The notes beneath the pieces were generated by a model that had not been told where the DNA came from, did not search any database, and saw only the letters and a program-made list of their open reading frames with translations. The position numbers were made by a program, and so were the translations under genes. From an uncultured Holophagaceae bacterium (lineage in GTDB: Bacteria; Acidobacteriota; Holophagae; Holophagales; Holophagaceae), in NCBI GenBank assembly GCA_903937385.1, contig CAIZZF010000013.1, forward strand, positions 124,001-188,000: 64,000 bases of DNA, written 5' to 3'. This document shows positions 1-64,000 of this stretch, one piece after another (position 1 is the first letter of the stretch; every line of letters begins with the position of its first letter).

Positions 1-719
1 ACGGGCCGGTCAAAGTCGATGAAAGCGTTCAGCGAGTATCCCGTGGTGTTCTTGGTCAGATACTTGGACCGGATGCGCTGGGCCAGGGCGGGGTTGCCCA
101 GGAGGTCCGCCTTCAGCTTGAGCAGGCCCTCGGCCAGGGCGGGCTCGGCGGCGCGGAAGCGCTCGTCGGCATCAGGCGCGCCGGTGTCGATGACCGTGCC
201 AGAGGGCAGCACGAAGGTGAGGGACTCCAGCGTGTGGTAGGCGTTCTGCGCGACGCCGCAGCACATGCCGCTGCTGTTGTTGGAGAGGATGCCGCCCACG
301 GTGCAGGTGTTGATGGACGCGGGGTCGGGGCCCATCTTGGCGCGGTAGCCCTTGAGGGCGTGGTTCACGTGGGCGCCGATGACGCCGGGCTGCACCTTGA
401 CCTTGGCGCCGCCCTCGAGGACCTTGATGCCCCGCCAGTTGCGGGCCACTTCCACCAGGATGCCGTCCGAGATGGACTGTCCCGAGAGGCTGGTGCCGGC
501 GGCGCGGAAGGTCATGGGGATCTGGCGCTCATGACTCAGCCGGAACAGGGCCTGCACGTCCTCGATGCTGCCGGCGAAGGCCACCGCCTTGGGGATCAGC
601 CGGTAGAAGCCGGCATCCGACGCGAAAGCGATGAGGTCCACGGGCCGGTCCAGGACGCGGTCCTGGCCCACGATGGCGGAAAGGGAGTCACGGAGGGAGG
701 TGGCTGTTTCGGTGGTCAT
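1..719 (-). CDS. FAD-binding (D-)lactate dehydrogenase / glycolate-oxidase-type protein, N-terminal part
   Basis: The frame opens at ATG 719 on the minus strand and runs off the left edge, so only about 239 N-terminal residues are visible. They read MTTETATSLRDSLSAIVGQD and continue into a PCMH-type FAD-binding domain: the stretch GGILSNNSSGMCCG (about residues 140-155) and the downstream TLESLTFVLPSGTVIDT are typical of the large FAD plus Fe-S D-lactate dehydrogenases (Dld-II type, usually over 900 residues). It would oxidise lactate to pyruvate at the inner membrane. It lies downstream of the lactate permease on the same strand, separated by a strong hairpin terminator. Substrate is inferred from family and neighbours; the Fe-S half is outside the window. 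Confidence 0.8.
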   Translation of the reverse strand, partial: MTTETATSLRDSLSAIVGQDRVLDRPVDLIAFASDAGFYRLIPKAVAFAGSIEDVQALFRLSHERQIPMTFRAAGTSLSGQSISDGILVEVARNWRGIKVLEGGAKVKVQPGVIGAHVNHALKGYRAKMGPDPASINTCTVGGILSNNSSGMCCGVAQNAYHTLESLTFVLPSGTVIDTGAPDADERFRAAEPALAEGLLKLKADLLGNPALAQRIRSKYLTKNTTGYSLNAFIDFDRP

Positions 720-749
720 GGGAGGCATCCTGGCCCCGGGCTGGGGCAG

Positions 750-787
750 AAAAAAGTCCCGCCGACTGATGATGACGTCGGCGGGAC
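750..787 (-). terminator. Rho-independent terminator after lactate permease
   Basis: On the minus strand an 11-base perfect stem (787-777 pairing with 766-756, GTCCCGCCGAC arms, 10-base loop) is followed at once by six T (755-750). It follows the lctP stop by 28 bases and precedes the dehydrogenase start by about 30. It may end lctP transcription completely or let part read through into the dehydrogenase gene. Confidence 0.8.
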
Positions 788-815
788 CCGGGTCGTGCTT
801 CGGAATTCCGCCTGG

Positions 816-2591
816 TTACTTCTTGGCCGGGGCGGGGGCGGGCAGGGCAGCCGGAGCTGCAGGAGCGGCCGGAGCGGTCACGCCAGGAGCGGGTACGGCG
901 ACTGCGGGAGCCGCGGGCGGCAGCTGGGGCATCCAGTTGGCGGGGAGGACCCGCGCGTAGAGGAAGATGACCACGCCCACCATGGCGGCCAGCGCCAGGC
1001 TGTGGAAGAAGACGTAGCGGAGGATGGTGCCCTCCTCGCCCTGCTGGTTGGTGGCCACGGAGGCGACCACGAGGCTCTGGGCGTCGATCATCTTGCCCAT
1101 GACGCCGCCGGTGGTGTTGGCCGCGGCAGTGAGGATCGGGTTCAGGCCCAGCTGCTCGGCAGTGATCTTCTGCAGACCGCCGAAGAGCACGTTGGAGGAG
1201 GTATCACTGCCCGTGAGGGCCACGCCCAACCAGCCCAGCATGGCGCTGAAGAAGGGGAAGAGCAGGCCGGTGCTGGCAAAGGCCAGACCCATGGTGGCGT
1301 CCAGACCCGCGGCCTTGGACACGAAGCCCAGGGCCAGCATGGCGGCGATGGTGAGCAGGGAGATCTTCACGCGACCGACGGTGCGGGCCCAGATCTTGAC
1401 GAGCTCCAGGGGGCCGAAGCCGGCCACGAGGCCGCTGAGGATGCCCGCCAGCATGAGGCTGGTGCCGGTGAGGGAGAGCCAGTTGAAGGTCCAGACGGCG
1501 GCTTCCTTGGACTTCTTGGCGACGACGGGAGGAGCCTTCTCGACGCGGTTGTGGAGGCGGGGGATCTCGAAGGTCTTGACCGACTTGCCGTAGAGGAAGT
1601 TGGGCTGCCCCTTGGGGCCGCCGTTCAGGAAGGTCTTGACCTGAGGGGTGCCCCAGGCGAACACGAAGATGGACAGGAAGACCCAGGGGAGCCAGGCCTT
1701 CATGACCTTGCTGCTGCTCTGCTCGACCACGGCTCCTTCAGCTTCTTCCCGCTCGTGCTCGTAGCGCCAGATGGTCTTGGGCTGCCAGACCTTCAGGAAC
1801 AGGACCGTGGCCACCATGGAGACGATGGCGCCAATGATGTCCACCAGCCAGGGGCCGTGGAAGTTGCTGACCCCGAACTGGGCGATGGCGAAGCTGCCAC
1901 CGGCCACGAGGCAGGCGGGCCAGACTTCCATCATGGCCTTGCGACCGGCCATGGTCCAAATGATCCAGAAGGGCACGATCAGGGAGAAGATGGGCAGGAT
2001 GCGGCCAGCGGCGGCACTGAGCATCTCGAGGGGCAGGCCGGTGACGCCGGCGAGGGCGATGAGCGGGCTGCCCAGGGCGCCGTAGGCGACGGGGGCGGTG
2101 TTGCCGATGAGGGCCAGACCGGCGGCCTGGAGGGGACGGAAGCCGAGACCGATGAGCATCGCGGCGGAGATCGCCACAGGCGTGCCGAAGCCGGCTGCGC
2201 CCTCGATGAAGGCGCCAAAGCTGAAGGCGATGAGCAGGGCCTGAATGCGGCGGTCGGCCGCCAGACCTGCGATGGAGTGCTTGACCACCTCGAAGTCACC
2301 TGATTTCACGGTGATGTCATAGATGAAGATGGCGTTCAGGACGATCCAGCCGATGGGCAGGAGGCCGTAGAGGGCGCCGTGGACGGCGGCCATGCTGGCC
2401 ATGTCGGCGGGCATCTTGTAGACCAGGATGGCCACGGCCAGACAGGTCACCAGGCCCAGGATCGCTGAGTAGTGGGCCTTCACGTGTCGGGCCAGGAGGC
2501 CCAGCAGCACGAAGACCGGCAACGCAGCCACCAGGGCCGAGAGGAAGATATTCCCCATGACTGGGGAATAGACTTGGGTCCAAGGGGTCAT
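816..2591 (-). CDS. lctP: L-lactate permease (LctP family)
   Basis: 591-residue integral membrane protein starting MTPWTQVYSPVMGNIFLSAL, which matches the LctP/GlcA lactate permease start. Many hydrophobic helices and the family stretches GFGTPVAISAAMLIGLGF and FFSAMLGWLGVALTGSDTSSN, followed by MGKMIDAQSLVVA, are present. It imports lactate (or glycolate) with protons. The start at 2591 has a GGAGG ribosome site; an in-frame upstream extension lacks family homology. A charged internal linker (near PPVVAKKSKEAA) and an Ala/Pro-rich tail of about 40 residues are additions to the usual 550-residue length. It is divergent from the GntR regulator and shares its operator. Confidence 0.93.
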   Translation of the reverse strand: MTPWTQVYSPVMGNIFLSALVAALPVFVLLGLLARHVKAHYSAILGLVTCLAVAILVYKMPADMASMAAVHGALYGLLPIGWIVLNAIFIYDITVKSGDFEVVKHSIAGLAADRRIQALLIAFSFGAFIEGAAGFGTPVAISAAMLIGLGFRPLQAAGLALIGNTAPVAYGALGSPLIALAGVTGLPLEMLSAAAGRILPIFSLIVPFWIIWTMAGRKAMMEVWPACLVAGGSFAIAQFGVSNFHGPWLVDIIGAIVSMVATVLFLKVWQPKTIWRYEHEREEAEGAVVEQSSSKVMKAWLPWVFLSIFVFAWGTPQVKTFLNGGPKGQPNFLYGKSVKTFEIPRLHNRVEKAPPVVAKKSKEAAVWTFNWLSLTGTSLMLAGILSGLVAGFGPLELVKIWARTVGRVKISLLTIAAMLALGFVSKAAGLDATMGLAFASTGLLFPFFSAMLGWLGVALTGSDTSSNVLFGGLQKITAEQLGLNPILTAAANTTGGVMGKMIDAQSLVVASVATNQQGEEGTILRYVFFHSLALAAMVGVVIFLYARVLPANWMPQLPPAAPAVAVPAPGVTAPAAPAAPAALPAPAPAKK

Positions 2592-2672
2592 GGAACCTCC
2601 GGAAAAAAGGGGGAAGGGAAATGAAATGAGTTGGAATGAGTAAAAGACCTGCGCGAAGATTACAATAGGTCT

Positions 2673-2687
2673 AGTGGTCAGACCACT
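2673..2687. promoter_or_regulatory. LldR/FadR-type operator
   Basis: AGTGGTCAGACCACT is a perfect palindrome around a central base and contains TGGTC-N-GACCA, which fits the TGGTNNNACCA half-sites bound by the FadR subfamily of GntR regulators (including LldR and PdhR). It lies in the 160-base gap between lctP and the divergent GntR gene, so it probably controls both. Confidence 0.75.
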
Positions 2688-2751
2688 GTCCCGCCAGTGC
2701 AAACGATCACAGTTCCCTTTCCCAGGCCTTCCCCCCCCTAGAGAGTGAGCC

Positions 2752-3468
2752 ATGGACCTTACGCCCATTCGCACGAAGCGCCTCTATGAGGAGATCGTTG
2801 AGCAGATTCGTCAGCTCATCACCGATGGCAAGCTCAAGCCTGGGGACAAGCTGCTGGCCGAGAGGGAGCTGGCCGACCGCTTCCAGGTGAGCCGGGCCTC
2901 CGTCCGGGAGGCCATCCGCACCCTGGAGATGCTGGGTGTCATCGACATCCGCCCTGGTGAGGGCACCTTCATCCGCGAGACCGAGGCCGATGACATCATC
3001 CGCCCGCTGGCCATGTTCCTGGCGGTCGAGCGCAGCTCCGTGATCGACATGTTCGAGATGCGCCGGATCTTCGAGACAGCCACCGCCAGCCTGGCCGCCC
3101 AGCGGGCCACGGACCAGGAGCTGGATGAGATCGAGGCCCTCCTCGAGAACATGAAGGAGCGACTGAACCTGCAGGATCCCGAGAAGGGCGAGGAGTTCGA
3201 CGCAGCCTTCCACTTCGCCGTGGCCGAGGCCACTCACAACAACCTCCTGGCCAAGCTCTTCAAGACCGTCTCCGGCGACTTCGCCAAGGCCAACTCCGCT
3301 GCCCGCCGCCGCCTCTACCTGGACAACGGACAGAACCCCCAGCGGATCATCGACCAGCACTCGAACATCCTGGCCGCCATCCGCGCCCACTCACCCGAGC
3401 AGGCCTCCGAGGCCATGCTGGTCCACCTGCAGTTCGCCGAGGGCGAGCTGAGGAAGTGGATCGTCTAA
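2752..3468 (+). CDS. GntR/FadR-family regulator, LldR-like
   Basis: 238 residues. The N-terminal winged helix-turn-helix (about residues 8-72) includes KLLAERELADRFQVSRASVREAIRTLEMLGVIDIRPGEGTF, split here as the GntR signature. The C-terminal FCD domain (about 90-225) has the metal/ligand residues of the family, for example EFDAAFHFAVAEATHNN and the DQHSNILAAIRAH segment. Divergent orientation next to lactate permease and lactate dehydrogenase, plus the TGGTC/GACCA operator between them, indicates a lactate-responsive repressor or dual regulator. The effector is inferred, not visible in the sequence. Confidence 0.88.
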   Translation: MDLTPIRTKRLYEEIVEQIRQLITDGKLKPGDKLLAERELADRFQVSRASVREAIRTLEMLGVIDIRPGEGTFIRETEADDIIRPLAMFLAVERSSVIDMFEMRRIFETATASLAAQRATDQELDEIEALLENMKERLNLQDPEKGEEFDAAFHFAVAEATHNNLLAKLFKTVSGDFAKANSAARRRLYLDNGQNPQRIIDQHSNILAAIRAHSPEQASEAMLVHLQFAEGELRKWIV

Positions 3469-3494
3469 ACCCCAAAAAATTGAATCAGTCTAAA

Positions 3495-3523
3495 CAACGG
3501 AATCGCCACAGGCGATTCCGTTG
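3495..3523 (-). terminator. Perfect 13-bp hairpin between GntR gene and tRNA-Ile2
   Basis: CAACGGAATCGCC and its exact complement surround a 3-base loop. Read on the minus strand it directly follows the tRNA 3' CCA and leads into GTTTAGA, so it probably terminates the tRNA transcript. It also sits 26 bases after the stop of the plus-strand regulator gene and could serve both. Confidence 0.6.
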
Positions 3524-3599
3524 TGGTGGCCCCGCAGGGGTTCGAACCCTGGACCAAGCGGTTATGAGCCGCCAGCTCTGACCACTGAGCTACAGGGCC
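3524..3599 (-). tRNA. tRNA-Ile2 (CAU anticodon, lysidine type)
   Basis: A 76-base cloverleaf on the minus strand beginning GGCCCTGTAGCTCAGTGGTC, with anticodon CAU in GGCTCATAACC, a GGTTCGAACCC T arm and an encoded CCA end. The acceptor (GGCCC...GGGGCC) and anticodon stem GGCGGC closely resemble E. coli tRNA-Ile2 rather than elongator or initiator tRNA-Met, so C34 is probably modified to lysidine to read AUA. Confidence 0.9.
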
Positions 3600-3635
3600 G
3601 GGATCAGTGTAGCAAGGGCCGGCGGCAGGACCGGG

Positions 3636-4259
3636 TCACAGGCCGCGGAGGATGCGCCCGCCGATGGCGAAGTCGAGCAGCTGCAGCAGCCGGTCGGCCA
3701 GGGTAGGGAGGTCTCGCGCCTCCAGCAGGAACTGCCGCTCCGTGGGCTCAAAGTCCAGAGCCATGGCCAGGGTGTTCAGGCGGCCCACATCCTCCAAGGG
3801 GAGGTCGAGGAGCTCCTGCATCTGCGCCTCGATGCCCTCACTACGGGCGTAGAGCTGGAGGGTGTCCATCAGGCGGCGGCGGTGGGGACCGGGCCACAGG
3901 ACCGCGGACCGGAAAGGCAGCACCTCGAGGTGGGCCTGGCGGAAGGGCTTGCCGGGAGGTTCCTCCAGCACTCGGACCGCGTCCTTGCCCTGCAGCAGGA
4001 GGTTCCAGCGGCCCCCGGTGAGCGGCTCGGCTCGCACCACCTCAGCCAGGCATCCGACCTCGAAGATGGGAGCGGTTTCCCCCAGGGACCCGGGATCGGG
4101 ATTCTCGCGCATCATGGCGATTACCAGATGCTGATGAGAATTGAGCACTTCGATCGTCAGCTCTTGATACCTCGGCTCAAACACCTGCAGGGGCAGGAAG
4201 GTCTGCGGAAACAGCACGACCTGGGGCAGGGGAAAGAGAGGGAGAATGGCTGGTAGCAT
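3636..4259 (-). CDS. Lon N-terminal substrate-binding domain protein
   Basis: 207 residues starting MLPAILPLFPLPQVVLFPQTFLPL, followed by QVFEPRYQ. The LFPLP...VLFP...LPLQVFEPRY pattern is the signature of the Lon substrate-binding (PUA-like) domain found as stand-alone proteins; no AAA or protease domain follows. The start at 4259 removes an unrelated upstream extension. The family is linked to protein quality control, but a stand-alone member has no proven reaction. It is divergent from kdsD, with 36 bases between the start codons. Confidence 0.82.
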   Translation of the reverse strand: MLPAILPLFPLPQVVLFPQTFLPLQVFEPRYQELTIEVLNSHQHLVIAMMRENPDPGSLGETAPIFEVGCLAEVVRAEPLTGGRWNLLLQGKDAVRVLEEPPGKPFRQAHLEVLPFRSAVLWPGPHRRRLMDTLQLYARSEGIEAQMQELLDLPLEDVGRLNTLAMALDFEPTERQFLLEARDLPTLADRLLQLLDFAIGGRILRGL

Positions 4260-4295
4260 GAACACCTTGCTGGTAACTGCATCGGAGTAACCGCT

Positions 4296-5282
4296 GTGAA
4301 GGATGAGAACCAGGGCACAGAACCTCTCGCGGTCGGAAATACCGTGCTGGCGGCGGCCCAGGCCGCTCTCGCCGAGCTGCGGGAATCCTGGGATTCGCGC
4401 CAGGTCGCGGCCTGGACCCACATGGTCCTGGGCCGGTCCGGGCGGGTGATCCTCACCGGCATGGGCAAGTCCGGTCTGGTGGCCCAGAAGATCGCCGCCA
4501 CGCTGGCCTCCACCGGCTGTCCCAGCTTCTTCCTCCATCCCGCCGAGGCGCTGCATGGAGACCTGGGCATGGTCACGGCCCAGGATTCGGTGCTGGCCCT
4601 GTCGAACAGCGGGGAGAGCGAAGAGGTGGTCCGTCTGCTCCCCAGCCTCCTCCGCCTTGGCATACCGTTGGCCGCCATCACCGCCCGCCCCGACAGCAGC
4701 CTGGCCCAGGCCGCGGAGTGGTCCTTCACCTACCGGCTGCCTGAGGGGGAGGGCTGCCCCCTGGATCTGGCCCCCATGGCCAGCACCACCCTTCAGCTGA
4801 TCTGGGGCGACCTCCTCTCGGGCTGCCTGATGTCCCGGCGGGGGTTCACCAAGGATCACTTCGCCTTGAACCACCCCGCTGGAAGTCTGGGCGTGAAACT
4901 TCTGAAGGTGAAAGCTTTGATGCACCCTGAGTGGCCCCGGGTCAAGTCCGGCGCCTCGCTCACGGAGGTCCTTCGTGCCATGACCGAGGGGCGCCTTGGA
5001 ATGACCACGGTGATGGAGGGCTCAACACTGCTGGGCGTCGTCACCGACGGAGACCTCCGCCGGGCCCTTGAGCGCGCTGAGCGGGAAGCTGCCAATCCGC
5101 TGAGGCTGACAGCCGACCAGATCCTGACCCGCAGCCCCATCACCCTGGACGAGGACGCCCTGGCCTTGGAGGCCGCCGGTCTCATGGAGGCCCGCAAGAT
5201 CACTTTCCTCATCGTGACCCGGGCAGGACTGCCCACCGGGGTGCTCCACATTCACGATCTATTGGAAGCAAAGGTCTTGTGA
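4296..5282 (+). CDS. kdsD: D-arabinose-5-phosphate isomerase
   Basis: 328 residues, the usual length. An N-terminal SIS domain (about 30-180) carries GMGKSG, LSNSGESEEV and, near its end, NHPAGSLG. Two CBS domains follow (about 205-325), including MTTVMEGSTLLGVVTDGDLRR. The enzyme converts ribulose-5-phosphate to arabinose-5-phosphate, the first step toward KDO in lipopolysaccharide. The next gene is an LPS-export permease, so the two make a small LPS unit, although a 75-base AT-rich gap separates them. Confidence 0.92.
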   Translation: MKDENQGTEPLAVGNTVLAAAQAALAELRESWDSRQVAAWTHMVLGRSGRVILTGMGKSGLVAQKIAATLASTGCPSFFLHPAEALHGDLGMVTAQDSVLALSNSGESEEVVRLLPSLLRLGIPLAAITARPDSSLAQAAEWSFTYRLPEGEGCPLDLAPMASTTLQLIWGDLLSGCLMSRRGFTKDHFALNHPAGSLGVKLLKVKALMHPEWPRVKSGASLTEVLRAMTEGRLGMTTVMEGSTLLGVVTDGDLRRALERAEREAANPLRLTADQILTRSPITLDEDALALEAAGLMEARKITFLIVTRAGLPTGVLHIHDLLEAKVL

Positions 5283-5357
5283 TTTAGGCTTTCGCTTCGT
5301 TCAGCCTGACTCAAGGTTACATAATATACATTATCGAAAGCTAATTCAGGACCCCCC

Positions 5358-7598
5358 GTGCCCTCGATCTTGACCCGATACGTGCTCCGACGCTGGGCCA
5401 CCCCCTTCCTTGGAGCACTCTTCTTCTATGGCTTCCTGCTCCTCTCCTGGGAGATGGTCACCATCTCGAAGCAGATCTTCTCCCAGGGGGCACCGCTTCG
5501 CTGGCTGGTGCCGCTGCTGCTGACCTCGCTGCCCGAGAACCTGGGCCTGGTGCTGCCGATGGCGGCGGTGCTGGGCGGTCTGCTGGGGACCCAGCAGCTG
5601 ATGGAAGGCTCGGAGTTGGTGGCAGCGCAAGGCTTGGGCGCCGGCCGTCGGACCTGGACTGCCCCCTGGCTCCGCATGGCCTTCTGGCTGATCCTGCTGG
5701 CCACCCTCAACGCCCACTTCCTCGTCCCCGCCACCGCTCGGGTCCAGCAGAGCATCCGGGTGAAGATGGCCGAGGAGGCCAAGGCCCGCTTCCTGCGGCC
5801 CGGGTCCCCCCCCTGGTTCCCTCCAAGTGCCCCCAACTCAGCTTTCTGGGTGTCCAAGGAGGGGCAGATCCACATCATGGAATCGACCCCTCAGGGTGTG
5901 CAGCACCTCACGGCCTCCTCCATGACCTATGCCCTGGAGGCCAAGACCGATGGCTCCTCGGAGCTGCAGCTGCACCTGGCCGGGCTCCAGGGCGCGCTCT
6001 ACCAGACCTCGGGGAGCGGGAGCGTCATCCACCTGAGCCAGGAGAAGCAGATCCTGCGTTTCGCTATTTCGGCCGGGGCTCATCTCCTGCCTCCTACGCC
6101 ACTTCGGTACGAAAGCTCAGCCGCTCTGATAAAGCTGCTGGGGACGGCTGGCGGGGTGCCCGGCTCTTCCTCTGAGGCTGCGGAGCTGCGGCGGCAGGCG
6201 GCCATGGAGATCTGCCGTCGCACCACCCTGCCCCTGGCCGCGGCCGCCCTGCTGCTGCTGGGCATCGCCCTGGGTTTCGGTCACCCCCGCTTCTACCGGG
6301 GCGGCGCCATCCTCAAGAGCCTGGGCGTTATCATCCTCTACTATCTGGTCATGAAGCACATTGAAAACATGTGGTTAAATGCGCAATTTAAACAGATCTA
6401 CCCCCTGCTCCTGGTCCCCTTCCCTTTCCTGGTTGCTGGCTGGTGGCTCCTCAGACAGCGCCTCAAGCCCCATCGCTCAGGGCGAACTCTGCAGTTCCTC
6501 ACCCCCCTGCTGCACCCCTTCCGGACGGTGCTCGACCCGCTCCGGAACCGGGTCCACACGGCCCGGGAGAGCGCCCTGCGCTGGCTACATGGGAAAGGCA
6601 CCCAGCATGGCATCCTGCGCCACTGGGCGACGCTCTCCTGGTGGGAGAACTGGGCCTCGGCCCTGGGCAGCCTCCTGGTCCTGAACCTGCTGATCGAGTA
6701 CGCGACCCTTGCTGGAGATCTCTCTAAGAATGGTGTTCATTTCAATGTCTTTATTAGGTATTGGTTCTGGAATCTTCCGCCCTTCTTGGTGGTCGCCCTG
6801 CCCATGGCCTTCCTCCTGGGCACCCTGTTGGCCCTCTCAGAGGCAGCCCTGAACCGGGAGTGGCTGGCCCTCCGGGCTGGCGGGGTCAGCCTGCTTCGCT
6901 GGCTCTGGAGCAGCCGCCTGAGCTGGGGCCTGGTCGCGGTGCTCACCCTGATCCTGCAGGTGGGGATCGCCCCCATGGCCATGACCCGTGCCAACCAGCT
7001 TTACCGGCAGATCCTCAACCGCTCCCAGACGTCCACGACCAGCCGACCCTGGCTGTATCTGGGCTCCACCGGTGTGCTCTGGCACCTCCAGGCCGAGCAG
7101 CGCTGGGGCTTCCCGCTCAAGGCTCCCGGGGAAGCGCCGATCCTGCTGCACTGGAAGCTCGGCTCGGCCCACACGGAAGCGCTAGCCTGGGGCGGCCTGA
7201 ATTTGGTCCAGGGTCCGCCGGCGGACCGGCTCTTCCCCGCTCGGGCCCTGCGCACCGCGGCGACGGCTGAGGAGGCACGGACCCTGGATCTCTTCCACTG
7301 GCAGACCTGGGCACCGGATCCCGAGCGGGCCTACATGCTCTGGGGTCGGCTGCTGGGCTGGCTCGCGGGTCCCTGTCTGGTGCTGGCCATGCTCTCCTTC
7401 GCCTTCCCGGGGCCCCGTCAGGGCCGGGGCCAGGCCCTGGGGGCCGGGCTCGTGGCCGGCCTCGTCTTCCTGGGCCTCCAGACCCTCTTCGGGGGGGCCG
7501 CCCGCGCCGCGGAGTTCCCCGCCTATTGGGGCGTGCTGGCGCCCCTGCTGCTGCTGCTCGCCATCTCCCTGCTCCGGCTTCGCCGCCTGAGGACCTGA
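5358..7598 (+). CDS. Fused LptF-LptG-like LPS export permease
   Basis: 746 residues, about twice the usual LptF or LptG length. Residues 1-367 form one YjgP/YjgQ permease: N-terminal helices (LTRYVLRRWATPFLGALFFY), a periplasmic beta-jellyroll-like segment around 160-245, and C-terminal helices (LPLAAAALLLLGIALGFGHP). A basic linker (about 368-418) joins a second permease (419-746) with the same order, ending ISLLRLRRLRT. LptF and LptG normally are separate proteins forming the LptB2FG transporter in the inner membrane. Start is GTG 5358 with a weak ribosome site. The stop overlaps the mnmA start (TGATG). Fusion is seen directly; function is from family. Confidence 0.85.
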   Translation: MPSILTRYVLRRWATPFLGALFFYGFLLLSWEMVTISKQIFSQGAPLRWLVPLLLTSLPENLGLVLPMAAVLGGLLGTQQLMEGSELVAAQGLGAGRRTWTAPWLRMAFWLILLATLNAHFLVPATARVQQSIRVKMAEEAKARFLRPGSPPWFPPSAPNSAFWVSKEGQIHIMESTPQGVQHLTASSMTYALEAKTDGSSELQLHLAGLQGALYQTSGSGSVIHLSQEKQILRFAISAGAHLLPPTPLRYESSAALIKLLGTAGGVPGSSSEAAELRRQAAMEICRRTTLPLAAAALLLLGIALGFGHPRFYRGGAILKSLGVIILYYLVMKHIENMWLNAQFKQIYPLLLVPFPFLVAGWWLLRQRLKPHRSGRTLQFLTPLLHPFRTVLDPLRNRVHTARESALRWLHGKGTQHGILRHWATLSWWENWASALGSLLVLNLLIEYATLAGDLSKNGVHFNVFIRYWFWNLPPFLVVALPMAFLLGTLLALSEAALNREWLALRAGGVSLLRWLWSSRLSWGLVAVLTLILQVGIAPMAMTRANQLYRQILNRSQTSTTSRPWLYLGSTGVLWHLQAEQRWGFPLKAPGEAPILLHWKLGSAHTEALAWGGLNLVQGPPADRLFPARALRTAATAEEARTLDLFHWQTWAPDPERAYMLWGRLLGWLAGPCLVLAMLSFAFPGPRQGRGQALGAGLVAGLVFLGLQTLFGGAARAAEFPAYWGVLAPLLLLLAISLLRLRRLRT

Positions 7599-8734
7599 TG
7601 GCTGAGAGTTTGCTCGATCGCGCCCTGGCGCCCCTGCGGTGCCACCCGACCCTGCGCCCAGGCGACCGCGTCCTGGCGGCCATGTCCGGGGGTGTGGACA
7701 GCTCGGTCATGGCCGCCCTCCTGCAGCGGGCCGGGTTCGAGGTGATTGGCGTCTCCATGCAGCTGTTCGACAAGGGGGCTGCTGGAGGTTCCGCCGGGAA
7801 GTGCTGCACCCTGGATGATTTCCAGGACGCCCGGAGGGTTGCCCATCAGGGCGGGTTTCCCCACTACGTCATGGACTTCGAGACTCCCTTCCGGGAGACC
7901 GTCATTGAGGGCTTCATCCAGAGCTACTTGGAGGGCGAAACCCCCAGTCCCTGCATCTGGTGCAATCAGCACCTGAAGTTCTCTGCCCTGCTGGAAAGGG
8001 CCACCTCCCTGGGGGCCGCCTTCGTCGCCACGGGCCACTACGCGGCCATCACCCTAGCGGAGGGGGCCTGGCACCTGCGGAAGGCGCATGATCCGGACAA
8101 GGACCAGAGCTACTACCTGTTCCACCACACCCAGGCCACCCTGGCCCAGACGCTCTTTCCCCTGGCGGACCTCACCAAGCCCGAGGTCCGCTCCCTCGGG
8201 GCCGAGCTGGGCCTCCACCTGGCGGAGAAGGCGGAGAGCCAGGAGATCTGCTTCGTCACCCAGGACCGCTACGACGCCTTCATCGAGGCCGAGGGCCGGG
8301 ACCCGGGGCGCGGCGAGGGTGAGATACGGCACCTGGATGGCCGGGTCCTGGGTCACCACCGAGGCTACTGGCGACACACCATCGGCCAGCGCCGGGGGCT
8401 GAGGATCGCAGCCTCGGAGCCCCTCTACGTGGTCCGCACCGACCCCGCCACCAACACGGTCTGGGTGGGGGCCGAGCAGGACCTCTACCGCCGGGACTTG
8501 GTGGCCCGGGACCTGAACTGGGTTCAGGGTCCGCCTTCCAGCCCCCTCGCTTGCGAGGCCCGCATCCGTAGCCGCGCCCCCGAGGCAGAGGCCCTGGTGA
8601 TTCCGCTCCCGGACGGACGGTTCCAGGTGGCTTTCGCCGAGCCTCAGCGGGCCGTCGCCCCGGGCCAGGCCGTGGTCTTCTACCGGGATGGCGAGGTCCT
8701 GGGCGGTGGCTGGATCGACCGTCGGCCGCTGTGA
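7598..8734 (+). CDS. mnmA: tRNA-uridine 2-sulfurtransferase
   Basis: 378 residues starting MAESLLDRALAPL at the ATG that overlaps the previous stop by one base. The PP-loop SGGVDSS (about residues 28-34) binds ATP; the catalytic cysteines are in PCIWCNQHLKF and SQEICFV. MnmA thiolates U34 of tRNA-Lys, -Glu and -Gln using sulfur relayed from a cysteine desulfurase. Family-specific stretches ATGHYA, KDQSYYL and HTIGQRRGL are all present, and length is normal. Translational coupling to the LPS permease probably reflects compact genome packing rather than shared function. Confidence 0.95.
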   Translation: MAESLLDRALAPLRCHPTLRPGDRVLAAMSGGVDSSVMAALLQRAGFEVIGVSMQLFDKGAAGGSAGKCCTLDDFQDARRVAHQGGFPHYVMDFETPFRETVIEGFIQSYLEGETPSPCIWCNQHLKFSALLERATSLGAAFVATGHYAAITLAEGAWHLRKAHDPDKDQSYYLFHHTQATLAQTLFPLADLTKPEVRSLGAELGLHLAEKAESQEICFVTQDRYDAFIEAEGRDPGRGEGEIRHLDGRVLGHHRGYWRHTIGQRRGLRIAASEPLYVVRTDPATNTVWVGAEQDLYRRDLVARDLNWVQGPPSSPLACEARIRSRAPEAEALVIPLPDGRFQVAFAEPQRAVAPGQAVVFYRDGEVLGGGWIDRRPL

Positions 8735-8769
8735 CCCGGTGCCGGAGCGGCCTGAAGTAGCCTGACCGG

Positions 8770-9306
8770 ATGGTCTCCTACCGCCTCTGGGTGCAGGCTC
8801 ACCCGCTCCTGTCCGCCGCCTGCCAGTTCGCGCTCCTGGGCACCCTGGGCGAGGTGCTTGCCGCCAGCCTCAAAAACCGTCGGCCCACCCTGCCCTGCAC
8901 CCCCCTGCAGCTGGCCGCCAAGGTGTTGGCCTGGGCGCTGCTGGGACTGGTCATCAAAGCGGGTTTCACGGGTATGAAGGGCTTCACCCGGGCGCTCCTG
9001 GACCATCACCTCCTGCCCACCACCTTTGCTGCAGGATGGGGCTGGGCCCTGGCGCTCTCCACCCTCACCAATGTGTTCTTCGGGCCCCAGATGATGCTGT
9101 TCCACCGACTGGAGGACAACCTCATCCTGGGCCGCCGGGGCTTTGACGGCATGGCCCCGGCCTTGCGGACGCTGGTCTGGTTCTGGATTCCCGCGCACAC
9201 CCTTACCTTCAGTCTCCCTGCGGAGCTTCAGGTGGGCCTGGCTGCCCTCTGGTCCCTCGCCCTGGGCCTCATCCTCGGTCTGGCTGGCGCCCGCCGGGCG
9301 GCATGA
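8770..9306 (+). CDS. Integral membrane protein, function unknown
   Basis: 178 residues, mostly hydrophobic with about four to five predicted membrane helices (around residues 15-30, 48-70, 82-105, 128-145 and 155-175). A conserved-looking stretch, NVFFGPQMMLFHRLEDN, lies between helices. There is a weak similarity in pattern to Mpv17/PMP22-type proteins, but it is not enough for a name. It starts 35 bases after mnmA and ends just before a probable terminator of a small gene on the other strand. Confidence 0.65.
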   Translation: MVSYRLWVQAHPLLSAACQFALLGTLGEVLAASLKNRRPTLPCTPLQLAAKVLAWALLGLVIKAGFTGMKGFTRALLDHHLLPTTFAAGWGWALALSTLTNVFFGPQMMLFHRLEDNLILGRRGFDGMAPALRTLVWFWIPAHTLTFSLPAELQVGLAALWSLALGLILGLAGARRAA

Positions 9307-9325
9307 AAAAACCCAGGGCTGGGGG
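9306..9325 (-). terminator. Possible terminator of the small membrane-protein gene
   Basis: Minus strand CCCAGCCCTGGG followed by six T, two bases after the 36-residue gene's stop. The stem is short (4-5 bp) and the T run overlaps the stop region of the converging plus-strand gene. Confidence 0.4.
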
Positions 9326-9326
9326 C

Positions 9327-9437
9327 CTACTTCCCCCCGAAAAGGATTCCCCACAGCTCACGGGCCGGTTGGAGGAGGAAGGCCAGCAGAAGAATCACGC
9401 CTGCAACTCGCACGGCCAGCTTCCAGCGTCGCTCCAT
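9327..9437 (-). CDS. Small single-pass membrane protein (36 residues)
   Basis: ATG at 9437 is preceded by AAGGAG at seven-base spacing and opens a 36-codon frame starting MERRWKLAVRVAGVILLLAF, then a short tail LQPARELWGILFGGK. The charged N terminus followed by about 15 hydrophobic residues is a typical membrane anchor with positive-inside topology. A T-tract hairpin follows the stop. No family is recognised. Support is the strong ribosome site, membrane segment and terminator; expression is unproven. Confidence 0.5.
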   Translation of the reverse strand: MERRWKLAVRVAGVILLLAFLLQPARELWGILFGGK

Positions 9438-9586
9438 CACCCAGCTCCTTCGATTCAGCCTACCAACCCTAGGCCCGGGAGGCGAACCCCGGGGCGCCTG
9501 CTCTCAAGGTGCTGTCCGCCTGGGCAACTCCAGGCCACCTGAGCAGGCCTGGAGCCTTGGGCTTGGCTCGGGCTGACTCCCGAACC

Positions 9587-9613
9587 CAAAAGCACCACCC
9601 CGAAGGGTGGTGC
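9587..9613 (-). terminator. UUCG-loop terminator after tRNA-Cys
   Basis: Minus strand GCACCACCC-TTCG-GGGTGGTGC, a 9-bp perfect stem with the very stable UUCG tetraloop, followed by TTTT (9591-9588). It lies 17 bases beyond the tRNA-Cys CCA end. Confidence 0.8.
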
Positions 9614-9629
9614 CGGTTGTTGCGATCAC

Positions 9630-9704
9630 TGGAGGCACCGATCGGATTCGAACCGATGGATACGGGATTTGCAGTCCCGGGCCTTACCACTTGGCGACGG
9701 TGCC
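9630..9704 (-). tRNA. tRNA-Cys (GCA)
   Basis: 75-base cloverleaf on the minus strand starting GGCACCGTCGCCAAGTGGTA, anticodon GCA in GACTGCAAATC, T arm GGTTCGAATCC, discriminator U73 and encoded CCA, as expected for tRNA-Cys. Confidence 0.93.
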
Positions 9705-9734
9705 TTGCGTTGGTGCTGTATGGCTTTCAAACAA

Positions 9735-9758
9735 CCCGGGCCGCTTGCGCGGCCCGGG
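9735..9758 (-). terminator. GC-rich hairpin between tRNA-Gly and tRNA-Cys
   Basis: A 10-bp perfect stem (CCCGGGCCGC with GCGGCCCGGG) and 4-base loop, followed on the minus strand by TTGTTTG. It may terminate or mark processing of the tRNA-Gly transcript upstream of tRNA-Cys. Confidence 0.6.
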
Positions 9759-9761
9759 CGG

Positions 9762-9836
<75 letters not shown>

Positions 9837-9901
9837 ATGAGAGATCAAGACTAGCAATGGCGCCCCCTTCGGTCAACGGAGAATTTGGGACCCCACCCAC
9901 C

Positions 9902-10330
9902 TCAGGCTCCGGCCCGACAGGCGCGGCAGAGGCCGAAGAGCAGCAGCTGGTGGCGGGTGATGGTGAAGCCCGAGAGCTCTTCCAGGTGGCGCAGGGAGAC
10001 CTCCAGGCCGCAGGCGTCCACCTCGGCGGTGCGGCCGCAGCGCTCGCACTGGAGGTGGTGGTGGTGATGCCGGGAGTCGCAGCGGACGAAGCGCATGACC
10101 TGGTCCGAGCCGAGGATGCTCTCGGCCCACCCCTCGTGCACAAACCGCTCCAGGTTCCGATAGACCGTGGGCAGGCCCGAGCGCCGCTCCGGCATGCGCT
10201 CCCAGATCTCCTCTACGGTGAGTGGCCGGTCGGAGTCCTTCAGGACCCGGAGGATGCCTTCCCGCTGGGGCGTCTGCCGCATGCCGGCGGCACGGAGGGA
10301 CGGGGTTGCGGGAAAGGCTGAGTCGGCCAT
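9902..10330 (-). CDS. Fur-family metal-dependent regulator
   Basis: 142 residues. The N-terminal winged helix (about 15-85) includes RQTPQREGILRVLKDSDRPL and SGLPTVYRNLERFVHEG. The metal-binding dimerisation half has HHHHHLQCERCG and a second CxxC (LCRAC) near the C terminus, giving the structural zinc site. The short length and paired CxxC motifs fit Fur, Zur or PerR; which metal or peroxide it senses cannot be decided here. The start codon lies nine bases from the divergent kinase start, so the two genes must share regulatory DNA inside each other's 5' ends. Confidence 0.88.
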   Translation of the reverse strand: MADSAFPATPSLRAAGMRQTPQREGILRVLKDSDRPLTVEEIWERMPERRSGLPTVYRNLERFVHEGWAESILGSDQVMRFVRCDSRHHHHHLQCERCGRTAEVDACGLEVSLRHLEELSGFTITRHQLLLFGLCRACRAGA

Positions 10331-10339
10331 GGCCCTAGG

Positions 10340-12046
10340 ATGGCAGATTCGGGCACCATGGTTGGCATGCTCCAGCGCACCTGGGACAGCATGAGCTCGG
10401 CCGAGGCCGGGTCCTCGTTTCTGCCCCTCTCCTTCCGGTTCTTCGCCAGCTTCGGCCTGCTGGCACTCCATGCGGCCCTGCCTGCGGACGTGCGGGCGAG
10501 CGGCCCCGGAGAGTTGGTCTATCTCGGGATGCTGCTGCTCTTCTTCGTTGAGGCGGCCTGGGAGTCGGCCCAGGGGCTGCGCTCCAGGAACCAGCTCTTC
10601 CCCACACCCGGGCTCGGCTGGATTCGCTGGAACCTCCTGCTGGACCTGGTCCTGGTCACCCTGGTCATCGCGTTCCAGGGGGTCACCCAGGAGCGCTTCT
10701 CCACCCTCTACATCTTCCCCGTGCTCGCCTCGGCTTTCTACCTGGGCACCCTGGAGATCGTGGGCGTGGGTGTGCTCTCGGCCATCACCCACGTGCTGGT
10801 GGTTCTGGGCTTCGCGCATGGCATTCTCCCCACCTTCGGGCTGTCTGGCGAGTTCGGCCCCCAGGATTCGGGGCGGGCGTCCTTCATCCTGGGCATTGCG
10901 TCTCTGCAGGTCTTCGCCACCGCGCTGTTGGCGCTGCTCATCCGGAGGAACCTCGATCGGCTCCGGACCGACCTCAGCGTCAGCGAAGCCGTGGTGGGCG
11001 AGCTCTCCGCCCTGCACGAGCGGGTGGTGGAGTCCCTGAGCTCGGGGCTCATCACCCTCGACCTGGAAGGCCGGGTCACCTCCGCCAACCCCGCAGCCGA
11101 AGCCATCCTCGGGATGCACGTCACCCACGGGATAGCCATCCAGGAGCTGCTGCCCCTGAGCAGCCCCCTGCCCCTCTACCGGGGTCGCGAGCACCGCTTC
11201 GAGGTGGCCCTGCCCCGACCGGAGGGGGGCCGGCAGATCCTGGGCGGGCACCTGGCCGGCCTTCGCGGGGTGAACCGGGAAGAGACCGGTCAGCTGCTGC
11301 TGTTCCAGGATCTGACCGACCTGAAGGCCCTGGAGGAGCGCACCCGCATCAGCGAGCGGCTCGCGGCCATCGGCCAGCTGGCAGCAGGTCTGGCCCACGA
11401 GCTGCGCAACCCCATGGCCTCCATCAGCGGCTGCGTGCAGCTGCTCCAGCGCGAAGACTCGCCCCAGGAGGTCGAGAAGCGGGTCCTGGGCATCCTGGAC
11501 CGCGAGACCCAGCGGGTAGGGGCCATCCTCTCGGATTTCCTCGATTTCGCCCGACCTGAAGTTCCCGGCGGGTCCCTGCTGTTCCTGCCCAAGGTCCTCG
11601 AAGAGGCCCGGGCCAGCTGGGAGATGGACCCCCGCACCAAGGGACTGCCCCTGATCATGGAGGAGGTCGCGGCGGTGAGTTGCCTCTCCGACGCCACCGG
11701 CCTCCACCGGCTGCTCCTGAACCTCCTCGTCAATGCCCGCAAGGCCGTGGACGGACAACCTTCCCCCATGGTGCGCCTGGCCTGCACCCTCCACGAGGAG
11801 GGCATCCGCCTTTCGGTGGCGGACAACGGCTGTGGCATGACCCCCGAGCAGCTGAAGCAGCTCTTCGTCCCCTTTGTCGGCAGCTTCCGCGAAGGCACTG
11901 GCCTGGGGATGAGCCTGGTCTACCGGTTCGTCCAGGCCATGGGTTGGCGCATCGAAGTGGACAGTGAGCCTGGGCGGGGCACCCTCGTTCAGATCCTGAT
12001 TCCCCCGGCACCGCAAGAAGAGCCATTGGCATCCGGGTCCGTCTAG
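10340..12046 (+). CDS. Membrane sensor histidine kinase (PilS/NtrB-like)
   Basis: 568 residues. About six membrane helices occupy residues 30-205, followed by a PAS-like domain (about 220-330, LDLEGRVTSANPAAEAILGM), a HisKA domain with phospho-acceptor His353 in GLAHELRNPMASISG, and an ATPase domain with N box LLNLLVNARKAV, G1 VADNGCGM and G2 GTGLGMSLV. The layout matches PilS or NtrB-class kinases that partner a sigma-54 response regulator, but no regulator gene is adjacent. The start may instead be one of the internal ATGs at 10358 or 10367. Confidence 0.85.
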   Translation: MADSGTMVGMLQRTWDSMSSAEAGSSFLPLSFRFFASFGLLALHAALPADVRASGPGELVYLGMLLLFFVEAAWESAQGLRSRNQLFPTPGLGWIRWNLLLDLVLVTLVIAFQGVTQERFSTLYIFPVLASAFYLGTLEIVGVGVLSAITHVLVVLGFAHGILPTFGLSGEFGPQDSGRASFILGIASLQVFATALLALLIRRNLDRLRTDLSVSEAVVGELSALHERVVESLSSGLITLDLEGRVTSANPAAEAILGMHVTHGIAIQELLPLSSPLPLYRGREHRFEVALPRPEGGRQILGGHLAGLRGVNREETGQLLLFQDLTDLKALEERTRISERLAAIGQLAAGLAHELRNPMASISGCVQLLQREDSPQEVEKRVLGILDRETQRVGAILSDFLDFARPEVPGGSLLFLPKVLEEARASWEMDPRTKGLPLIMEEVAAVSCLSDATGLHRLLLNLLVNARKAVDGQPSPMVRLACTLHEEGIRLSVADNGCGMTPEQLKQLFVPFVGSFREGTGLGMSLVYRFVQAMGWRIEVDSEPGRGTLVQILIPPAPQEEPLASGSV

Positions 12047-12245
12047 ACGTAGACTTCCGACAGCCATCCACTACCAAATCTTCATAGCACACCTTGCAGG
12101 GTCCGCTTGGCTCCTGCCAATGTGGTCTATCCCCTTCCAGTTCGCGCGGTCGATCCCTCGGGTACGGCGGTATAGATCTGAAGGGGGGCAGCCCTTGGCT
12201 GATGCCTTTGACATCCCTGAACCGCCCGTTGGGCCAGGATCAAAC

Positions 12246-12728
12246 ATGAACCGAAAGCTCATTCGACCCAATCTCAGTGAACTGAAGGACAAGCTGGGTC
12301 TGCCCGCCAAGAGCGGCGGCAATGAGACCCTCACAGCCGTGCCTTCCGCCCTGACCGCCGCCGGTGAACCGAACCCCGCCGTGAACCCCGCAGCTCCCAC
12401 CGCCCCGCAGGGCGTGGGCAGCCCCCGGCGCAAGATCGCCCCGCCCGAGCAGACCAACGCCGAGAGCTTCTACTACCTTAAGCAGATGCAGTCCAAGACC
12501 CCGATGGTGATCGTCCTCCAGGATGACGAGAAGGTCCGCGGGGTCATCGAGTGGTACGACAAGCACTGCCTGAAGATCAACCGCATCAAGGAGCCCAACG
12601 TCCTGGTTCCCAAGCACAACATCAAATACATCTACAAGCAGGAGGAGGAGCCGCGCATCCGGCGGAGCCGCTCCACCAAGAAAGAAGAGCCCGTGCCCAG
12701 CGATGTGGAGATTCCGGTCTACGATTGA
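12246..12728 (+). CDS. hfq: Hfq-like Sm RNA chaperone with long N-terminal extension
   Basis: 160 residues. The core at about 75-140 (ESFYYLKQMQSKTPMVIVL, then KVRGVIEWYDKHCLKINR, then PKHNIKYIYK) follows the Hfq Sm1-Sm2 pattern; KHNIKYI corresponds to the Sm2 YKHAIS motif. Classical Hfq has an uncharged Q at the Sm1 start; here it is KQMQSK. About 72 residues precede the core, rich in Ala/Pro, and a basic-acidic tail (RIRRSRSTKKEEP) follows. The ATG at 12246 has an AGGA site eight bases upstream. It would bind sRNA and mRNA as a hexameric ring. Assignment as Hfq is from motif similarity. Confidence 0.75.
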   Translation: MNRKLIRPNLSELKDKLGLPAKSGGNETLTAVPSALTAAGEPNPAVNPAAPTAPQGVGSPRRKIAPPEQTNAESFYYLKQMQSKTPMVIVLQDDEKVRGVIEWYDKHCLKINRIKEPNVLVPKHNIKYIYKQEEEPRIRRSRSTKKEEPVPSDVEIPVYD

Positions 12729-12755
12729 CCCCTAGCACACCTCGCTGGGGTCTCC

Positions 12756-14027
12756 ATGAGCCGTCGTCCTTGCATTGCCATCAGCCTGGGGGATCCCTGC
12801 GGCATCGGTCCCGAGCTGCTGCTGGGCAGTTTGGCCATCATCCAGCCCTGGACGGACGTGACCGTCGTGGGCTGCCGAGCGGGCGCCGACCTGCTGGCGG
12901 CACTGCCCGAACGACAGGTGGACTGGCGGTGGACTGCCCCCATGCGGCCCGCTCCCGCCGGCTTCCTCGGCGAGGCTCACGGCCTGCAGGTGCTCTCCCG
13001 GGGCGCGCGTCCGGGCCTGGTGCTGGCCGAGGCTCTCTGGCTGGATCCCACGCCCGAGATCACCGCCGACCAGCTCCAACTGGGCGTGGGCTCCGCCGCC
13101 TCGGGCCGGGCCACCGTGGAGGCGATCCGCGTGGCGGCCCTGATGACCCTCAGCGGATTCAGCGATGCCCTGGTCACCCTCCCCATGGCCAAGGCCGCCG
13201 CCCACCTCGCGGGCTACAACCTGCCGGGCCACACGGAGTATCTGCAAGAACTCTCCGGCGCCCCCATCACCCGCATGGCCTTCGTCAGCCCCAGCCTCAA
13301 CGTGGTGCTGCACACCGTCCACCAGAGCCTGCGTTCCGTGGTGGAGACCCTCGACAAGGATGCCGTCGCCGAGACCCTGGCCTTCTCTGCCGATCAGTTC
13401 ATCCACCTGACCGGGAAGCTGGACCTGAGGGTGGCGCTCTGTGCCCTGAACCCTCATGCGGGCGAGCAGGGGGCTTTCGGTGATGAGGAGAACCTGCTGG
13501 ATGAGGCCATCATCCAGGCCGAGGCCGCCTTCCTGTCTTTCCCGTCTGCTCCGGATGGCCCCTTCCCCGATGCCAGCTCCCCCTTCCATTTCGGAGCTCC
13601 TCCGTCGGGCTGGGCGGTGTTCCCGCACGAGCAGGCACCCCGCCATCTGCCCCCGGGCCAGCGCGGCCTGGAAGTGCTCACCACGGGCCTGCCCCCGGCG
13701 CCGCTCCGACCCGCGCCGCTGTTCTTCGGGCCCCTGCCCTCGGACAGCGTCTTCCAGCGTGCGACCAGGGGTGAGTTCGACCTGGTGGTGGCCCTCTACC
13801 ACGACCAGGGGCTGATCCCTGTGAAGCTGCTGGAGCCAGAGCGCGCCGTCAACCTGACCCTGGGCCTGCCCTTCATCCGGACCAGCCCTGACCACGGCAC
13901 GGCCTTCGACAAGGCGGGCAAGTGGATCGCGGATGGCCGCAACTTTCAGGAAGCCGTGGCACTGGCCGTCCGGCTGGCCGGGCGCGTCCGGCATCAAGGA
14001 CAGAACCCGGTGGACCCGGAAGGCTGA
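12756..14027 (+). CDS. pdxA: 4-hydroxythreonine-4-phosphate dehydrogenase with insertion
   Basis: 423 residues against about 330 for the family. It begins SRRPCIAISLGDPCGIGPE and has metal-ligand histidines in GHTEYL (His159), HTVHQ and SPDHGTAFDKAG (His380). PdxA oxidises 4-phosphohydroxy-threonine in pyridoxal-phosphate synthesis. The extra length is an insertion of about 60 residues between LNPHAGEQGAFGDEE and FGPLPSDSVF (about 258-322), rich in Pro and Ala. Both flanking family blocks are intact, so the enzyme is probably active. glmU follows after 33 bases. Confidence 0.9.
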   Translation: MSRRPCIAISLGDPCGIGPELLLGSLAIIQPWTDVTVVGCRAGADLLAALPERQVDWRWTAPMRPAPAGFLGEAHGLQVLSRGARPGLVLAEALWLDPTPEITADQLQLGVGSAASGRATVEAIRVAALMTLSGFSDALVTLPMAKAAAHLAGYNLPGHTEYLQELSGAPITRMAFVSPSLNVVLHTVHQSLRSVVETLDKDAVAETLAFSADQFIHLTGKLDLRVALCALNPHAGEQGAFGDEENLLDEAIIQAEAAFLSFPSAPDGPFPDASSPFHFGAPPSGWAVFPHEQAPRHLPPGQRGLEVLTTGLPPAPLRPAPLFFGPLPSDSVFQRATRGEFDLVVALYHDQGLIPVKLLEPERAVNLTLGLPFIRTSPDHGTAFDKAGKWIADGRNFQEAVALAVRLAGRVRHQGQNPVDPEG

Positions 14028-14060
14028 CTCGGCCTGATGTAGGCTGGTGGGGGAGGCAGC

Positions 14061-15458
14061 ATGTCCACAGTGGCAGTGATTCTGGCGGCGGGACTTGGGA
14101 CGCGCATGAAGTCGCGGCTGCCGAAGGTGCTCCACCCGATCCTGGGCGATCCCTCCCTGCTGTGGGTCCTGCGGGCCCTGCCCCCGGGCCTCGACGCCGC
14201 CGTGCTCGTGGTCCACCACGGCAAGGAGGCCGTGCTCACCGCAGTCGAGAGCTGGCGGCAGGCGGGCCTGCTGCCCTGCCCGGTCAGCGCCGTGGACCAG
14301 GGCGAGCCCCTGGGCACCGGCCACGCCCTGCAGGTCTGCATCCCCGAGCTCGACCGCCTGGGGGCCACCAAGGTCGCCATCCTGTGCGGGGACGTGCCGC
14401 TCACCACCCCGGCCACCGTGGCCCGGCTCTGTGCCTCCGAGGCCCTGATGCTGGCCATGGATCTGCCGAATCCCGGTTCCTATGGTCGCGTGCTCCAGCA
14501 GCCCGACGGCCGGCTCGCGGGCATCGTGGAGGCCAAGGACGCCACCCCCGAGCAACTGGCGGTGGGCCGGGTGAACGGCGGCGCCTACGCCCTTCCCTGG
14601 CCCGCCCTCCGCACGGCCCTCCAGGGGCTGCAGAACGACAACGCCCAGAAGGAGTACTACCTCACGGACGCCGTCGCCGCCGTGGCCCAGCAGGTGCCTG
14701 TGGCTGTTGAGATCTGCACCCCGGAGGAGCTGGCGGGCATGAACTCCCGCCTGGACCAGGCCGAGCTGCAGGCCGCCGCCCAGCGGCGGATCCAGCGGCA
14801 CTGGATGGCCGAGGGTGTCACCTATCTGCATCCGGACAGCACGCTGGTCGGTCCGCGGGTGGTCCTAAGCCAGGATGTCCTGCTGGAACCCGGCGTCCGG
14901 CTGGAAGGTTTCGTCACCATCGGCGAAGGCTGCCGCATCGGCCAGGGCACGGTGATCTCCGACGCCACCCTGGAGGCCGGGGTGCTGGTGCGGCCCTACT
15001 GCGTCATCGAGGGCGCGGTGGTGGGTGCCGACGCCAAGATCGGTCCCTTCTCCCGCCTGCGCGAAGGCACCGAGCTGGCTGAGGGCGTCCACGTGGGCAA
15101 CTTCGTCGAGACCAAGAAGGCCCGCCTCCACCGCGGTGCCAAGGCCAATCACCTTGCCTACCTGGGCGATACGGAGATCGGCGAGGGCACCAATATCGGC
15201 GCCGGGGTCATCACCTGCAACTACGACGGGGTGAACAAGCACCGCACCACCATCGGGCGGAACGTCTTCGTGGGATCCGACACCCAACTGGTAGCTCCGG
15301 TGGTCATCGGGGATGGCGTGCTCATCGGCGCCGGCAGCACCATCACCAAGGATGTTCCCGCCGACGCCCTCACCCTCAGTCGCACCCCCCAGACCATCCG
15401 CGAGGGCGGTGCTGCCAAGCTCAGACTGCGCCAGAGGAAGGGGTCTGGAGTAAGCTAG
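14061..15458 (+). CDS. glmU: Bifunctional UDP-GlcNAc pyrophosphorylase / GlcN-1-P acetyltransferase
   Basis: 465 residues. The N-terminal nucleotidyltransferase half has LAAGLGTRMKSRLPKVLHP and GDVPLTTP; the C-terminal half is a left-handed beta-helix of hexapeptide repeats with the acetyltransferase signatures NFVETKKARLHRGAKANH, LAYLGD and NYDGVNKH. It makes UDP-GlcNAc for peptidoglycan and LPS. GGGAGG precedes the ATG. It is directly upstream of the Mla operon genes (20-base gap), putting an envelope precursor gene and a lipid transporter in one transcription unit. Confidence 0.96.
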   Translation: MSTVAVILAAGLGTRMKSRLPKVLHPILGDPSLLWVLRALPPGLDAAVLVVHHGKEAVLTAVESWRQAGLLPCPVSAVDQGEPLGTGHALQVCIPELDRLGATKVAILCGDVPLTTPATVARLCASEALMLAMDLPNPGSYGRVLQQPDGRLAGIVEAKDATPEQLAVGRVNGGAYALPWPALRTALQGLQNDNAQKEYYLTDAVAAVAQQVPVAVEICTPEELAGMNSRLDQAELQAAAQRRIQRHWMAEGVTYLHPDSTLVGPRVVLSQDVLLEPGVRLEGFVTIGEGCRIGQGTVISDATLEAGVLVRPYCVIEGAVVGADAKIGPFSRLREGTELAEGVHVGNFVETKKARLHRGAKANHLAYLGDTEIGEGTNIGAGVITCNYDGVNKHRTTIGRNVFVGSDTQLVAPVVIGDGVLIGAGSTITKDVPADALTLSRTPQTIREGGAAKLRLRQRKGSGVS

Positions 15459-15478
15459 TCCTTTACCTTCGGAGCCTC

Positions 15479-16255
15479 ATGGTCCTGACTTTCTTCGACA
15501 AGGCCGGCGCTGGTGTGCTGAGGGCCATGGACACGACGGGTGATTTCGCGGTACTCGCCGGGCGGACCTTCGCGGCCATCTTCAAGCGGCCCTTCGATGG
15601 GAAGAACCTCTTCCGCCAGTTCCAGGCGGTGGGCGTCAACTCGCTGCCCGTGGTGATCCTCACCAGCCTCGCCGTGAGCATGGTGTTCGCCGTACAGCTG
15701 GCCTTCGGCTTCAAGCAGTTCCAGGCGGAAGGCCTGGCCTCCCAGGTCGAGGGTCTGGCGGTGATGCGCGAGCTGGCGCCAGTCATCACCGGGCTCATGC
15801 TCTCGGGCCGCGTGGGCAGCGCCATGGCCGCGGAGCTGGGCACCATGCAGGTCACCGAGCAGATCGACGCCCTGGAGTGCCTGGCCACGGATCCCATCCA
15901 CTACCTGTTCGTGCCACGGCTCCTGGCCGCGATGGTGATGCTGCCCATCCTCACGGCCGTCTCGGTCTACGTGGGCTACTGGGGCGGCTACCTCATCCTG
16001 GTGGGCGTGGAAGGCCAGAGCGCCTACGTCTTCGGCAACGAGTTCTACAAGCTGCTGGCTTTCCGGGATCTGCGCATCGCACTCTACAAGGCTTTCGTGT
16101 TCGGGATGATCATCGCCCTGGTGGGCTGCTGGAAGGGCTACCGCACCCAGGGTGGCGCCGAGGGCGTGGGCAACGCTCCCACCAGCAGCGTGGTGACCAG
16201 CAGCCTCTGGATCCTCATCGCCGACTTCTTCCTGACCAAACTGCTGTTGGTGTGA
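15479..16255 (+). CDS. mlaE: MlaE-type ABC lipid transporter permease
   Basis: 258 residues. The MlaE/YrbE family is shown by ELAPVITGLMLSGRVGSAMA and ELGTMQVTEQIDALE, with membrane helices through 45-250 and ending LTKLLLV. It forms the inner-membrane core of a phospholipid transporter with MlaF and an MCE protein. The start at 15479 has GGAG eight bases upstream. The stop is four bases before mlaF. Confidence 0.93.
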   Translation: MVLTFFDKAGAGVLRAMDTTGDFAVLAGRTFAAIFKRPFDGKNLFRQFQAVGVNSLPVVILTSLAVSMVFAVQLAFGFKQFQAEGLASQVEGLAVMRELAPVITGLMLSGRVGSAMAAELGTMQVTEQIDALECLATDPIHYLFVPRLLAAMVMLPILTAVSVYVGYWGGYLILVGVEGQSAYVFGNEFYKLLAFRDLRIALYKAFVFGMIIALVGCWKGYRTQGGAEGVGNAPTSSVVTSSLWILIADFFLTKLLLV

Positions 16256-16259
16256 CGAC

Positions 16260-17045
16260 ATGGCCTTGATCGACGTCGTCAATCTCTCCAAGGCCTTCGG
16301 GCCGAAGGTCGTCCTTTCAGATGTAAACCTCTCCGTGGAAGAGGGCGAGAGCCTCGTGGTCCTGGGCGGCTCCGGCACGGGCAAGACTGTGCTGCTGCGC
16401 AACATCATGGGCCTGCTCACGCCGGACTCGGGCCACGTGGCCATCGAGGGCAAGATCATCAGCCAGCTCAGCCGCGAGGAGCTCTTCCAGGTGCGGCAGA
16501 GCATCGGCATGTGCTTCCAGATGGCCGCCCTGTTCGACTCCATGACCGTCTTCGAGAACGTCGCCTTCGGCCTGCGGCGGCACCAGAAGATGACCGAGGG
16601 CCAGATCCAGGCCCGCGTGGAGGAGTGCCTCGGCCTGGTGGGCATGAAGGGCACTGATGCCCTCAAGCCTTCGGAACTCTCCGGCGGCATGAAGCGCCGC
16701 GTGGGTTTCGCCCGGGCCATCGCCCTGAAGCCCAAGATCCTCCTGTTCGATGAGCCCACGACAGGTCTCGATCCCGTCATGACCGATGTGATCGGCCGGG
16801 TCATCCTGGACCTCAAGCACGAGCTGGGCGTCACCACCATCACCATCACCCATGACTTAAAGTCGGCCTTCATCATTGCGGACCGCATCGCCCTGCTGTT
16901 CCGGGGCGAGTGCATCGCCTGCCAGCCCCCGGCCGAGTTCCGGGAGAATCCCCATCCCGTTGTGCAGCAGTTTCTCCGGGGCGACGCCGACGGACCCTTC
17001 CTGCAGGACCCCCCACCCCCCAAGCGCAAGGAGGCCCACGCATGA
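16260..17045 (+). CDS. mlaF: MlaF-type ABC transporter ATPase
   Basis: 261 residues. Walker A GGSGTGKTVLL, ABC signature LSGGMKRRVGFARA, Walker B ILLFDEPTTGLDP and the His-loop TITHDL are all intact. The motif MKRR after LSGG is typical of MlaF/Ttg2A. It powers the MlaE permease. The stop overlaps the mlaD start by four bases (ATGA), and a Pro/Lys-rich tail ends the protein. Confidence 0.94.
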   Translation: MALIDVVNLSKAFGPKVVLSDVNLSVEEGESLVVLGGSGTGKTVLLRNIMGLLTPDSGHVAIEGKIISQLSREELFQVRQSIGMCFQMAALFDSMTVFENVAFGLRRHQKMTEGQIQARVEECLGLVGMKGTDALKPSELSGGMKRRVGFARAIALKPKILLFDEPTTGLDPVMTDVIGRVILDLKHELGVTTITITHDLKSAFIIADRIALLFRGECIACQPPAEFRENPHPVVQQFLRGDADGPFLQDPPPPKRKEAHA

Positions 17046-18508
17046 AGCTGGAAACCCGCGTCGGCATGTTCTTCACCGCCGGCATCGTCGTCATTGCCTA
17101 CCTGATCTTCCGCAGCGAGAAGCTGGAGTTCGTCGGCAAGTCCGACCAGGCCGCGGTCTACACCTATTTCGACCAGGTGGCCGGCCTGAACCAGCAGAGC
17201 GCCGTGCGTGTCGCTGGTGTCAAGGTGGGTGAGGTCCGCAGCATCGTCCTCGACGGCACCCGGGCCAAGGTGCTGCTGCACCTCTCGAACACGGTGCCGA
17301 TCCATGCGGATGCGATGGTCTCCCTGGGTTCCATCGGCATCCTTGGCGAGAAGTTCATCGACCTGGATCCCGGCCACGCCGCCAAGGGGCCCTTCCCCCC
17401 GAACCAGCCCCTGCCCAGCAAGGCCGCCGTCAGCCTCGACAACCTCATGGAGACCATGGCCGACATCGGCAAGAACGTGAAGGGCATCACCCAGGCCCTG
17501 AATGAGTCCATCGGCGGCGAGCAGGGCCGGCAGAAGCTCGATGAGATCGTGGACAACATCCGCGCGCTGACCGCGGAGTTCCGCGGCATGGCCCAGGAGA
17601 ACCACGGCGCCATCAACCACACCATGGCCAACGTGGAGGCGATCTCCGCCGATCTGCGCGACAAGCTGCCCAATCTGGCCCAGCAGTTCGAGGCCGTGGG
17701 CAAGAACCTCAACGCGATCCTCGAAGAGAACCGCCCCGAGCTGAAGGGCGCCATGAGCGACGTGCGCAAGCTGGCCCAGAGCTTCCAGGGCACGGCCGAG
17801 AACCTGAAGGTCCTCACCGCCCGCATGAACAACGGCGAAGGCACCATCGGCAAGCTGCTGAACGATGAGACCACCATCAAGAAGATCAATGAGGCCGTGG
17901 ACAACGTGAACAGCATGCTGGGCGGCTTCAACAAGATGGACTTCCGCCTCGACATGGGCGGCGCCCAGTGGGACAAGCGCAAGGACAGCCGCGTGGGCCT
18001 GGATATCGAGATCGCTCCTCGCCCCGACTACTGGTACGCCCTGGGCTTCGCGTCCACCCCGGACGGGAAGATCAGCCAGTCCACCCGCACTGTCACCAAG
18101 CTTGATCCCGTCACGGGCCTCCCGGTCCTCGTGGAGGAAAAGACCCAATCCGTCACGGCTGACCAGGCCTTCACCGTCTCCGCCCAGTTCGCCAAGCGCA
18201 TCGGCCCCATGGTGTTCTCCGCGGGCATCGTCGAGGGCAAGGGCGGCGGCGGCTTCGAGCTCCGCACCCTGGAGGGCGACCGCCTGCGCCTCGGCGTGCT
18301 GGCCTACGACTTCGTCAAGCGGGACGACAAGCCCAATCCCCGCTACCGCTTCACCAGCAGCTACCAGTTCTGGAAGGGCGCCTACGTCCAGGCCGGCGTC
18401 CAGGACATCGGCAACAAGGATCTCCGGTCCGTCTTCTTCGGCGGCGGCCTGCGCTGGAAGGACGAGGACCTGAAGAAGATGATCGGCCTCGCAGGAGCCA
18501 GCAAGTGA
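17042..18508 (+). CDS. mlaD: MlaD-type MCE protein with C-terminal beta-barrel-like domain
   Basis: 488 residues, against about 180 for E. coli MlaD. Residues 8-24 are a single membrane helix; 36-115 an MCE domain (YFDQVAGLNQQSAVRVAGV, then VGEVRSI); 130-295 a long helical region with repeated amphipathic segments; 299-475 a region of about ten alternating amphipathic strands with aromatic girdle residues (for example SRVGLDIEIA, YWYALGFAS, RLRLGVLAYDF). That end looks like an outer-membrane beta-barrel, which would let one polypeptide span the envelope. The strand pattern is seen in sequence; the barrel is inference. Stop overlaps the next gene by four bases. Confidence 0.85.
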   Translation: MKLETRVGMFFTAGIVVIAYLIFRSEKLEFVGKSDQAAVYTYFDQVAGLNQQSAVRVAGVKVGEVRSIVLDGTRAKVLLHLSNTVPIHADAMVSLGSIGILGEKFIDLDPGHAAKGPFPPNQPLPSKAAVSLDNLMETMADIGKNVKGITQALNESIGGEQGRQKLDEIVDNIRALTAEFRGMAQENHGAINHTMANVEAISADLRDKLPNLAQQFEAVGKNLNAILEENRPELKGAMSDVRKLAQSFQGTAENLKVLTARMNNGEGTIGKLLNDETTIKKINEAVDNVNSMLGGFNKMDFRLDMGGAQWDKRKDSRVGLDIEIAPRPDYWYALGFASTPDGKISQSTRTVTKLDPVTGLPVLVEEKTQSVTADQAFTVSAQFAKRIGPMVFSAGIVEGKGGGGFELRTLEGDRLRLGVLAYDFVKRDDKPNPRYRFTSSYQFWKGAYVQAGVQDIGNKDLRSVFFGGGLRWKDEDLKKMIGLAGASK

Positions 18509-19293
18509 AGCAACCCCGCGCCCTGCCTGCGCCCGGCCCCCTGCCGGACGAAGCGGGTGCCGTCTTCCAGGCCGTGCGTCGGGGGCTGCCCCTGGGCTTC
18601 GCGGCGCTGGCCTTCGTGGCGGCCGCAATGCACAGCGCGGGTCGGGGCTGGTGGCTGCTGGCGGGCACCGGGGCGCTGGCCTCAGCCTGGTCGAGCTTTA
18701 TTGGCGGTGAGGCCTTCCTGCGCAAGCACCACGCCGTCATGCAGCAGGATGCTCTCTGGGCCAACGCGCTCCGGCCCCTGGCGCGCCTGCTGGGCCGGGA
18801 GGAGGCCTGGATCCTCTCCTTCTGCGGCGCCAACAACCGCCGGGTCCGGGCGGCCTTTGCCAACCGGCGGGCTCGCCGGACGCTCATCCTGCTGCCCCAC
18901 TGCATCCAGCTGTCCCGCTGCAAGGCCGAGATCCTCGACGACCTGGGCGCCTGCTACGACTGCGGCCTCTGTCCCGTGGGCGACTATATGAACGCCGCCC
19001 TGCTGAACCGCTGGGAGGGCCGCATCACCAACCGCAGCCACAAGGCCTACCGGGAGGCCCGGGAATACCGGCCGGACCTGGTCGTGGCCGTCAGCTGCCC
19101 GGATCGCCTGCTCAAGGGTCTCACCAAGCTCACGGACATTCCCATCTACGTGATCCCCCTGAGCCTGCCCCACGCCATGTGCGTGGACACCGACTTCAGT
19201 GTTCCCCACCTCTTCGCGGCCATGGAGGCCCTGGTGGAACCCCGCCGACCTCTCGGCGATGTCCAGACCCTCCGCCACGAAGGGATTGCATGA
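18505..19293 (+). CDS. DUF116-family cysteine-rich membrane protein
   Basis: 262 residues starting at GTG 18505, which overlaps the mlaD stop and has AGGAG upstream. Two hydrophobic segments lie near the N terminus (about 30-65). The soluble part has LLPHCIQLSRCK and ACYDCGLCPVGDY, a cysteine set that could bind zinc or an Fe-S cluster, then VVAVSCPDRL. This matches DUF116 proteins, whose function is unknown. It is coupled by four-base overlaps to both mlaD and the UbiA-type gene. Confidence 0.8.
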   Translation: MKQPRALPAPGPLPDEAGAVFQAVRRGLPLGFAALAFVAAAMHSAGRGWWLLAGTGALASAWSSFIGGEAFLRKHHAVMQQDALWANALRPLARLLGREEAWILSFCGANNRRVRAAFANRRARRTLILLPHCIQLSRCKAEILDDLGACYDCGLCPVGDYMNAALLNRWEGRITNRSHKAYREAREYRPDLVVAVSCPDRLLKGLTKLTDIPIYVIPLSLPHAMCVDTDFSVPHLFAAMEALVEPRRPLGDVQTLRHEGIA

Positions 19294-20186
19294 CCGACCC
19301 CCGCTTCCCGGTGCGCCAGTTCTTCGAGGGGCTCGTCGGCCCCCGGCTCCTGCCCTACCTGCTGCACCTGCGGCCCCTGGAGTGGCCCATCATGACCGCC
19401 CACTTCCTCCTGGGCACGCTGATGGCGGCGGGCTGGGGCCTCCGTCCCGGCCCCGCCCTGCTGGGCTGGCTGGTCTACGTGGCCCTGCTCAACGGCGGGA
19501 CTCTCGCCATTAACAGCGCCTTCGACCAGGACGAGGGCGACATCGGCTACCTCAAGGCACCGCCCAAGCCGCCCGAGCACCTGGCGGCCTTTGCATGGGT
19601 GCTGCTGGTGGCCTCGGCCCTGCTGGGCTTCCTGCTGCCCCTTCCCTTCGCCCTCATCAACCTGACCTGCGTGGTCATGAGCGTGCTCTACTCCGTCCCG
19701 CCCGCGCGGCTCAAGGCCCGGGCCGGCTGGGACCTGCTCATCAACTGCTTCGGCTTTGGCCTGCTGACCCCTCTGGGCGGCTGGGCGCTCACCGGCCGCC
19801 CCTTCAGCCCGGGCGTCCTGCTCGCCTCCCTGGGCTTCGGCTGCCTCTTCGCCACGCTCTATCCCATGACCCAGATCTACCAGGTGGCCGAGGACAGCCG
19901 CCGCGGCGACCGCACCCTCGTGATCAAGGTGGGCGTTGGTCGTAGCCTGATGCTGGCGCTGCTGGCGGCCCTGCTGGCCCACATCTGCTTCGTCGCCGCC
20001 GTGAAGACCACGGGCCGCTCACCGCTGTTCCTGGGCCTCTCCCTCTTCGGCTGGCTGGCGGTGCTGGTGCCCTGGCTCCGGGGCTGGCGCACCTGGACCG
20101 ACCATCAGCACGAGCAGGGCATGTACTGGGGCCTCGGCGCCTGGGCCATCACCGACCTCAGCCTGCTGGCGATGCTCTGGCCGTAG
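19290..20186 (+). CDS. UbiA-family prenyltransferase
   Basis: 298 residues with about eight to nine membrane helices. The two aspartate-rich motifs are present as NSAFDQDEGD (about 72-81) and YQVAEDSRRGDRT (about 195-207). UbiA enzymes attach polyprenyl chains to aromatic or other acceptors (ubiquinone, menaquinone, haem O, tetrapyrroles, lipids). The acceptor here is not clear; co-transcription with MCE and DUF116 genes does not point to a quinone operon. The ATG overlaps the previous stop by four bases. Confidence 0.82.
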   Translation: MTDPRFPVRQFFEGLVGPRLLPYLLHLRPLEWPIMTAHFLLGTLMAAGWGLRPGPALLGWLVYVALLNGGTLAINSAFDQDEGDIGYLKAPPKPPEHLAAFAWVLLVASALLGFLLPLPFALINLTCVVMSVLYSVPPARLKARAGWDLLINCFGFGLLTPLGGWALTGRPFSPGVLLASLGFGCLFATLYPMTQIYQVAEDSRRGDRTLVIKVGVGRSLMLALLAALLAHICFVAAVKTTGRSPLFLGLSLFGWLAVLVPWLRGWRTWTDHQHEQGMYWGLGAWAITDLSLLAMLWP

Positions 20187-20278
20187 GGACAGCGTAGTTT
20201 TTACAGATCCCCTTGGGTTTTTTTCCAATCCTTCCGATAGACTGGGAAGAACGACAACCTGCTTTTCCCGGAGTCGGC

Positions 20279-21118
20279 ATGACGTTCAACCTGGCGGTGC
20301 GGATCTGTGGCTTGGCTCTGGCGGGGATCAGTTGCCTCCAGGCCGCCTCTCCCCGCGCCCACGGGGGCCAGCTGCTGCTGAAGTCCGCCTCGGCCCTGGT
20401 CCTGGACCAGGCCACCGGCCAGACCCTGCTGGAGAAGCAGGCCGGCGCGGTTCTGCCCATCGCCTCCATCACCAAGCTCATGACCGCCATGGTGCTGCTG
20501 GATGCCCATCTGGATCCGCAGGAGACCCTCACCATCAGCAAGGATGACAAGGACGAGCTGCGGCACAGCAAGTCCCGGCTGCCCGTGGGCACGCGCCTGC
20601 CCCGGGAGCAGGCCCTCCTGCTGGCCCTGCTGGCCTCGGAGAACCGCGCCGCCCACGCCCTCGGCCGCACCTTCCCCGGCGGTCTCTCGGTCTTCGTCCA
20701 GGCCATGAACGCCAAAGCCAAGGCCCTGGGCCTCGTGGGCGCTCGCTTCGTCGACCCCTCCGGCCTTTCCAGCGCCAACGTGGCCACGGCCCACGACCTG
20801 GCCCGCATCCTGGAAGCCGCCTACCACTACCCCGAAATCCGCGACTTCACCACCCGTCCGGACACCACCCTCCTGGCCGGGCGCCGCCAGATCCAGTTCC
20901 CCAACACCAACGCCCTGGTGCGCAACCCGCGCTGGACCATCGGGCTCTCCAAGACCGGCTACATCGAGGAGGCCGGCCGCTGCCTCGTCATGCAGGCCAG
21001 CCTGGCCAACCGCCCCGTGCTGATCATCCTGCTGGACTCCTGGGGCAAATACACACGCCTGGGGGATGCCAACCGCATCAAGCAGTGGCTGGAAGCCCGC
21101 CTCGGCCCCAAGGGCTGA
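20279..21118 (+). CDS. D-alanyl-D-alanine endopeptidase/carboxypeptidase (PBP7/PBP5 type)
   Basis: 279 residues. A signal peptide of about 22 residues (LAVRICGLALAGISCLQAAS) precedes an S11 peptidase domain with SITK (Ser-x-x-Lys), SEN and KTG motifs in order. It trims or cleaves D-Ala-containing peptidoglycan cross-links in the periplasm. The length is near PBP7 (pbpG) and lacks the long C-terminal membrane anchor of PBP5. A pattern GGxxNxR... was not needed for the call. The next gene starts six bases after the stop. Confidence 0.88.
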   Translation: MTFNLAVRICGLALAGISCLQAASPRAHGGQLLLKSASALVLDQATGQTLLEKQAGAVLPIASITKLMTAMVLLDAHLDPQETLTISKDDKDELRHSKSRLPVGTRLPREQALLLALLASENRAAHALGRTFPGGLSVFVQAMNAKAKALGLVGARFVDPSGLSSANVATAHDLARILEAAYHYPEIRDFTTRPDTTLLAGRRQIQFPNTNALVRNPRWTIGLSKTGYIEEAGRCLVMQASLANRPVLIILLDSWGKYTRLGDANRIKQWLEARLGPKG

Positions 21119-21123
21119 GTCCC

Positions 21124-21789
21124 GTGCTGACTCCCGGCGTCACGCCACCCTTCCCGCTGAGCTGGGGCTTCTCCACACGGCTGGATGGAGGCGCTGACCT
21201 ACCCCTTCGCCGCCTGAACCAGGTGCACCGCTGCGGCGTGGTGGAAGCGGCCGATGCGGTGGTGGATGCCGATGGCCTCTGGACCACCCGGCCAGGCCAG
21301 CGCATCGGAGTACGGGTGGCAGACTGTGTGCCCATCCTGCTGGCCGGTCCCCTGCCCGGCGGCACACCCTGGGTGGCGGCCCTCCATGCGGGCTGGCGCG
21401 GCGCCACGGGCCTGGGCGACCCCGAGCCCGGCGGCGGCATCCTGCGGCGCGGCGTGGCCCGCTTCCGCGCCCTGGGCGGCGCTCCGGCGGCCCTGGCCTG
21501 GGCCTTCGGTCCCGCCATCCTGGCCTGCCACTTCGAGGTGGGTCCCGAAGTGATCGAGGCCGCGCGGCAGGATCCCGCCTGGCGGGAGGACCTCCAGGCC
21601 ACCGGTCCTGCGGGACGCCCCCACCTGGACCTCCATGGCTTCCTGCGGGCCCAGGCCCTGGATCTGGGTCTGGATGCGGCCCGGGATGGCAGCGTGGCCC
21701 TCTGCACCGTCTGCCGCCCCGACCTGCTCTACTCCTACCGCCGCGGCGACACCGAAGGTCGCCAGTGGGGCTGGGTCGAGATCAGGTGA
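21124..21789 (+). CDS. pgeF: Laccase-domain protein (YfiH/PgeF, peptidoglycan editing)
   Basis: 221 residues from GTG 21124 (MLTPGVTPPFPLSWGFSTRL). Family motifs include NQVHRCGV, ADCVPILLAG, ALHAGWRGA and, near the end, CTVCRPDLLYSYRRG. The His and Cys residues of the zinc site (H in NQVH, C in ADC, H in LHAGW) are present. YfiH-type proteins act on purines or remove L-Ser errors from muropeptides. An ATG at 21085 could extend it into the previous gene, but the family start fits the GTG. Confidence 0.85.
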   Translation: MLTPGVTPPFPLSWGFSTRLDGGADLPLRRLNQVHRCGVVEAADAVVDADGLWTTRPGQRIGVRVADCVPILLAGPLPGGTPWVAALHAGWRGATGLGDPEPGGGILRRGVARFRALGGAPAALAWAFGPAILACHFEVGPEVIEAARQDPAWREDLQATGPAGRPHLDLHGFLRAQALDLGLDAARDGSVALCTVCRPDLLYSYRRGDTEGRQWGWVEIR

Positions 21790-21828
21790 GGGTCGGCTTC
21801 ATGAGCCGAAAGATAAAGCAAAATGGTC

Positions 21829-21913
21829 TAACCACGAAGACCACCAAGACCACGAAGAAGTGCAGGCAGGGCCAGCCCTTTCCTTCCTTCGTGGTCCTTC
21901 CGTCTTCGCGGTG
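21829..21913. repeat. Imperfect inverted-repeat element (ACCACGAAG type)
   Basis: Between pgeF and spoVG, ACCACGAAGACC repeats (21831-21859) face a near complementary arm GGTCCTTCCGTCTTCGCGGT (21894-21913). The arms share about 22 of 29 positions. A tandem CCACGAAG repeat inside each arm suggests a REP/MITE-like dispersed element known in pattern from many GC-rich genomes. It can form a long hairpin on either strand. Confidence 0.6.
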
Positions 21914-22006
21914 AGTCTGTTCTCTTTCTGTCCTCGCCCCCGGTACTGCTTCCGGTATGCGGCCGTGGTTGCCGGGTATTCTGGGGGACTGTCACAGGGA
22001 TCCACC

Positions 22007-22366
22007 ATGCTCAACATCACCGACATCCGCATCACCAAGGTCGAGGGCGACGACAAGCTGCGGGCCTTCGCGGCCCTGGTCTTCGACGACTGCTTCCTGG
22101 TGGGCGACCTGCGGGTGGTGGAAGGCGAGGAGGGGTTCTTCGTGGCCATGCCCAGCCGCCGCAAGCGGGACGGGAGCTTCAAGGACATCGCCTACCCCCT
22201 GAACAACCCCCTCCGCGAAGAACTCGAGACCAAGGTCCTCCTGGCCTACGAGACCGCCACCGGCCGCCGCGCCATCAGCCGCATCGAGCGCGAAGAGACC
22301 AACGAAGTGCGCCCCGACCTCCTCGGCGTCGCCGAGTTCGGCTTCACCCCCAAGTCCGGCAGCTGA
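22007..22366 (+). CDS. spoVG: SpoVG-family DNA/RNA-binding protein
   Basis: 119 residues. MLNITDIRITKV, then LRAFAALVFDDCFLVGDLRVVEG and FVAMPSRRKRDGSFKDIAYP, is the classic SpoVG fold. It is a site-specific nucleic-acid-binding regulator; the organism need not sporulate. The C-terminal 35 residues extend beyond the core. The ATG has CAGGGA upstream. It stands alone between the palindromic repeat and tRNA-Gln. Confidence 0.93.
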   Translation: MLNITDIRITKVEGDDKLRAFAALVFDDCFLVGDLRVVEGEEGFFVAMPSRRKRDGSFKDIAYPLNNPLREELETKVLLAYETATGRRAISRIEREETNEVRPDLLGVAEFGFTPKSGS

Positions 22367-22437
22367 AGCAGCCGGGCGGGCCCGCCGCCCTGCCCCTTGG
22401 GCCGAACCCAGACCCACGCTATCCTTGCCTTTCCGCC

Positions 22438-22512
22438 TGGGGAGTAGCCAAGTGGTAAGGCAGCAGGTTTTGATCCTGCGTACCGAGGGTTCGAATCCTT
22501 CCTCCCCAACCA
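22438..22512 (+). tRNA. tRNA-Gln (UUG)
   Basis: 75-base cloverleaf TGGGGAGTAGCCAAGTGGTA onward, anticodon TTG in GGTTTTGATCC, T arm GGTTCGAATCC, acceptor TGGGGAG/CTCCCCA, encoded CCA. A terminator-like hairpin and an inverted near-copy of its 3' end follow. Confidence 0.94.
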
Positions 22513-22565
22513 AATGGGCCGCCTCGTGCGGCTCTTTTGGTTGGGGAGTGCAGGAAGGATTCGAA
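22490..22565. repeat. Inverted copy of the tRNA-Gln 3' end
   Basis: The last 23 bases of tRNA-Gln plus two more (22490-22514) recur in reverse complement at 22536-22565, interrupted only by five bases (22549-22553). All 25 arm bases match. The small hairpin 22518-22532 sits in the loop. It may be a scar of integration or rearrangement at the tRNA, or a very long terminator/processing hairpin. Confidence 0.85.
22518..22538 (+). terminator. Terminator of tRNA-Gln
   Basis: GCCGC-CTCGT-GCGGC followed by TCTTTT, starting six bases after the CCA end. Confidence 0.65.
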
Positions 22566-23050
22566 GTCACTGAATGGCTGGCCAGCTGCAAAGCGCCAAC
22601 CCTTGCCGAACGCCCACTAGCGGAGTGGCACCTTGTAACGGTCCGAGGCGGCCGCCAGGCTGCCGTTGTTAGGTGTGTTGACCGTGGTGGCCTGCGAAGA
22701 GGCGTTGGTCCGGCCGGCGTTAAGGAGAGTTTGGGCGGTCTGCGCAGAGGTCATTCGGGCAGTGACCCGTGGGCACTTGAGAGGAGCTTGCCAGCCTCGG
22801 GTTTGCGCGGGAGCCCAGGATTTGTGGGTCAAGCGCTAGGCAAACGCGACCCAGCCGAGTTTTCGACCGACACGTGGCTTTTTAATAATCTGCAATTTAT
22901 CATCATTCTTCACGGGTAATTACTGCCATAACCTAGTGGTACCTAGCCCCGGCTAGGAAGTTTGTTCCTTCAATGCACGGACCGGGATATGGGCATTTTC
23001 ACAATGGCGCGTGGCATGGAAATCAAGGCCAACCATGAGCATCGATAGTT
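22566..23050. other. Gene-poor stretch after tRNA-Gln
   Basis: 485 bases with no recognisable intact gene. The first half is GC-rich and holds an orphan open frame on the minus strand (22617-22832). The second half (22865-22935) turns AT-rich (TTTTTAATAATCTGCAATTT) and includes a short CTAGCC/GGCTAG hairpin near 22945. It probably contains the promoter of the following kinase gene. Its composition differs from the flanking operons. Confidence 0.5.
22617..22832 (-). pseudogene. Orphan 71-codon fragment
   Basis: Minus-strand frame of 71 codons, ending TPNNGSLAAASDRYKVPLR. The last 45 residues (from about SAQTAQTLLNAG) read like the C-terminal piece of a larger low-complexity Ala/Thr/Asn-rich protein; the first 25 residues have no such character. 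No start context or partner gene is visible. It could be the leftover 3' end of a gene lost during a rearrangement at tRNA-Gln, or a non-coding frame. Confidence 0.25.
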
Positions 23051-25339
23051 GTGAGGCTCCGAATGCCTAAGGGCCCTCTCTCCCCTGAGAGGAGAAGCCT
23101 CTTGTGGGCGCTGTTCAGTCTCGGGCTGATCCACGTTCTTGACCGAAACACCCCCGCCTACGTCACGCTGAATGCCTTGTATACCATCCCGGTCATGATC
23201 GCGGCCTGGGGCATGGGAAGGTCCGGGGCGTTTGGCCTTGCGCTGCTTGCGACCAGCAGCTGGATCTATGTCAGCTTCCTGGTTACCGGACCGTTCACCA
23301 GCACGACGTCATTGGCCTGGATCGCGCTGACTCTGTTTGCCGGGTTTATCGTTCCCGGCCTTATTGTCGACCTGTTGAGGCGACGCATCCTATCCGAACG
23401 AGACTTGAGATTGAGCAGGGCCGCAACCGAGGACAAGCTGCTTGAGTCCAACGAGCTCCTGTCCCTTTTCGTCCACCACTCACCGATTTACGCCTACATC
23501 AAAGAGGTGGATTCCACCCAGAGCCGCGTGCTGCATGCCAGTGAGAACTTCGAGCAGATGGTCGGCCTCCCTGGTTCTGAGATGGTTGGCAAGACCATGG
23601 CAGAGTTGTATCCGCCAGCCATGGCCGAGAAGATCACTGCCGATGATCGCGCGGTGGTTTCTGGCGGAAAAGAACTGGAACTGCAAGAGGAGTTCGATGG
23701 GCGCAGCTATCTCACGCACAAGTACCCCATCGTCCACGGGGGCAGGACCCTGCTGGCAGGCTTCACCATCGACATCACGGAGCGCAAGCAGGCAGAGGCG
23801 GCCCTCGCGTTCACCCAGTACGCTGTGGACCACTCGGCCCTCTCGACCATCTGGTTTGCCAAGGAGACCGGGCAGATCGTTTATGTAAATCAGGCCGCCA
23901 GCAAATTGCTAGGCTACAGCCGGGATGAGCTACTCAGCCTGACCGCCTTCGAGATCGATCCCAGCATTCCGCCTTCCGTGTGGCGAAGCAATTTCGAGGT
24001 GCTGAAAAGGCTTGGTTCACTCCACTTCGAGTCAGCCCACGCGACCAAAACCGGGCAGATGGTCCCAGTCGAGGTCTCGGCTAACTACGTCGAATATGGC
24101 GGCCTGGTCTATAACTGCTGCTTCATCACCGACATCACCAAACGCAAGCAGGCTGAGGCTGAGAAGGCAGAACTGGAAACATTGAATCATCAATTCCAGA
24201 AGGCCCAGAGTCTGGGTGTCATGGCCGGGTCCATCGCCCATCACTTCAACAACAAACTTCAATCAGTGATTGGGTATCTGGAACTCCTTCCTCAGCTCAA
24301 TAAGGATGAGGACCCAATTAAATGTGTCGCCTTGGCCAAGGAGGCCGCGGAGAAGGCCGCCGAGGTGAGCAGGTTGCTGCTGGTTTATCTTGGAAACACC
24401 GCTGCTTCGCGGGAACCGCGAAGCCTTTCCGAGCTCTGCCTCCAACACGTGCCCTCCCTCCAGAACGCCCTGCCAAGCAATGTGACCTTGGAACCAGACT
24501 GCCCTTCCCCCGGTCCTGTGATCAGCGCAAACGTGGACCAAATACAGCGAGTTCTCACCAACCTGGTCACCAATGCCTCGGAGTCTCTGGCAAGTGCTGA
24601 GGGATGTATTCGCATCGGCCTGCGGACCTGCCCTGCGGAAGAAATACCCACCTCACACCGCTTCCCCATCGATTGGAAACCGCAGGAGCCAGACTACGCG
24701 TGTCTCGAAGTAGCCGACACCGGCAGTGGCATTACAGAAGGTGATATCGGAAAGCTGTTCGATCCCTTCTTCTCCACCAAGTTTGTTGGGCGAGGATTGG
24801 GTCTCCCAGTGGTGCTGGGCATTGTCCAGGCGCATGGTGGGGCCATTACGGTGGCAAGCAAGCAGGGGCGAGGGAGCGTCTTTCGGGTCTACATCCCGGT
24901 ATCAACGGAACCGGCGATCAGCCTTCTGGAAGGAGTGGTTCAATCGGCTGAACATGAAGGCGGCGGCACGCTCCTAATGGTGGATGATGACGACATGCTG
25001 CTCATGTCGACCGGTGCCCTGGTCGAGAGGCTGGGGTTCACGCTGCTCACCGCGAGGGACGGCGTCGACGCCCTGGAGGTCTTCCGCCAGCATCGTGGCG
25101 AAATCCGATGCGTGCTCACGGATCTGACCATGCCGCGACTGGATGGCTGGGGGTTGCTGTCAGCGTTGCGGCAGCTCGGCCCAAACCTGCCCGTGATCCT
25201 GGCCAGCGGTTACGACAAGAACCAGGTCCTGAAAGGAACACACCCCTATCAACCTCAGGCATTTCTGAGCAAGCCCTTCAACCTCCAGCAGCTTCGTAAC
25301 GCCTTGGACCAGGCCCTGGCGACCAGCAGCAAGGGTTGA
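23051..25339 (+). CDS. Hybrid PAS sensor histidine kinase with receiver domain
   Basis: 762 residues. Membrane helices at about 18-110 (three to four), a PAS domain at about 135-245, a second PAS at 250-365 (FAKETGQIVYVNQAASKLLGYSR), a short coiled coil, HisKA with His397 in GSIAHHFNNKLQ, ATPase with N box LTNLVTNASES, G1 VADTGSGI and G2 GRGLGLPVV, and a C-terminal receiver (about 645-755) with acidic MVDDDD and phospho-Asp in VLTDLTMP. The usual Asp after the catalytic His (AHDFNN) is His here. GTG 23051 or ATG 23063 starts it. Lower GC than neighbours suggests transfer. Confidence 0.88.
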   Translation: MRLRMPKGPLSPERRSLLWALFSLGLIHVLDRNTPAYVTLNALYTIPVMIAAWGMGRSGAFGLALLATSSWIYVSFLVTGPFTSTTSLAWIALTLFAGFIVPGLIVDLLRRRILSERDLRLSRAATEDKLLESNELLSLFVHHSPIYAYIKEVDSTQSRVLHASENFEQMVGLPGSEMVGKTMAELYPPAMAEKITADDRAVVSGGKELELQEEFDGRSYLTHKYPIVHGGRTLLAGFTIDITERKQAEAALAFTQYAVDHSALSTIWFAKETGQIVYVNQAASKLLGYSRDELLSLTAFEIDPSIPPSVWRSNFEVLKRLGSLHFESAHATKTGQMVPVEVSANYVEYGGLVYNCCFITDITKRKQAEAEKAELETLNHQFQKAQSLGVMAGSIAHHFNNKLQSVIGYLELLPQLNKDEDPIKCVALAKEAAEKAAEVSRLLLVYLGNTAASREPRSLSELCLQHVPSLQNALPSNVTLEPDCPSPGPVISANVDQIQRVLTNLVTNASESLASAEGCIRIGLRTCPAEEIPTSHRFPIDWKPQEPDYACLEVADTGSGITEGDIGKLFDPFFSTKFVGRGLGLPVVLGIVQAHGGAITVASKQGRGSVFRVYIPVSTEPAISLLEGVVQSAEHEGGGTLLMVDDDDMLLMSTGALVERLGFTLLTARDGVDALEVFRQHRGEIRCVLTDLTMPRLDGWGLLSALRQLGPNLPVILASGYDKNQVLKGTHPYQPQAFLSKPFNLQQLRNALDQALATSSKG

Positions 25340-25500
25340 CCGCAGGTAAACCGGCTCTCATGATGCCCCGGAGTGAGCTTGGTTCGGGAAGGTGGCCCAG
25401 GATCTTGGCCCGTGCTTGGGGTTTACCAGACTCGATCCCAACCATGGGGTGGCTGCCTGGCTTTTATATCATCCAGCCTTGCGGACTCAGGTTTCAAGGG

Positions 25501-26217
25501 TTACCCCATCACCCGGGCCCAGAGGGCAGAGATCGGCATCGCTATAAATAGTGCGGGCACCATGTTTGCGGTATGAAAATGTTTGATTCCGGCCATCCGA
25601 AACCCGGTGGCCACCATGATCAGCCCTCCGCATGCGGAGAAATCTCCAACCATGCTTGGGGTGATCAAGGGGAGCAACCGACTCGCCAAGAAGAAGAGCC
25701 CTCCCTGGATGATCAGTTGCGGAATGGCCAAGGTCCCCAGCGAGTAACCCAGGGCCGTGGCGAAGATTGCCGCAGTGAAGAAGTCCAGAATCGATTTCAC
25801 GATGAGCAGTGACGTATCGCCTGTCATGCCCTCATTCATGGCGCCAAAGATTCCTGTCGCACTCGCACAGAAGAGAACCATTAGTGCTACGAACTTTTCG
25901 CTGTGCTCTTCATGCGAAAGGTTTGCGTCCGCTGGCTCGGCGAAAGTATCGATGAAGCCCCTTGTCCTGGTTGCGACTCTGATGAGCCAGGCCTCGATGT
26001 GAAGCAGCTCGCCAAGGATCGTTCCCAGCAGCAGTGCCAAAACCACGGCCGGGAAATAGCTGACCTTCCCGATCATCGCCACACCCAGCCCCAGGGATGA
26101 AAGCCCGAAGAGAAGCGGCAACCTGGTTCGGAGGTTTTCACTGATTCGGTTGCCCAAGAATGCACCGGAAGCACTCCCGACAAGAACAGCTCCGCAGTTC
26201 ACAATGGGACCGATCAA
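25501..26217 (-). CDS. DUF554 family membrane protein
   Basis: 238 residues with about seven hydrophobic segments. Starts IGPIVNCGAVLVGSASGAFL and has FCASATGIFGAMNEGMTGD followed by LLIVKSILDFFTAAIFATAL, which is the DUF554 (YdfK/YqgA) signature. Function is not established; the family is a predicted inner-membrane transporter or channel. The start is TTG at 26217 with AGGAG five bases upstream. It follows lpd by 31 bases on the same strand, so it may be the last gene of the glycine operon, although its base composition is nearer the islet. Confidence 0.85.
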   Translation of the reverse strand: MIGPIVNCGAVLVGSASGAFLGNRISENLRTRLPLLFGLSSLGLGVAMIGKVSYFPAVVLALLLGTILGELLHIEAWLIRVATRTRGFIDTFAEPADANLSHEEHSEKFVALMVLFCASATGIFGAMNEGMTGDTSLLIVKSILDFFTAAIFATALGYSLGTLAIPQLIIQGGLFFLASRLLPLITPSMVGDFSACGGLIMVATGFRMAGIKHFHTANMVPALFIAMPISALWARVMG

Positions 26218-26248
26218 TACAGCTCCTGCTTTGGTTGATGGATCGGCA

Positions 26249-27664
26249 TCACATGTTCAAAGCACGGCCGTAGACACTGCGGGCAGCCTCGGGGAAGGCC
26301 TCGTTCAGGGTGGGGTGGGGATACATGGTGTGGATCAGCTGGTCCACCGTGAACCCGCCGCCCAGCAGCGCCACACTGGAGGACACCAGCTCGGTGGCCT
26401 TGGGGCCGAGGATGTGGATGCCGAGGATCTTCCCCGTGGCCTTGGTGGCGACCATTTTGATGAACCCGTGGGGCTCGCCGAGGATGTTGGCCTTGGCCAG
26501 GGGCATGAAGGGGAAGCTGCCGACTTCCACATCGTCGTGCTGCGCCCGGGCCTGCTCCTCCGTGAGGCCAATGCAGCCCACTTCCGGCTCGCAGTAGGTG
26601 CAGCTGGGGACCAGCCCGTAGTCGATGGCGTGCGGGTGGACGTCCCGGCCCAGCTCGCGGGCGGCCTGCTCGGCAGCGACGACGCCTTCGTCCGAGGCCA
26701 CATGGGCCAGGAGCGGCGTGCGGACGATGTCGCCGATGGCCAGCAGGTCCGGGTCGGAGGTGCGCATGAGTTCATCCACGGCCACGAAGCCGCGCTCCAC
26801 GGTGGCGCCGGTCGCTTCCAGGCCCAGGTCCGCGGTCACCGGGCCGCGGCCCACGGCCACGAGCAGGTGGGAGCAGGCCACCACGCCCGGCCTGTCGCCC
26901 TCCAGCGTGGCCAGGACCCCGTCCTCCTGGCGCTCTATGGAGACGATCCGGGTCTTCACGCGGACGTCCATCTTCAGCTGCTTCACGAAGATCTTGGCCA
27001 GTTCCTCCCCGATGGCCCGATCCTCCAGGGGCAGGAGCCGGTCCTGGAGCTCAACCAGGGTCACCTTGCAGCCCAGGCGGCTGAAGACGGACGCGAACTC
27101 CACGCCGATGGCGCCGGCCCCCAGGACCATCAGGTGGCTGGGCAGCTCGGTCAGGTCCAGCACGTGGTCGCTGTTCAGGACGTGGACGCCGTCCGTCTCC
27201 AGCCCCGGGATGGACTGGGGCCGGGAGCCCGTGGCCAGGATGATCTTCCGGGCCTGGTGGGTCTCGGTATCGGCCCCCTGCACTGCCACGGCGCCACCGC
27301 CCAGGAGCCTGGCGCTGCCCCGCAGGACCGTCACCTTGTTCTTCTTCATGAGGAACTCGATGCCCTTGCCGCTCTTCAGGACGATGCGGTTCTTGCGCTT
27401 CACGAGGGCGGCCAGGTCCGCCTTCAGCTGTGAGGTGTCGACTCCGGCGATGCCGTAGTCCGCCAGGTCGGCCATGTGCCCGAACCGGTGCGCAGTCTCC
27501 AGCCAGGTCTTGGCGGGAATGCAGCCGCGGCGGAGGCAGGTGCCCCCGAGGCCCGCGGGATCCCGCTCCACGATGGCTGTTGCCAGGCCCAGCTGGGCGG
27601 CGCGGATGGCCGCGACGTAGCCGCCGGGGCCGGAGCCGATCACGATGAGGTCGAAGGTCGCCAT
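26249..27664 (-). CDS. lpd: Dihydrolipoyl dehydrogenase
   Basis: 471 residues. FAD Rossmann motif IGSGPGGYVAAIRAAQLG, redox disulfide GGTCLRRGCIPAK, NAD motif LGAGAIGVEFA, second FAD motif LLAIGDIV and catalytic HPTLNE at the C terminus are all present. It is the L protein that reoxidises the lipoyl arm of GcvH (and may serve 2-oxo acid dehydrogenases). It closes the gcv operon, 28 bases after sdaA. Confidence 0.95.
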   Translation of the reverse strand: MATFDLIVIGSGPGGYVAAIRAAQLGLATAIVERDPAGLGGTCLRRGCIPAKTWLETAHRFGHMADLADYGIAGVDTSQLKADLAALVKRKNRIVLKSGKGIEFLMKKNKVTVLRGSARLLGGGAVAVQGADTETHQARKIILATGSRPQSIPGLETDGVHVLNSDHVLDLTELPSHLMVLGAGAIGVEFASVFSRLGCKVTLVELQDRLLPLEDRAIGEELAKIFVKQLKMDVRVKTRIVSIERQEDGVLATLEGDRPGVVACSHLLVAVGRGPVTADLGLEATGATVERGFVAVDELMRTSDPDLLAIGDIVRTPLLAHVASDEGVVAAEQAARELGRDVHPHAIDYGLVPSCTYCEPEVGCIGLTEEQARAQHDDVEVGSFPFMPLAKANILGEPHGFIKMVATKATGKILGIHILGPKATELVSSSVALLGGGFTVDQLIHTMYPHPTLNEAFPEAARSVYGRALNM

Positions 27665-27692
27665 GGGAGGGCTCCTGGATGGGCCGCCGGGC

Positions 27693-29093
27693 TCAGCACT
27701 CCGGCAGGTTGACGGTGTAGTCGAGGGGGGAGTCCGGATGGGCGAGGGCCAGCCCGCCCAGGGCGGTTTCCTTGTATTTGCTCTTCATGTCGGCGCCGGT
27801 CTCCCGCATGGTGCGGATGACCTTGTCGAGGCTGACAAAGTGCTCGCCGTCGCCGTACATCGACATCCGGGCCGCGTTGATGGCCTTCACGGCGGCCATG
27901 GCGTTGCGCTCGATGCAGGGCACCTGGACCAGGCCCCCGATGGGATCGCAGGTCAGGCCGAGGTTGTGCTCCAGCCCGATCTCGGCCGCGTTCTCCACTT
28001 GGCGGGGTGTCCCCCCGAACACCTCCGCCAGGGCCCCGGCCGCCATGGAACAGGCGACGCCCACCTCCCCCTGGCACCCGACCTCGGCGCCGCTGATGGA
28101 AGCATTCTCTTTGTACAGCGCCCCGATGGCCCCCGCCGTCAGCAGGAAGCGCACCACGCCCTCCTCCGAGGCCCCGGGTACGAAGCGATGGTAGTAGTGC
28201 AGCACCGCGGGGATGATGCCCGCGGCCCCGTTGGTCGGAGCGGTCACCACGCGGCCCCCGGCCGCATTCTCCTCGTTCACCGCCAGGGCGTAGAGGCTGA
28301 CGAAGTCCATGGCCGTGAGGGGATCCCGCAGGCCCGACTCCGGGGACTCGGTGAGCCGTCGATAGAGTGCCGGAGCTCGGCGGGGCACCTGCAGGCCGCC
28401 GGGCAGGATGCCGTCGGTGGTGCAGCCCCGCTTCACACAGGCCTGCATGACCGCCCAGATGTTCAGCAGCCCCTCGTAGATCTCCCGCCGCGAGCGCCAG
28501 GTGCGCTCGTTTTCCAGCATGAGCCGGCCCACGGACAGTCCGGCCTCCCGGCAGCGCCGCAATAGTTCCTCGCCCGTACGGAAGGCATGGGGCGGCTCCG
28601 CGCCCTGGGGCGCCAGGTCGGCCACCCCTTCCTCCACCACGAAGCCCCCGCCCACGGAGTAGAAGACCCGCGCGCTCAGCGTGGCGCCGGAGGCGTCCAG
28701 GGCCGTGAACCGCATGCCGTTCGGGTGGTAGGGCAGGTTCTTGAGCAGCAGCTGCAGGTGCTCGGGCTCGCGAAAATCAATCTCATGCTGATGCAGGAGG
28801 GCCAGGCGCTCCAGGACGCGCACCCGGGCCACCAGCTTGTCGACCTCGGCCACCACCACGTCTTCGGGTGTCTCGCCCATGAGGCCCAGCAGCACGGCCT
28901 TGTCGCTGCCGTGCCCCCGACCCGTGGCCCCGAGGCTGCCGAACAGCTCGACCTGCACCGTCGCGACGGCTCCCAGCCTGCCGGTGGTCGCCAGGTCCAG
29001 GACGAAGGTGCGGGCGGCCCGCATCGGCCCCACGGTGTGGGACGAGCTGGGACCGATGCCGATCCGGAAGAGCTCGAAGACGGAGATGTTCAT
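27693..29093 (-). CDS. sdaA: Fe-S L-serine ammonia-lyase (single chain)
   Basis: 466 residues, full SdaA length with beta and alpha parts in one chain. It starts [21 protein letters not shown]; cysteines for the [4Fe-4S] cluster are in [20 protein letters not shown] and QVPCIERNA. It deaminates serine to pyruvate and ammonia. The start overlaps the gcvPB stop by four bases (ATGA), so serine deamination is translationally coupled to glycine cleavage. That position, inside a gcv operon, is not the usual place for sdaA. Confidence 0.95.
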
Positions 29094-30634
29094 GCCTGCA
29101 CGGGCACCGGCTTCTGCCAGCGCAGCACCGGCTTGCGGGCGGCGGTGGTCTCGTCGAGGCGGCGCAGGGGCGCCAGGATGGGCGCGTGGTGGAGCGCCTC
29201 GGGGATCTCCTCGGCCTCCCTGGCGATGGTGAGCATGGTGTCGCAGAAGGCGTCCAGCTCGAACTTGTCCTCGCTCTCGGTGGGTTCGATCATCAGGGCC
29301 CCCGGCACGATCAGCGGGAAGTAGATGGTAGGCGGGTGGTAGCCGTGGTCGATGAGGCGCTTGGCGATGTCCAAGGTGTGCACCTCACGCTTGGCCTGCA
29401 GCGTGTCGCTGAAGACCACCTCGTGCAGGCTGGGCGAGTCGATGTGGAGGGCATAGGCGCCTTGCAGCCGCACCCGGATGTAGTTGGCGTTCACGATGGC
29501 CCGCAGGGTCGCGGCCTTGAGGCCGTCCGAGCCGTGGCTCAGGCAGTAGGTCAGCGCCCGCACCAGGATCCCGAAGTTGCCGAAGAAGGTGTGCACCTTG
29601 CCGATGCTCTCCGGGCGGTCCCAGTCCCAGCGGTAGGTGGGAACTCGCACCTCGCCTTCCCCGACCTCTTTGGTCTCCCGCACCACCACGGGCACGGGCA
29701 GGAAGGGGCGCAGCTTCTCGGCGCAGCAGACCGGACCGGCGCCGGGGCCACCGCCGCCGTGGGGCGTCGAGAAGGTCTTGTGCAGGTTCAGGTGCATGAC
29801 GTCCACGCCGAAGTCCCCGGGCCGCGCCACGCCGATGAGCGCGTTCATGTTGGCGCCATCCATGTAGACCAGGGCGCCGATGCTGTGGAGCAGGTCGGCG
29901 ATCTCCTTGAACCGGTATTCAAAGACCCCCACGGTGTTGGGGTTGGTGATCATGGCCCCGGCAATCTCCGGGCCCAGCTCGGCCACCAGGGAGAGCAGAC
30001 CCTTGCGGACCTTGCCGCTGGTGGGATCCGTGACGTCGGCGAAGCTGATGGTGCCATCCGGCTGCGAGGGCAGCTCCACCACGTCGTAGCCCGCCATGGC
30101 GGCCGTGGCGGGGTTGGTGCCGTGGCCGCTGTCGGGGATCAGGATGACGCGGCGCTTGGCGCCCCGGCTAACGTGGTAGGCGCGGATCAGCATGACGCCC
30201 GTGAGCTCACCGGCGGCGCCGGCGCTGGGCTGGAGGGTGACGCCGGGCAGGCCCGTGATCTCCTTCAGCCATTCCTGCAGGGTGTGGACCAGCTCCAGGT
30301 TGCCCTGCACCAGGGCATCCGGCGCCATGGGATGGCTGTCCGTGAAGCCGGGCAGCAGCGCGACCTTCTCATTGAGGCGGGGGTTGTGCTTCATGGTGCA
30401 GGAGCCCAGGGGATAGATCCCGTCGTCCACCCCGTAATTCCACTTGGACAGCCGGGTGAAGTGGCGGATGACATCCACCTCGCTCAGCTCCGGCAGGGCG
30501 TCAAAGCCGCTGCGCTGGAGGTGGGCGGGCCGGGTGTCCCGGGCCTCGGGCACGTCCAGTCGGGGCAGGTCCATGCCCCGCTTGCCGGGGACCGAGCGCT
30601 CGAAGATCAGGGGTTCGCGCTGACGCAGAAACAT
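29090..30634 (-). CDS. gcvPB: Glycine decarboxylase P protein, subunit 2
   Basis: 514 residues from ATG 30634 ([20 protein letters not shown]). The PLP lysine is in [28 protein letters not shown] and [16 protein letters not shown] match the C-terminal half of P protein. With gcvPA it decarboxylates glycine and loads the aminomethyl group on GcvH. The split two-gene form is typical of many bacteria and archaea. The start is 10 bases downstream of the gcvPA stop. Confidence 0.96.
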
Positions 30635-30644
30635 GGGTGGCTCC

Positions 30645-31997
30645 TCAGACAGTCGCAGGGACGCGGGCCAGGGTTGCAACGAGGCTGTCGATCATCGAGC
30701 GGCTGTGCAGCTCCGTGGCGCACCAGAGGATGCAGCCCTGGTATTCAGCGTAGTAGCGGCCCAGATCCAGCCCCGGCAGCAGGCTCTCCTGGAGGCAGGC
30801 CGCCTCCAGGAAGTCGTAGTCGCCGCGGTAGCGCAGCACGAACTCGTTGAAGAAGGGCTGGTCATCCACGGCTTCCATCTCAGGTAGCTCCAGCAGCCGC
30901 TGGCGCAAATACTGGGCCTTGGCCGCGTTCTGCGCCGCCAGGCCCTTCAGGCCCTCAGGCCCGGCCAGCTGCATGAAGATGTTGGCGCGCAGGGTCACCA
31001 GACCCTGGTTCGAGCAGATGTTGCTGGTGGCCTTGTCGCGACGGATGTGCTGCTCGCGGGCCGTGAGAGTCAGCACGTAGCCGGTGCGGTCCTGGAGGTC
31101 CTTGGCCTGCCCCACCACCCGGCCCGGCAGCTCGCGCTTGTGGGCATCCTTTCCCGCGAGGAAGCCCAGGAAAGGCCCCCCGAAGTTGGGCTTGTTGCCC
31201 AGGCTCATGGCCTCGCCGCAGGCCATGTCCGCGTCCACCCGGCCCGGAGCCTCCAGCCAGCCGAAGGCGAAGGCCTCCTGGGTGACACTCACCAGCAGGG
31301 CGCCCGCGGCGTGGATGGGGCCAGCCAGGGCTGCCAGGTCCTCCACGGCGCCCAGGAAGTTGGGATAGCCCACCAGCACCGCGGCCACGTCGCCGTTCAG
31401 CTTGGCCGTCAGGTCTGCGAGGTCGGTGACGCCACCCTTCAGGCCCACTTCCACCAGGTTCAGCTCCGCGTGGGGCGCGAAGTTGGTCCGCAGGACATCG
31501 CGGTAGAGAGGATGGAGGCCACGGCTCACCAGCACCGTGTGGCGCTTCTTGGCCACGCGCACGGCCATGAGGGCCGCTTCCACACAGGAGGTGCCGCCGT
31601 CGTAGAGGCTGGCGTTGGTGACTTCCAGGCCCGTGAGATCGCAGATCAACGTCTGGTACTCGAAGAGGTGCTGCAGCGTGCCCTGGCTGATCTCGGGCTG
31701 GTAGGGCGTGTAGGCCGTGAACCACTCCTGGCGACTGATGAGGGCGTCGATGGCCGAAGGCACGAAGTGGTCGTAGGCCCCTGCCCCCAGGAACTGGGCG
31801 CAGAAGCGGGTGTTCCGGTTCGCCATGGCCAGCATCTGCCCAGCCACCTCCTGTTCCGAGGACTGGAGCGGCAGCTCCAGCTCCCGCCGCAGGCGCAGCG
31901 GCTCGGGAATGCCTCTCAGGAGAGCCTCGGCATCAGGCACGCCGATGGCATCCAGAAGGGCTTGGTCCTCGACGGGGGATGAGGGCAGGTAGCGCAT
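30645..31997 (-). CDS. gcvPA: Glycine decarboxylase P protein, subunit 1
   Basis: 450 residues starting MRYLPSSPVEDQALLDAIGV. FLGAGAYDHFVP, FTAYTPYQPEISQGTLQ and DLTGLEVTNASLYDGGTS are family signatures of the N-terminal half of P protein. A TGGAGG site precedes the start. It pairs with gcvPB. It lies 24 bases after gcvH. Confidence 0.96.
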   Translation of the reverse strand: MRYLPSSPVEDQALLDAIGVPDAEALLRGIPEPLRLRRELELPLQSSEQEVAGQMLAMANRNTRFCAQFLGAGAYDHFVPSAIDALISRQEWFTAYTPYQPEISQGTLQHLFEYQTLICDLTGLEVTNASLYDGGTSCVEAALMAVRVAKKRHTVLVSRGLHPLYRDVLRTNFAPHAELNLVEVGLKGGVTDLADLTAKLNGDVAAVLVGYPNFLGAVEDLAALAGPIHAAGALLVSVTQEAFAFGWLEAPGRVDADMACGEAMSLGNKPNFGGPFLGFLAGKDAHKRELPGRVVGQAKDLQDRTGYVLTLTAREQHIRRDKATSNICSNQGLVTLRANIFMQLAGPEGLKGLAAQNAAKAQYLRQRLLELPEMEAVDDQPFFNEFVLRYRGDYDFLEAACLQESLLPGLDLGRYYAEYQGCILWCATELHSRSMIDSLVATLARVPATV

Positions 31998-32021
31998 GGC
32001 GGCCTCCAGGGGAAGAACGGT

Positions 32022-32408
32022 TCAGTGGCTCTCTTCCGCCACCAGCTGCTCGTAGGCGGCGGCGTCCAGAAGCTCGGCGTTCAGGTCGCCCGTGAGGCGG
32101 ATCTTGATGAGCCAGCCCCTGCCGAAGGCGTCCTCGTTGATGTATTCCGGGTGGGCCTCCAGCTCGGTGTTCAGCTCCACCACCTCCCCCGCGGAGGGCA
32201 GGAAGATCTCGGCCACGGTCTTGACGGACTCCACCGTGCCGAACTCCTCGCCGGCCGCGAAGCTCTCGCCGACCTCGGGCAGATCCACGAAGACCACATC
32301 GCCCATGGCGTCCTGGGCATAGGTGGTGATGCCGACCAGGGCGGTACCGTCCCCCAGGGGCCGGATGAACTCGTGGTTCTTCGTGTACTTCGCGTCAGCA
32401 GGATACAT
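32022..32408 (-). CDS. gcvH: Glycine cleavage H protein
   Basis: 128 residues from ATG 32408, which has a GGAGGT site five bases upstream; an ATG four codons earlier (32420) lacks this. Lipoyl attachment lysine is in ESVKTVAEIF, with GITTYAQDAMGDVVFVDLP upstream. It carries the aminomethyl group between P, T and L proteins. Normal length. Confidence 0.96.
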   Translation of the reverse strand: MYPADAKYTKNHEFIRPLGDGTALVGITTYAQDAMGDVVFVDLPEVGESFAAGEEFGTVESVKTVAEIFLPSAGEVVELNTELEAHPEYINEDAFGRGWLIKIRLTGDLNAELLDAAAYEQLVAEESH

Positions 32409-32466
32409 GGTGACCTCCATCGGTGGTCGGGCCGGCGGCTTCGCGGCTGGCCTGGGTTGGGGGGGA

Positions 32467-33570
32467 CTACTTCGCGCGCTTGTAGAAGGGCGTGGCCACG
32501 ACCTCGGCCTCGCAGGCCTTGCCGCGGATCTCGATCTGGATGCGGGTCCCGATCTCTGCAGCGGCCAGCGGCACGTAGCAGAGCCCCAGGTTCACGCCAC
32601 AGGTGGTGCTGGGCGCCCCGCTGGTGACGTACCCGGCGACCTGCCCATCGATCAGTACGTTCATGTGGTCCCGGGCGATGTCACGCTTCTCCCGCATCTG
32701 GAACCCGACGAGCTTGCGGGTCAGGCCCCGGGCCTTGACCTGCGCCAGCTCATCCCGACCCATGAAGAAGCCCTTCTGCAGCTTGATGATCCAGCCCAGG
32801 TCCGCTTCCAGGGCGTTGGTGGTGTCGTCGATCTCGTGGCCATAGAGGGACATCTTGGCCTCCAGGCGCAGGGTGTTCCGACAGCCCAGGCCCGTCGGCA
32901 TCAGGCCCAGGGGCTGGCCCTGCGCCACGACGGCGTTCCAGACCGATTCCGTGCTGGCCGCGGGGCAGTAGATCTCATAGCCGTCCTCCCCGGTGTAGCC
33001 CGTGCGGGAGATCATGACCGGCAGCCCCTGGAATTTCCCGAAGGCGAACCAGTAGTACTTGATCTCGGCGAGGTCGATGTCCACCAGGGGCTGCAGCACC
33101 GCCAGCGAGAGCGGTCCCTGCAGGGCGATTTGCCCCGTCGCGTCGCTCTCGTTCGTCACCGTGACCTGCCAGGCGGCCGCGTGCTCCAGCACCCAGGCGA
33201 AGTCCTTCTCGATGTTGGAGGCATTCACCACCAGCAGGAACTCGTCATCGCTGATCTTGTGGAGCAGCAGGTCGTCCACGAAGGTGCCGTTCTCGTAGAG
33301 GAAGGCGGTGTAGTGGATCTGGCCCTTGGCCAGCCGCGCCACGGCGTTCGGCGTCAGCCAGTCGAGGAAGGCCATGGCCTGAGGGCCCTGGACCCGAATC
33401 TCACCCATGTGGCTCACGTCGAAGAGCCCCACCTTGGTGCGCACTGCGAGGTGCTCCGCAATGATCCCCTGGGGATACTGAACCGGCATGTCCCAGCCGC
33501 CGAAATCGACCATCTTGGCGCCGAGGGCCCGGTGGGCTGCATTCAGGGGGGTCTTCTTCAGGTCGGACAT
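32467..33570 (-). CDS. gcvT: Aminomethyltransferase (glycine cleavage T protein)
   Basis: 367 residues. KKTPLNAAHRALGAKMVDFG, FDVSHMGEI, SRTGYTGEDGYEI and CRNTLRLEAKMSLYGHEID are all GcvT signatures, including the conserved acidic residues that bind folate. It moves the methylene unit from GcvH to tetrahydrofolate. It lies between glyA (35-base gap) and gcvH (58-base gap) in one operon. Confidence 0.96.
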   Translation of the reverse strand: MSDLKKTPLNAAHRALGAKMVDFGGWDMPVQYPQGIIAEHLAVRTKVGLFDVSHMGEIRVQGPQAMAFLDWLTPNAVARLAKGQIHYTAFLYENGTFVDDLLLHKISDDEFLLVVNASNIEKDFAWVLEHAAAWQVTVTNESDATGQIALQGPLSLAVLQPLVDIDLAEIKYYWFAFGKFQGLPVMISRTGYTGEDGYEIYCPAASTESVWNAVVAQGQPLGLMPTGLGCRNTLRLEAKMSLYGHEIDDTTNALEADLGWIIKLQKGFFMGRDELAQVKARGLTRKLVGFQMREKRDIARDHMNVLIDGQVAGYVTSGAPSTTCGVNLGLCYVPLAAAEIGTRIQIEIRGKACEAEVVATPFYKRAK

Positions 33571-33604
33571 GGAGGCTCCGTGGGAAGGGATCGGGTCAGG
33601 GGTC

Positions 33605-34849
<1,245 letters not shown>

Positions 34850-34966
34850 CGCGATTCCTTTCTGCGCGGGGCGGCAGCGGAGGTGAAGCACTTCCTTGCC
34901 GGTGACTTCGGGGATTTCTGCCAAGGGCGTTTGCGACATTAGGGTTGAGTTTGGAAAGGAATGATG

Positions 34967-34985
34967 AATACCAAAAGACGGTATT
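34967..34985. promoter_or_regulatory. AT-rich control region with short palindrome upstream of glyA
   Basis: AATACC-N7-GGTATT lies 118 bases before the glyA start inside a markedly AT-rich patch (34955-35010), the only such patch near this operon. It is a candidate operator or promoter region. No glycine-riboswitch core could be recognised nearby. Confidence 0.3.
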
Positions 34986-35068
34986 TTAGATTTAGTGATT
35001 CATTTTGGTGTTCATGATCCACCTCAAGCCATCGGCTCCCTCAAGAGCCTCGGGGCAGACAGGTGGCC

Positions 35069-36310
35069 TCAGAACCTCCGCCGCGGGACCAGCACGTTGG
35101 CAAGCAGGAGGCCGAGCATGAGGGCCACCGTCACGGTGAGGGACTGGAAGCCCGCCTGGAGACCCTCCAGTGTGTGCTTGTGGAGCACCATCAGGAGGCC
35201 CTGAAAGCCCTTGCTGCCCGGCACGATGAGCATGAGGGAAGGCAGCAGCAGGACCGCGCCGGGGCGCCGGGTGCGCCGGGAGTAGTGATTGCAGACCGCG
35301 CCGAGAAACAGGGCCGCGATACCCGATCCGACCTCGGGCCCCAGCAACTGGGTGGTCAGTCGGGCGCTGGCATAAGCCACGAGGCTCGCACCCAGCGTCC
35401 AGGCGTAGTCCCGGAGGGCGCCCTGGAACACCACCAGGTAGCCCAGCGCCACCAGGGCGATGGCCGGGGGGATGGCCCAGAACGGCATAGCAATTGGTTC
35501 AGAGATCAGGCCACCAGACCAGGTGTTCCCAAGCCGCTGCCCGATGGCGACGCCGAAGGCCAGGAGCATGAGCACGAACCCCGTGCCCACGAGGCGCGAG
35601 GATCCTGCCACGAGGTTGCCCGTGCCCAGCTCCTGCATGGACACGAGCAGCCCGAGACCCGGCACCAGGACGATGAACCCGCTGAGGATGATGATGGAGT
35701 GGGAGGCGGCAGGCACCAGGTTGCCGAGGACGATGCCCCCGAGGCTGCTGAGGATGCCGCCCACCAGCGGGGCCAGGCTGAGCTGGGTGCGCTTCTGCTC
35801 CAGCAGCTGCGCAGCCAGGCCCACCATGGCGCCGATCAGGGAGCTGAGCAGCGCCTCCCGCCAGCCGCCGCCGAAGACCACGGCCATGCCCATGGCCGCG
35901 ATGGCATAGGCACCGACCTGGATCACGGGTCCGAAGCGGGGGCCACGCCGGGAGATCTGCTCCAGCTGCCGAAGCGCCTCGTCGACGCCCAGGCTGTCGT
36001 CGATGACCCGATCCACGAGGGCCTCGGTCTCCGCCAGCTTCGCCAGGTTCGCGCCGTAGCTGCCCGTGCGGATCAGGTAGGTCTTGCTGGGGCCGCCCAC
36101 CTTCTGGAAGGACGCCAGGAACCCGGTCGGCGTGGCGTAGACCGCGCCTTCCAGGCCCAGGTGGTGGGCCAGGCGCCCCAGGGCGTTCTCCAGTGTCTGG
36201 GCGCTGACACCGAACTCCTGCAGGGCCCTCCCCAGGTTGAGGGTGAGGGCCACCTCAGGGATGGAGCTGACGACCAGCGTCGCCGCAGAAGATGAGGATG
36301 CCTCAGGCAT
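35069..36310 (-). CDS. thrE: ThrE-family threonine/serine exporter
   Basis: 413 residues, with the N-terminal DUF1212-type part and C-terminal DUF3815-type part fused. The cytoplasmic N-terminal region (about 1-115) contains a family segment LENALGRLAHHLGLEGAVYA; about ten helices follow, with IVLVPGLGLLVSMQELGTGN and VPGSKGFQGLL. It would export threonine or serine. It lies 219 bases upstream of glyA on the same strand, which suggests a safety valve for serine produced or consumed by the glycine operon. Substrate is inferred. Confidence 0.88.
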   Translation of the reverse strand: MPEASSSSAATLVVSSIPEVALTLNLGRALQEFGVSAQTLENALGRLAHHLGLEGAVYATPTGFLASFQKVGGPSKTYLIRTGSYGANLAKLAETEALVDRVIDDSLGVDEALRQLEQISRRGPRFGPVIQVGAYAIAAMGMAVVFGGGWREALLSSLIGAMVGLAAQLLEQKRTQLSLAPLVGGILSSLGGIVLGNLVPAASHSIIILSGFIVLVPGLGLLVSMQELGTGNLVAGSSRLVGTGFVLMLLAFGVAIGQRLGNTWSGGLISEPIAMPFWAIPPAIALVALGYLVVFQGALRDYAWTLGASLVAYASARLTTQLLGPEVGSGIAALFLGAVCNHYSRRTRRPGAVLLLPSLMLIVPGSKGFQGLLMVLHKHTLEGLQAGFQSLTVTVALMLGLLLANVLVPRRRF

Positions 36311-36331
36311 GGCGCGGCGCGGCTGAAGAGC

Positions 36332-37594
36332 TCAGGCCGGAGCCTTGGCCAGCCAGATGCCCATGGCGGCCAGGCTGGTCTCGATACCCGTCCTCAAGGT
36401 GGGATCCAGGACTGGTGCCCAGAAAGGCGAGTGGGGGCCGGGCAGCTGGGCCACGGTACCCTCCTGCTTGGCCTGGTCATATTTCTCGTGAGCGCAGCCC
36501 CCCACGAACCAGTAGGTGTAGGGCACGTTCCAGGCCTTCCCGAAGCGGCCAAAGTCCTCGCTGGCCCCCAGGGCCTGCGTTTCCATGGCCTGCTCGCCGA
36601 ACTGTCCGCGGAAGGCCTCCGCGACCTGGCGGGTGACGTCTGCGTCGTTCACCGTGAGGGGGAAGTTGCTGAGCTCCTGGAATTCGGGCTCCCGGGGCGC
36701 GTTCGAGGCCTGGGCCTCGGCAAGGCAGATGCGCCGGATGGCCGCCAGCACGTGCTCCCGCACCGCCGGATCTGTGGTGCGCACGTTCAGCTTGAGGATC
36801 GCCTCCGCCGGGATGATGTTCTCGGCGATGCCCGCGTGGAACTCCCCGACGGTGACCACGGCTGCCTGCTGGGGCGACACTTCCCGGGCGACGATGCCCT
36901 GGAGGCGCATGACTGCAGCGGCGGCCATCACGATGGGGTCCACGGCGTTCTGCGGCATGCCGCCATGCCCGCCTTTTCCAAAGAAGCGGACCTGGAGGCT
37001 ATCGCCGGCCGTGAGGATCTGGCCGGCCCGGAAGCCCACCACCCCCGCCCGGTATTGCAGCAGGTGCTGACCCAGGATGACGTCGGGCTTCGGGACGCGC
37101 TCGGTCAGGCCGTCATCGAGCATGGCCTGGGAACCCTCTCCGTTCTCCTCGGCTGGCTGGAACAGCGCCACCACCGTGCCGCGCCAGTCCTCGCGCGCCT
37201 CGGACAGCACCTTGGCGGAGGAGAGCAGCCAGCTGATGTGCATGTCGTGGCCGCAGGCGTGGGACACGGGCACGGTGTCGCCCTTCCCACTGACGCCCTC
37301 GCAGGTGCTGGCGTAGGGAACGCCGGTGGCCTCCTTGATCGGCAGGGCATCCATGTCGGCGCGCATCATCACGGTGGGACCCTCGCCGTTCTTCATGACG
37401 CCAACCACGCCCGTTCCCCCGATCTTCTCCGTGACCTGGAAGCCCGCGGCGCGCAGCTGGGCTGCCACGACGCCAGCGGTCCGGAACTCCTGGTGGGAGA
37501 GCTCGGGATGCTGGTGCAGGTCCTTGTAGAGGGCTTCGGCGGCCGGCAGGACCTTGTCGATCCCCGTGGACAGGCGCTTCACGAACGTATTCAT
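36332..37594 (-). CDS. M20-family amidohydrolase (AbgB/hippurate-hydrolase type)
   Basis: 420 residues. Metal ligands are in MMRADMDALPI, HACGHDMHI and FQPAEENGEG; the dimerisation domain has GKGGHGGMPQNAVDP; C-terminal LGASEDFGRF and GPHSPFW complete the site. Enzymes of this group hydrolyse N-acyl or N-aminoacyl amides. GGAGGAATCGC precedes the start. The upstream genes are a porin and an MFS transporter, so it probably acts on an imported amide. No signal peptide is visible. Confidence 0.9.
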   Translation of the reverse strand: MNTFVKRLSTGIDKVLPAAEALYKDLHQHPELSHQEFRTAGVVAAQLRAAGFQVTEKIGGTGVVGVMKNGEGPTVMMRADMDALPIKEATGVPYASTCEGVSGKGDTVPVSHACGHDMHISWLLSSAKVLSEAREDWRGTVVALFQPAEENGEGSQAMLDDGLTERVPKPDVILGQHLLQYRAGVVGFRAGQILTAGDSLQVRFFGKGGHGGMPQNAVDPIVMAAAAVMRLQGIVAREVSPQQAAVVTVGEFHAGIAENIIPAEAILKLNVRTTDPAVREHVLAAIRRICLAEAQASNAPREPEFQELSNFPLTVNDADVTRQVAEAFRGQFGEQAMETQALGASEDFGRFGKAWNVPYTYWFVGGCAHEKYDQAKQEGTVAQLPGPHSPFWAPVLDPTLRTGIETSLAAMGIWLAKAPA

Positions 37595-37639
37595 GCGATT
37601 CCTCCATCGAATTGGTTTCGGTCGAATGGCTGGCGTTTC

Positions 37640-37765
37640 TCAGCCTTGGGCGTCCTCGGCGAGCCAGGCGCCAAGCGCGGCCAGGCCCCCCTCGATGCCG
37701 GTTCTCAGCGTGGGTTCCAGGGCGGGTGCCTGCTCGAAGTCGGGCGTGCCTGCGCTCTGCGAAGC
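37640..37765 (-). pseudogene. 3' relic of a second M20 amidohydrolase gene
   Basis: The minus-strand frame from 37765 to the stop at 37640-37642 encodes 41 codons ending APALEPTLRTGIEGGLAALG then AWLAEDAQG. This aligns with the C terminus of the intact M20 gene next door (APVLDPTLRTGIETSLAAMG, then IWLAKAPA). There is no start and no catalytic region; the porin stop lies immediately upstream. A tandem duplicate was probably deleted, leaving its tail between porin and the surviving copy. Confidence 0.85.
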
Positions 37766-39078
37766 TAGAACTTGAGGCGGAGCCCCAACCCGGCGGTCTC
37801 GTTCGAGTGGAAGGGCAGACCGGCATTGGGCCCTCCCTTGGCGTAGACGCCCATGTAGGCCACGTAGGCATCAAGCCGCTTGGTGAGCTTGTAATCGAGC
37901 ATCGCGGAGGAGTAGGTGGTGTTCCCGGAGCTCTTGCCCGAAAGCGTCGCGGGCGCGCCGGAGTAGTCGTCCTGCTTCACGTAGTAGCAACCCAGATAGA
38001 GCGCCAGCTTGTTCGTGAAGTCATAGTTGCCGCCACCCCAGGAGACGTGCAGCTTCTTGGTGCCGGTGGCGTAGGGAGCCGCGTTCCAGCTGCCGACCAC
38101 CTGACCGAAGAGGCTGGTCAAGGCCTTGTCCTGGTCGGGATGGCTGGGGTTCTTGAAAGTCATCTCCTCGTAGCCGGCCTTCAGGACCAGCTGGCCGAAG
38201 GAATACCTGGTAGCCACCATGAAGGCGGACGTATCGAAGGCCGAGCAGGAGATGGTCCCGAGCGCCTGGGTTCCGCCGGGGTTCGAGACGCTGAAGGCAT
38301 CCTTGAAGGTGACGTAGCTGCCCTGGATTCCAAAGGGGCCGTGCTCATAGCCAACGTTGAACTGGGTGCCTGTCTGGGCGCTGCTGGCTCCCGCGACGCC
38401 GCCAAACTTGTAGAGGACGCCCGCGTTCCAGTCCCCGACCTTCACCTTGTATTTGATGCTGCTGTCCACGCGGGAATTGTCGGTGGCACCGCCGCCGCCG
38501 TAGGATCCGGAGAAGCCCAGGGGGCTGAATACCAGGGCGGTGAGCAGGGGGTCATAGGGCACGAGAATATCAATCATGATGCTGTTGTTGCGGCCGAAGG
38601 TCAGCGTGCCGTATTTGTCCGAGGACAGCCCCACGTAGCTGGCGCGGTTGAAGATCTGGCCATCGACCGAGGAGTCCCCCGCCCAGTTGGGCCCGGTGAG
38701 TCGGTTCTGGGCGAGCCCCACCGCTGAGTTGCCGGTGGTCCCGGCGTTGACCACGAACCCCGACTCCAGAACCAGGATGGCCTTCCAGTCCTCGGACACC
38801 TTGAAGCTGCCCGCGATGCCCCAGCGGGACATGGAGAGGCCGCCGCTGATCATGCCCGTGGCGCGTTCCTTCCCGAACACGACCACGGGGGCCGTGTCGC
38901 AGACCAGATTGGGATCGAAGTTGAGGCTGTGGGAGGTGCTGCCAATGCCGACGTCGATGGTGGCATACACACCGACGTTGAGATTGTCAGAGCCGATGGT
39001 GAGTTCCTTGGCAGGCGTCTGGGCCAGGGCCGGGAGGCCGGCGCAGAGGGCCAGGATCGAGAGGGCGTGGCGGTTCAT
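37765..39078 (-). CDS. Outer-membrane porin (general Gram-negative type)
   Basis: 437 residues. A signal peptide of about 20 residues (MNRHALSILALCAGLPALAQ) precedes a strand-rich barrel starting GVYATIDVGIGS, with the family loop segment VGLSSDKYGTLTFGRNNSI, and ends in aromatic Phe (GLGLRLKF) as required for barrel assembly. It lets small polar solutes across the outer membrane. Its position between MFS and M20 genes makes it the outer part of a dedicated uptake route. Confidence 0.88.
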   Translation of the reverse strand: MNRHALSILALCAGLPALAQTPAKELTIGSDNLNVGVYATIDVGIGSTSHSLNFDPNLVCDTAPVVVFGKERATGMISGGLSMSRWGIAGSFKVSEDWKAILVLESGFVVNAGTTGNSAVGLAQNRLTGPNWAGDSSVDGQIFNRASYVGLSSDKYGTLTFGRNNSIMIDILVPYDPLLTALVFSPLGFSGSYGGGGATDNSRVDSSIKYKVKVGDWNAGVLYKFGGVAGASSAQTGTQFNVGYEHGPFGIQGSYVTFKDAFSVSNPGGTQALGTISCSAFDTSAFMVATRYSFGQLVLKAGYEEMTFKNPSHPDQDKALTSLFGQVVGSWNAAPYATGTKKLHVSWGGGNYDFTNKLALYLGCYYVKQDDYSGAPATLSGKSSGNTTYSSAMLDYKLTKRLDAYVAYMGVYAKGGPNAGLPFHSNETAGLGLRLKF

Positions 39079-39145
39079 GGAGAGCTCCGTAGAAGAGGGG
39101 AAAAGGGTTGGACGAATGGGGAACAGCCGTGCGGGTCAGAAGGAG

Positions 39146-40546
39146 CTACTTCTTCAGGTCCGGAGCCAGGAAGAAGGACACGGCCGAGGCCACCACGGCG
39201 GCGACGAGGCCAAAGCCGATGCTGTACTGGGCCGCCAGGTGGATGCTCTTGGTGCTCTGCAGCACCGCGCCGAAGATGGCCAGGTGGATGGCGATGCCGA
39301 AGGCGCCGCCCAGGGAGCTGCCCATCTTGAAGATGCCGCCCGCCAGGGCTGCCTTCTCCGCAGGCGCTTCCCCGATGGCCACGCTTGTGGCCGGGGTCAT
39401 GAACAGGCCGAGGCCCACACCCAGGAAGGAAAGTCCGAAGAACACGAGGGTGAAATAGACCACGTTGCTCTGCACGAAGGTGCAGGAGAGGGGCACAACC
39501 AGGCCGATGAGGAACAGGCCGCCGAGCACCATGGGGAACCGGGGGCCCATGCGCTGGCCGACCTTTTCGCCGACGCGCATGAGGGAGAGGACCGCCGCGG
39601 CGTAACCCAGCGTCAGGAGGCTGGCCTGCATGGCCGTCAGGCCCCGACCCTTCTGGAGGTAGATCATGATGACCACCAGCACGCCCAGGAGCGAGTTGAC
39701 GAACAGGTTGGCGATCACGGTGCCGGTGTAGGCGCGGCGGTTGAACAGGGTGAGGTCGGCGATGGGGGCCGCATGGCGCTTCTCATTCGGCACGAAGATC
39801 GCCAGCATCAGGGCAAAGAGCCCCAGGCAGCCGAGGGAGGTCATGCTGGTCCAGCCCCAGGCCTTGCCCTTGGCAATGAAGAGGTTCAGGGCCAGGAGGC
39901 CGATGATGAGGGCCGAGAAACCGATGATGTCGAAGGGGCGCTTGCCAGTGCTTACGGCCTTCCGTTCCGGCGCGGTGCGGAGGAGGACGAAGGAGAGCAG
40001 GATGCAGGGCACGGCCAGGAGGAAGGCCCAGCGCCAGCCCACATGGGTGGCCATGATGCCGCCGAAGAGGCTGGAGAAGCTGGCGCAGCCGGCGGTGGAG
40101 AGGGACCAGTAGGTGATGGCCCTTGGGCGGTCCTCATCGTTGTAGTAGACCTTCACCAGCCCGAGGGTGGCGGGCATGACGATGGCCGCGGACAGCCCCA
40201 GGAAAAAGCGACCAGCCACCATAGGCCAGATGCTGGGGGCCAGACCACAGAGCAGCGCCCCGATCAGGCCCAGCGCGAGGCCGACCCGGGTCAGGCGCAT
40301 GCGCCCGAACTGATCGGCGAGGCCGCCCATGGGCATCATGCAGATGCCAGCCGTCAGGCCGGCCATGCTGACCGCCAGCGAGAGGTTGGGATCCGCCACG
40401 CCCAGGGCCAGGCCCAGGTCCCTGGCGATGCTTGGCACCATGGGGTTCATCGACAAGGCGAACAGCCAGTAGATGGACACACCGATGCACATGCCGAAGA
40501 GCACGCTGGGCGGACATTTGTAGGGCGCGGTAGGCGCGTTGCTCAT
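39146..40546 (-). CDS. MFS transporter (14-helix type)
   Basis: 466 residues from ATG 40546 (MSNAPTAPYKCPPSVLFG), chosen because AAGGAG lies eight bases upstream. The MFS motif GGLADQFGRMRLTRVGL follows helix 2, and about 14 hydrophobic helices are seen, as in the DHA2 drug/H+ antiport group. By context (divergent LysR, downstream porin and amidohydrolase) it may instead carry the cluster's substrate across the inner membrane. Substrate unknown. Confidence 0.85.
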   Translation of the reverse strand: MSNAPTAPYKCPPSVLFGMCIGVSIYWLFALSMNPMVPSIARDLGLALGVADPNLSLAVSMAGLTAGICMMPMGGLADQFGRMRLTRVGLALGLIGALLCGLAPSIWPMVAGRFFLGLSAAIVMPATLGLVKVYYNDEDRPRAITYWSLSTAGCASFSSLFGGIMATHVGWRWAFLLAVPCILLSFVLLRTAPERKAVSTGKRPFDIIGFSALIIGLLALNLFIAKGKAWGWTSMTSLGCLGLFALMLAIFVPNEKRHAAPIADLTLFNRRAYTGTVIANLFVNSLLGVLVVIMIYLQKGRGLTAMQASLLTLGYAAAVLSLMRVGEKVGQRMGPRFPMVLGGLFLIGLVVPLSCTFVQSNVVYFTLVFFGLSFLGVGLGLFMTPATSVAIGEAPAEKAALAGGIFKMGSSLGGAFGIAIHLAIFGAVLQSTKSIHLAAQYSIGFGLVAAVVASAVSFFLAPDLKK

Positions 40547-40681
40547 TGATGACTCCTTCATCGTCTAACGAGGGCAGACCAGTGCCGGGCGGGAGATGCC
40601 CGGAGTGGACGTGGTTCAGATCAACCAGGGCCCGAGGGGGAAGGGAAATCCGTAAAAGACCTGTAGGGCTGCATTGAGGCG

Positions 40682-40716
40682 TTGGTATTCGTTGAGGGAA
40701 GTCTGGAGAATTCCAA
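40682..40716. promoter_or_regulatory. Possible LysR binding site
   Basis: TTGGTATTC at 40682-40690 and GAATTCCAA at 40708-40716 are inverted with one mismatch, in the 238-base gap between the MFS gene and the divergent LysR gene. The placement suits a LysR site, but the spacing of the arms is long. Confidence 0.25.
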
Positions 40717-40784
40717 TGCATCGAAAAAGGCACATTTTTAGGTAACCTGAACACCGAAAGCGTTCATCCCCCCCAGGAGGCTCC

Positions 40785-41723
40785 ATGAAACTCCATCAGC
40801 TCCAGGCCTTCATGGCTGCCGTGGAAACCGGCAGCATCCGGGGCGCGGCAAGGCAGATGAACCTGTCCCAGTCAGCCCTCACCAAGGCCCTCCGGGAGCT
40901 GGAGCTGGACCTGGACGTATCCCTGATCCATCGCAGCGTCCGCGGGATCCACCTGACTGACGACGGCGCGCGCCTGCTGGCCCGCGCCAAGCTGATCGTC
41001 CGTCAGGCGGACCTGGCCCGAAGCGAGATCCGGCAGATGCAGGGTGTGGACGAGGGGTCAGTCTCCATCGGTGTCACGCCGCTGGTCGCCCTCACCGTGC
41101 TGCCCCATGCGGTGGCTGCCTTCCGGAAAAAGTACAAGAACGTCCGCCTGCATGTGGTGGAGGGGCTGGAAGGCATCACCCTCCCTGGGATCCGGCAGGG
41201 GAAGCTGGACTTCGGGATCATGATCATCGCCGGGGATCACGTGGGCGAGGACCTGGCCTTCGAGCGCTGGTTCCGAGCCAGGAATGTCGTGGCCATGCGC
41301 GAGAGTCACCCGCAGGCCAAGGCCCGGAAGCTCTGTGACCTGGTCGACGTGGAGTGGCTGGCCACGAGCTTCGGGACCCACGGGCTGGGGACCAAGCTCA
41401 TGGGCTATTTCACCGAGGCCGGACTCCCCCCTCCCGAGCGCGTGCTCCGCTGCGAGTCAGTGCTCTCGGCCCTGGCCATCGTCCGGAACTCGGATGTGGT
41501 TACCTTCATGCCCAGAGGGCTGCTGGACTGCCCTGAGCTGACGGGAATCCGTGCCGTCGACCTCAGCTCAGCGCCGCCCGACAGCTCCATCGGGATCATC
41601 CTCCGGTCAGATGTTCCCCTCTCGCCCGTGGCCAAGGCCTTCGCGGATGTCCTGAAAGACAAGACCGCCCGCTGGTGTGCGTCCGCCGCAGGCAAGAAGA
41701 GCTGCTCGGGGCTCTTTCTCTAA
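40785..41723 (+). CDS. LysR-family regulator of the porin/MFS/M20 cluster
   Basis: 312 residues. N-terminal helix-turn-helix (HQLQAFMAAVETGSIRGAAR, then LSQSALTKALRELE) and a periplasmic-binding-like effector domain (about 92-295). The start has AGGAGG upstream. Divergent from the MFS gene, so it probably activates the adjacent porin/MFS/amidohydrolase unit in response to its substrate, similar in arrangement to AbgR and the abg genes. A long perfect hairpin follows the stop. Confidence 0.88.
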   Translation: MKLHQLQAFMAAVETGSIRGAARQMNLSQSALTKALRELELDLDVSLIHRSVRGIHLTDDGARLLARAKLIVRQADLARSEIRQMQGVDEGSVSIGVTPLVALTVLPHAVAAFRKKYKNVRLHVVEGLEGITLPGIRQGKLDFGIMIIAGDHVGEDLAFERWFRARNVVAMRESHPQAKARKLCDLVDVEWLATSFGTHGLGTKLMGYFTEAGLPPPERVLRCESVLSALAIVRNSDVVTFMPRGLLDCPELTGIRAVDLSSAPPDSSIGIILRSDVPLSPVAKAFADVLKDKTARWCASAAGKKSCSGLFL

Positions 41724-41737
41724 GGGCCAACGGAGGC

Positions 41738-41782
41738 TGAAGACAAGAGCGCCTGGCGGTGGGCCAGGCGCTCTTGTCTTCA
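41738..41782. terminator. 20-bp perfect hairpin, bidirectional terminator
   Basis: Two exactly complementary 20-base arms (41738-41757 and 41763-41782) with a 5-base loop GGTGG between. It separates the stops of two converging genes, LysR (ends 41723) and the PilZ-like gene (ends 41836). There is no long T tract, but the outer arm is pyrimidine-rich (TCTTGTCTTC) in both directions. Confidence 0.75.
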
Positions 41783-41835
41783 GAAGAATGAAATGCAGCG
41801 TGGAGCCAGCCCCGTCAGGCCGGTCCCACAGCCCC

Positions 41836-42228
41836 TCAGGGCATCCCGATCAGGTCGTGGGCGACGCAGTGGGGCTTGGCCTGGGCCATGGTGTTCACGT
41901 AGTTGAGCACGTTCACGCGATAGGCGGCGGGGGCGTCCGTGAACTGGAGCTCGGCCTGCACCAGCCCTGACTGGGCCGCCTCGGCGCTGTCCACCCGGAT
42001 CACCTTGGCCCCGGTGGAGCCCATGGAGAGGGCCTGACTGATCAGCTCCAGGCCCTCGAGCCGGGAGTCACTCACCATGCCGCCCACGAAGGCCAGGGGG
42101 ACCTGGATGCGGCAGCCATCGGGACCCAGGTTCAGCACGGGGACGTTGTCGTAGGACTTTCCCCCGAACTCGAAGCGGGCGCTGCACTCGCGCTTGACGA
42201 AAACGCGGGACTTGCTCGTGATGCTCAT
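41836..42228 (-). CDS. PilZ-like domain protein
   Basis: 130 residues. SRVFVKRECSARFEFGGK, then VPVLNLGPDGCRIQVP, follows the PilZ pattern RxxxR followed by [DN]xSxxG, but the Ser position is Gly (NLGPDG), so cyclic-di-GMP binding is uncertain. The rest lacks other domains. AGGAG precedes the start. Converges with the LysR gene upstream and is divergent from the next LysR gene. Confidence 0.6.
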   Translation of the reverse strand: MSITSKSRVFVKRECSARFEFGGKSYDNVPVLNLGPDGCRIQVPLAFVGGMVSDSRLEGLELISQALSMGSTGAKVIRVDSAEAAQSGLVQAELQFTDAPAAYRVNVLNYVNTMAQAKPHCVAHDLIGMP

Positions 42229-42377
42229 CTGAGACTCCTGTGGTTGGCGATCAGCCTGGGGTGGGAAGGGTTCTTGGCGGGTCGGGTGTGCCGACAGGAG
42301 TTAGTTTCGGTCGCCGGATCCACCGGAGCCAACGGAATGATCTGATACTAAAGATCGAGAGACTCGATGGGAGCCCT

Positions 42378-43268
42378 GTGGACACTCGCACGCTACTGAC
42401 CTTCAGCACGGCGGCCCGCACCTTGAGCTTCACCAAGGCCGCGGCCACGCTTGGCTACGCGCAGTCGAGCGTCACCTCCCAGATGAAGACCCTGGAAGAG
42501 CTGCTGGGCTACCCGCTCTTCAACCGCGTCGGGAACCACCTGCAGCTCACGGAGCCGGGGCACCGGTTCCTGGTCTACGCGGAGCGGATCCTGGCGCTGA
42601 CGGAAGAGGCCATGACCGCCACCGAAGGCGAGTCCGAGGTGGGCACCGTACGCTTCACGGCGCCGGAGTCCATCTGCACCTACCTGCTGCCGCCGGTGCT
42701 CAAGGCCTTCAACGCCGAGTTCCCCAAGGTCCGCATGCAGTTCGTCCCCGGCTACGCCCGGGACTTCAAGCGCCTGGTGCTGGAGGGCGCCATCGACTGC
42801 GCCATCGTGCTGGAAGAGCCCTTCCCTTCCAAGACGCTGGCAGTGGAGAAGCTGCGGGACGAAGAGATCCTCATCCTGGCCGCCCCGACTCACCGCCTGG
42901 CCTCCACCTCGGGCATCACGGCCCAGGACCTGGTGGGCGAGGCAGTGCTGCTCAAGGCCCTCGGCTGCAGCTACCGCAACCACTTCGAGCGGCAGATCCT
43001 CGCGGCGGGGGCCCACGCGGGCAGCGGCCTGGAGTTCCAGACCGTCGAGACCATCAAGCGCTGCGTGGAAGTGGGCCTCGGCGTCGCCCCCCTGCCCCGC
43101 ATGGCCGTGGAGGAGGATCTGCGGACGGGTCGCATCGTGTCCCTGCCCTGGAAGGGCGAGCCCATCCGGATATCGACGTTCCTGGTGTGGAACCCCCAGC
43201 GGCACCTCGGCTCGGCCGAGAGCGCGTTCCTGCAGCACGTCCGGAGGATGGTCGGGACGCAGTCGTAG
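42378..43268 (+). CDS. LysR-family transcriptional regulator
   Basis: 296 residues from GTG 42378 (preceded by GGGAG). Helix-turn-helix in LSFTKAAATLGYAQSSVTSQ and effector domain with VRFTAPESICTYLLPPVL. The target is unknown: the divergent neighbour is the PilZ-like gene and the converging one is the GH130 gene. The family organisation is ordinary. Confidence 0.88.
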   Translation: MDTRTLLTFSTAARTLSFTKAAATLGYAQSSVTSQMKTLEELLGYPLFNRVGNHLQLTEPGHRFLVYAERILALTEEAMTATEGESEVGTVRFTAPESICTYLLPPVLKAFNAEFPKVRMQFVPGYARDFKRLVLEGAIDCAIVLEEPFPSKTLAVEKLRDEEILILAAPTHRLASTSGITAQDLVGEAVLLKALGCSYRNHFERQILAAGAHAGSGLEFQTVETIKRCVEVGLGVAPLPRMAVEEDLRTGRIVSLPWKGEPIRISTFLVWNPQRHLGSAESAFLQHVRRMVGTQS

Positions 43269-43280
43269 GGCGCCCCCAGG

Positions 43281-44738
43281 TCAGCCTCGCAGGGCCTGGA
43301 GCAGCTCGGCCAGCGGCATGCTGGCCACGGCGGAGGCGCGGTCGCTCATGGCGAAGGGCAGGATGAGCCGACCCCCATGCACGAGCGAGCCGCAGCTGTA
43401 GACCACGTTGGGGACGTAGCCTTCGCGGTAGGTGCCCTCGGGCTCCAGCAGGGGCGTGCTCAGCCGCCCCAGCACCTTGGTCGGGTCGTGCAGGTCCAGC
43501 AGGGCCGCGCCGATGCAGTATTTCCGCATCGGGCCGACCCCATGGGTGATGACCAGCCAGCCGGCCTCGGTCTCGATGGGCGAGCCGCAGTTGCCGATCT
43601 TGACCGACTCCCACATCTCCACCGGGCGCAGCAGCAGCCGGGGATCACTCCAGTAGTGGGGATTGTCCGAGAACATGATGAAGAGGTTCTCGTCATCCTG
43701 GCGCGAGAGCATGGCGTAGTTGCCGTCGATGCGCCGGGGGAACAGGGCCATGCCCTTGTTCTGGACCGCGCTGCCGTTCAGGGTGAGCACGCGGAAGTGC
43801 AGGAAGTCCTGAGTCTCGATGAGCTGGGGCAGGATGGCGTGGCCGTTGTAGGCGGTGTAGGTGGCGTAGTACATCACGGTGCCGTCGTCGTCCACGTGGC
43901 GCACGAACCGGGCATCCTCGATGCCGTTGGTCTCGTTGGGCGACACGGGGAAGATGATCCGCTCGCTCATGGCGAGCTTGGGGGAGAAGTTCATCTCGTA
44001 GTTGGAGTCCGCCAGCCACTGGATGCCGCGGAGCGTGCTGGCCAGGCCCTGGGTGACTGGCTGGGTATCCCGCCGCACCCGGGCCACGCTGCGGTTGAGG
44101 TCGCTGCGGGTGAAGCTCTCGCCCAGGGCGTCCATCACGGCGGCCGAGGCGCCATTCTCGAAGCCCATCTCATGCAGCTTCACGATGAACAGCTTTCTCC
44201 GGTACTTGGGGTTGGGATTGATCGCCGGCATGTTCACGAAGCGGGAGACCGGGTCCAGGTCGATCTCCCCGTCGGCGGTGATGAGGCCCGTGCGGAACTC
44301 GATGGAGGAGATGTGCCCCTCCCCCGTCGCCCGCAGGCTCATGATGAAGCGGAGGGCCCCCGCGGGCACGCCCTCCTGGTCCGGGTGGGGCACCATGGAG
44401 GGGTTGAAGAGAGCCGCGGACTCCAGGGCATATTCCCCGGAGAACAGGGCCCCGATGAGCAGCTTCCGGGTAAGACTCAGGGGCCGCTGGGTGAAGACGC
44501 TGGGCAGCACCCGCTCGTAGTTCGCCAGCAGGGGCGCCTCCAGGTCCAGGTGGCGGGCATCGAACTCCTTCAGCACCGCCTGCAGCTCCCGCTGGGCCTC
44601 TTCCTCGCTGATGGCCAGGGCCCGGCCGATGATGGTGGTGACGCTGTGCGGGCTGCCGGGAATGAATGGGCGGACGAGCACCCGGGCGCTCTCGGGAACC
44701 AGCGACAGCTCATGGCGGCGGAGCTGGAGCGCGGTCAT
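43281..44738 (-). CDS. GH130-family glycoside phosphorylase/hydrolase
   Basis: 485 residues. The C-terminal two thirds fold as a GH130 five-bladed beta-propeller: MSERIIFPVSPNETNGIEDARFV, split here as ISP and IEDAR blocks, GMALFPRRIDGNYAMLSRQD, and GSPIETEAGWLVITHGVG are family landmarks. GH130 enzymes usually phosphorolyse or hydrolyse beta-mannosides. An N-terminal helical extension of about 150 residues is typical of one GH130 subgroup. The start overlaps the GT4 gene's stop by four bases, so both are made together. Substrate is inferred from family. Confidence 0.85.
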   Translation of the reverse strand: MTALQLRRHELSLVPESARVLVRPFIPGSPHSVTTIIGRALAISEEEAQRELQAVLKEFDARHLDLEAPLLANYERVLPSVFTQRPLSLTRKLLIGALFSGEYALESAALFNPSMVPHPDQEGVPAGALRFIMSLRATGEGHISSIEFRTGLITADGEIDLDPVSRFVNMPAINPNPKYRRKLFIVKLHEMGFENGASAAVMDALGESFTRSDLNRSVARVRRDTQPVTQGLASTLRGIQWLADSNYEMNFSPKLAMSERIIFPVSPNETNGIEDARFVRHVDDDGTVMYYATYTAYNGHAILPQLIETQDFLHFRVLTLNGSAVQNKGMALFPRRIDGNYAMLSRQDDENLFIMFSDNPHYWSDPRLLLRPVEMWESVKIGNCGSPIETEAGWLVITHGVGPMRKYCIGAALLDLHDPTKVLGRLSTPLLEPEGTYREGYVPNVVYSCGSLVHGGRLILPFAMSDRASAVASMPLAELLQALRG

Positions 44739-47017
44739 GGGGCGGTGCTCACTGGGTGGGCGTTCAGGTGCTCGACCAGGTTCATCTCCGCCAGGGAGAG
44801 GTGGAAGGCCAACGTGGACTCTGCGCCCTGGTTCTCGCTGACGCGGTCCGCGTGCAGGCCGTCGCTGCAGCCGCCGCTGTTGGAGTCGTAGAGGGGTACG
44901 CCGAGGTCATTGCGACCCAGGAACCACTCGAAGGCCCGCTTCGCCTCCCGGGACCAGGTCGGATCCTCGGTGGCCCGGTAGGCCTCCAGACAGGCGGACA
45001 CCATGGCCTGGGCCTCCACGGGCTGCTGGTCGAAGTCGGCGCGGGCGCCGTCCCGCTCGCAGAAGCCGTTGCTGCCGATGGGCCGGAAGTGGCCCGCCTG
45101 GGTCTTCTGAAGGGAGGCCAGCCAGCGCAGGGACTTGAGCCCGATCTCCAGGGCCTCGGGGTGCGGCAGCCACTGGCCGCCGAGGATGAGGGCCTGACAG
45201 AGGCGGGCGTTGTCATAGGTGGCGATGGGCTCGAACCAGGGCCAGTCCTCGGTGGCGCAGTCGTTCCACAACCGCACCAGGCGGTCCGTCAACGTCCGGC
45301 AGACCGCGAGCATGCCCGGATGCTCCGGGAAGCGCCCCAGGTACTCATGCAGACCCAGCAGGGTGAAGGCCCAGGCCCGCGGCGAAGTGAAGCTGTCCAC
45401 GGCGGGCAGGCCCCGCTCGAAGAGCTGGGCGGCGAGGCGCTGGTGGCCTTCGTTGAGCGAGCGGCCCGTGGCCGTGCCCAGGGCCCAGAGCGCCCGGGCG
45501 TGGCTGTCCTCGCTGCCGGCCGCTTCGAGCCACTGCCGCCCGTGGCTCATGAAGTTGCGGAAGCGGCCCGTGTCCATGTTCAGGGCCGCGAAGAGGAAGG
45601 CAAGGTAGGTGGTGGCCAGGTGGCTGAGGTCCTCCCAGGCCGGGCGTCCCCCCAACTCATCGAGCATGATGCAGAGGATCAGGGCGCGGGCGTTGTCGTC
45701 GGTGCAGTAGCCCTCGTGGAAGTTGGGCACGTTGAACACCGCGTGCTGGAAGATGCCGGTGCCATCGCTCATGCGCACGAGGTGGTTGAGCCGGAGCGGC
45801 GGCAGGTCGTAGGGCCGGCTGGCCAGGGTCCAGCCTGCGAAGGCCTTGCGGGGCATGGCCTTGCGGTCGGCGCGGGCGCGCAGGAAGGAGTCGACGTACT
45901 GCCTGGCCACCGAGGGCCAGATCATGTCGCGCCCCATGCGATAGGCCTCTTCCCGCGTGGTGCGCAGAAGGTCCGGGTCATCGAGGTAGGTGCAGACCCC
46001 GGCGGCGATGGCGTGGGGATCGCGGAAGGGAACCAGGATGCCCCGGCCGTCTGCCAGCAGCTCCTGGGCGTGCCAGTAGGGCGTGGACACCACGGCCTTG
46101 CCCGCGCCGAACACATAGGCCAGGGTGCCCGAGGTGATCTGCGCCTCGTTGAGGTAGGGGGTCAGGTAGATGTCCGTGGCGCCGATGAACTCCTTGAGGT
46201 CGTCCAGGGACACGAAGCGGTTGTGGAAGATCACGTGTTCCTTGACGCCGCAGGCCTCGGCCAGCCGCTCCAGGCCCAGGCGGTAGCTCTCGCCGTCCCG
46301 GGCTACCAGGTGGGGATGGGTGGCCCCCAGCACCAGATAGACCACGTTCGGGTGCCGCGCCACGATCTCGGGCAGCGCCTCGATGACGTTCTCGATGCCC
46401 TTGCCCGGCCCCAGCAGACCGAAGGTGAGCAGCACCATGCGGCCGTCCACCCCAAACTGGGCCTTGTAGAAGCTGGAGTCGATGTAGGGGAGGTCGGGAA
46501 TGCCGTGGGCGATGACGTCCACCTTGGCATCCGGGACGCCGTAGGTCTCCCGCAGGATCTCGGCGCCTTTCTGGGCCATCACCACCAGCCGGTCGCTGCG
46601 CTGGACCAATTCCTCCATCACCCTGCGCTGGGCGGCATTGGGGTCCCGCAGGACAGTGTGCAGGGTGGTCACCACGGGCATCCGGACTTCCTTCAGCAGG
46701 GCCAGGAGGTGGCTGCCCGCAGGGCCCCCGTAGATGCCGAACTCGTGCTGGACGCAGAGCACGTCCGCGTTGTTGAAGTTCAGGAAGTCCGCGGCGCGGC
46801 GGTAGGAATCCAGATCCTTCTGGGCCAGCTCGAAGCGCACGCGGGGCGGATAGACGTAGCCTTCGAGGCGATCGTTCACGGCGCCGGAGTAGCAAAGGGA
46901 GGTCGGCGCCGACTCCGCCACGGCCTCGCAGAGGTCATGCGTGAAGGTGGCGATCCCGCAGAGGCGCGGCAGGAAGCCGCCCAGAAAGGCGATCCGTTCG
47001 GGCAGAGTGGAGCTCAT
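44735..47017 (-). CDS. GT4 glycosyltransferase with C-terminal helical barrel domain
   Basis: 760 residues. Residues 1-380 form a GT-B fold GT4 enzyme (RIAFLGGFLPRLCGIATFTH, LTFGLLGPGKGIENVIEALP, TSGTLAYVFGAGKAVVSTPY). Residues about 410-750 are a separate alpha-helical domain (EGYCTDDNARALILC, YDNARLCQALILGGQWL) resembling six-hairpin glycosidase or epimerase folds. The pairing with a GH130 gene suggests synthesis and trimming or turnover of a mannan-like or other beta-glycan. Both domains are seen; the product is inferred. Confidence 0.82.
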   Translation of the reverse strand: MSSTLPERIAFLGGFLPRLCGIATFTHDLCEAVAESAPTSLCYSGAVNDRLEGYVYPPRVRFELAQKDLDSYRRAADFLNFNNADVLCVQHEFGIYGGPAGSHLLALLKEVRMPVVTTLHTVLRDPNAAQRRVMEELVQRSDRLVVMAQKGAEILRETYGVPDAKVDVIAHGIPDLPYIDSSFYKAQFGVDGRMVLLTFGLLGPGKGIENVIEALPEIVARHPNVVYLVLGATHPHLVARDGESYRLGLERLAEACGVKEHVIFHNRFVSLDDLKEFIGATDIYLTPYLNEAQITSGTLAYVFGAGKAVVSTPYWHAQELLADGRGILVPFRDPHAIAAGVCTYLDDPDLLRTTREEAYRMGRDMIWPSVARQYVDSFLRARADRKAMPRKAFAGWTLASRPYDLPPLRLNHLVRMSDGTGIFQHAVFNVPNFHEGYCTDDNARALILCIMLDELGGRPAWEDLSHLATTYLAFLFAALNMDTGRFRNFMSHGRQWLEAAGSEDSHARALWALGTATGRSLNEGHQRLAAQLFERGLPAVDSFTSPRAWAFTLLGLHEYLGRFPEHPGMLAVCRTLTDRLVRLWNDCATEDWPWFEPIATYDNARLCQALILGGQWLPHPEALEIGLKSLRWLASLQKTQAGHFRPIGSNGFCERDGARADFDQQPVEAQAMVSACLEAYRATEDPTWSREAKRAFEWFLGRNDLGVPLYDSNSGGCSDGLHADRVSENQGAESTLAFHLSLAEMNLVEHLNAHPVSTAP

Positions 47018-47140
47018 CGGCAGTCCCTCCTCATTCGCTGCAACACGTCGCAGCGCGCCCAGTTGTCAAACCTCAGGTTACACCCTCATGTCATGCGGGC
47101 CTGATCTTGCTCCGACGCTAGTCCGTGCATCCGCTGTCGC

Positions 47141-47584
47141 TCAGTTGTAGGCGAGCTTGACCTCTGGGGCCTCGTCCAGAAGGGGCTGGATCAGCGGATA
47201 GAGATCCTGGTCCTTCCAGAAGCTCAGGGTCTCGTGGCGGTCCTGGTATTTCTGGGGGATGGGATGGGTGCCGATCACCACGGGAAGGCCGTAGGCGGAC
47301 TCGATGTAGGCCTTGAACTGCCGGATGCTCGGGCACGGAGGATAGCCCACCACCAGGCACGTCGCCAGGTGCAGGACCTCGGCCCCGTTCCGCTTCATCT
47401 CCTCGGGCACGTACTCGACGTTGCCCCCGGGGCAGCCGCCGCAGGTGGCATAGCCGACGACCTCCACGGCCTCCTCAGCGGGATAGCGGGCGAAGGAGCC
47501 GAGCCGCTCCCGGACGGCCCGGAAGCACTTGCCGCCTCCGCACCCCTGATAGCGCCCGCAGATGATGATGCCGACCTTGGTCAT
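47141..47584 (-). CDS. CGGC-domain protein
   Basis: 147 residues from ATG 47584. Cysteine-rich: IICGRYQGCGGGKCFRAV, ATCGGCPGGN, ATCLVVGYPPCPS. This is the CGGC domain (a putative metal-binding family), of unknown function. It is the last gene on this strand in a group that includes thioesterase, CoA-disulfide reductase and thioredoxin, so it may take part in sulfur or metal handling. Confidence 0.8.
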   Translation of the reverse strand: MTKVGIIICGRYQGCGGGKCFRAVRERLGSFARYPAEEAVEVVGYATCGGCPGGNVEYVPEEMKRNGAEVLHLATCLVVGYPPCPSIRQFKAYIESAYGLPVVIGTHPIPQKYQDRHETLSFWKDQDLYPLIQPLLDEAPEVKLAYN

Positions 47585-47772
47585 GGTGGACCCCCTTCCC
47601 TGGCTGGGTGAGTTTCTGCTTTCCGGGGAAGCACCGGCGGAAGGTGTGGGTAGGACGACACCCAACAGCAAGCGGCCCCGGTCCCACCATAGACCTCCGG
47701 CTTCAGGCGGTGAGTGGGCTGGTCTGTGCCAGTGCACTGGAACCCAGGCTGGGGAATGGTTTTAGCCCTGAA

Positions 47773-48246
47773 TCAGCTGCTGGCGCCGAAGCTCGGGGGC
47801 ATCTGGGCGGCCACCACCTCGCCCCGGGCCGTGGGCTTGCCGCCGGACAGCACGGTGACCTCCACGACCACCTTGCGGCCCCGGATCTCCTTCACGCGTC
47901 CCCGGAGCTCGATTTCCGTATCGATGGGGGTCGGCGCCAGGTAGTCCACATGCAGGGACGCGGTCACGAACCGGAAGGGTGGCAGGCTGTCCAGGGGCCG
48001 GTCCTCGTGCCGATACATGGCGGCGGCGGCGGTGCCCGTGCTGTGGCAGTCCACCAGGGAGGCGATGAGGCCGCCATAGACGTAGCCGGGGATGGCGGTG
48101 TGCTCCGGCCGGGGCATGTACCGGGTCACGGACTCCTCGCCCTCCCACACCGTACGGATCTGATGGCCGAGCTCATTCAGACGCCCACACCCGTAGCAGT
48201 GGGCAACGTTTTCGGGATAGTGATCCTGGAAAACAGGGCTGGTCAT
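47773..48246 (-). CDS. PaaI-type hotdog thioesterase
   Basis: 157 residues. A zinc-like N-terminal CYGCGRLN precedes the hotdog fold with IPGYVYGGLIASLVDCHSTG, the substrate-binding loop of PaaI/YiiD-like acyl-CoA thioesterases. TTGGAGGTCTC precedes the start. It hydrolyses an acyl-CoA of unknown type. It lies directly downstream of the CoA-disulfide reductase (72-base gap). Confidence 0.8.
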   Translation of the reverse strand: MTSPVFQDHYPENVAHCYGCGRLNELGHQIRTVWEGEESVTRYMPRPEHTAIPGYVYGGLIASLVDCHSTGTAAAAMYRHEDRPLDSLPPFRFVTASLHVDYLAPTPIDTEIELRGRVKEIRGRKVVVEVTVLSGGKPTARGEVVAAQMPPSFGASS

Positions 48247-48318
48247 GAGACCTCCAAGGGGTTAATTATGGTTGATTACATTAAGTTTAACTGCAATGGA
48301 TGCAGAGAGTCACCAGGT

Positions 48319-50025
48319 CTATTCGCCGTCCTCGTGCTGCATGGCCGCCTCGCAGGCCAGGGCCACGGTGTGGGTGCCCTGCCACATGGCATAGCGGCGA
48401 TAGCCGCCCGAGAGGTTGCGCACCCGGTAGCCATGCTGCGTCAGCAGGCGGGCCGCGATGTAGGCCCGCACCCCCACCTGGCAGAACACGAGGTATTCGT
48501 GCTCCCTCGGCAGCTCGGAGTGGCGCTCCCGCAGCTCATCCACGGGCAGGCAGCGCGAGCCCGGGATGGTGCCCTGGGCGTGTTCCTGGGGGTTCCGGAC
48601 ATCCAGCAGGATCTGGTTTTCGCCCAGACCGGCGAGTTCCTCCGGCTCCCACAGGCCCATGTCGCCCCGCAGGACGTTCGAGGCGACGAACCCGGCCATG
48701 TTCACCGCATCCTTGGCGCTGCCGAAGGGCGGGGCGTAGCAGAGCTCCAGGTCCTCCAGGTCGAAGACCGTGAGACCCGCGCGCTGGGCTACAGCGATCA
48801 CGTCAATGCGCTTGTCGACGCCGGCCACGCCCACGGCCTGAGCCCCGAGGATCCGGCCGTCTCCGGGCGCGAAGAGCAGCTTCAGGGTGATGGGGTGGGC
48901 GCCCGGGTAGTAGGTGGCGTGATCGGCAGGATGCACGTAGATGCGGTGGTAGGGCAGCCCCTTGCGCTGCAGCCCAGCCTCCGAGAGCCCGGTCATGGCG
49001 AAGCTCAGGTCGAAGACCTTGCAGATGGCGGTGCCCTGGGTGGCCTTGTAGCGGCTGTCCCGGCCCAGGACCACCTCTGCGGCAATGCGCCCCTGGCGGT
49101 TGGCCGGGCCGGCCAGCGGGATCAGGGCCTGCTCGCCGCTGACGAACTCGCGGACCTCCACCGCGTCCCCCACGGCATAGATGTGGGGCTGGCTGGTGCG
49201 CATCTGGTCGTCCACGAGGATGCCGCCTGCGGGCCCGAGGGCCAGCTCCGCCTGGCGTGCCAGGCTGACTTCCGGCTTCACGCCCACGCACAGCACGACC
49301 AGGTCGCAGGCGATTGTGTCACCACTGTCCAGCTCGGCCACCAAGCCTTCCGGCTCCGCACGGAAGCCCGCCACGGCCCGCCCAAGGCGCAGGTCCACCT
49401 GCTGGCGCCGCAGCTCCTCGTGCAGGGGGAAGGTCATCTCGGTGTCCGCCACCCCGAGGACATGCGGGAGCCGCTCCACCAAAGCGACCGCCATGCCCCG
49501 GTGCCGGAACTGCTCGGCCAGCTCCAGCCCGATGTAGCCGGCACCGACGATCAGGGCCTTGCGGGCCGAGGGCTTCGCGGCGACCGCCAGGATGGCGTCC
49601 ATGTCGCCCATGTTCCGGAGCGTGAAGATGCCCGGCAGCTCCGCACCCGGCACCGGAGGCCGGATCGCGTCGGCCCCGGGGCTCAGGATCAGCGCGTCAT
49701 AGGGTTCGCGGACTTCGACGCCCGTCTTCAGGTTGCGGGCGACCACGACCTGGGCCGCGGGATCGATGGCGATCACTTCGGTCTGCACCCGCACGTCGAT
49801 CTCGAAGCGGGCCTTGAGGCTGGCCGGGGTCTGCAGCAGCAGCCGCGCGCGGTCGGTGATGACACCGCCGATGTGATAGGGCAGGCCGCAGTTCGCGAAG
49901 GAGACGTGCGGCCCCCGCTCGAACACCACGATGCTGGCGGTCTCGGACAGCCTCCGGGCCCGGGCGGCCGCGCTGGCGCCACCGGCGACGCCGCCGACAA
50001 TCACGATTCGAGGGGCACGGGTCAT
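48319..50025 (-). CDS. CoA-disulfide reductase with rhodanese domain
   Basis: 568 residues. FAD motif IVGGVAGGASAAARARRL, redox Cys in FANCGLPYHIGG (about residue 43), NAD motif IVGAGYIGLELAEQF, then the C-terminal rhodanese domain (about 455-555) with active Cys in VFCQVGVRAY. This is the CDR-RHD architecture that reduces CoA disulfides, persulfides or polysulfides. AAGGAACCTC precedes the ATG at 50025. A thioredoxin-fold protein is encoded 60 bases upstream. Confidence 0.9.
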   Translation of the reverse strand: MTRAPRIVIVGGVAGGASAAARARRLSETASIVVFERGPHVSFANCGLPYHIGGVITDRARLLLQTPASLKARFEIDVRVQTEVIAIDPAAQVVVARNLKTGVEVREPYDALILSPGADAIRPPVPGAELPGIFTLRNMGDMDAILAVAAKPSARKALIVGAGYIGLELAEQFRHRGMAVALVERLPHVLGVADTEMTFPLHEELRRQQVDLRLGRAVAGFRAEPEGLVAELDSGDTIACDLVVLCVGVKPEVSLARQAELALGPAGGILVDDQMRTSQPHIYAVGDAVEVREFVSGEQALIPLAGPANRQGRIAAEVVLGRDSRYKATQGTAICKVFDLSFAMTGLSEAGLQRKGLPYHRIYVHPADHATYYPGAHPITLKLLFAPGDGRILGAQAVGVAGVDKRIDVIAVAQRAGLTVFDLEDLELCYAPPFGSAKDAVNMAGFVASNVLRGDMGLWEPEELAGLGENQILLDVRNPQEHAQGTIPGSRCLPVDELRERHSELPREHEYLVFCQVGVRAYIAARLLTQHGYRVRNLSGGYRRYAMWQGTHTVALACEAAMQHEDGE

Positions 50026-50085
50026 GAGGTTCCTTTGCAGCTGCGGCACGGGATCTTCAGGGGGCGGGAGAAGCCACCGCCCCGG

Positions 50086-50493
50086 TCACTTCTTGGCGAG
50101 CCACTCGCTCAGCTGGGCGCCGGTGCTGAAGGCGCCCACGTGGCGCTTCACCTCCTGGCCCTTGGCATTCAGCACCAGCAGCGTCGGGTAGGCTTCGACC
50201 TTGAAGCGCATCGCGACCTTCATGTTGTCGGCCATCTGGCGGCGATCCCGGGTCTCGGTCATCAGGGAAACAGGGATGACCTTCCCGAGGGCCTGCTGGG
50301 CCTCGGCCGTCGGGAACACATTGGTCTTCAGGTGCTGGCAGGGCGGGCACCACTCGGCCCAGACATCCAGGAAGATCAGCTTGCCTTCCTTGGCGGCCCG
50401 CTTCTGAGCCGCAGCAAGGTCATACTCCCAGCCCACCGGGGCCGCAGCCACCAGGTTCACCGTGCAGAGCAGAAGGGCTGGAAGCAGTCGCAT
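50086..50493 (-). CDS. Secreted thioredoxin-like protein
   Basis: 135 residues with a signal peptide (MRLLPALLLCTVNLVAAAP) and thioredoxin active site WAEWCPPCQHLK; cis-Pro is in VEAYPTLLV. It would act on disulfides in the periplasm. GGAGGAACC precedes the start. First gene of the thiol-redox group on this strand. Confidence 0.9.
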   Translation of the reverse strand: MRLLPALLLCTVNLVAAAPVGWEYDLAAAQKRAAKEGKLIFLDVWAEWCPPCQHLKTNVFPTAEAQQALGKVIPVSLMTETRDRRQMADNMKVAMRFKVEAYPTLLVLNAKGQEVKRHVGAFSTGAQLSEWLAKK

Positions 50494-50550
50494 GGTTCCT
50501 CCATGGCCGGGAACACCTCACCGCGGCACCCCCCGATTCTAATGTATTCC

Positions 50551-50579
50551 TGTATAGTTAATGAATATATTCTTCACAA
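50551..50579 (-). promoter_or_regulatory. Possible sigma-70-type promoter for the thioredoxin gene
   Basis: On the minus strand TTGTGA (50579-50574) and TATACA (50556-50551) are separated by exactly 17 bases in an otherwise GC-rich context, placing transcription start about 50 bases before the ATG. Confidence 0.4.
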
Positions 50580-50627
50580 GGTCCCCTGCCCTGCGCGCGA
50601 CCCAAGGCACCCCAGAGGAGCACCCCC

Positions 50628-51260
50628 ATGACCACGCCCCCCAGTCCCTCCGATTTCTGGGACCTGCGCTACACCGAATCAGGCTGGGCCTACGGCACCG
50701 CCCCCAATGACTTCCTCCGGGCCGAGGCAGACCGATTGCCCTCAGGTTCGGTGCTATGCCTGGCGGAAGGCGAGGGACGCAACGCAGTCCATCTGGCGGG
50801 CCTGGGCCATCGGGTGGAGGCTGTGGACCAGTCTGAAGCGGGCCTCGCCAAGACTCGGCTGCTGGCCGCCGAGCGCGGTGTCAAGGTCCAGACCACTTGC
50901 GCCGACCTCGCGACGTTCGACCTGGGCCAAGGCCGCTGGCAGGGCATTGTGTCGATCTTCGTGCACCTGCCCAGCCCGCTCCGTCAGCGCGTCCACGCCC
51001 AGGTGGTGGCTGCCCTGGCGCCGGGAGGCGTCCTGCTCTTCGAGGCCTATGCCCCGGCGCAGCTGACTCTGGGGACCGGCGGCCCCCGGGAGCGAGCACT
51101 TCTCGGCTCCCTGGCGGAGCTGACCGGGGAGTTCACCGGCCTGGAGCTGCTGGTCGCCCGGGAGGTGCAGCGGGAGGTCCAGGAGGGGAAATACCACCGG
51201 GGGACCAGTGCCGTCGTGCAGATCGTCGCCCGGAAGCCCGCCCTGGCCTCCAAGGGCTGA
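50628..51260 (+). CDS. SAM-dependent methyltransferase (TehB/class I type)
   Basis: 210 residues. DFWDLRYTESGWAYGTAPND then VLCLAEGEGRNAVHLAGLGH (motif I) and VEAVDQSEAG (motif II) fit the TehB-like group that methylates tellurite, selenite or thiols. AGAGGAG precedes the ATG. The substrate cannot be decided; it is transcribed away from the thiol-redox genes and converges with the SCO1 gene. Confidence 0.82.
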   Translation: MTTPPSPSDFWDLRYTESGWAYGTAPNDFLRAEADRLPSGSVLCLAEGEGRNAVHLAGLGHRVEAVDQSEAGLAKTRLLAAERGVKVQTTCADLATFDLGQGRWQGIVSIFVHLPSPLRQRVHAQVVAALAPGGVLLFEAYAPAQLTLGTGGPRERALLGSLAELTGEFTGLELLVAREVQREVQEGKYHRGTSAVVQIVARKPALASKG

Positions 51261-51265
51261 CGGAC

Positions 51266-51847
51266 CTACCGGAGCGTGCGGCGCAGCTCGGCGGCGATGG
51301 CTTCCGGCGGGACGCCCTGGGGCAGCTTGGCCACCAGCCGACCATCCGGGGCGATGACATAGAGCTCGGCACTGTGATCCACCGCGTATTGCCCCGAGGC
51401 ATCTGCCGCCTGCCGGGCGTAGAGCACACCGTAGCGGCGCGCCAGGGCCTCCAGTTCGGCCGGAGAGCCCGTCACGCCGCGGAGCTGCGGATGGATGGCG
51501 CTCACGTAGGTCTTGAGCGTGGCCGGCGTGTCGCGCTCGGGGTCCACGGAGATCAGGATTCCGGCCACCCGCTCCCGCTCCTCGGGCTTGAGCATCTGGA
51601 ACGCGGCGGCCTCGTCCATCAGCGCCGTGGGGCAGATCCCCGGGCAGGCGGTGTAGCCGAAGAAGAGCAGCACCACCCTGCCCCGCAGGTCGTGCAAGGA
51701 GATCGGCCCATCCGCGGACTGGAGGGTGAAGTCGCCGCCGGGGGGGAGGCCGGACTGCCCGGCGGTCCGGCTCAGGGAGAAGCCCCCGAGCAGGACCAGT
51801 CCGGCCAGGAAGGCGAGGGCGAGCAGGCTGCGGCGGGGAATCGGCAT
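51266..51847 (-). CDS. SCO1/SenC-family copper chaperone
   Basis: 193 residues. An N-terminal membrane anchor (LLALAFLAGLVLLGGFSL) precedes the thioredoxin-like fold. Copper ligands: CPGIC motif in GYTACPGICPT and the distal His in VDHSAELYV. SCO1 delivers copper to cytochrome oxidase CuA or acts as a thiol reductase. It starts eight bases after the MFS gene ends and is probably co-transcribed. Confidence 0.9.
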   Translation of the reverse strand: MPIPRRSLLALAFLAGLVLLGGFSLSRTAGQSGLPPGGDFTLQSADGPISLHDLRGRVVLLFFGYTACPGICPTALMDEAAAFQMLKPEERERVAGILISVDPERDTPATLKTYVSAIHPQLRGVTGSPAELEALARRYGVLYARQAADASGQYAVDHSAELYVIAPDGRLVAKLPQGVPPEAIAAELRRTLR

Positions 51848-51855
51848 GGCGGACC

Positions 51856-53076
51856 TCAGGCGGTCCGCGCAGGCCGGACCAGGGCCTCGCGAATGGGCAG
51901 GTTCACCAGGGCGGCGGCCGTGGCGAGGGCGATGTCGGCGTACCACATCCACTGGTAGCTGCCCAGGCCGGTGATCGCCAGGCCGCCCAGGTAGGCGCCG
52001 AAGAAGGCGCCGGTCTGGTGGCTGAGCAGCGTCAGACCAAAGAGGGTGGCCAGGTAGCGCACCCCGAACAGCTTGCCCACGAGGCCCGCCGTGGGCGGCA
52101 CCGTGGCCAGCCAGGTGAAGCCCAGGGCCATGGCGAAGATGTAGAAGGTCAGGGCGCCTTTAGGGGCCACGAGGTAGACCGCGATCATCACGGCGCGCAG
52201 ACCATACATCCAAAAGAGGATGAACTTGCTGCGGAAGCGCTGAACGCCCCAGCCCGCGAAGAGGCTGCCGGCGATGTTGGCCAGGCCGATGATCGCCAGG
52301 GACCAGCTCGCCACCTGGGGCGGCAGCCCGCACAGCGTGACCTCGCCCGGCAGGTGGGTCACGAGGAAGGCGATGTGGAAGCCGCAGGTGAAGAACCCCG
52401 CGTGCAGCAGCAGGTAGCTGCGATCGCCCAGAGCGTGGACCACCGCCGCCCAGACGCCCCTGTCCTCAGGGCCAAAGTGCACCGGGGCCTGCGCTGGCTT
52501 GCGGCGCAGCACGGCCGTCAGGGGCAGTGTCGCCAGGACCAGGGCCGCTACGGAGCCCATGGCGCCCACCCAGCCCAGCACCAGGAGCAGCTTCTGGATC
52601 AGCGGGGCGAACACAAACTGGCCGAAGGAGCCACCGGCATTGATGATGCCCGTGGCCATGCCCCGCTTCTCCGCAGGCAGGCGCTGGGCGGAGGCTCCGA
52701 TGAGCACGGAGAAGCTGCCGGCTCCCGACCCTGCCGCCGACAGGATGCCCAGGGTGAGGATCAGGCCCCAGGACGTGTGCATGAAGGGCGTGAGGGCTGT
52801 GCCCACAGCCAGCAGCACAAGGCCCGCCGCCAGCACCCGGGCGGGTCCATGGCGATCCGCAATGGCCCCGGCGAAGGGCTGCACCGCACCCCAGGCGAAC
52901 TGCCCGATGGCCATGGCCAGCGAGATAGACACGACCCCCAGCCCCGTGGCGGCATTGAGCGGCGCCACGAAGAGCCCCTGGGACTGCCGCGCCCCCATGG
53001 TGACCATGAGGATGGCCGCGGCCACCAGCGTCACCAGCCAATAGGCTCGGGGGCTCCGGGAATCGGTGGCAGTCAT
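51856..53076 (-). CDS. MFS transporter (12 helices)
   Basis: 406 residues with about 12 helices. It starts AYWLVTLVAAAILMVTMGAR; GAIADRHGPARVL is the loop 2-3 motif and RGMATGIINAGGSFGQFVFAPL resembles the monocarboxylate/oxalate-formate branch. Divergent from a malate/lactate-type dehydrogenase gene, it could import that enzyme's substrate; next to SCO1 it could otherwise be a metal transporter. Substrate open. Confidence 0.82.
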   Translation of the reverse strand: MTATDSRSPRAYWLVTLVAAAILMVTMGARQSQGLFVAPLNAATGLGVVSISLAMAIGQFAWGAVQPFAGAIADRHGPARVLAAGLVLLAVGTALTPFMHTSWGLILTLGILSAAGSGAGSFSVLIGASAQRLPAEKRGMATGIINAGGSFGQFVFAPLIQKLLLVLGWVGAMGSVAALVLATLPLTAVLRRKPAQAPVHFGPEDRGVWAAVVHALGDRSYLLLHAGFFTCGFHIAFLVTHLPGEVTLCGLPPQVASWSLAIIGLANIAGSLFAGWGVQRFRSKFILFWMYGLRAVMIAVYLVAPKGALTFYIFAMALGFTWLATVPPTAGLVGKLFGVRYLATLFGLTLLSHQTGAFFGAYLGGLAITGLGSYQWMWYADIALATAAALVNLPIREALVRPARTA

Positions 53077-53219
53077 GGTGGGGCCTCGGAGAGCAGCGGT
53101 CGGCGTTGGAACAGGGATGCCTCCAGGGGATCGCAGGGCCGCTGGCTGGTCAAGCGCTCATCCTTGCCACGAACCAAGTAGGCTCATAGGCGATCGAAGT
53201 GTCACCGGAGGGTCCCCCG

Positions 53220-54272
53220 ATGAAGATGGTCCAGCACCAGCCCCTGCGCACCACCGCCGCCCGCCTGCTCGCGGCAGCGGGTGCGGGTGAGGACGACGCC
53301 CGCATCGTGGCGGACCACCTGGTGGACTCGAACCTCTCGGGCCACGACAGCCATGGGGTGGGGATGATCCCCCACTACGTCCGGGCCATCGCCGCCGGGC
53401 TGCTGGATCCCAAGGCCCAGGGTGCTGTAGAGGACGCCGGGGGCGCGATCCTCTCGGTGGATGGTCGCAACGGTTTCGGACAGGTGGTGGCGCGCAAGGG
53501 CACTGCCGCTGGCATGGCGCGGGCCAAGGCCACGGGCATCGCCCTGGTGGCGCTCCGGGGGGCCTTCCACATCGGGCGCATCGGCACCTACGCCGAGCAG
53601 GCTGCAGCGGAGGGCATCGCCTCCATCCACTTCGTCAATGTCGTGGGCCACGCGCCCCTGGTGGCTCCCTTCCGCGGCAGCGACGCGCGCTTCGCCACCA
53701 ACCCCTTCTGCGTGGCGGTCCCGGCGGCGGCGGACCATCCGGCTGTGGTGTTGGACTTCGCCACCAGCCTGGTGGCGCTGGGCAAGGTGCGGGTGGCCCT
53801 CAACAAGGGGGAGACCCTGCCCGAGGGGACGCTGATCGACTCGACGGGACAGGGCACCACGGACCCCGGGGTGATGTACTCCGATCCCCGGGGCGCCATC
53901 CTGCCCTTCGGCCTGCACAAGGGCTACGGCATGGCCTTCCTCTGCGAGCTGCTGGCAGGCGCCTTCACCGGCGGCGGCACCGTATCGACCGTGCCCTACC
54001 AGACGGACCGCATCACCAACAACATGCTTTCGATCTTCATCGACCCGGCCCAGCTGCCCGGCTCGGGCGGCCTGGAGGCCCAGGTGGCCGCCGCCATCGA
54101 GCACGTCAAGGCATCGCCGCCTGCTGACCCGGACCTGCCCGTGCTGGTGGCGGGCGAGCCGGAGCTGGCCCACCGCGTCCAGCGCCGGGCCGAGGGCATC
54201 CCCATCGACGCGACCACCTGGGACCAGCTGGTCTCGGCAGGCCACACCGTGGGCGTCACCTTCGCCCCCTGA
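53220..54272 (+). CDS. Ldh2/MdhC-type malate/L-lactate dehydrogenase
   Basis: 350 residues from ATG 53220 with GGAGG nine bases upstream. SNLSGHDSHGVGMIPHYV (catalytic His), DGRNGFGQVVA, AFHIGRIGTYAEQAA, FATNPFC and GLHKGYGMAFLCELL define the Ldh2 (YlbC/YbiC) family, which reduces or oxidises 2-hydroxy acids with NAD(P). The exact substrate varies within the family (malate, lactate, ureidoglycolate, sulfolactate). Confidence 0.88.
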   Translation: MKMVQHQPLRTTAARLLAAAGAGEDDARIVADHLVDSNLSGHDSHGVGMIPHYVRAIAAGLLDPKAQGAVEDAGGAILSVDGRNGFGQVVARKGTAAGMARAKATGIALVALRGAFHIGRIGTYAEQAAAEGIASIHFVNVVGHAPLVAPFRGSDARFATNPFCVAVPAAADHPAVVLDFATSLVALGKVRVALNKGETLPEGTLIDSTGQGTTDPGVMYSDPRGAILPFGLHKGYGMAFLCELLAGAFTGGGTVSTVPYQTDRITNNMLSIFIDPAQLPGSGGLEAQVAAAIEHVKASPPADPDLPVLVAGEPELAHRVQRRAEGIPIDATTWDQLVSAGHTVGVTFAP

Positions 54273-54320
54273 AGCGCATGGATGAGAGGGTGTTCCGCAC
54301 TGAGAAATCAGAAAAGAGGG

Positions 54321-54431
54321 AACACCGATGAACACCGATAAAAGCTGATCAAGAGCTGATAAAGAATGAAATGATTTGTTTTTTTCAATTTTTTATCGGT
54401 GTTTATCGGCTTTTATCGGTGTTCATCGGTG
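54321..54431. repeat. Long inverted repeat (AACACCGAT type) at the end of the HI0933-type gene
   Basis: Left arm 54321-54346 (GAACACCGATAAAAGCT end) and right arm 54408-54431 are near-perfect complements around a 60-base AT-rich spacer with a long T run. Each arm contains tandem AACACCGAT copies. The right arm lies inside the 3' end of the next gene and supplies its last codons and stop. It is a second kind of dispersed palindrome in this window. Confidence 0.75.
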
Positions 54432-55741
54432 GCTGCTGTTGTTCTTGCCAGGGCCTTCCGGGCCGCGGCTTCTCCGGCGAGCCAGCCGGTGGAAAAGGCG
54501 ATCTGGAGGTTGTAGCCGCCGGTGTTGGCGTCCAGGTCCAGCACCTCGCCGGCGAAGTAGAGGTTCGTCACTTTTTTGGAGGCCATGGTCTTGGGGTCGA
54601 GGTCGCGGATGGCCACGCCACCGGCGGTAACGATGGCCTCCTCCCAGCTGCCGTGGCCCGTGACCTCAAAGCGCAGCTCTTTGAGCAGGGCGAGCAGCTG
54701 CTTCCGCTTCGCGCCCTGGAGCAGCGCCGCCGGGGCCGCGGGATCCAGGCCCAGCGCCGCCCCGAAGACCTCGATGAGCGGGGCGGGCAGAAGGGAGCGC
54801 AGCAGGCTCCGGCAGGGGGCGCCGGGCTGGGCCTCCAGGTCCCGGAGCAGGCGCGCTTCGAGCTTGGCCAGGTCCAGGGCCGGCTTCAGGTCCAGGGTCA
54901 GCTCGACCTTCCGCCCCGCGGCCTTGGCGTCGACGATCTTCCGGCTGAGCCGCAGGACCGCGGCGCCGCCCAGGCCCTTGGCCGTGAACTCGGCCTCGCC
55001 GAACTCGCCACCCTGCTTCCGACCATCGAGCCAGAGGGTCAGCTGCACGTTCTTGAGGGTCAGACCCAGCGCCTTCTCGTACGTGGGCCGGGTCTCGATT
55101 CTGACCAGGGAGGGCCGCAGGGGCTCAATCCGGTGCCCCGTGGCCTCGGCGAACCGGTAGCCATCCCCGGTGGAGCCCGTGGCGGGATAGGACTGGCCGC
55201 CGGTGGCGACGATGCAGCAGCGGGCCTCGAGCCGCTGGGCGGGGCCCGAGCCCTTGCGCTGGACTGTGAGGCCCTGGAAGACACCGTCCTGGAGGAGCAG
55301 GCCCTCCACCCGCGCGTGGGGCACGATCTCCACGCCCTGGCTCCGCGCCCAGGCCACCAGGGCATCCGCCACATCCCAGGCGAGGTCGCTGTCCGGAAAC
55401 ACGCGGTCGCCGCGTTCCGTCTTGGTCCGCACGCCCTGCGCCTCCAGCAGCGCGATGAGGTCGGCATTGAAAAAGGCATGAAAGGCCTGGCGGAGGAAGC
55501 GGGGCTCCGGATGGATCTCCTGGAGGTGTTCCTCAAGGGGCTTCATGTTGGTGATGTTCGCCCTGCCCTTGCCTGTGATCCGCAGCTTCCGGGCCGGCTT
55601 CTCCATCTTCTCCAGCAGCAGGACGCGCGCCCCCAGCATGGCGGCCCGGCCCGCCGCCAGCAGGCCCGCAGGACCGGCGCCGATCACCACCACCTCGCAG
55701 GGACCCAGCGGCGGGGCCGCGACCTGCGAACCGGTGCTCAA
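54413..55741 (-). CDS. HI0933/YhiN-family flavoprotein
   Basis: 442 residues from TTG 55741, with GGGAG five bases upstream and overlapping the upstream stop. FAD motif VVVIGAGPAGLLAAGRAAMLG, then RKLRITGKGRANITN, VATGGQSYPATGSTGDGY and a C-terminal FAGEVLDLDANTGGYNLQIA match the family. Members are NAD(P)/FAD oxidoreductases of unproven reaction. The last residues TDEHR and the stop come from the palindromic repeat, so the C terminus was altered by it. Coupled to the U32 gene. Confidence 0.87.
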   Translation of the reverse strand: MSTGSQVAAPPLGPCEVVVIGAGPAGLLAAGRAAMLGARVLLLEKMEKPARKLRITGKGRANITNMKPLEEHLQEIHPEPRFLRQAFHAFFNADLIALLEAQGVRTKTERGDRVFPDSDLAWDVADALVAWARSQGVEIVPHARVEGLLLQDGVFQGLTVQRKGSGPAQRLEARCCIVATGGQSYPATGSTGDGYRFAEATGHRIEPLRPSLVRIETRPTYEKALGLTLKNVQLTLWLDGRKQGGEFGEAEFTAKGLGGAAVLRLSRKIVDAKAAGRKVELTLDLKPALDLAKLEARLLRDLEAQPGAPCRSLLRSLLPAPLIEVFGAALGLDPAAPAALLQGAKRKQLLALLKELRFEVTGHGSWEEAIVTAGGVAIRDLDPKTMASKKVTNLYFAGEVLDLDANTGGYNLQIAFSTGWLAGEAAARKALARTTAATDEHR

Positions 55742-57582
55742 CCCTGCTCCCGGGGCTCGTGCAGCACCAGCTCCATGCGGCACTGCTGGCAGTCGAAGCG
55801 GCACTCCAGGCGGGTGGTGCCATTCTCCAGGAAGAGCGGGCCCTCGGGCTCCGGCAGGCTGCGCCAGGGCTCGGGATTGTCATGGAGGTGGCACCAGCCC
55901 AGCTCGAACTTCACGCAGTGCCGGGTGGTCATGACCACGCGGCCGTCGAGGCTGTCCTGCAGCTCGGCCGCCGGCTCCAGGGCCTCGGCGCCCGCCCGCT
56001 CGTAGAAGGCCCGGGCGGCACGGTTGGCGATGTTCCAGGTGTAGTCGAGCTTGCCGTTGGGCAGCGGAGCAAGCTGGGGGGCTGCGGCCCGGCGTCCCTC
56101 CCGGGCCCGGGGGGCCCGGCGCAGGGCCTCCAGGGCCGCGGCGGCCTCGCGGCGGAGGGCGTTGAGCGCGCTGACCGGCACGAAGCGGGCCTCGCTCACC
56201 TGCAACTCCGTCAGCTCGAAGGGCGTGTTCCCCAGGCGGCCCAGGGCCTCCCGGGTGGTCTGCGCCGTGGCGGCCACGTCCCGGGGCGGGGCGAAGGCGC
56301 CCGTGGCCTGGGCTTCGACCGAGAATCCGGCCGGATCCTCCAGACGCAGGCGCGCGGCCCCCTCCGGGAAGTCCAGGGTGGCTTTCACGGGGATGCGGCG
56401 ATCCACCTTGGCGCTGCGCAGGGCCCGAAGCCAGTGCAGGTCCAGGTTCCGGTGGAGCCGGGTACCGGGGCGGATGCGGGAGGGATCCTGCACGAAGACC
56501 TGGCGGCCCTCCACCTCGTTGACCACGGTGCCTGCGGCCTCGGAGCCATCCACGAAGGCGAGCCCGTCCCCGGGGTGCAGGTCCACGGTCAGGTCCAGCA
56601 CCAGGCGGTCCCCCTGGATGGATTTGACCTCGCCGATGAACTCGCCCAGGTGCTTGCCCGCGTCCGCGTGGCCCATGGCCCGGCGCTGCCCGTCGATGCG
56701 GTAGGCGGAGAGCCCGCGCTGGAAGGTCTTGGTGGGATCGGGCGTGAACGTCCGGCTCACGGAGCCCAGGGAGGCCGCGGCCAGCTCCGGCCGCCGCGCC
56801 AGGAGCTCGTCGAGGTTGCGCCGCACGAGGCTGACCACGTTCTTGACGTAGTCCGCGTCCTTGAGGCGGCCCTCGATCTTGAAGCTCACCACGCCGGCCT
56901 CCGCGAGGCCATCCAGGTGCCCGGAGAGGTCCAGGTCGCGGATGTTCAGCAGGTGTTTCTCCCGCACCACCACCCGGCCCGCGCCATCCACCAGGTTCCA
57001 GGGCGCGCGGCAGGGCTGGGCGCACTCGCCGCGGTTGCCGCTGCGATCGCAGATGGCGCCGCTCAGGTAGCAGTGCCCGCTCTCGCCCACACACAGGGCC
57101 CCGTAGACGAAGGCCTCCAGCTCCATGTCCGCGGCCCGGCGGATGGCCCGGATGTCGTCCAGGCTCAGCTCCCGGGCAAGGATGGCCCGGGTGAAGCCGG
57201 CGCTGGCGAGGAAGGCGACCCGCTCGGGGCTGTCGCAGGCCGCCTGGGTGCTGGCGTGCAGGGGCAGCGGCGGCAGGTCCATCTCCAGGTAGGCCATGTC
57301 CTGGATGATCAGGGCGTCCACCCCGGCCTCGTACAGGCTCCAGGCCTGCCGCCGCGCCTCCTCCAGCTCGTGGTCGTAGATCAGGGTGTTGAGCGTCGCA
57401 TAGACCTTCGCGCCCCAGAGCCGGGCCTCCCGGGTGAGCTGCTCGAAGTCCGCCAGCTCATTGCCCGCGGCCTGGCGGGCGCCGAACTGCGGGCCGCCCA
57501 TGTAGACCGCATCCGCCCCGCAGCGCAGCGCGAGGGTGCCTTGTTCCAGGTTCTTCGCCGGGGCGAGCAGTTCGAGGGCCAT
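55738..57582 (-). CDS. rlhA: U32-family protein, RlhA-like
   Basis: 614 residues from ATG 57582 (MALELLAPAKNLEQGTLALR). U32 signature ESGHCYLSGAICDRSGNRGE then CAQPCR gives four conserved cysteines; further Cys near the C terminus (CRFDCQQC). The C-terminal DUF3656-like region follows at about 385-500. Length and layout fit RlhA, which hydroxylates 23S rRNA C2501 in E. coli, better than the shorter TrhP. Despite the name U32 peptidase no protease activity is assumed. Stop overlaps the next gene. Confidence 0.82.
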   Translation of the reverse strand: MALELLAPAKNLEQGTLALRCGADAVYMGGPQFGARQAAGNELADFEQLTREARLWGAKVYATLNTLIYDHELEEARRQAWSLYEAGVDALIIQDMAYLEMDLPPLPLHASTQAACDSPERVAFLASAGFTRAILARELSLDDIRAIRRAADMELEAFVYGALCVGESGHCYLSGAICDRSGNRGECAQPCRAPWNLVDGAGRVVVREKHLLNIRDLDLSGHLDGLAEAGVVSFKIEGRLKDADYVKNVVSLVRRNLDELLARRPELAAASLGSVSRTFTPDPTKTFQRGLSAYRIDGQRRAMGHADAGKHLGEFIGEVKSIQGDRLVLDLTVDLHPGDGLAFVDGSEAAGTVVNEVEGRQVFVQDPSRIRPGTRLHRNLDLHWLRALRSAKVDRRIPVKATLDFPEGAARLRLEDPAGFSVEAQATGAFAPPRDVAATAQTTREALGRLGNTPFELTELQVSEARFVPVSALNALRREAAAALEALRRAPRAREGRRAAAPQLAPLPNGKLDYTWNIANRAARAFYERAGAEALEPAAELQDSLDGRVVMTTRHCVKFELGWCHLHDNPEPWRSLPEPEGPLFLENGTTRLECRFDCQQCRMELVLHEPREQG

Positions 57583-57652
57583 GGGCTCCAGAGTACCAGC
57601 CGCAGCGCGCTGGGACCAATCAGGCCTGGGCGCGCTCCTTGAGTGGGGGCGC

Positions 57653-59794
57653 CTACTTGAGGAACCCGCGCTTCCGCATGAGGGCGTCGGTGTTGACATC
57701 CCGGCCGCGGAAGGCCTTGAAGGCCTCGGCCGGGTCCTTGGTGTTGCCCACGGCGAGGACCTCCTTGCGGAGCCGCGCCGCGACCTTCGGATCCCAGGGG
57801 CCCTGCCCCTCCAGGAAGGCCTGCCAGGCATCTGCGGTCAGGGCATCGCTCCAGAGGTAGGCGTAGTAGCCGGCCTCGTAGCCCCCCACGCCGCCGCTGA
57901 AGATGTGGGCGAACTGCGGGATCCGGTGGCGCATCACGATCTCGGTGGGCATGCCCAGCCGGGTCAGCTCGTCCTTCTCGAAGGCCGCCATGTCCAGCGA
58001 CTTCCCGCCGGCCATGTGCAGCTTCATGTCGATGACCGCTGAGGCCAGATACTCCATGGTGGCGAAGCCCTCGTTGAAGGTCCGGGCCCGGTTGATCTTG
58101 TCCAGCATCGCCTTGGGCAGGGGCTTGCCCGTCTGGTAGTGGAGCGCGAAGCGGTTGAGCACCTCGGGCGTCTGGAACCAGTGCTCGTTGATCTGGCTGG
58201 GGAACTCCACGAAGTCCCGGGCCGTGTTGGTGCCGGAGACGCTCGGGTAGCTGGAGTCGGACAGCAGCCCGTGCAGGGCGTGCCCGAACTCGTGGAACAT
58301 GGTCGTGGCATCGTCCCAGGAGATCAGCACAGGCTGGCCGGGAGCGCCCTTCACGAAGTTCGAGTTGTTGGAAACGATGGGCGTGATCCGTTTGCCCATG
58401 TGGGTCTGGGTCCGGTACTCGTTCATCCAGGCCCCGGAGCGCTTGCCCTCCCGGGCGAAGGGATCGAAGTACCAGAGGCCCACGTGGGCGCCCTTGGCGT
58501 CCGTGACTTCGTAGGCGGTGACGTCCGGGTGCTGGACCTCGACGTTGCTGATCTTCTTGAAGTGCAGGCCGTAGAGCTGCCCGGCGGTCCAGAACATGCC
58601 CTCGCGGAGCTTGTCGAGCTGGAGGTAGGGGGTGACCTCGTTGAGGTCCAGGTCGTACTTCGCCTTCCGCTGCTTCTCGGCGTAGTAGCGGTAGTCCCAG
58701 GGGGCCAGCTTGAAGGTGCCGCCTTCCTTGGCTACCAGGGCCTGCATGTCCGCCACATCCGCCTGGACCTGGGCCACACAGGGCTTCCAGACCGCTTCGA
58801 GAAGGGCCACGGCCCGGTCGGGGGTCCCGGCCATGGACTGCTCCACCGCCCAGTGGGCGTGGGTGGCATAGCCCAGCAACTGGGCCCGCTCGAAGCGGAG
58901 CTTGAGCATCTCCACCGCCACGGCCTTGTTGTCGGTCTTGTCGCCGTTGTCGCCGCGGCTCACGAAGGTGCGCCAGACCTTCTCCCGCAGCTCGCGGTTC
59001 TCGGCGTAGGCCAGGAAGGGATCGGCCGAAGAGCGGGTGTTGTCGATCACCCACTTGCCCTTCAGTCCCCGCTGCTCAGCGGCCCGGGCCGCGGCGTCCT
59101 TCAGGTCCTTGGACAACCCCGCAAGACCAGCCTCGGACTCGATCAGCGTGTAGGGGTTCGACTCGTCCGCCAGCAGGTTCTGGCCGAACTGGGTGCCCAG
59201 GGTGGCCATGCGCTGGTTCAGCTCCCGAAGGCGGGCCTTCTGTGGGCCGCTGAGCTTGGCGCCGCTGCGCACGAAGTTGGTGTAGTACACCCAGACCAGG
59301 CGCTTCTGCTCGGCCGTGAGCTTGGACTTGGCGGCACTCAGGTGGACGGCCTCGATGCGCTTGAAGAGGCCCTCGTTCTGCGCGATCTCATCGCCGAAGG
59401 CCGCGAACTTCGGCGACATCTCCTTCTCCACGGCGGGAATGACGCCCTTGTTCAGGGTGCTGACATGGACCCCGTAGAGGATGTTCAGGCGATCCAGGGC
59501 CGGGCTGGACTGCTCCATGGCCTGGATGGTGTTGGCGAAGGTGGCGGGCTTGGGTTCACTGGTGATGCGCTGGATGGCGTCCCGCTGGGCCTGCATGGCC
59601 ACGGCGAAGGCCGCCGGGAAGTCCTCGGGCTTGACCTTCGACCAGGCGGGCACGCCGCCATAGGGGCCTTTCCAGGGTGCGAGCATCGCAAAGTCCTTCT
59701 TGGAGGAAGTCAGGGGTTGGGCGGCACGGACCGGGCTGCCGCCCGCCACGATCAGCAGGGCAAGGGTCATGGCGGCGAGGGGTTGAGTGGACAT
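57653..59794 (-). CDS. M3-family metallopeptidase (oligopeptidase/dipeptidyl carboxypeptidase type)
   Basis: 713 residues, with a signal peptide (LAAMTLALLIVAGGSPVRAA), so probably periplasmic. Zinc motif TMFHEFGHALHGLLS with the third ligand in DFVEFPSQINEHW. Cleaves oligopeptides or C-terminal dipeptides. Length is usual for Dcp (about 680-720). Start at 59794 has GGGAGCC. Confidence 0.93.
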   Translation of the reverse strand: MSTQPLAAMTLALLIVAGGSPVRAAQPLTSSKKDFAMLAPWKGPYGGVPAWSKVKPEDFPAAFAVAMQAQRDAIQRITSEPKPATFANTIQAMEQSSPALDRLNILYGVHVSTLNKGVIPAVEKEMSPKFAAFGDEIAQNEGLFKRIEAVHLSAAKSKLTAEQKRLVWVYYTNFVRSGAKLSGPQKARLRELNQRMATLGTQFGQNLLADESNPYTLIESEAGLAGLSKDLKDAAARAAEQRGLKGKWVIDNTRSSADPFLAYAENRELREKVWRTFVSRGDNGDKTDNKAVAVEMLKLRFERAQLLGYATHAHWAVEQSMAGTPDRAVALLEAVWKPCVAQVQADVADMQALVAKEGGTFKLAPWDYRYYAEKQRKAKYDLDLNEVTPYLQLDKLREGMFWTAGQLYGLHFKKISNVEVQHPDVTAYEVTDAKGAHVGLWYFDPFAREGKRSGAWMNEYRTQTHMGKRITPIVSNNSNFVKGAPGQPVLISWDDATTMFHEFGHALHGLLSDSSYPSVSGTNTARDFVEFPSQINEHWFQTPEVLNRFALHYQTGKPLPKAMLDKINRARTFNEGFATMEYLASAVIDMKLHMAGGKSLDMAAFEKDELTRLGMPTEIVMRHRIPQFAHIFSGGVGGYEAGYYAYLWSDALTADAWQAFLEGQGPWDPKVAARLRKEVLAVGNTKDPAEAFKAFRGRDVNTDALMRKRGFLK

Positions 59795-59805
59795 GGGGCT
59801 CCCGT

Positions 59806-60852
59806 TCAGGGTTGGTGCTTGCGTTGGGATTCGACCTCTGACTCAGGCCGGAAGAACAGCCTCGCCATCCAGATCAGGACGACCAGCATGAGTATGAAGC
59901 AGACCAGGAAAAGCAGGAACGGCGACCACTGGGGCGCGATCCGCCACGCGGCCAGGTCGAAGCTGCCGCGGAGCCGGACCAGCCGGAGCACATGGCGCAG
60001 ATAGACCATGCCGAACACCGAGAGGAACAGACAGAGGCCCGAGAGCCAGAAGGCCTTCCGGGCATGGAAGTGGAGCGCCACCAGAGACAGCGCCAGGGAC
60101 ACCACGAGGACGGGCATGGCCGGGGTGCGCATGAAGGGAGCTAGGTCCGCGTCCAGGGTCAGCAGGTAGAGGAACCCGACCCCGGCGGCGGCGACCATGC
60201 CACCCACGAAGGCCGCGCGCCCGGTGGCGGCCATGGCGGGCGACTTCCGCCCCAGCACAGTCACGAAGAAGCCGCCCACGGTGAGGGCGCCCAGCACCAT
60301 GTGGAGCCAGCGCAGGCCGTAGGTGCCCAGGGCGGGATTCCAGACCCAGCCCGACTGGTTCTTCGCGTAGAGCGCCCGGAGCAGGTCCGGCTGCTCGGCC
60401 AGGCCGAACACCGAGCTGTAGACCAGGCTGGTGTAGAGCAACCCCAGGGCCGCCAGGGCCAGCAGGCCCAGACTCACCTGCCCGGTCCGGTGGGCCTGGA
60501 AGGAGGTCCGGTAGAACGCGTAGTAGGCCATGATCACGGCCCCGATCACGGCGAGCCAGAACCAGCCGCTGACAATGGTGGCCGCATAGACCTGCCGGGG
60601 ATAGACCAGCTGCAGGAACAGCAGGGGCGCCACGCCCAGGGACACCGTGGCAGCGGTGGCCGCGGGCAGCACCCGCGCGAAGCCCGCGGCGTCGGGAGCG
60701 GGCCACTGCTTGCGGAACCCGGCCCAGAGCGCGATCAGGGTCCCGCCGAGCAGGCAGCTCATGGCCGCCAGGTGCAGGGTGAGGGTCAGCAGGTGCAGGG
60801 TCGTCACCAGCCACAGGGGGGCGGAGATGAAGTGGTAGTCCGGGAGCGTCAT
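59806..60852 (-). CDS. Membrane subunit of a bd-oxidase-like complex
   Basis: 348 residues with about nine helices. It starts LPDYHFISAPLWLVTTLHLL and has histidines in early helices (LHLLTLTLHLA) and GLRWLHMVLGALTVGGFFV that could bind haem. It does not show clear CydB motifs; the pattern resembles a second CydA-like or accessory subunit. The start overlaps the stop of the CydA-like gene (ATGA), so the two proteins are made in step and very likely form one complex. Confidence 0.7.
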   Translation of the reverse strand: MTLPDYHFISAPLWLVTTLHLLTLTLHLAAMSCLLGGTLIALWAGFRKQWPAPDAAGFARVLPAATAATVSLGVAPLLFLQLVYPRQVYAATIVSGWFWLAVIGAVIMAYYAFYRTSFQAHRTGQVSLGLLALAALGLLYTSLVYSSVFGLAEQPDLLRALYAKNQSGWVWNPALGTYGLRWLHMVLGALTVGGFFVTVLGRKSPAMAATGRAAFVGGMVAAAGVGFLYLLTLDADLAPFMRTPAMPVLVVSLALSLVALHFHARKAFWLSGLCLFLSVFGMVYLRHVLRLVRLRGSFDLAAWRIAPQWSPFLLFLVCFILMLVVLIWMARLFFRPESEVESQRKHQP

Positions 60853-62360
60853 GGCTTGGCTCCTTGGCCGAGGGCCTGGAGGTAGGTCACCAGCGCCTTC
60901 CGTTCGGCGGCGTCCCCGGTGTAGGCGGGCATGCCCTCCCCCAGGCTGGCCGCCATGTCGAGCATGCCGCTCAGGTCCTCGGCGCTCTGCCCCGCCAGGG
61001 ACTTGGCCTTGTCACTGGCGGTGCCGACGGCGTGGCACTTGCCGCAGCGCAGGTCGTAGGCCCGGCGCCCCAGGGCGAGGCCCTCGACCGGATAGATGGC
61101 CGCCAGGGGCCGGTGGTCCGTGCGCCGATAGAGGTGGTCGGCGATCTGCTCGGCCTCGGCGGGTGTGCCCAGGAAGGGCGGCATGTGACCCCGGAGGAGG
61201 TGCGCCCCCTGGATGAGCGCCAGGATGTAGGCGCGGTCCGCACCGGCCAGCGCGGGCCGGAGGGCCTTGTAGCCATCCAGCGTGTGGCAGCTGCGGCAGG
61301 CGTGGCGGAACAGGTCGGCGCCATCATCCCCCGTGCGGTAGGTGATCTGGGGCAGGAAGCCGTCGCGCCGGTAGTTGGCCGTCTCCGCCACCTCGGCGCC
61401 GTTGCCGTACATGTAGCCGGTCAGGATGTAGGGCTTGCGGAGGGACTCCCGGGACCACTCGAAGGCCCCGAACCAGGCCATGCCCAGGGCCATGAAGACC
61501 AGGGCCGCGACGGTGCCGAAGCGGCGGGGCGCAAGGATCACCAGGGCCAGCACCCCCGCCCCCAGGGCAGCCGCCAGCCAGAGCGAAAGCACGATGGCCC
61601 GGAGGGGCGTCGGCATGGTCTCGAGGGCCTTGGCAGTAACCGCCGCGGGGATGGCCTTCCAGTACCAGGCCTGGGCCAGCGCGGTCACCGCCAGCCCCAC
61701 CACCGCCCAGCCCGCAGCCTGCCGGACCGTGCGTGCCTTGAAGTCGTCCGCCGCCAGGCGGGAGGCCACCAGCAGGGCGTAGAGCCCCGCCAGCATCACG
61801 CAGACGCCAGTGCGGAGCACCAGCGAGGGCCAGTAGGTGGGGTTGAAGAAGCCCTGCCAGAAGTCCCCCGTGACCAGCCAGCGGCCCGGGGTGAGCATGA
61901 AGGTCAGGATGCCGTTGATGACCACCAGCGACAGCCAGGCGGCCACGAAGTAGATCCAGCCCAGGGTGAGGTGGGCCTTGGCGGTCAGCCGCTTCCAGCC
62001 GTAGAAATAGAGCATCGCCGCGGCAATCTCCACCACAAAGAAGGTCCACTCCGTGGCCCAGCCCCAGACGTAGTTGTGGATCAGGGCCTCCGTAGCGGCC
62101 GGCGCCAGCAGCCCGATCACGAACCAGATGCCCACACCGGTCAGGGCCCCGGCCACCAGGGTCGCCATGGCGAAGAACTTGGAGAGCTGCTCCAGGAACG
62201 CCAGGCGGACCGTGTCTCCGTCCCGGCGGGCCAGGGTCTCGTTCACCACCAGGTAGAGCCCGCCCCCGATGGCGAAGTGGGACACGAACACATGGAACAC
62301 GGCGATGACCGCCATCAGCACGCCGTAGCCGATGGGCTGGTCCCAGAACGGGTAGTGCAT
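60849..62360 (-). CDS. CydA-like oxidase subunit fused to two cytochrome c domains
   Basis: 503 residues. The first 320 resemble the N-terminal half of CydA: VFHVFVSHFAIGGGLYLVV (His23 at the CydA His19 position), LVAGALTGVGIWFVIGL, TEWTFFVVEIAAAMLYFYGW. No Q-loop is seen, and I find no His in the helix that normally holds CydA His186. The periplasmic end has two haem-c sites, CRSCH (355) and CGKCH (439), each with a later Met ligand (GHMPPF, EGMPAY). It probably takes electrons from a cytochrome c rather than a quinol. AGGAGG precedes the start. Confidence 0.8.
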   Translation of the reverse strand: MHYPFWDQPIGYGVLMAVIAVFHVFVSHFAIGGGLYLVVNETLARRDGDTVRLAFLEQLSKFFAMATLVAGALTGVGIWFVIGLLAPAATEALIHNYVWGWATEWTFFVVEIAAAMLYFYGWKRLTAKAHLTLGWIYFVAAWLSLVVINGILTFMLTPGRWLVTGDFWQGFFNPTYWPSLVLRTGVCVMLAGLYALLVASRLAADDFKARTVRQAAGWAVVGLAVTALAQAWYWKAIPAAVTAKALETMPTPLRAIVLSLWLAAALGAGVLALVILAPRRFGTVAALVFMALGMAWFGAFEWSRESLRKPYILTGYMYGNGAEVAETANYRRDGFLPQITYRTGDDGADLFRHACRSCHTLDGYKALRPALAGADRAYILALIQGAHLLRGHMPPFLGTPAEAEQIADHLYRRTDHRPLAAIYPVEGLALGRRAYDLRCGKCHAVGTASDKAKSLAGQSAEDLSGMLDMAASLGEGMPAYTGDAAERKALVTYLQALGQGAKP

Positions 62361-62512
62361 GCGCTGCCTCCTGAATCAAGCCGCCGGAACCCGAGGGGAG
62401 GCCCGGCACCTGCCTGCCCGAGACGCAAGATTGCACCCCTGACAACCAACACAGGATCATCATGCCACTCGAGGGTCCTGAATCTAGATCCGCACCCTCG
62501 GGGAGCCAGACC

Positions 62513-63652
62513 TCAGACCGGAAGCACCTGCGGAATCTCAAGGACGAATAAGCTGCCCTGAGGGGCATTGGCCTCCACCCAGATGCGCCCTTCGTGGGCT
62601 TCAGCCACGACCTTGCAGAAGGCCAGGCCGATTCCCGAGCCGGAATGGGCCGCGTGCTCTCCCTGATGGTGCCGCACGAATTTCTCGAAGACCTGTTCCC
62701 GCATGTGTTCAGGAATACCTTGCCCCTGGTCCCGCACCGCCAGGCGCACGCCATCACTCGTGGAGTAGGCCTCGATCCGGGTGTGACTGCCAGAGGGTGA
62801 ATACTTCATGGCATTTTCGACGAGATTCATCAGAAGCCTGCGCAGGAAGTCCTGGTCCGCCTCGATCTCCAGTCCGGAGGGGCAGACCCAGGCCAAGTCG
62901 TGCTTTCGGGAGTGGGCCTGGGATTCCATCTCCTGCAAGAGCCCGGGAAGCCAGGTGCTCAGCTGGATTCGGGTCTTATGGAGATCCAACCCCAGCTCCT
63001 CGGCCTGGCCAATGTCGAGGATGTTCTGGATCATCCGCCCCATCTGGCTGCCCGTGTCCCGGAGCCGGCGTAGTTGCACCTTGTGGGCAGGGGTGTTGTC
63101 ATCCCGCTCGCTGAGGAGTTCCAGCCCCACTTGGATCGCCGAGAGCGGATTCTTCAGGTCATGGACGATGAATTGGAACAGCTGTTCCCGCTGCTTCTGC
63201 AGCTCAAGCAGGCTGTCCCTCTCCCCCTGAATATCCGCCTGGAGCCGCTTGAGTCGCATGAGGCTCCGGATCCTGACGATCAGCTCCCCCGAAAGGACAG
63301 GTTTCCGCAGGAAATCATCACCCCCAGCCCGGAAGGCCAGGGTATGGATGTCCGCCCGTTCATCTCCGGTGAGGAAGATGATGGGCAGCAGATCACCTTG
63401 CGGCATCTGACGGATCCTCTGGCAGACTTCCAGCCCATCCATCTCTGGCATCTGGATGTCCAGGAGGATCAGGTCCGGGGAACAGGAGGCAAGCTGGGCC
63501 AGCGCCTGGGGACCAGCCTCTGCAGTTTCAACCTGATAGTGCCCCCGTTCCAGCATGGCCCTGAGGCTCCGGCGCGACAGGGCATCGTCATCCACCACGA
63601 GTACCTTGGCACCGTGGTCTGCCCTGCGAAACGGGACCGGCTGGTTATCCAT
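62513..63652 (-). CDS. Response-regulator/histidine-kinase hybrid
   Basis: 379 residues. Receiver domain first (about 15-130): VLVVDDDALSRRSL, phospho-Asp in LILLDIQMPEMDG, Lys in FLRKPV. A coiled coil leads to HisKA with His in FIVHDLKNPLSAIQ and an ATPase domain (LMNLVENAMKYSPSG, VRDQGQGI, GSGIGLAFCKVV). No membrane segment, so it is a cytoplasmic relay. No partner is adjacent. The upstream region is AT-rich. Confidence 0.9.
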   Translation of the reverse strand: MDNQPVPFRRADHGAKVLVVDDDALSRRSLRAMLERGHYQVETAEAGPQALAQLASCSPDLILLDIQMPEMDGLEVCQRIRQMPQGDLLPIIFLTGDERADIHTLAFRAGGDDFLRKPVLSGELIVRIRSLMRLKRLQADIQGERDSLLELQKQREQLFQFIVHDLKNPLSAIQVGLELLSERDDNTPAHKVQLRRLRDTGSQMGRMIQNILDIGQAEELGLDLHKTRIQLSTWLPGLLQEMESQAHSRKHDLAWVCPSGLEIEADQDFLRRLLMNLVENAMKYSPSGSHTRIEAYSTSDGVRLAVRDQGQGIPEHMREQVFEKFVRHHQGEHAAHSGSGIGLAFCKVVAEAHEGRIWVEANAPQGSLFVLEIPQVLPV

Positions 63653-63733
63653 CCCTGACCTCTAAGGACTCCTCGTAAAGAGTTTCAAAATTCTTAAATA
63701 TATGATTTTTTATCATAGCTATTGACTTCCAAC

Positions 63734-63755
63734 GTATACCCATTAATCGGTATAC
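63734..63755. promoter_or_regulatory. GTATACC palindrome upstream of the hybrid kinase gene
   Basis: GTATACC-CATTAATC-GGTATAC lies 82 bases before the start codon within an AT-rich stretch. It is a likely operator or promoter element; no known regulator is assigned. Confidence 0.35.
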
Positions 63756-63792
63756 ATGCCTGGTGTATTTCCGGAATCCTGGCAAAAAAAAT

Positions 63793-63812
63793 GGTTCCTC
63801 GCTGTTTCAGGT
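63793..63812. repeat. Probable terminal inverted repeat of ISL3-like element
   Basis: GGTTCCTCGCTGTTTCAG, just outside the transposase stop and next to an A8 tract, has the GGxTC start seen at ISL3-family ends. The other end is outside the window, so this is provisional. Confidence 0.35.
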
Positions 63813-64000
63813 GGGTAACGGGGTAACGGCCCCCAGCGGCGAGCCCCAAAGGGGTGCGAGTCCATCGAATCGAAGCTTGCCTGCGATGAGGTAGGCGATG
63901 GCCACGATGTTGCGGACGGTCCGATAGCCTCTGGCCTTGGCCTTCGCAGCCTGGATGAGGGAATTGATGCCCTCCAGGATGCCGTTGGTGAGGCCCTTCA
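63807..64000 (-). mobile_element. ISL3-family transposase, C-terminal end
   Basis: The frame enters from the right edge and stops at 63807-63809. It reads TNGILEGINSLIQAAKAKAR, GYRTVRN, then IVAIAYLIAGKLRFDG, which is the C-terminal block of ISL3-family (DDE_Tnp_ISL3) transposases, followed by an unusual short tail ending AVTPLPT. About 64 codons are visible. Confidence 0.8.

Follow-up and report, generated by a model that had tools for sequence, protein, structure and literature searches.

Two overlapping genes on the minus strand of the stretch of DNA analysed here (64,000 nucleotides, hereafter the window) probably encode a membrane-bound oxygen reductase that belongs to the cytochrome bd superfamily and would be driven by cytochrome c, as judged from residue conservation and structure models, and the pair most likely falls within the non-quinol, OR-C-like branch of that superfamily. 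The first gene, A (60849..62360, minus strand; 503 aa), encodes a CydA-like catalytic subunit with eight predicted transmembrane (TM) helices followed by two cytochrome c domains, and the second, B (59806..60852, minus strand; 348 aa), a predicted second CydA paralogue (CydA'-like) with nine predicted TM helices. The first-pass annotation of this DNA, which had read the pair as a bd-like complex fed by cytochrome c, is largely borne out. Both open reading frames lie where it had placed them, and the four-base overlap that it reported is, in the sequence, an ATGA joining the stop of A to the start of B (60849..60852, minus strand), an arrangement that likely couples their translation. Purifying selection acts on both frames, with a dN/dS of 0.12-0.28 for A (seven comparisons) and of 0.16-0.32 for B (four comparisons), which makes it very unlikely that they are chance ORFs.

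Gene A encodes a diverged CydA of the cytochrome bd superfamily that carries two cytochrome c domains. The Pfam family Cyt_bd_oxida_I matches residues 15-232 with an E-value of 5e-12 (45.6 bits against a cut-off of 26.2) and is matched by 50 of 51 members of the A family, while Cytochrome_CBB3 matches two stretches of A with an E-value of 3.9e-15. The structure model of A, computed as a single chain from 51 sequences after a similarity filter (mean pLDDT 83.9, pTM 0.79), consists of eight long helices between residues 12 and 308 followed by two small domains, and could be aligned with subunit I of E. coli bd-II (PDB identifier 7ose_A) with a VIA Z of 29.3 and an RMSD of 3.3 Å over 313 positions; Foldseek matched it to 5doq_A with an E-value of 3.5e-6. 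These Pfam, Foldseek and model matches bear out the first-pass reading of this half as CydA-like and speak against its being unrelated to CydA. Searches of the PDB sequences with phmmer, started from a single A or a single B, matched no bd chain, such single-sequence searches being too weak.

The membrane core of A (residues 12-308, TM1-TM8, helices taken from the model; 61437..62327, minus strand) is followed by a first cytochrome c domain, delimited by Pfam Cytochrome_CBB3 (residues 344-410; 61131..61331, minus strand), and by a second one, delimited by structural match (residues 426-501; 60858..61085, minus strand). The two CxxCH haem-c sites that had been noticed earlier lie at residues 355-359 and 439-443, occupy identical positions in near relatives, and make A the only closed ORF of at least 100 aa in the window with such a motif. 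In an alignment of 77 rows (the window and 76 relatives from the best 80 of 109 loci), the Met of the first domain (Met393) is present in all 77, and that of the second (Met477) in all 16 rows with letters there. The C-terminal region (residues 426-502) resembles cytochrome c6 with a modest Z of 8.2 over 74-76 aligned positions, and the CxxCH and the Met support the cytochrome c reading despite that score. TM9 of CydA is absent from A, and cytochrome c stands in that part of the chain. The N-terminus of CydA is on the periplasmic side, where c haems are attached, and since the number of TM helices in A is even (eight), its c domains are expected on the side of the N-terminus.

Judged from the alignment and the model, the ligand positions for the two active-site haems and the glutamates of the proton path are retained in A, and the b558 and quinol sites are lost. 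Residues H23, H28, E41, E104, E111, R183, R308 and P310 are invariant in 77 of 77 rows, R304 and E305 in all 76 ungapped rows, and position 144 is Ser in 67 rows and Thr in 10. H23 corresponds to E. coli H19 in the profile alignment, and E111 precedes the Trp of a Gly-Trp by 11 residues, like E107 in E. coli. E104 takes the position of E99 by motif and spacing, where hhalign gives a gap; the E104-E111 spacing is seven residues versus eight in E. coli, where Leu101 of TM3 is described as an insertion (PMC6853902, in the excerpts available). At the end of the core, E305-x-x-R308-K-P310-Y of A matches E445-x-x-R448-Q-P450-W of E. coli, the general motif being E-x-x-R-[QK]-P-[WY]. The profile match between E305 and E445 is weak (P 3.9), and the equivalence is supported by the motif and by the ends of the structural alignments, at which A is offset from E. 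coli by 140 residues with 7ose and 6rko and by 136 and 138 with 6rx4 and 7oy2. An initial assignment of E445 to E301 was given up, since E305 agrees better with both the motif and the structural offsets. The active-site positions H19, E99, E107 and E445 are present in A, with the matches to E99 and E445 being mainly motif-based.

In E. coli, haem b558 is ligated by His186 and Met393 (PMC6853902, in part). In canonical CydA, H19, E99, E107, S140, H186, E257, M393, E445 and R448 are found in 33 of 33 sequences and K252 in 32, whereas the H186 position of A is L182 in the window, followed by R183, and holds Leu in 36, Thr in 16, Met in nine, Val in seven and other residues in the rest of the 77 rows, with His in none; nor does TM7 of A have a conserved His or Met among these rows. 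The alignment check suggested in the first-pass annotation, which pairs H23, E104 and E111 with H19, E99 and E107, found no counterpart of H186 or M393, in agreement with the earlier observation that A lacks a His186 equivalent. The further observation that no Q-loop can be recognised also stands, since the TM6-TM7 linker of the model is only 14 residues long (237-250), and the quinol residues K252 and E257 of canonical CydA sit in the loop that is missing. Neither an intact Q-loop nor the full set of ligands for three haems is present in A, which is set apart from the canonical quinol bd oxidases (qOR) by having neither H186/M393 nor a Q-loop with K252/E257.

Profile comparisons identify the partner B as a second CydA paralogue, not a CydB, and this CydA paralogue in place of CydB is the new point of our analysis. 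Window B is without a match in Pfam and NCBIfam. The B-family profile could be aligned by hhalign with the A family (P 95.0, E 3.8e-8, 268 columns) and with canonical CydA (P 86.6, E 4.5e-6, 210 columns), each E-value being for one comparison. No hhalign match to CydB was found (P 1.6), by which a CydB identity is ruled out; the fold alone does not separate CydA from CydB. In plain HMM searches, the B profile picks up two frames of the A type (E-values 3e-6 and 2.1e-5), and the A profile picks up five frames of the B family in other Acidobacteria (E-values from 1.4e-6 to 3.7e-4). An iterative B search drifted into canonical CydA, and a partner-only profile was used instead, which in a plain HMM search reached canonical CydA with an E-value of 0.016 in the first round; canonical CydA was not among the matches listed for its second round, and a single-sequence B profile matched nothing in canonical CydA loci. 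Taken singly, two of 56 B members match Cyt_bd_oxida_I (E 1e-4 at best). The single-chain model of B (56 rows after a similarity filter; pLDDT 94.5, pTM 0.91) has the bd fold, with a tie between 6rx4_A (VIA Z 26.6, 329 aligned) and 7ose_B (VIA Z 26.7, 317 aligned), and its TM6-TM7 linker (232-244 in the model) is short as well. The link between B and canonical CydA is thus drawn from the profile-profile comparison, the cross-hits with A, the two Pfam matches among 56 members, and the fold. The first-pass annotation had seen no clear CydB identity in the partner, which holds in that no CydB profile matches, and is to be amended in that the partner can be placed with CydA. One B-family frame elsewhere (L191:4038-5579) has a CxxCH of its own, and this partner possibly carries a c haem.

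Residue conservation suggests that B has probably lost the oxygen chemistry, with histidines kept at haem positions, and that it may bind haem. In an alignment of 72 rows (the window and 71 of 75 partner matches, over 250 aa), T23, H27, Q81, Y89, Y114, R181 and H184 are invariant, M282 is present in 70 of 70 and R286 in 69 of 69 ungapped rows, and TM3 has no conserved Glu by consensus or by columns. H27, H184 and H287 of window B fall on the positions of H19, H186 and E445, and the His at the H186 position, in an R181-x-x-H184 motif, is found in 72 of 72 rows. Canonical CydA gave no usable profile alignment with the C-terminal half of B (P 0.3), and the E445 position was instead placed via A (P 93.3, E 2.7e-7). 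Position 287, which corresponds to it, is Glu in 41, His in 25, Asp in two, Arg in one and a gap in three of the 72 rows; Glu is found in Nitrospirota, Elusimicrobia, Thermodesulfobacteriota and similar rows, and His in the clade of the window and in other Acidobacteria, Verrucomicrobia and Calditrichota rows. The earlier suggestion that one haem b has been lost is borne out for A, whose b558 site is gone in 77 of 77 rows, but as B keeps a His at the H186 position throughout, that haem may still be present in the A-B complex. The invariant R181-x-x-H184 of B, together with the absence of a His at that position in A, raises the possibility that the low-spin haem moved from A to B. The pair would then be a pseudo-symmetric CydA-CydA' oxidase with a haem-carrying CydA', receiving electrons via covalent c haems, and the Glu-to-His change of the window's clade (H287, E445 position) would tune a second haem in B; we consider this scheme plausible, though somewhat short of an even chance. 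To our knowledge, none of the bd oxidase structures solved so far carries haem in both subunits.

Within the cytochrome bd superfamily, the families OR-C and OR-N were reportedly described by Murali, Gennis and Hemp (ISME J, 2021). OR-C comprises, as we take it, the c-haem forms without a quinol site, and both traits of this definition, absence of the quinol site and a fused c haem, are found in A. The placement of A in OR-C is by exclusion and by this definition, and OR-C fits A best when the families are compared by description, while B shows the trait of OR-N, or CydAA', in that the partner is a CydA paralogue. Excerpts of three papers (PMC10839748, PMC12342949, PMC13189123) cite the three families qOR, OR-C and OR-N, and describe OR-N as a likely user of cytochrome c in the form CydAA', for which experimental confirmation is lacking. 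As far as these excerpts go, OR-C and OR-N resemble A in having a CydA-like core without a quinol site and a proposed use of cytochrome c, and OR-N resembles the A-B pair in its proposed assembly from two CydA paralogues. The bd-like protein of Nitrospina, in which the quinol residues are likewise described as absent, has 14 TM helices, whereas A has eight and fused c-haem domains (PMC3578206, in part). The bd-like oxidases of Nitrospira and Nitrospina and the TO complexes of Manganitrophaceae share with A-B divergent CydA-like subunits and presumed periplasmic donors, but in the excerpts available they are encoded in larger gene clusters, whereas A-B is a two-gene unit without further conserved neighbours (PMC6606698, PMC3578206, PMC9040806). 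Canonical CydAB (qOR; E. coli bd-I) shares with the pair the fold of both subunits and, with A, the H19, E99, E107, E445 and R448 positions; unlike it, A is without the Q-loop and H186/M393 and has cytochrome c in place of TM9, and the partner is CydA-like. The likeness of A to the cbb3 and caa3 cytochrome c oxidases, in which c-haem domains also feed a membrane oxidase, is functional only, as their catalytic subunit is a haem-copper protein unrelated to bd. Our literature search found no paper on a c-haem-fused CydA, and OR-C only in second-hand mentions.

The pairing of A with B is widely conserved. A search of genome contigs matched 131 stretches, of which 109 encode a relative of A and the best 80 were kept; among these, the nearest A sequences elsewhere are 93-94% identical and come from MAGs of Holophagaceae (Acidobacteriota). 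B directly adjoins A in 74 of the 76 usable loci, after leaving out three that are cut (L018, L076, L081) and one that is truncated (L035), and no B was found near A in the other two (L042 and L058). Among 37 extra regions from Acidobacteria and from the window's own genome, chosen for CydA-like matches and in part from genomes that are also in the near-genome set, A is present in 28 and B in 26 of these; no B was found in L178 or in L188, where A is a fragment. Of 41 near genomes, 18 have B and these are the same genomes that have A, the weak A-only matches in G034 and G036 being in fact ordinary CydA. Within the genus the pair is patchy, with 12 of 25 genomes encoding it. In two loci (L163, L164) B precedes A, and about 1.5 kb separates the genes. 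Neighbour clusters other than B, counted with functions unannotated, occur in no more than eight of the 80 loci (best 80 of 109), a count that is a lower bound given that the greedy choice of ORFs overlooked some known B frames.

In the tree of A (77 rows), the window falls in a 16-row clade (100/99) with two c haems, whose members include Holophagaceae, Verrucomicrobia and Calditrichota. Nineteen rows carry the label 'two c haems', which on this tree needs two changes, most simply two gains; L022, L028 and L033 have their second CxxCH near residue 405, versus 439 in the window's clade, and probably gained it independently. A superfamily tree (20 of 77 A, 15 of 72 B, 17 of 33 CydA and seven of eight class D rows, with a 304-aa frame left out) recovers clades for A (100/97), B (100/99), canonical CydA (100/100) and class D (99/99), so that the A sequences group together, separately from both canonical CydA and class D, whose proteins are longer; the branches are long and the order among the clades was not used. 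Class D is a third CydA-like class from Acidobacteria genomes (L157-L162, L168), with open frames of 477-775 aa that have no CxxCH, and its regions gave no B-family match. In L161 a 304-aa frame with two CxxCH comes after the class D frame. Class D is possibly of the OR-N type.

In the enzyme that we propose, a periplasmic electron carrier would reduce the c haems on A, and these would hand electrons directly to the haem pair of the active site, bypassing b558; in the clade of the window, the second c domain would lengthen the electron entry wire. B would replace CydB as a scaffold, and a haem that it may bind would perhaps act as a relay and help electrons on to the active site. Protons would be taken from the cytoplasm, with one charge moved per electron without a pump, like in the quinol bd oxidases.

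The nearest A sequences, among the best 80 of 109, are from Holophagaceae, the family of the metal reducer Geothrix, which could also be reconciled with the pair being a menaquinol:cytochrome c reductase, or its reverse, where quinone would bind in B and the c haems would be the exit or entry point for electrons; such an enzyme could, for instance, supply extracellular electron transfer or serve reverse electron flow. In keeping with this, the excerpts available place ubiquinone-8 in E. coli CydB at positions homologous to the haems of CydA (PMC6853902) and propose a quinone-linked role for the Nitrospina bd-like proteins if they bind quinone (PMC3578206). However, the Q-loop is missing from A and the corresponding linker of B is short too, and the invariant O2-site glutamates of A would be needless in a plain quinol-cytochrome c reductase, which makes such an activity unlikely.

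Some relatives of A, among the best 80 of 109, are from records of Thermosulfurimonas, Thermodesulfatator and Desulfobulbus, lineages of anaerobes, and O2 respiration is therefore not assured in those lineages. Along with the patchy presence in the genus and with the tolerance of bd oxidases to NO and their action as peroxidases, this would suit the same chemistry serving detoxification, in which O2, NO or peroxide is removed with cytochrome c in anaerobes or facultative anaerobes and not for growth. We nonetheless rate it an improbable role, as the retained proton-path glutamates suggest energy conservation and no conserved stress neighbourhood accompanies the pair in the best 80 of 109 loci, where B alone exceeds the eight-locus count. 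That A-B is a non-catalytic electron-transfer or sensing module, for which the vanished b558 site of A and the lack of a conserved Glu in TM3 of B could be cited, is very improbable given that relatives from many phyla show no variation at the remaining active-site positions of A.

The host genome (3.68 Mb in 30 contigs, 97.76% complete) also encodes a canonical cydAB and three COX1 genes, one of which lies about 4 kb from an NrfD-type gene. A-B therefore need not be essential for breathing, and the cytochrome-c-driven oxidase would be one of several in this genome. The gene upstream of A encodes a response-regulator/histidine-kinase protein (62513-63652) and has the same orientation, and an M3-family peptidase (Dcp-like; 57653-59794, minus strand) lies 11 bases downstream of B. 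In the neighbour clustering (best 80 of 109 loci), the peptidase adjoins the pair in L003 and L004 as well; it is possibly co-transcribed with A-B in the window's genus and outside the module elsewhere. A Pfam scan of twenty other ORFs of the window (819-55804) returned ordinary families, such as L-lactate permease, glycine cleavage P subunits, serine dehydratase, LptF/G, UbiA and histidine kinases.

The family libraries used here miss half of the pair, in that window B matches nothing in Pfam or NCBIfam. As a compact two-gene unit, A-B offers a target for asking whether cytochrome c can serve as electron donor to the bd fold, and whether a haem-bearing copy of CydA can act as the second subunit of a bd enzyme. 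If the proposed function is true, a cytochrome c oxidase would have been built outside the haem-copper superfamily, in many phyla and mostly in uncultured bacteria.
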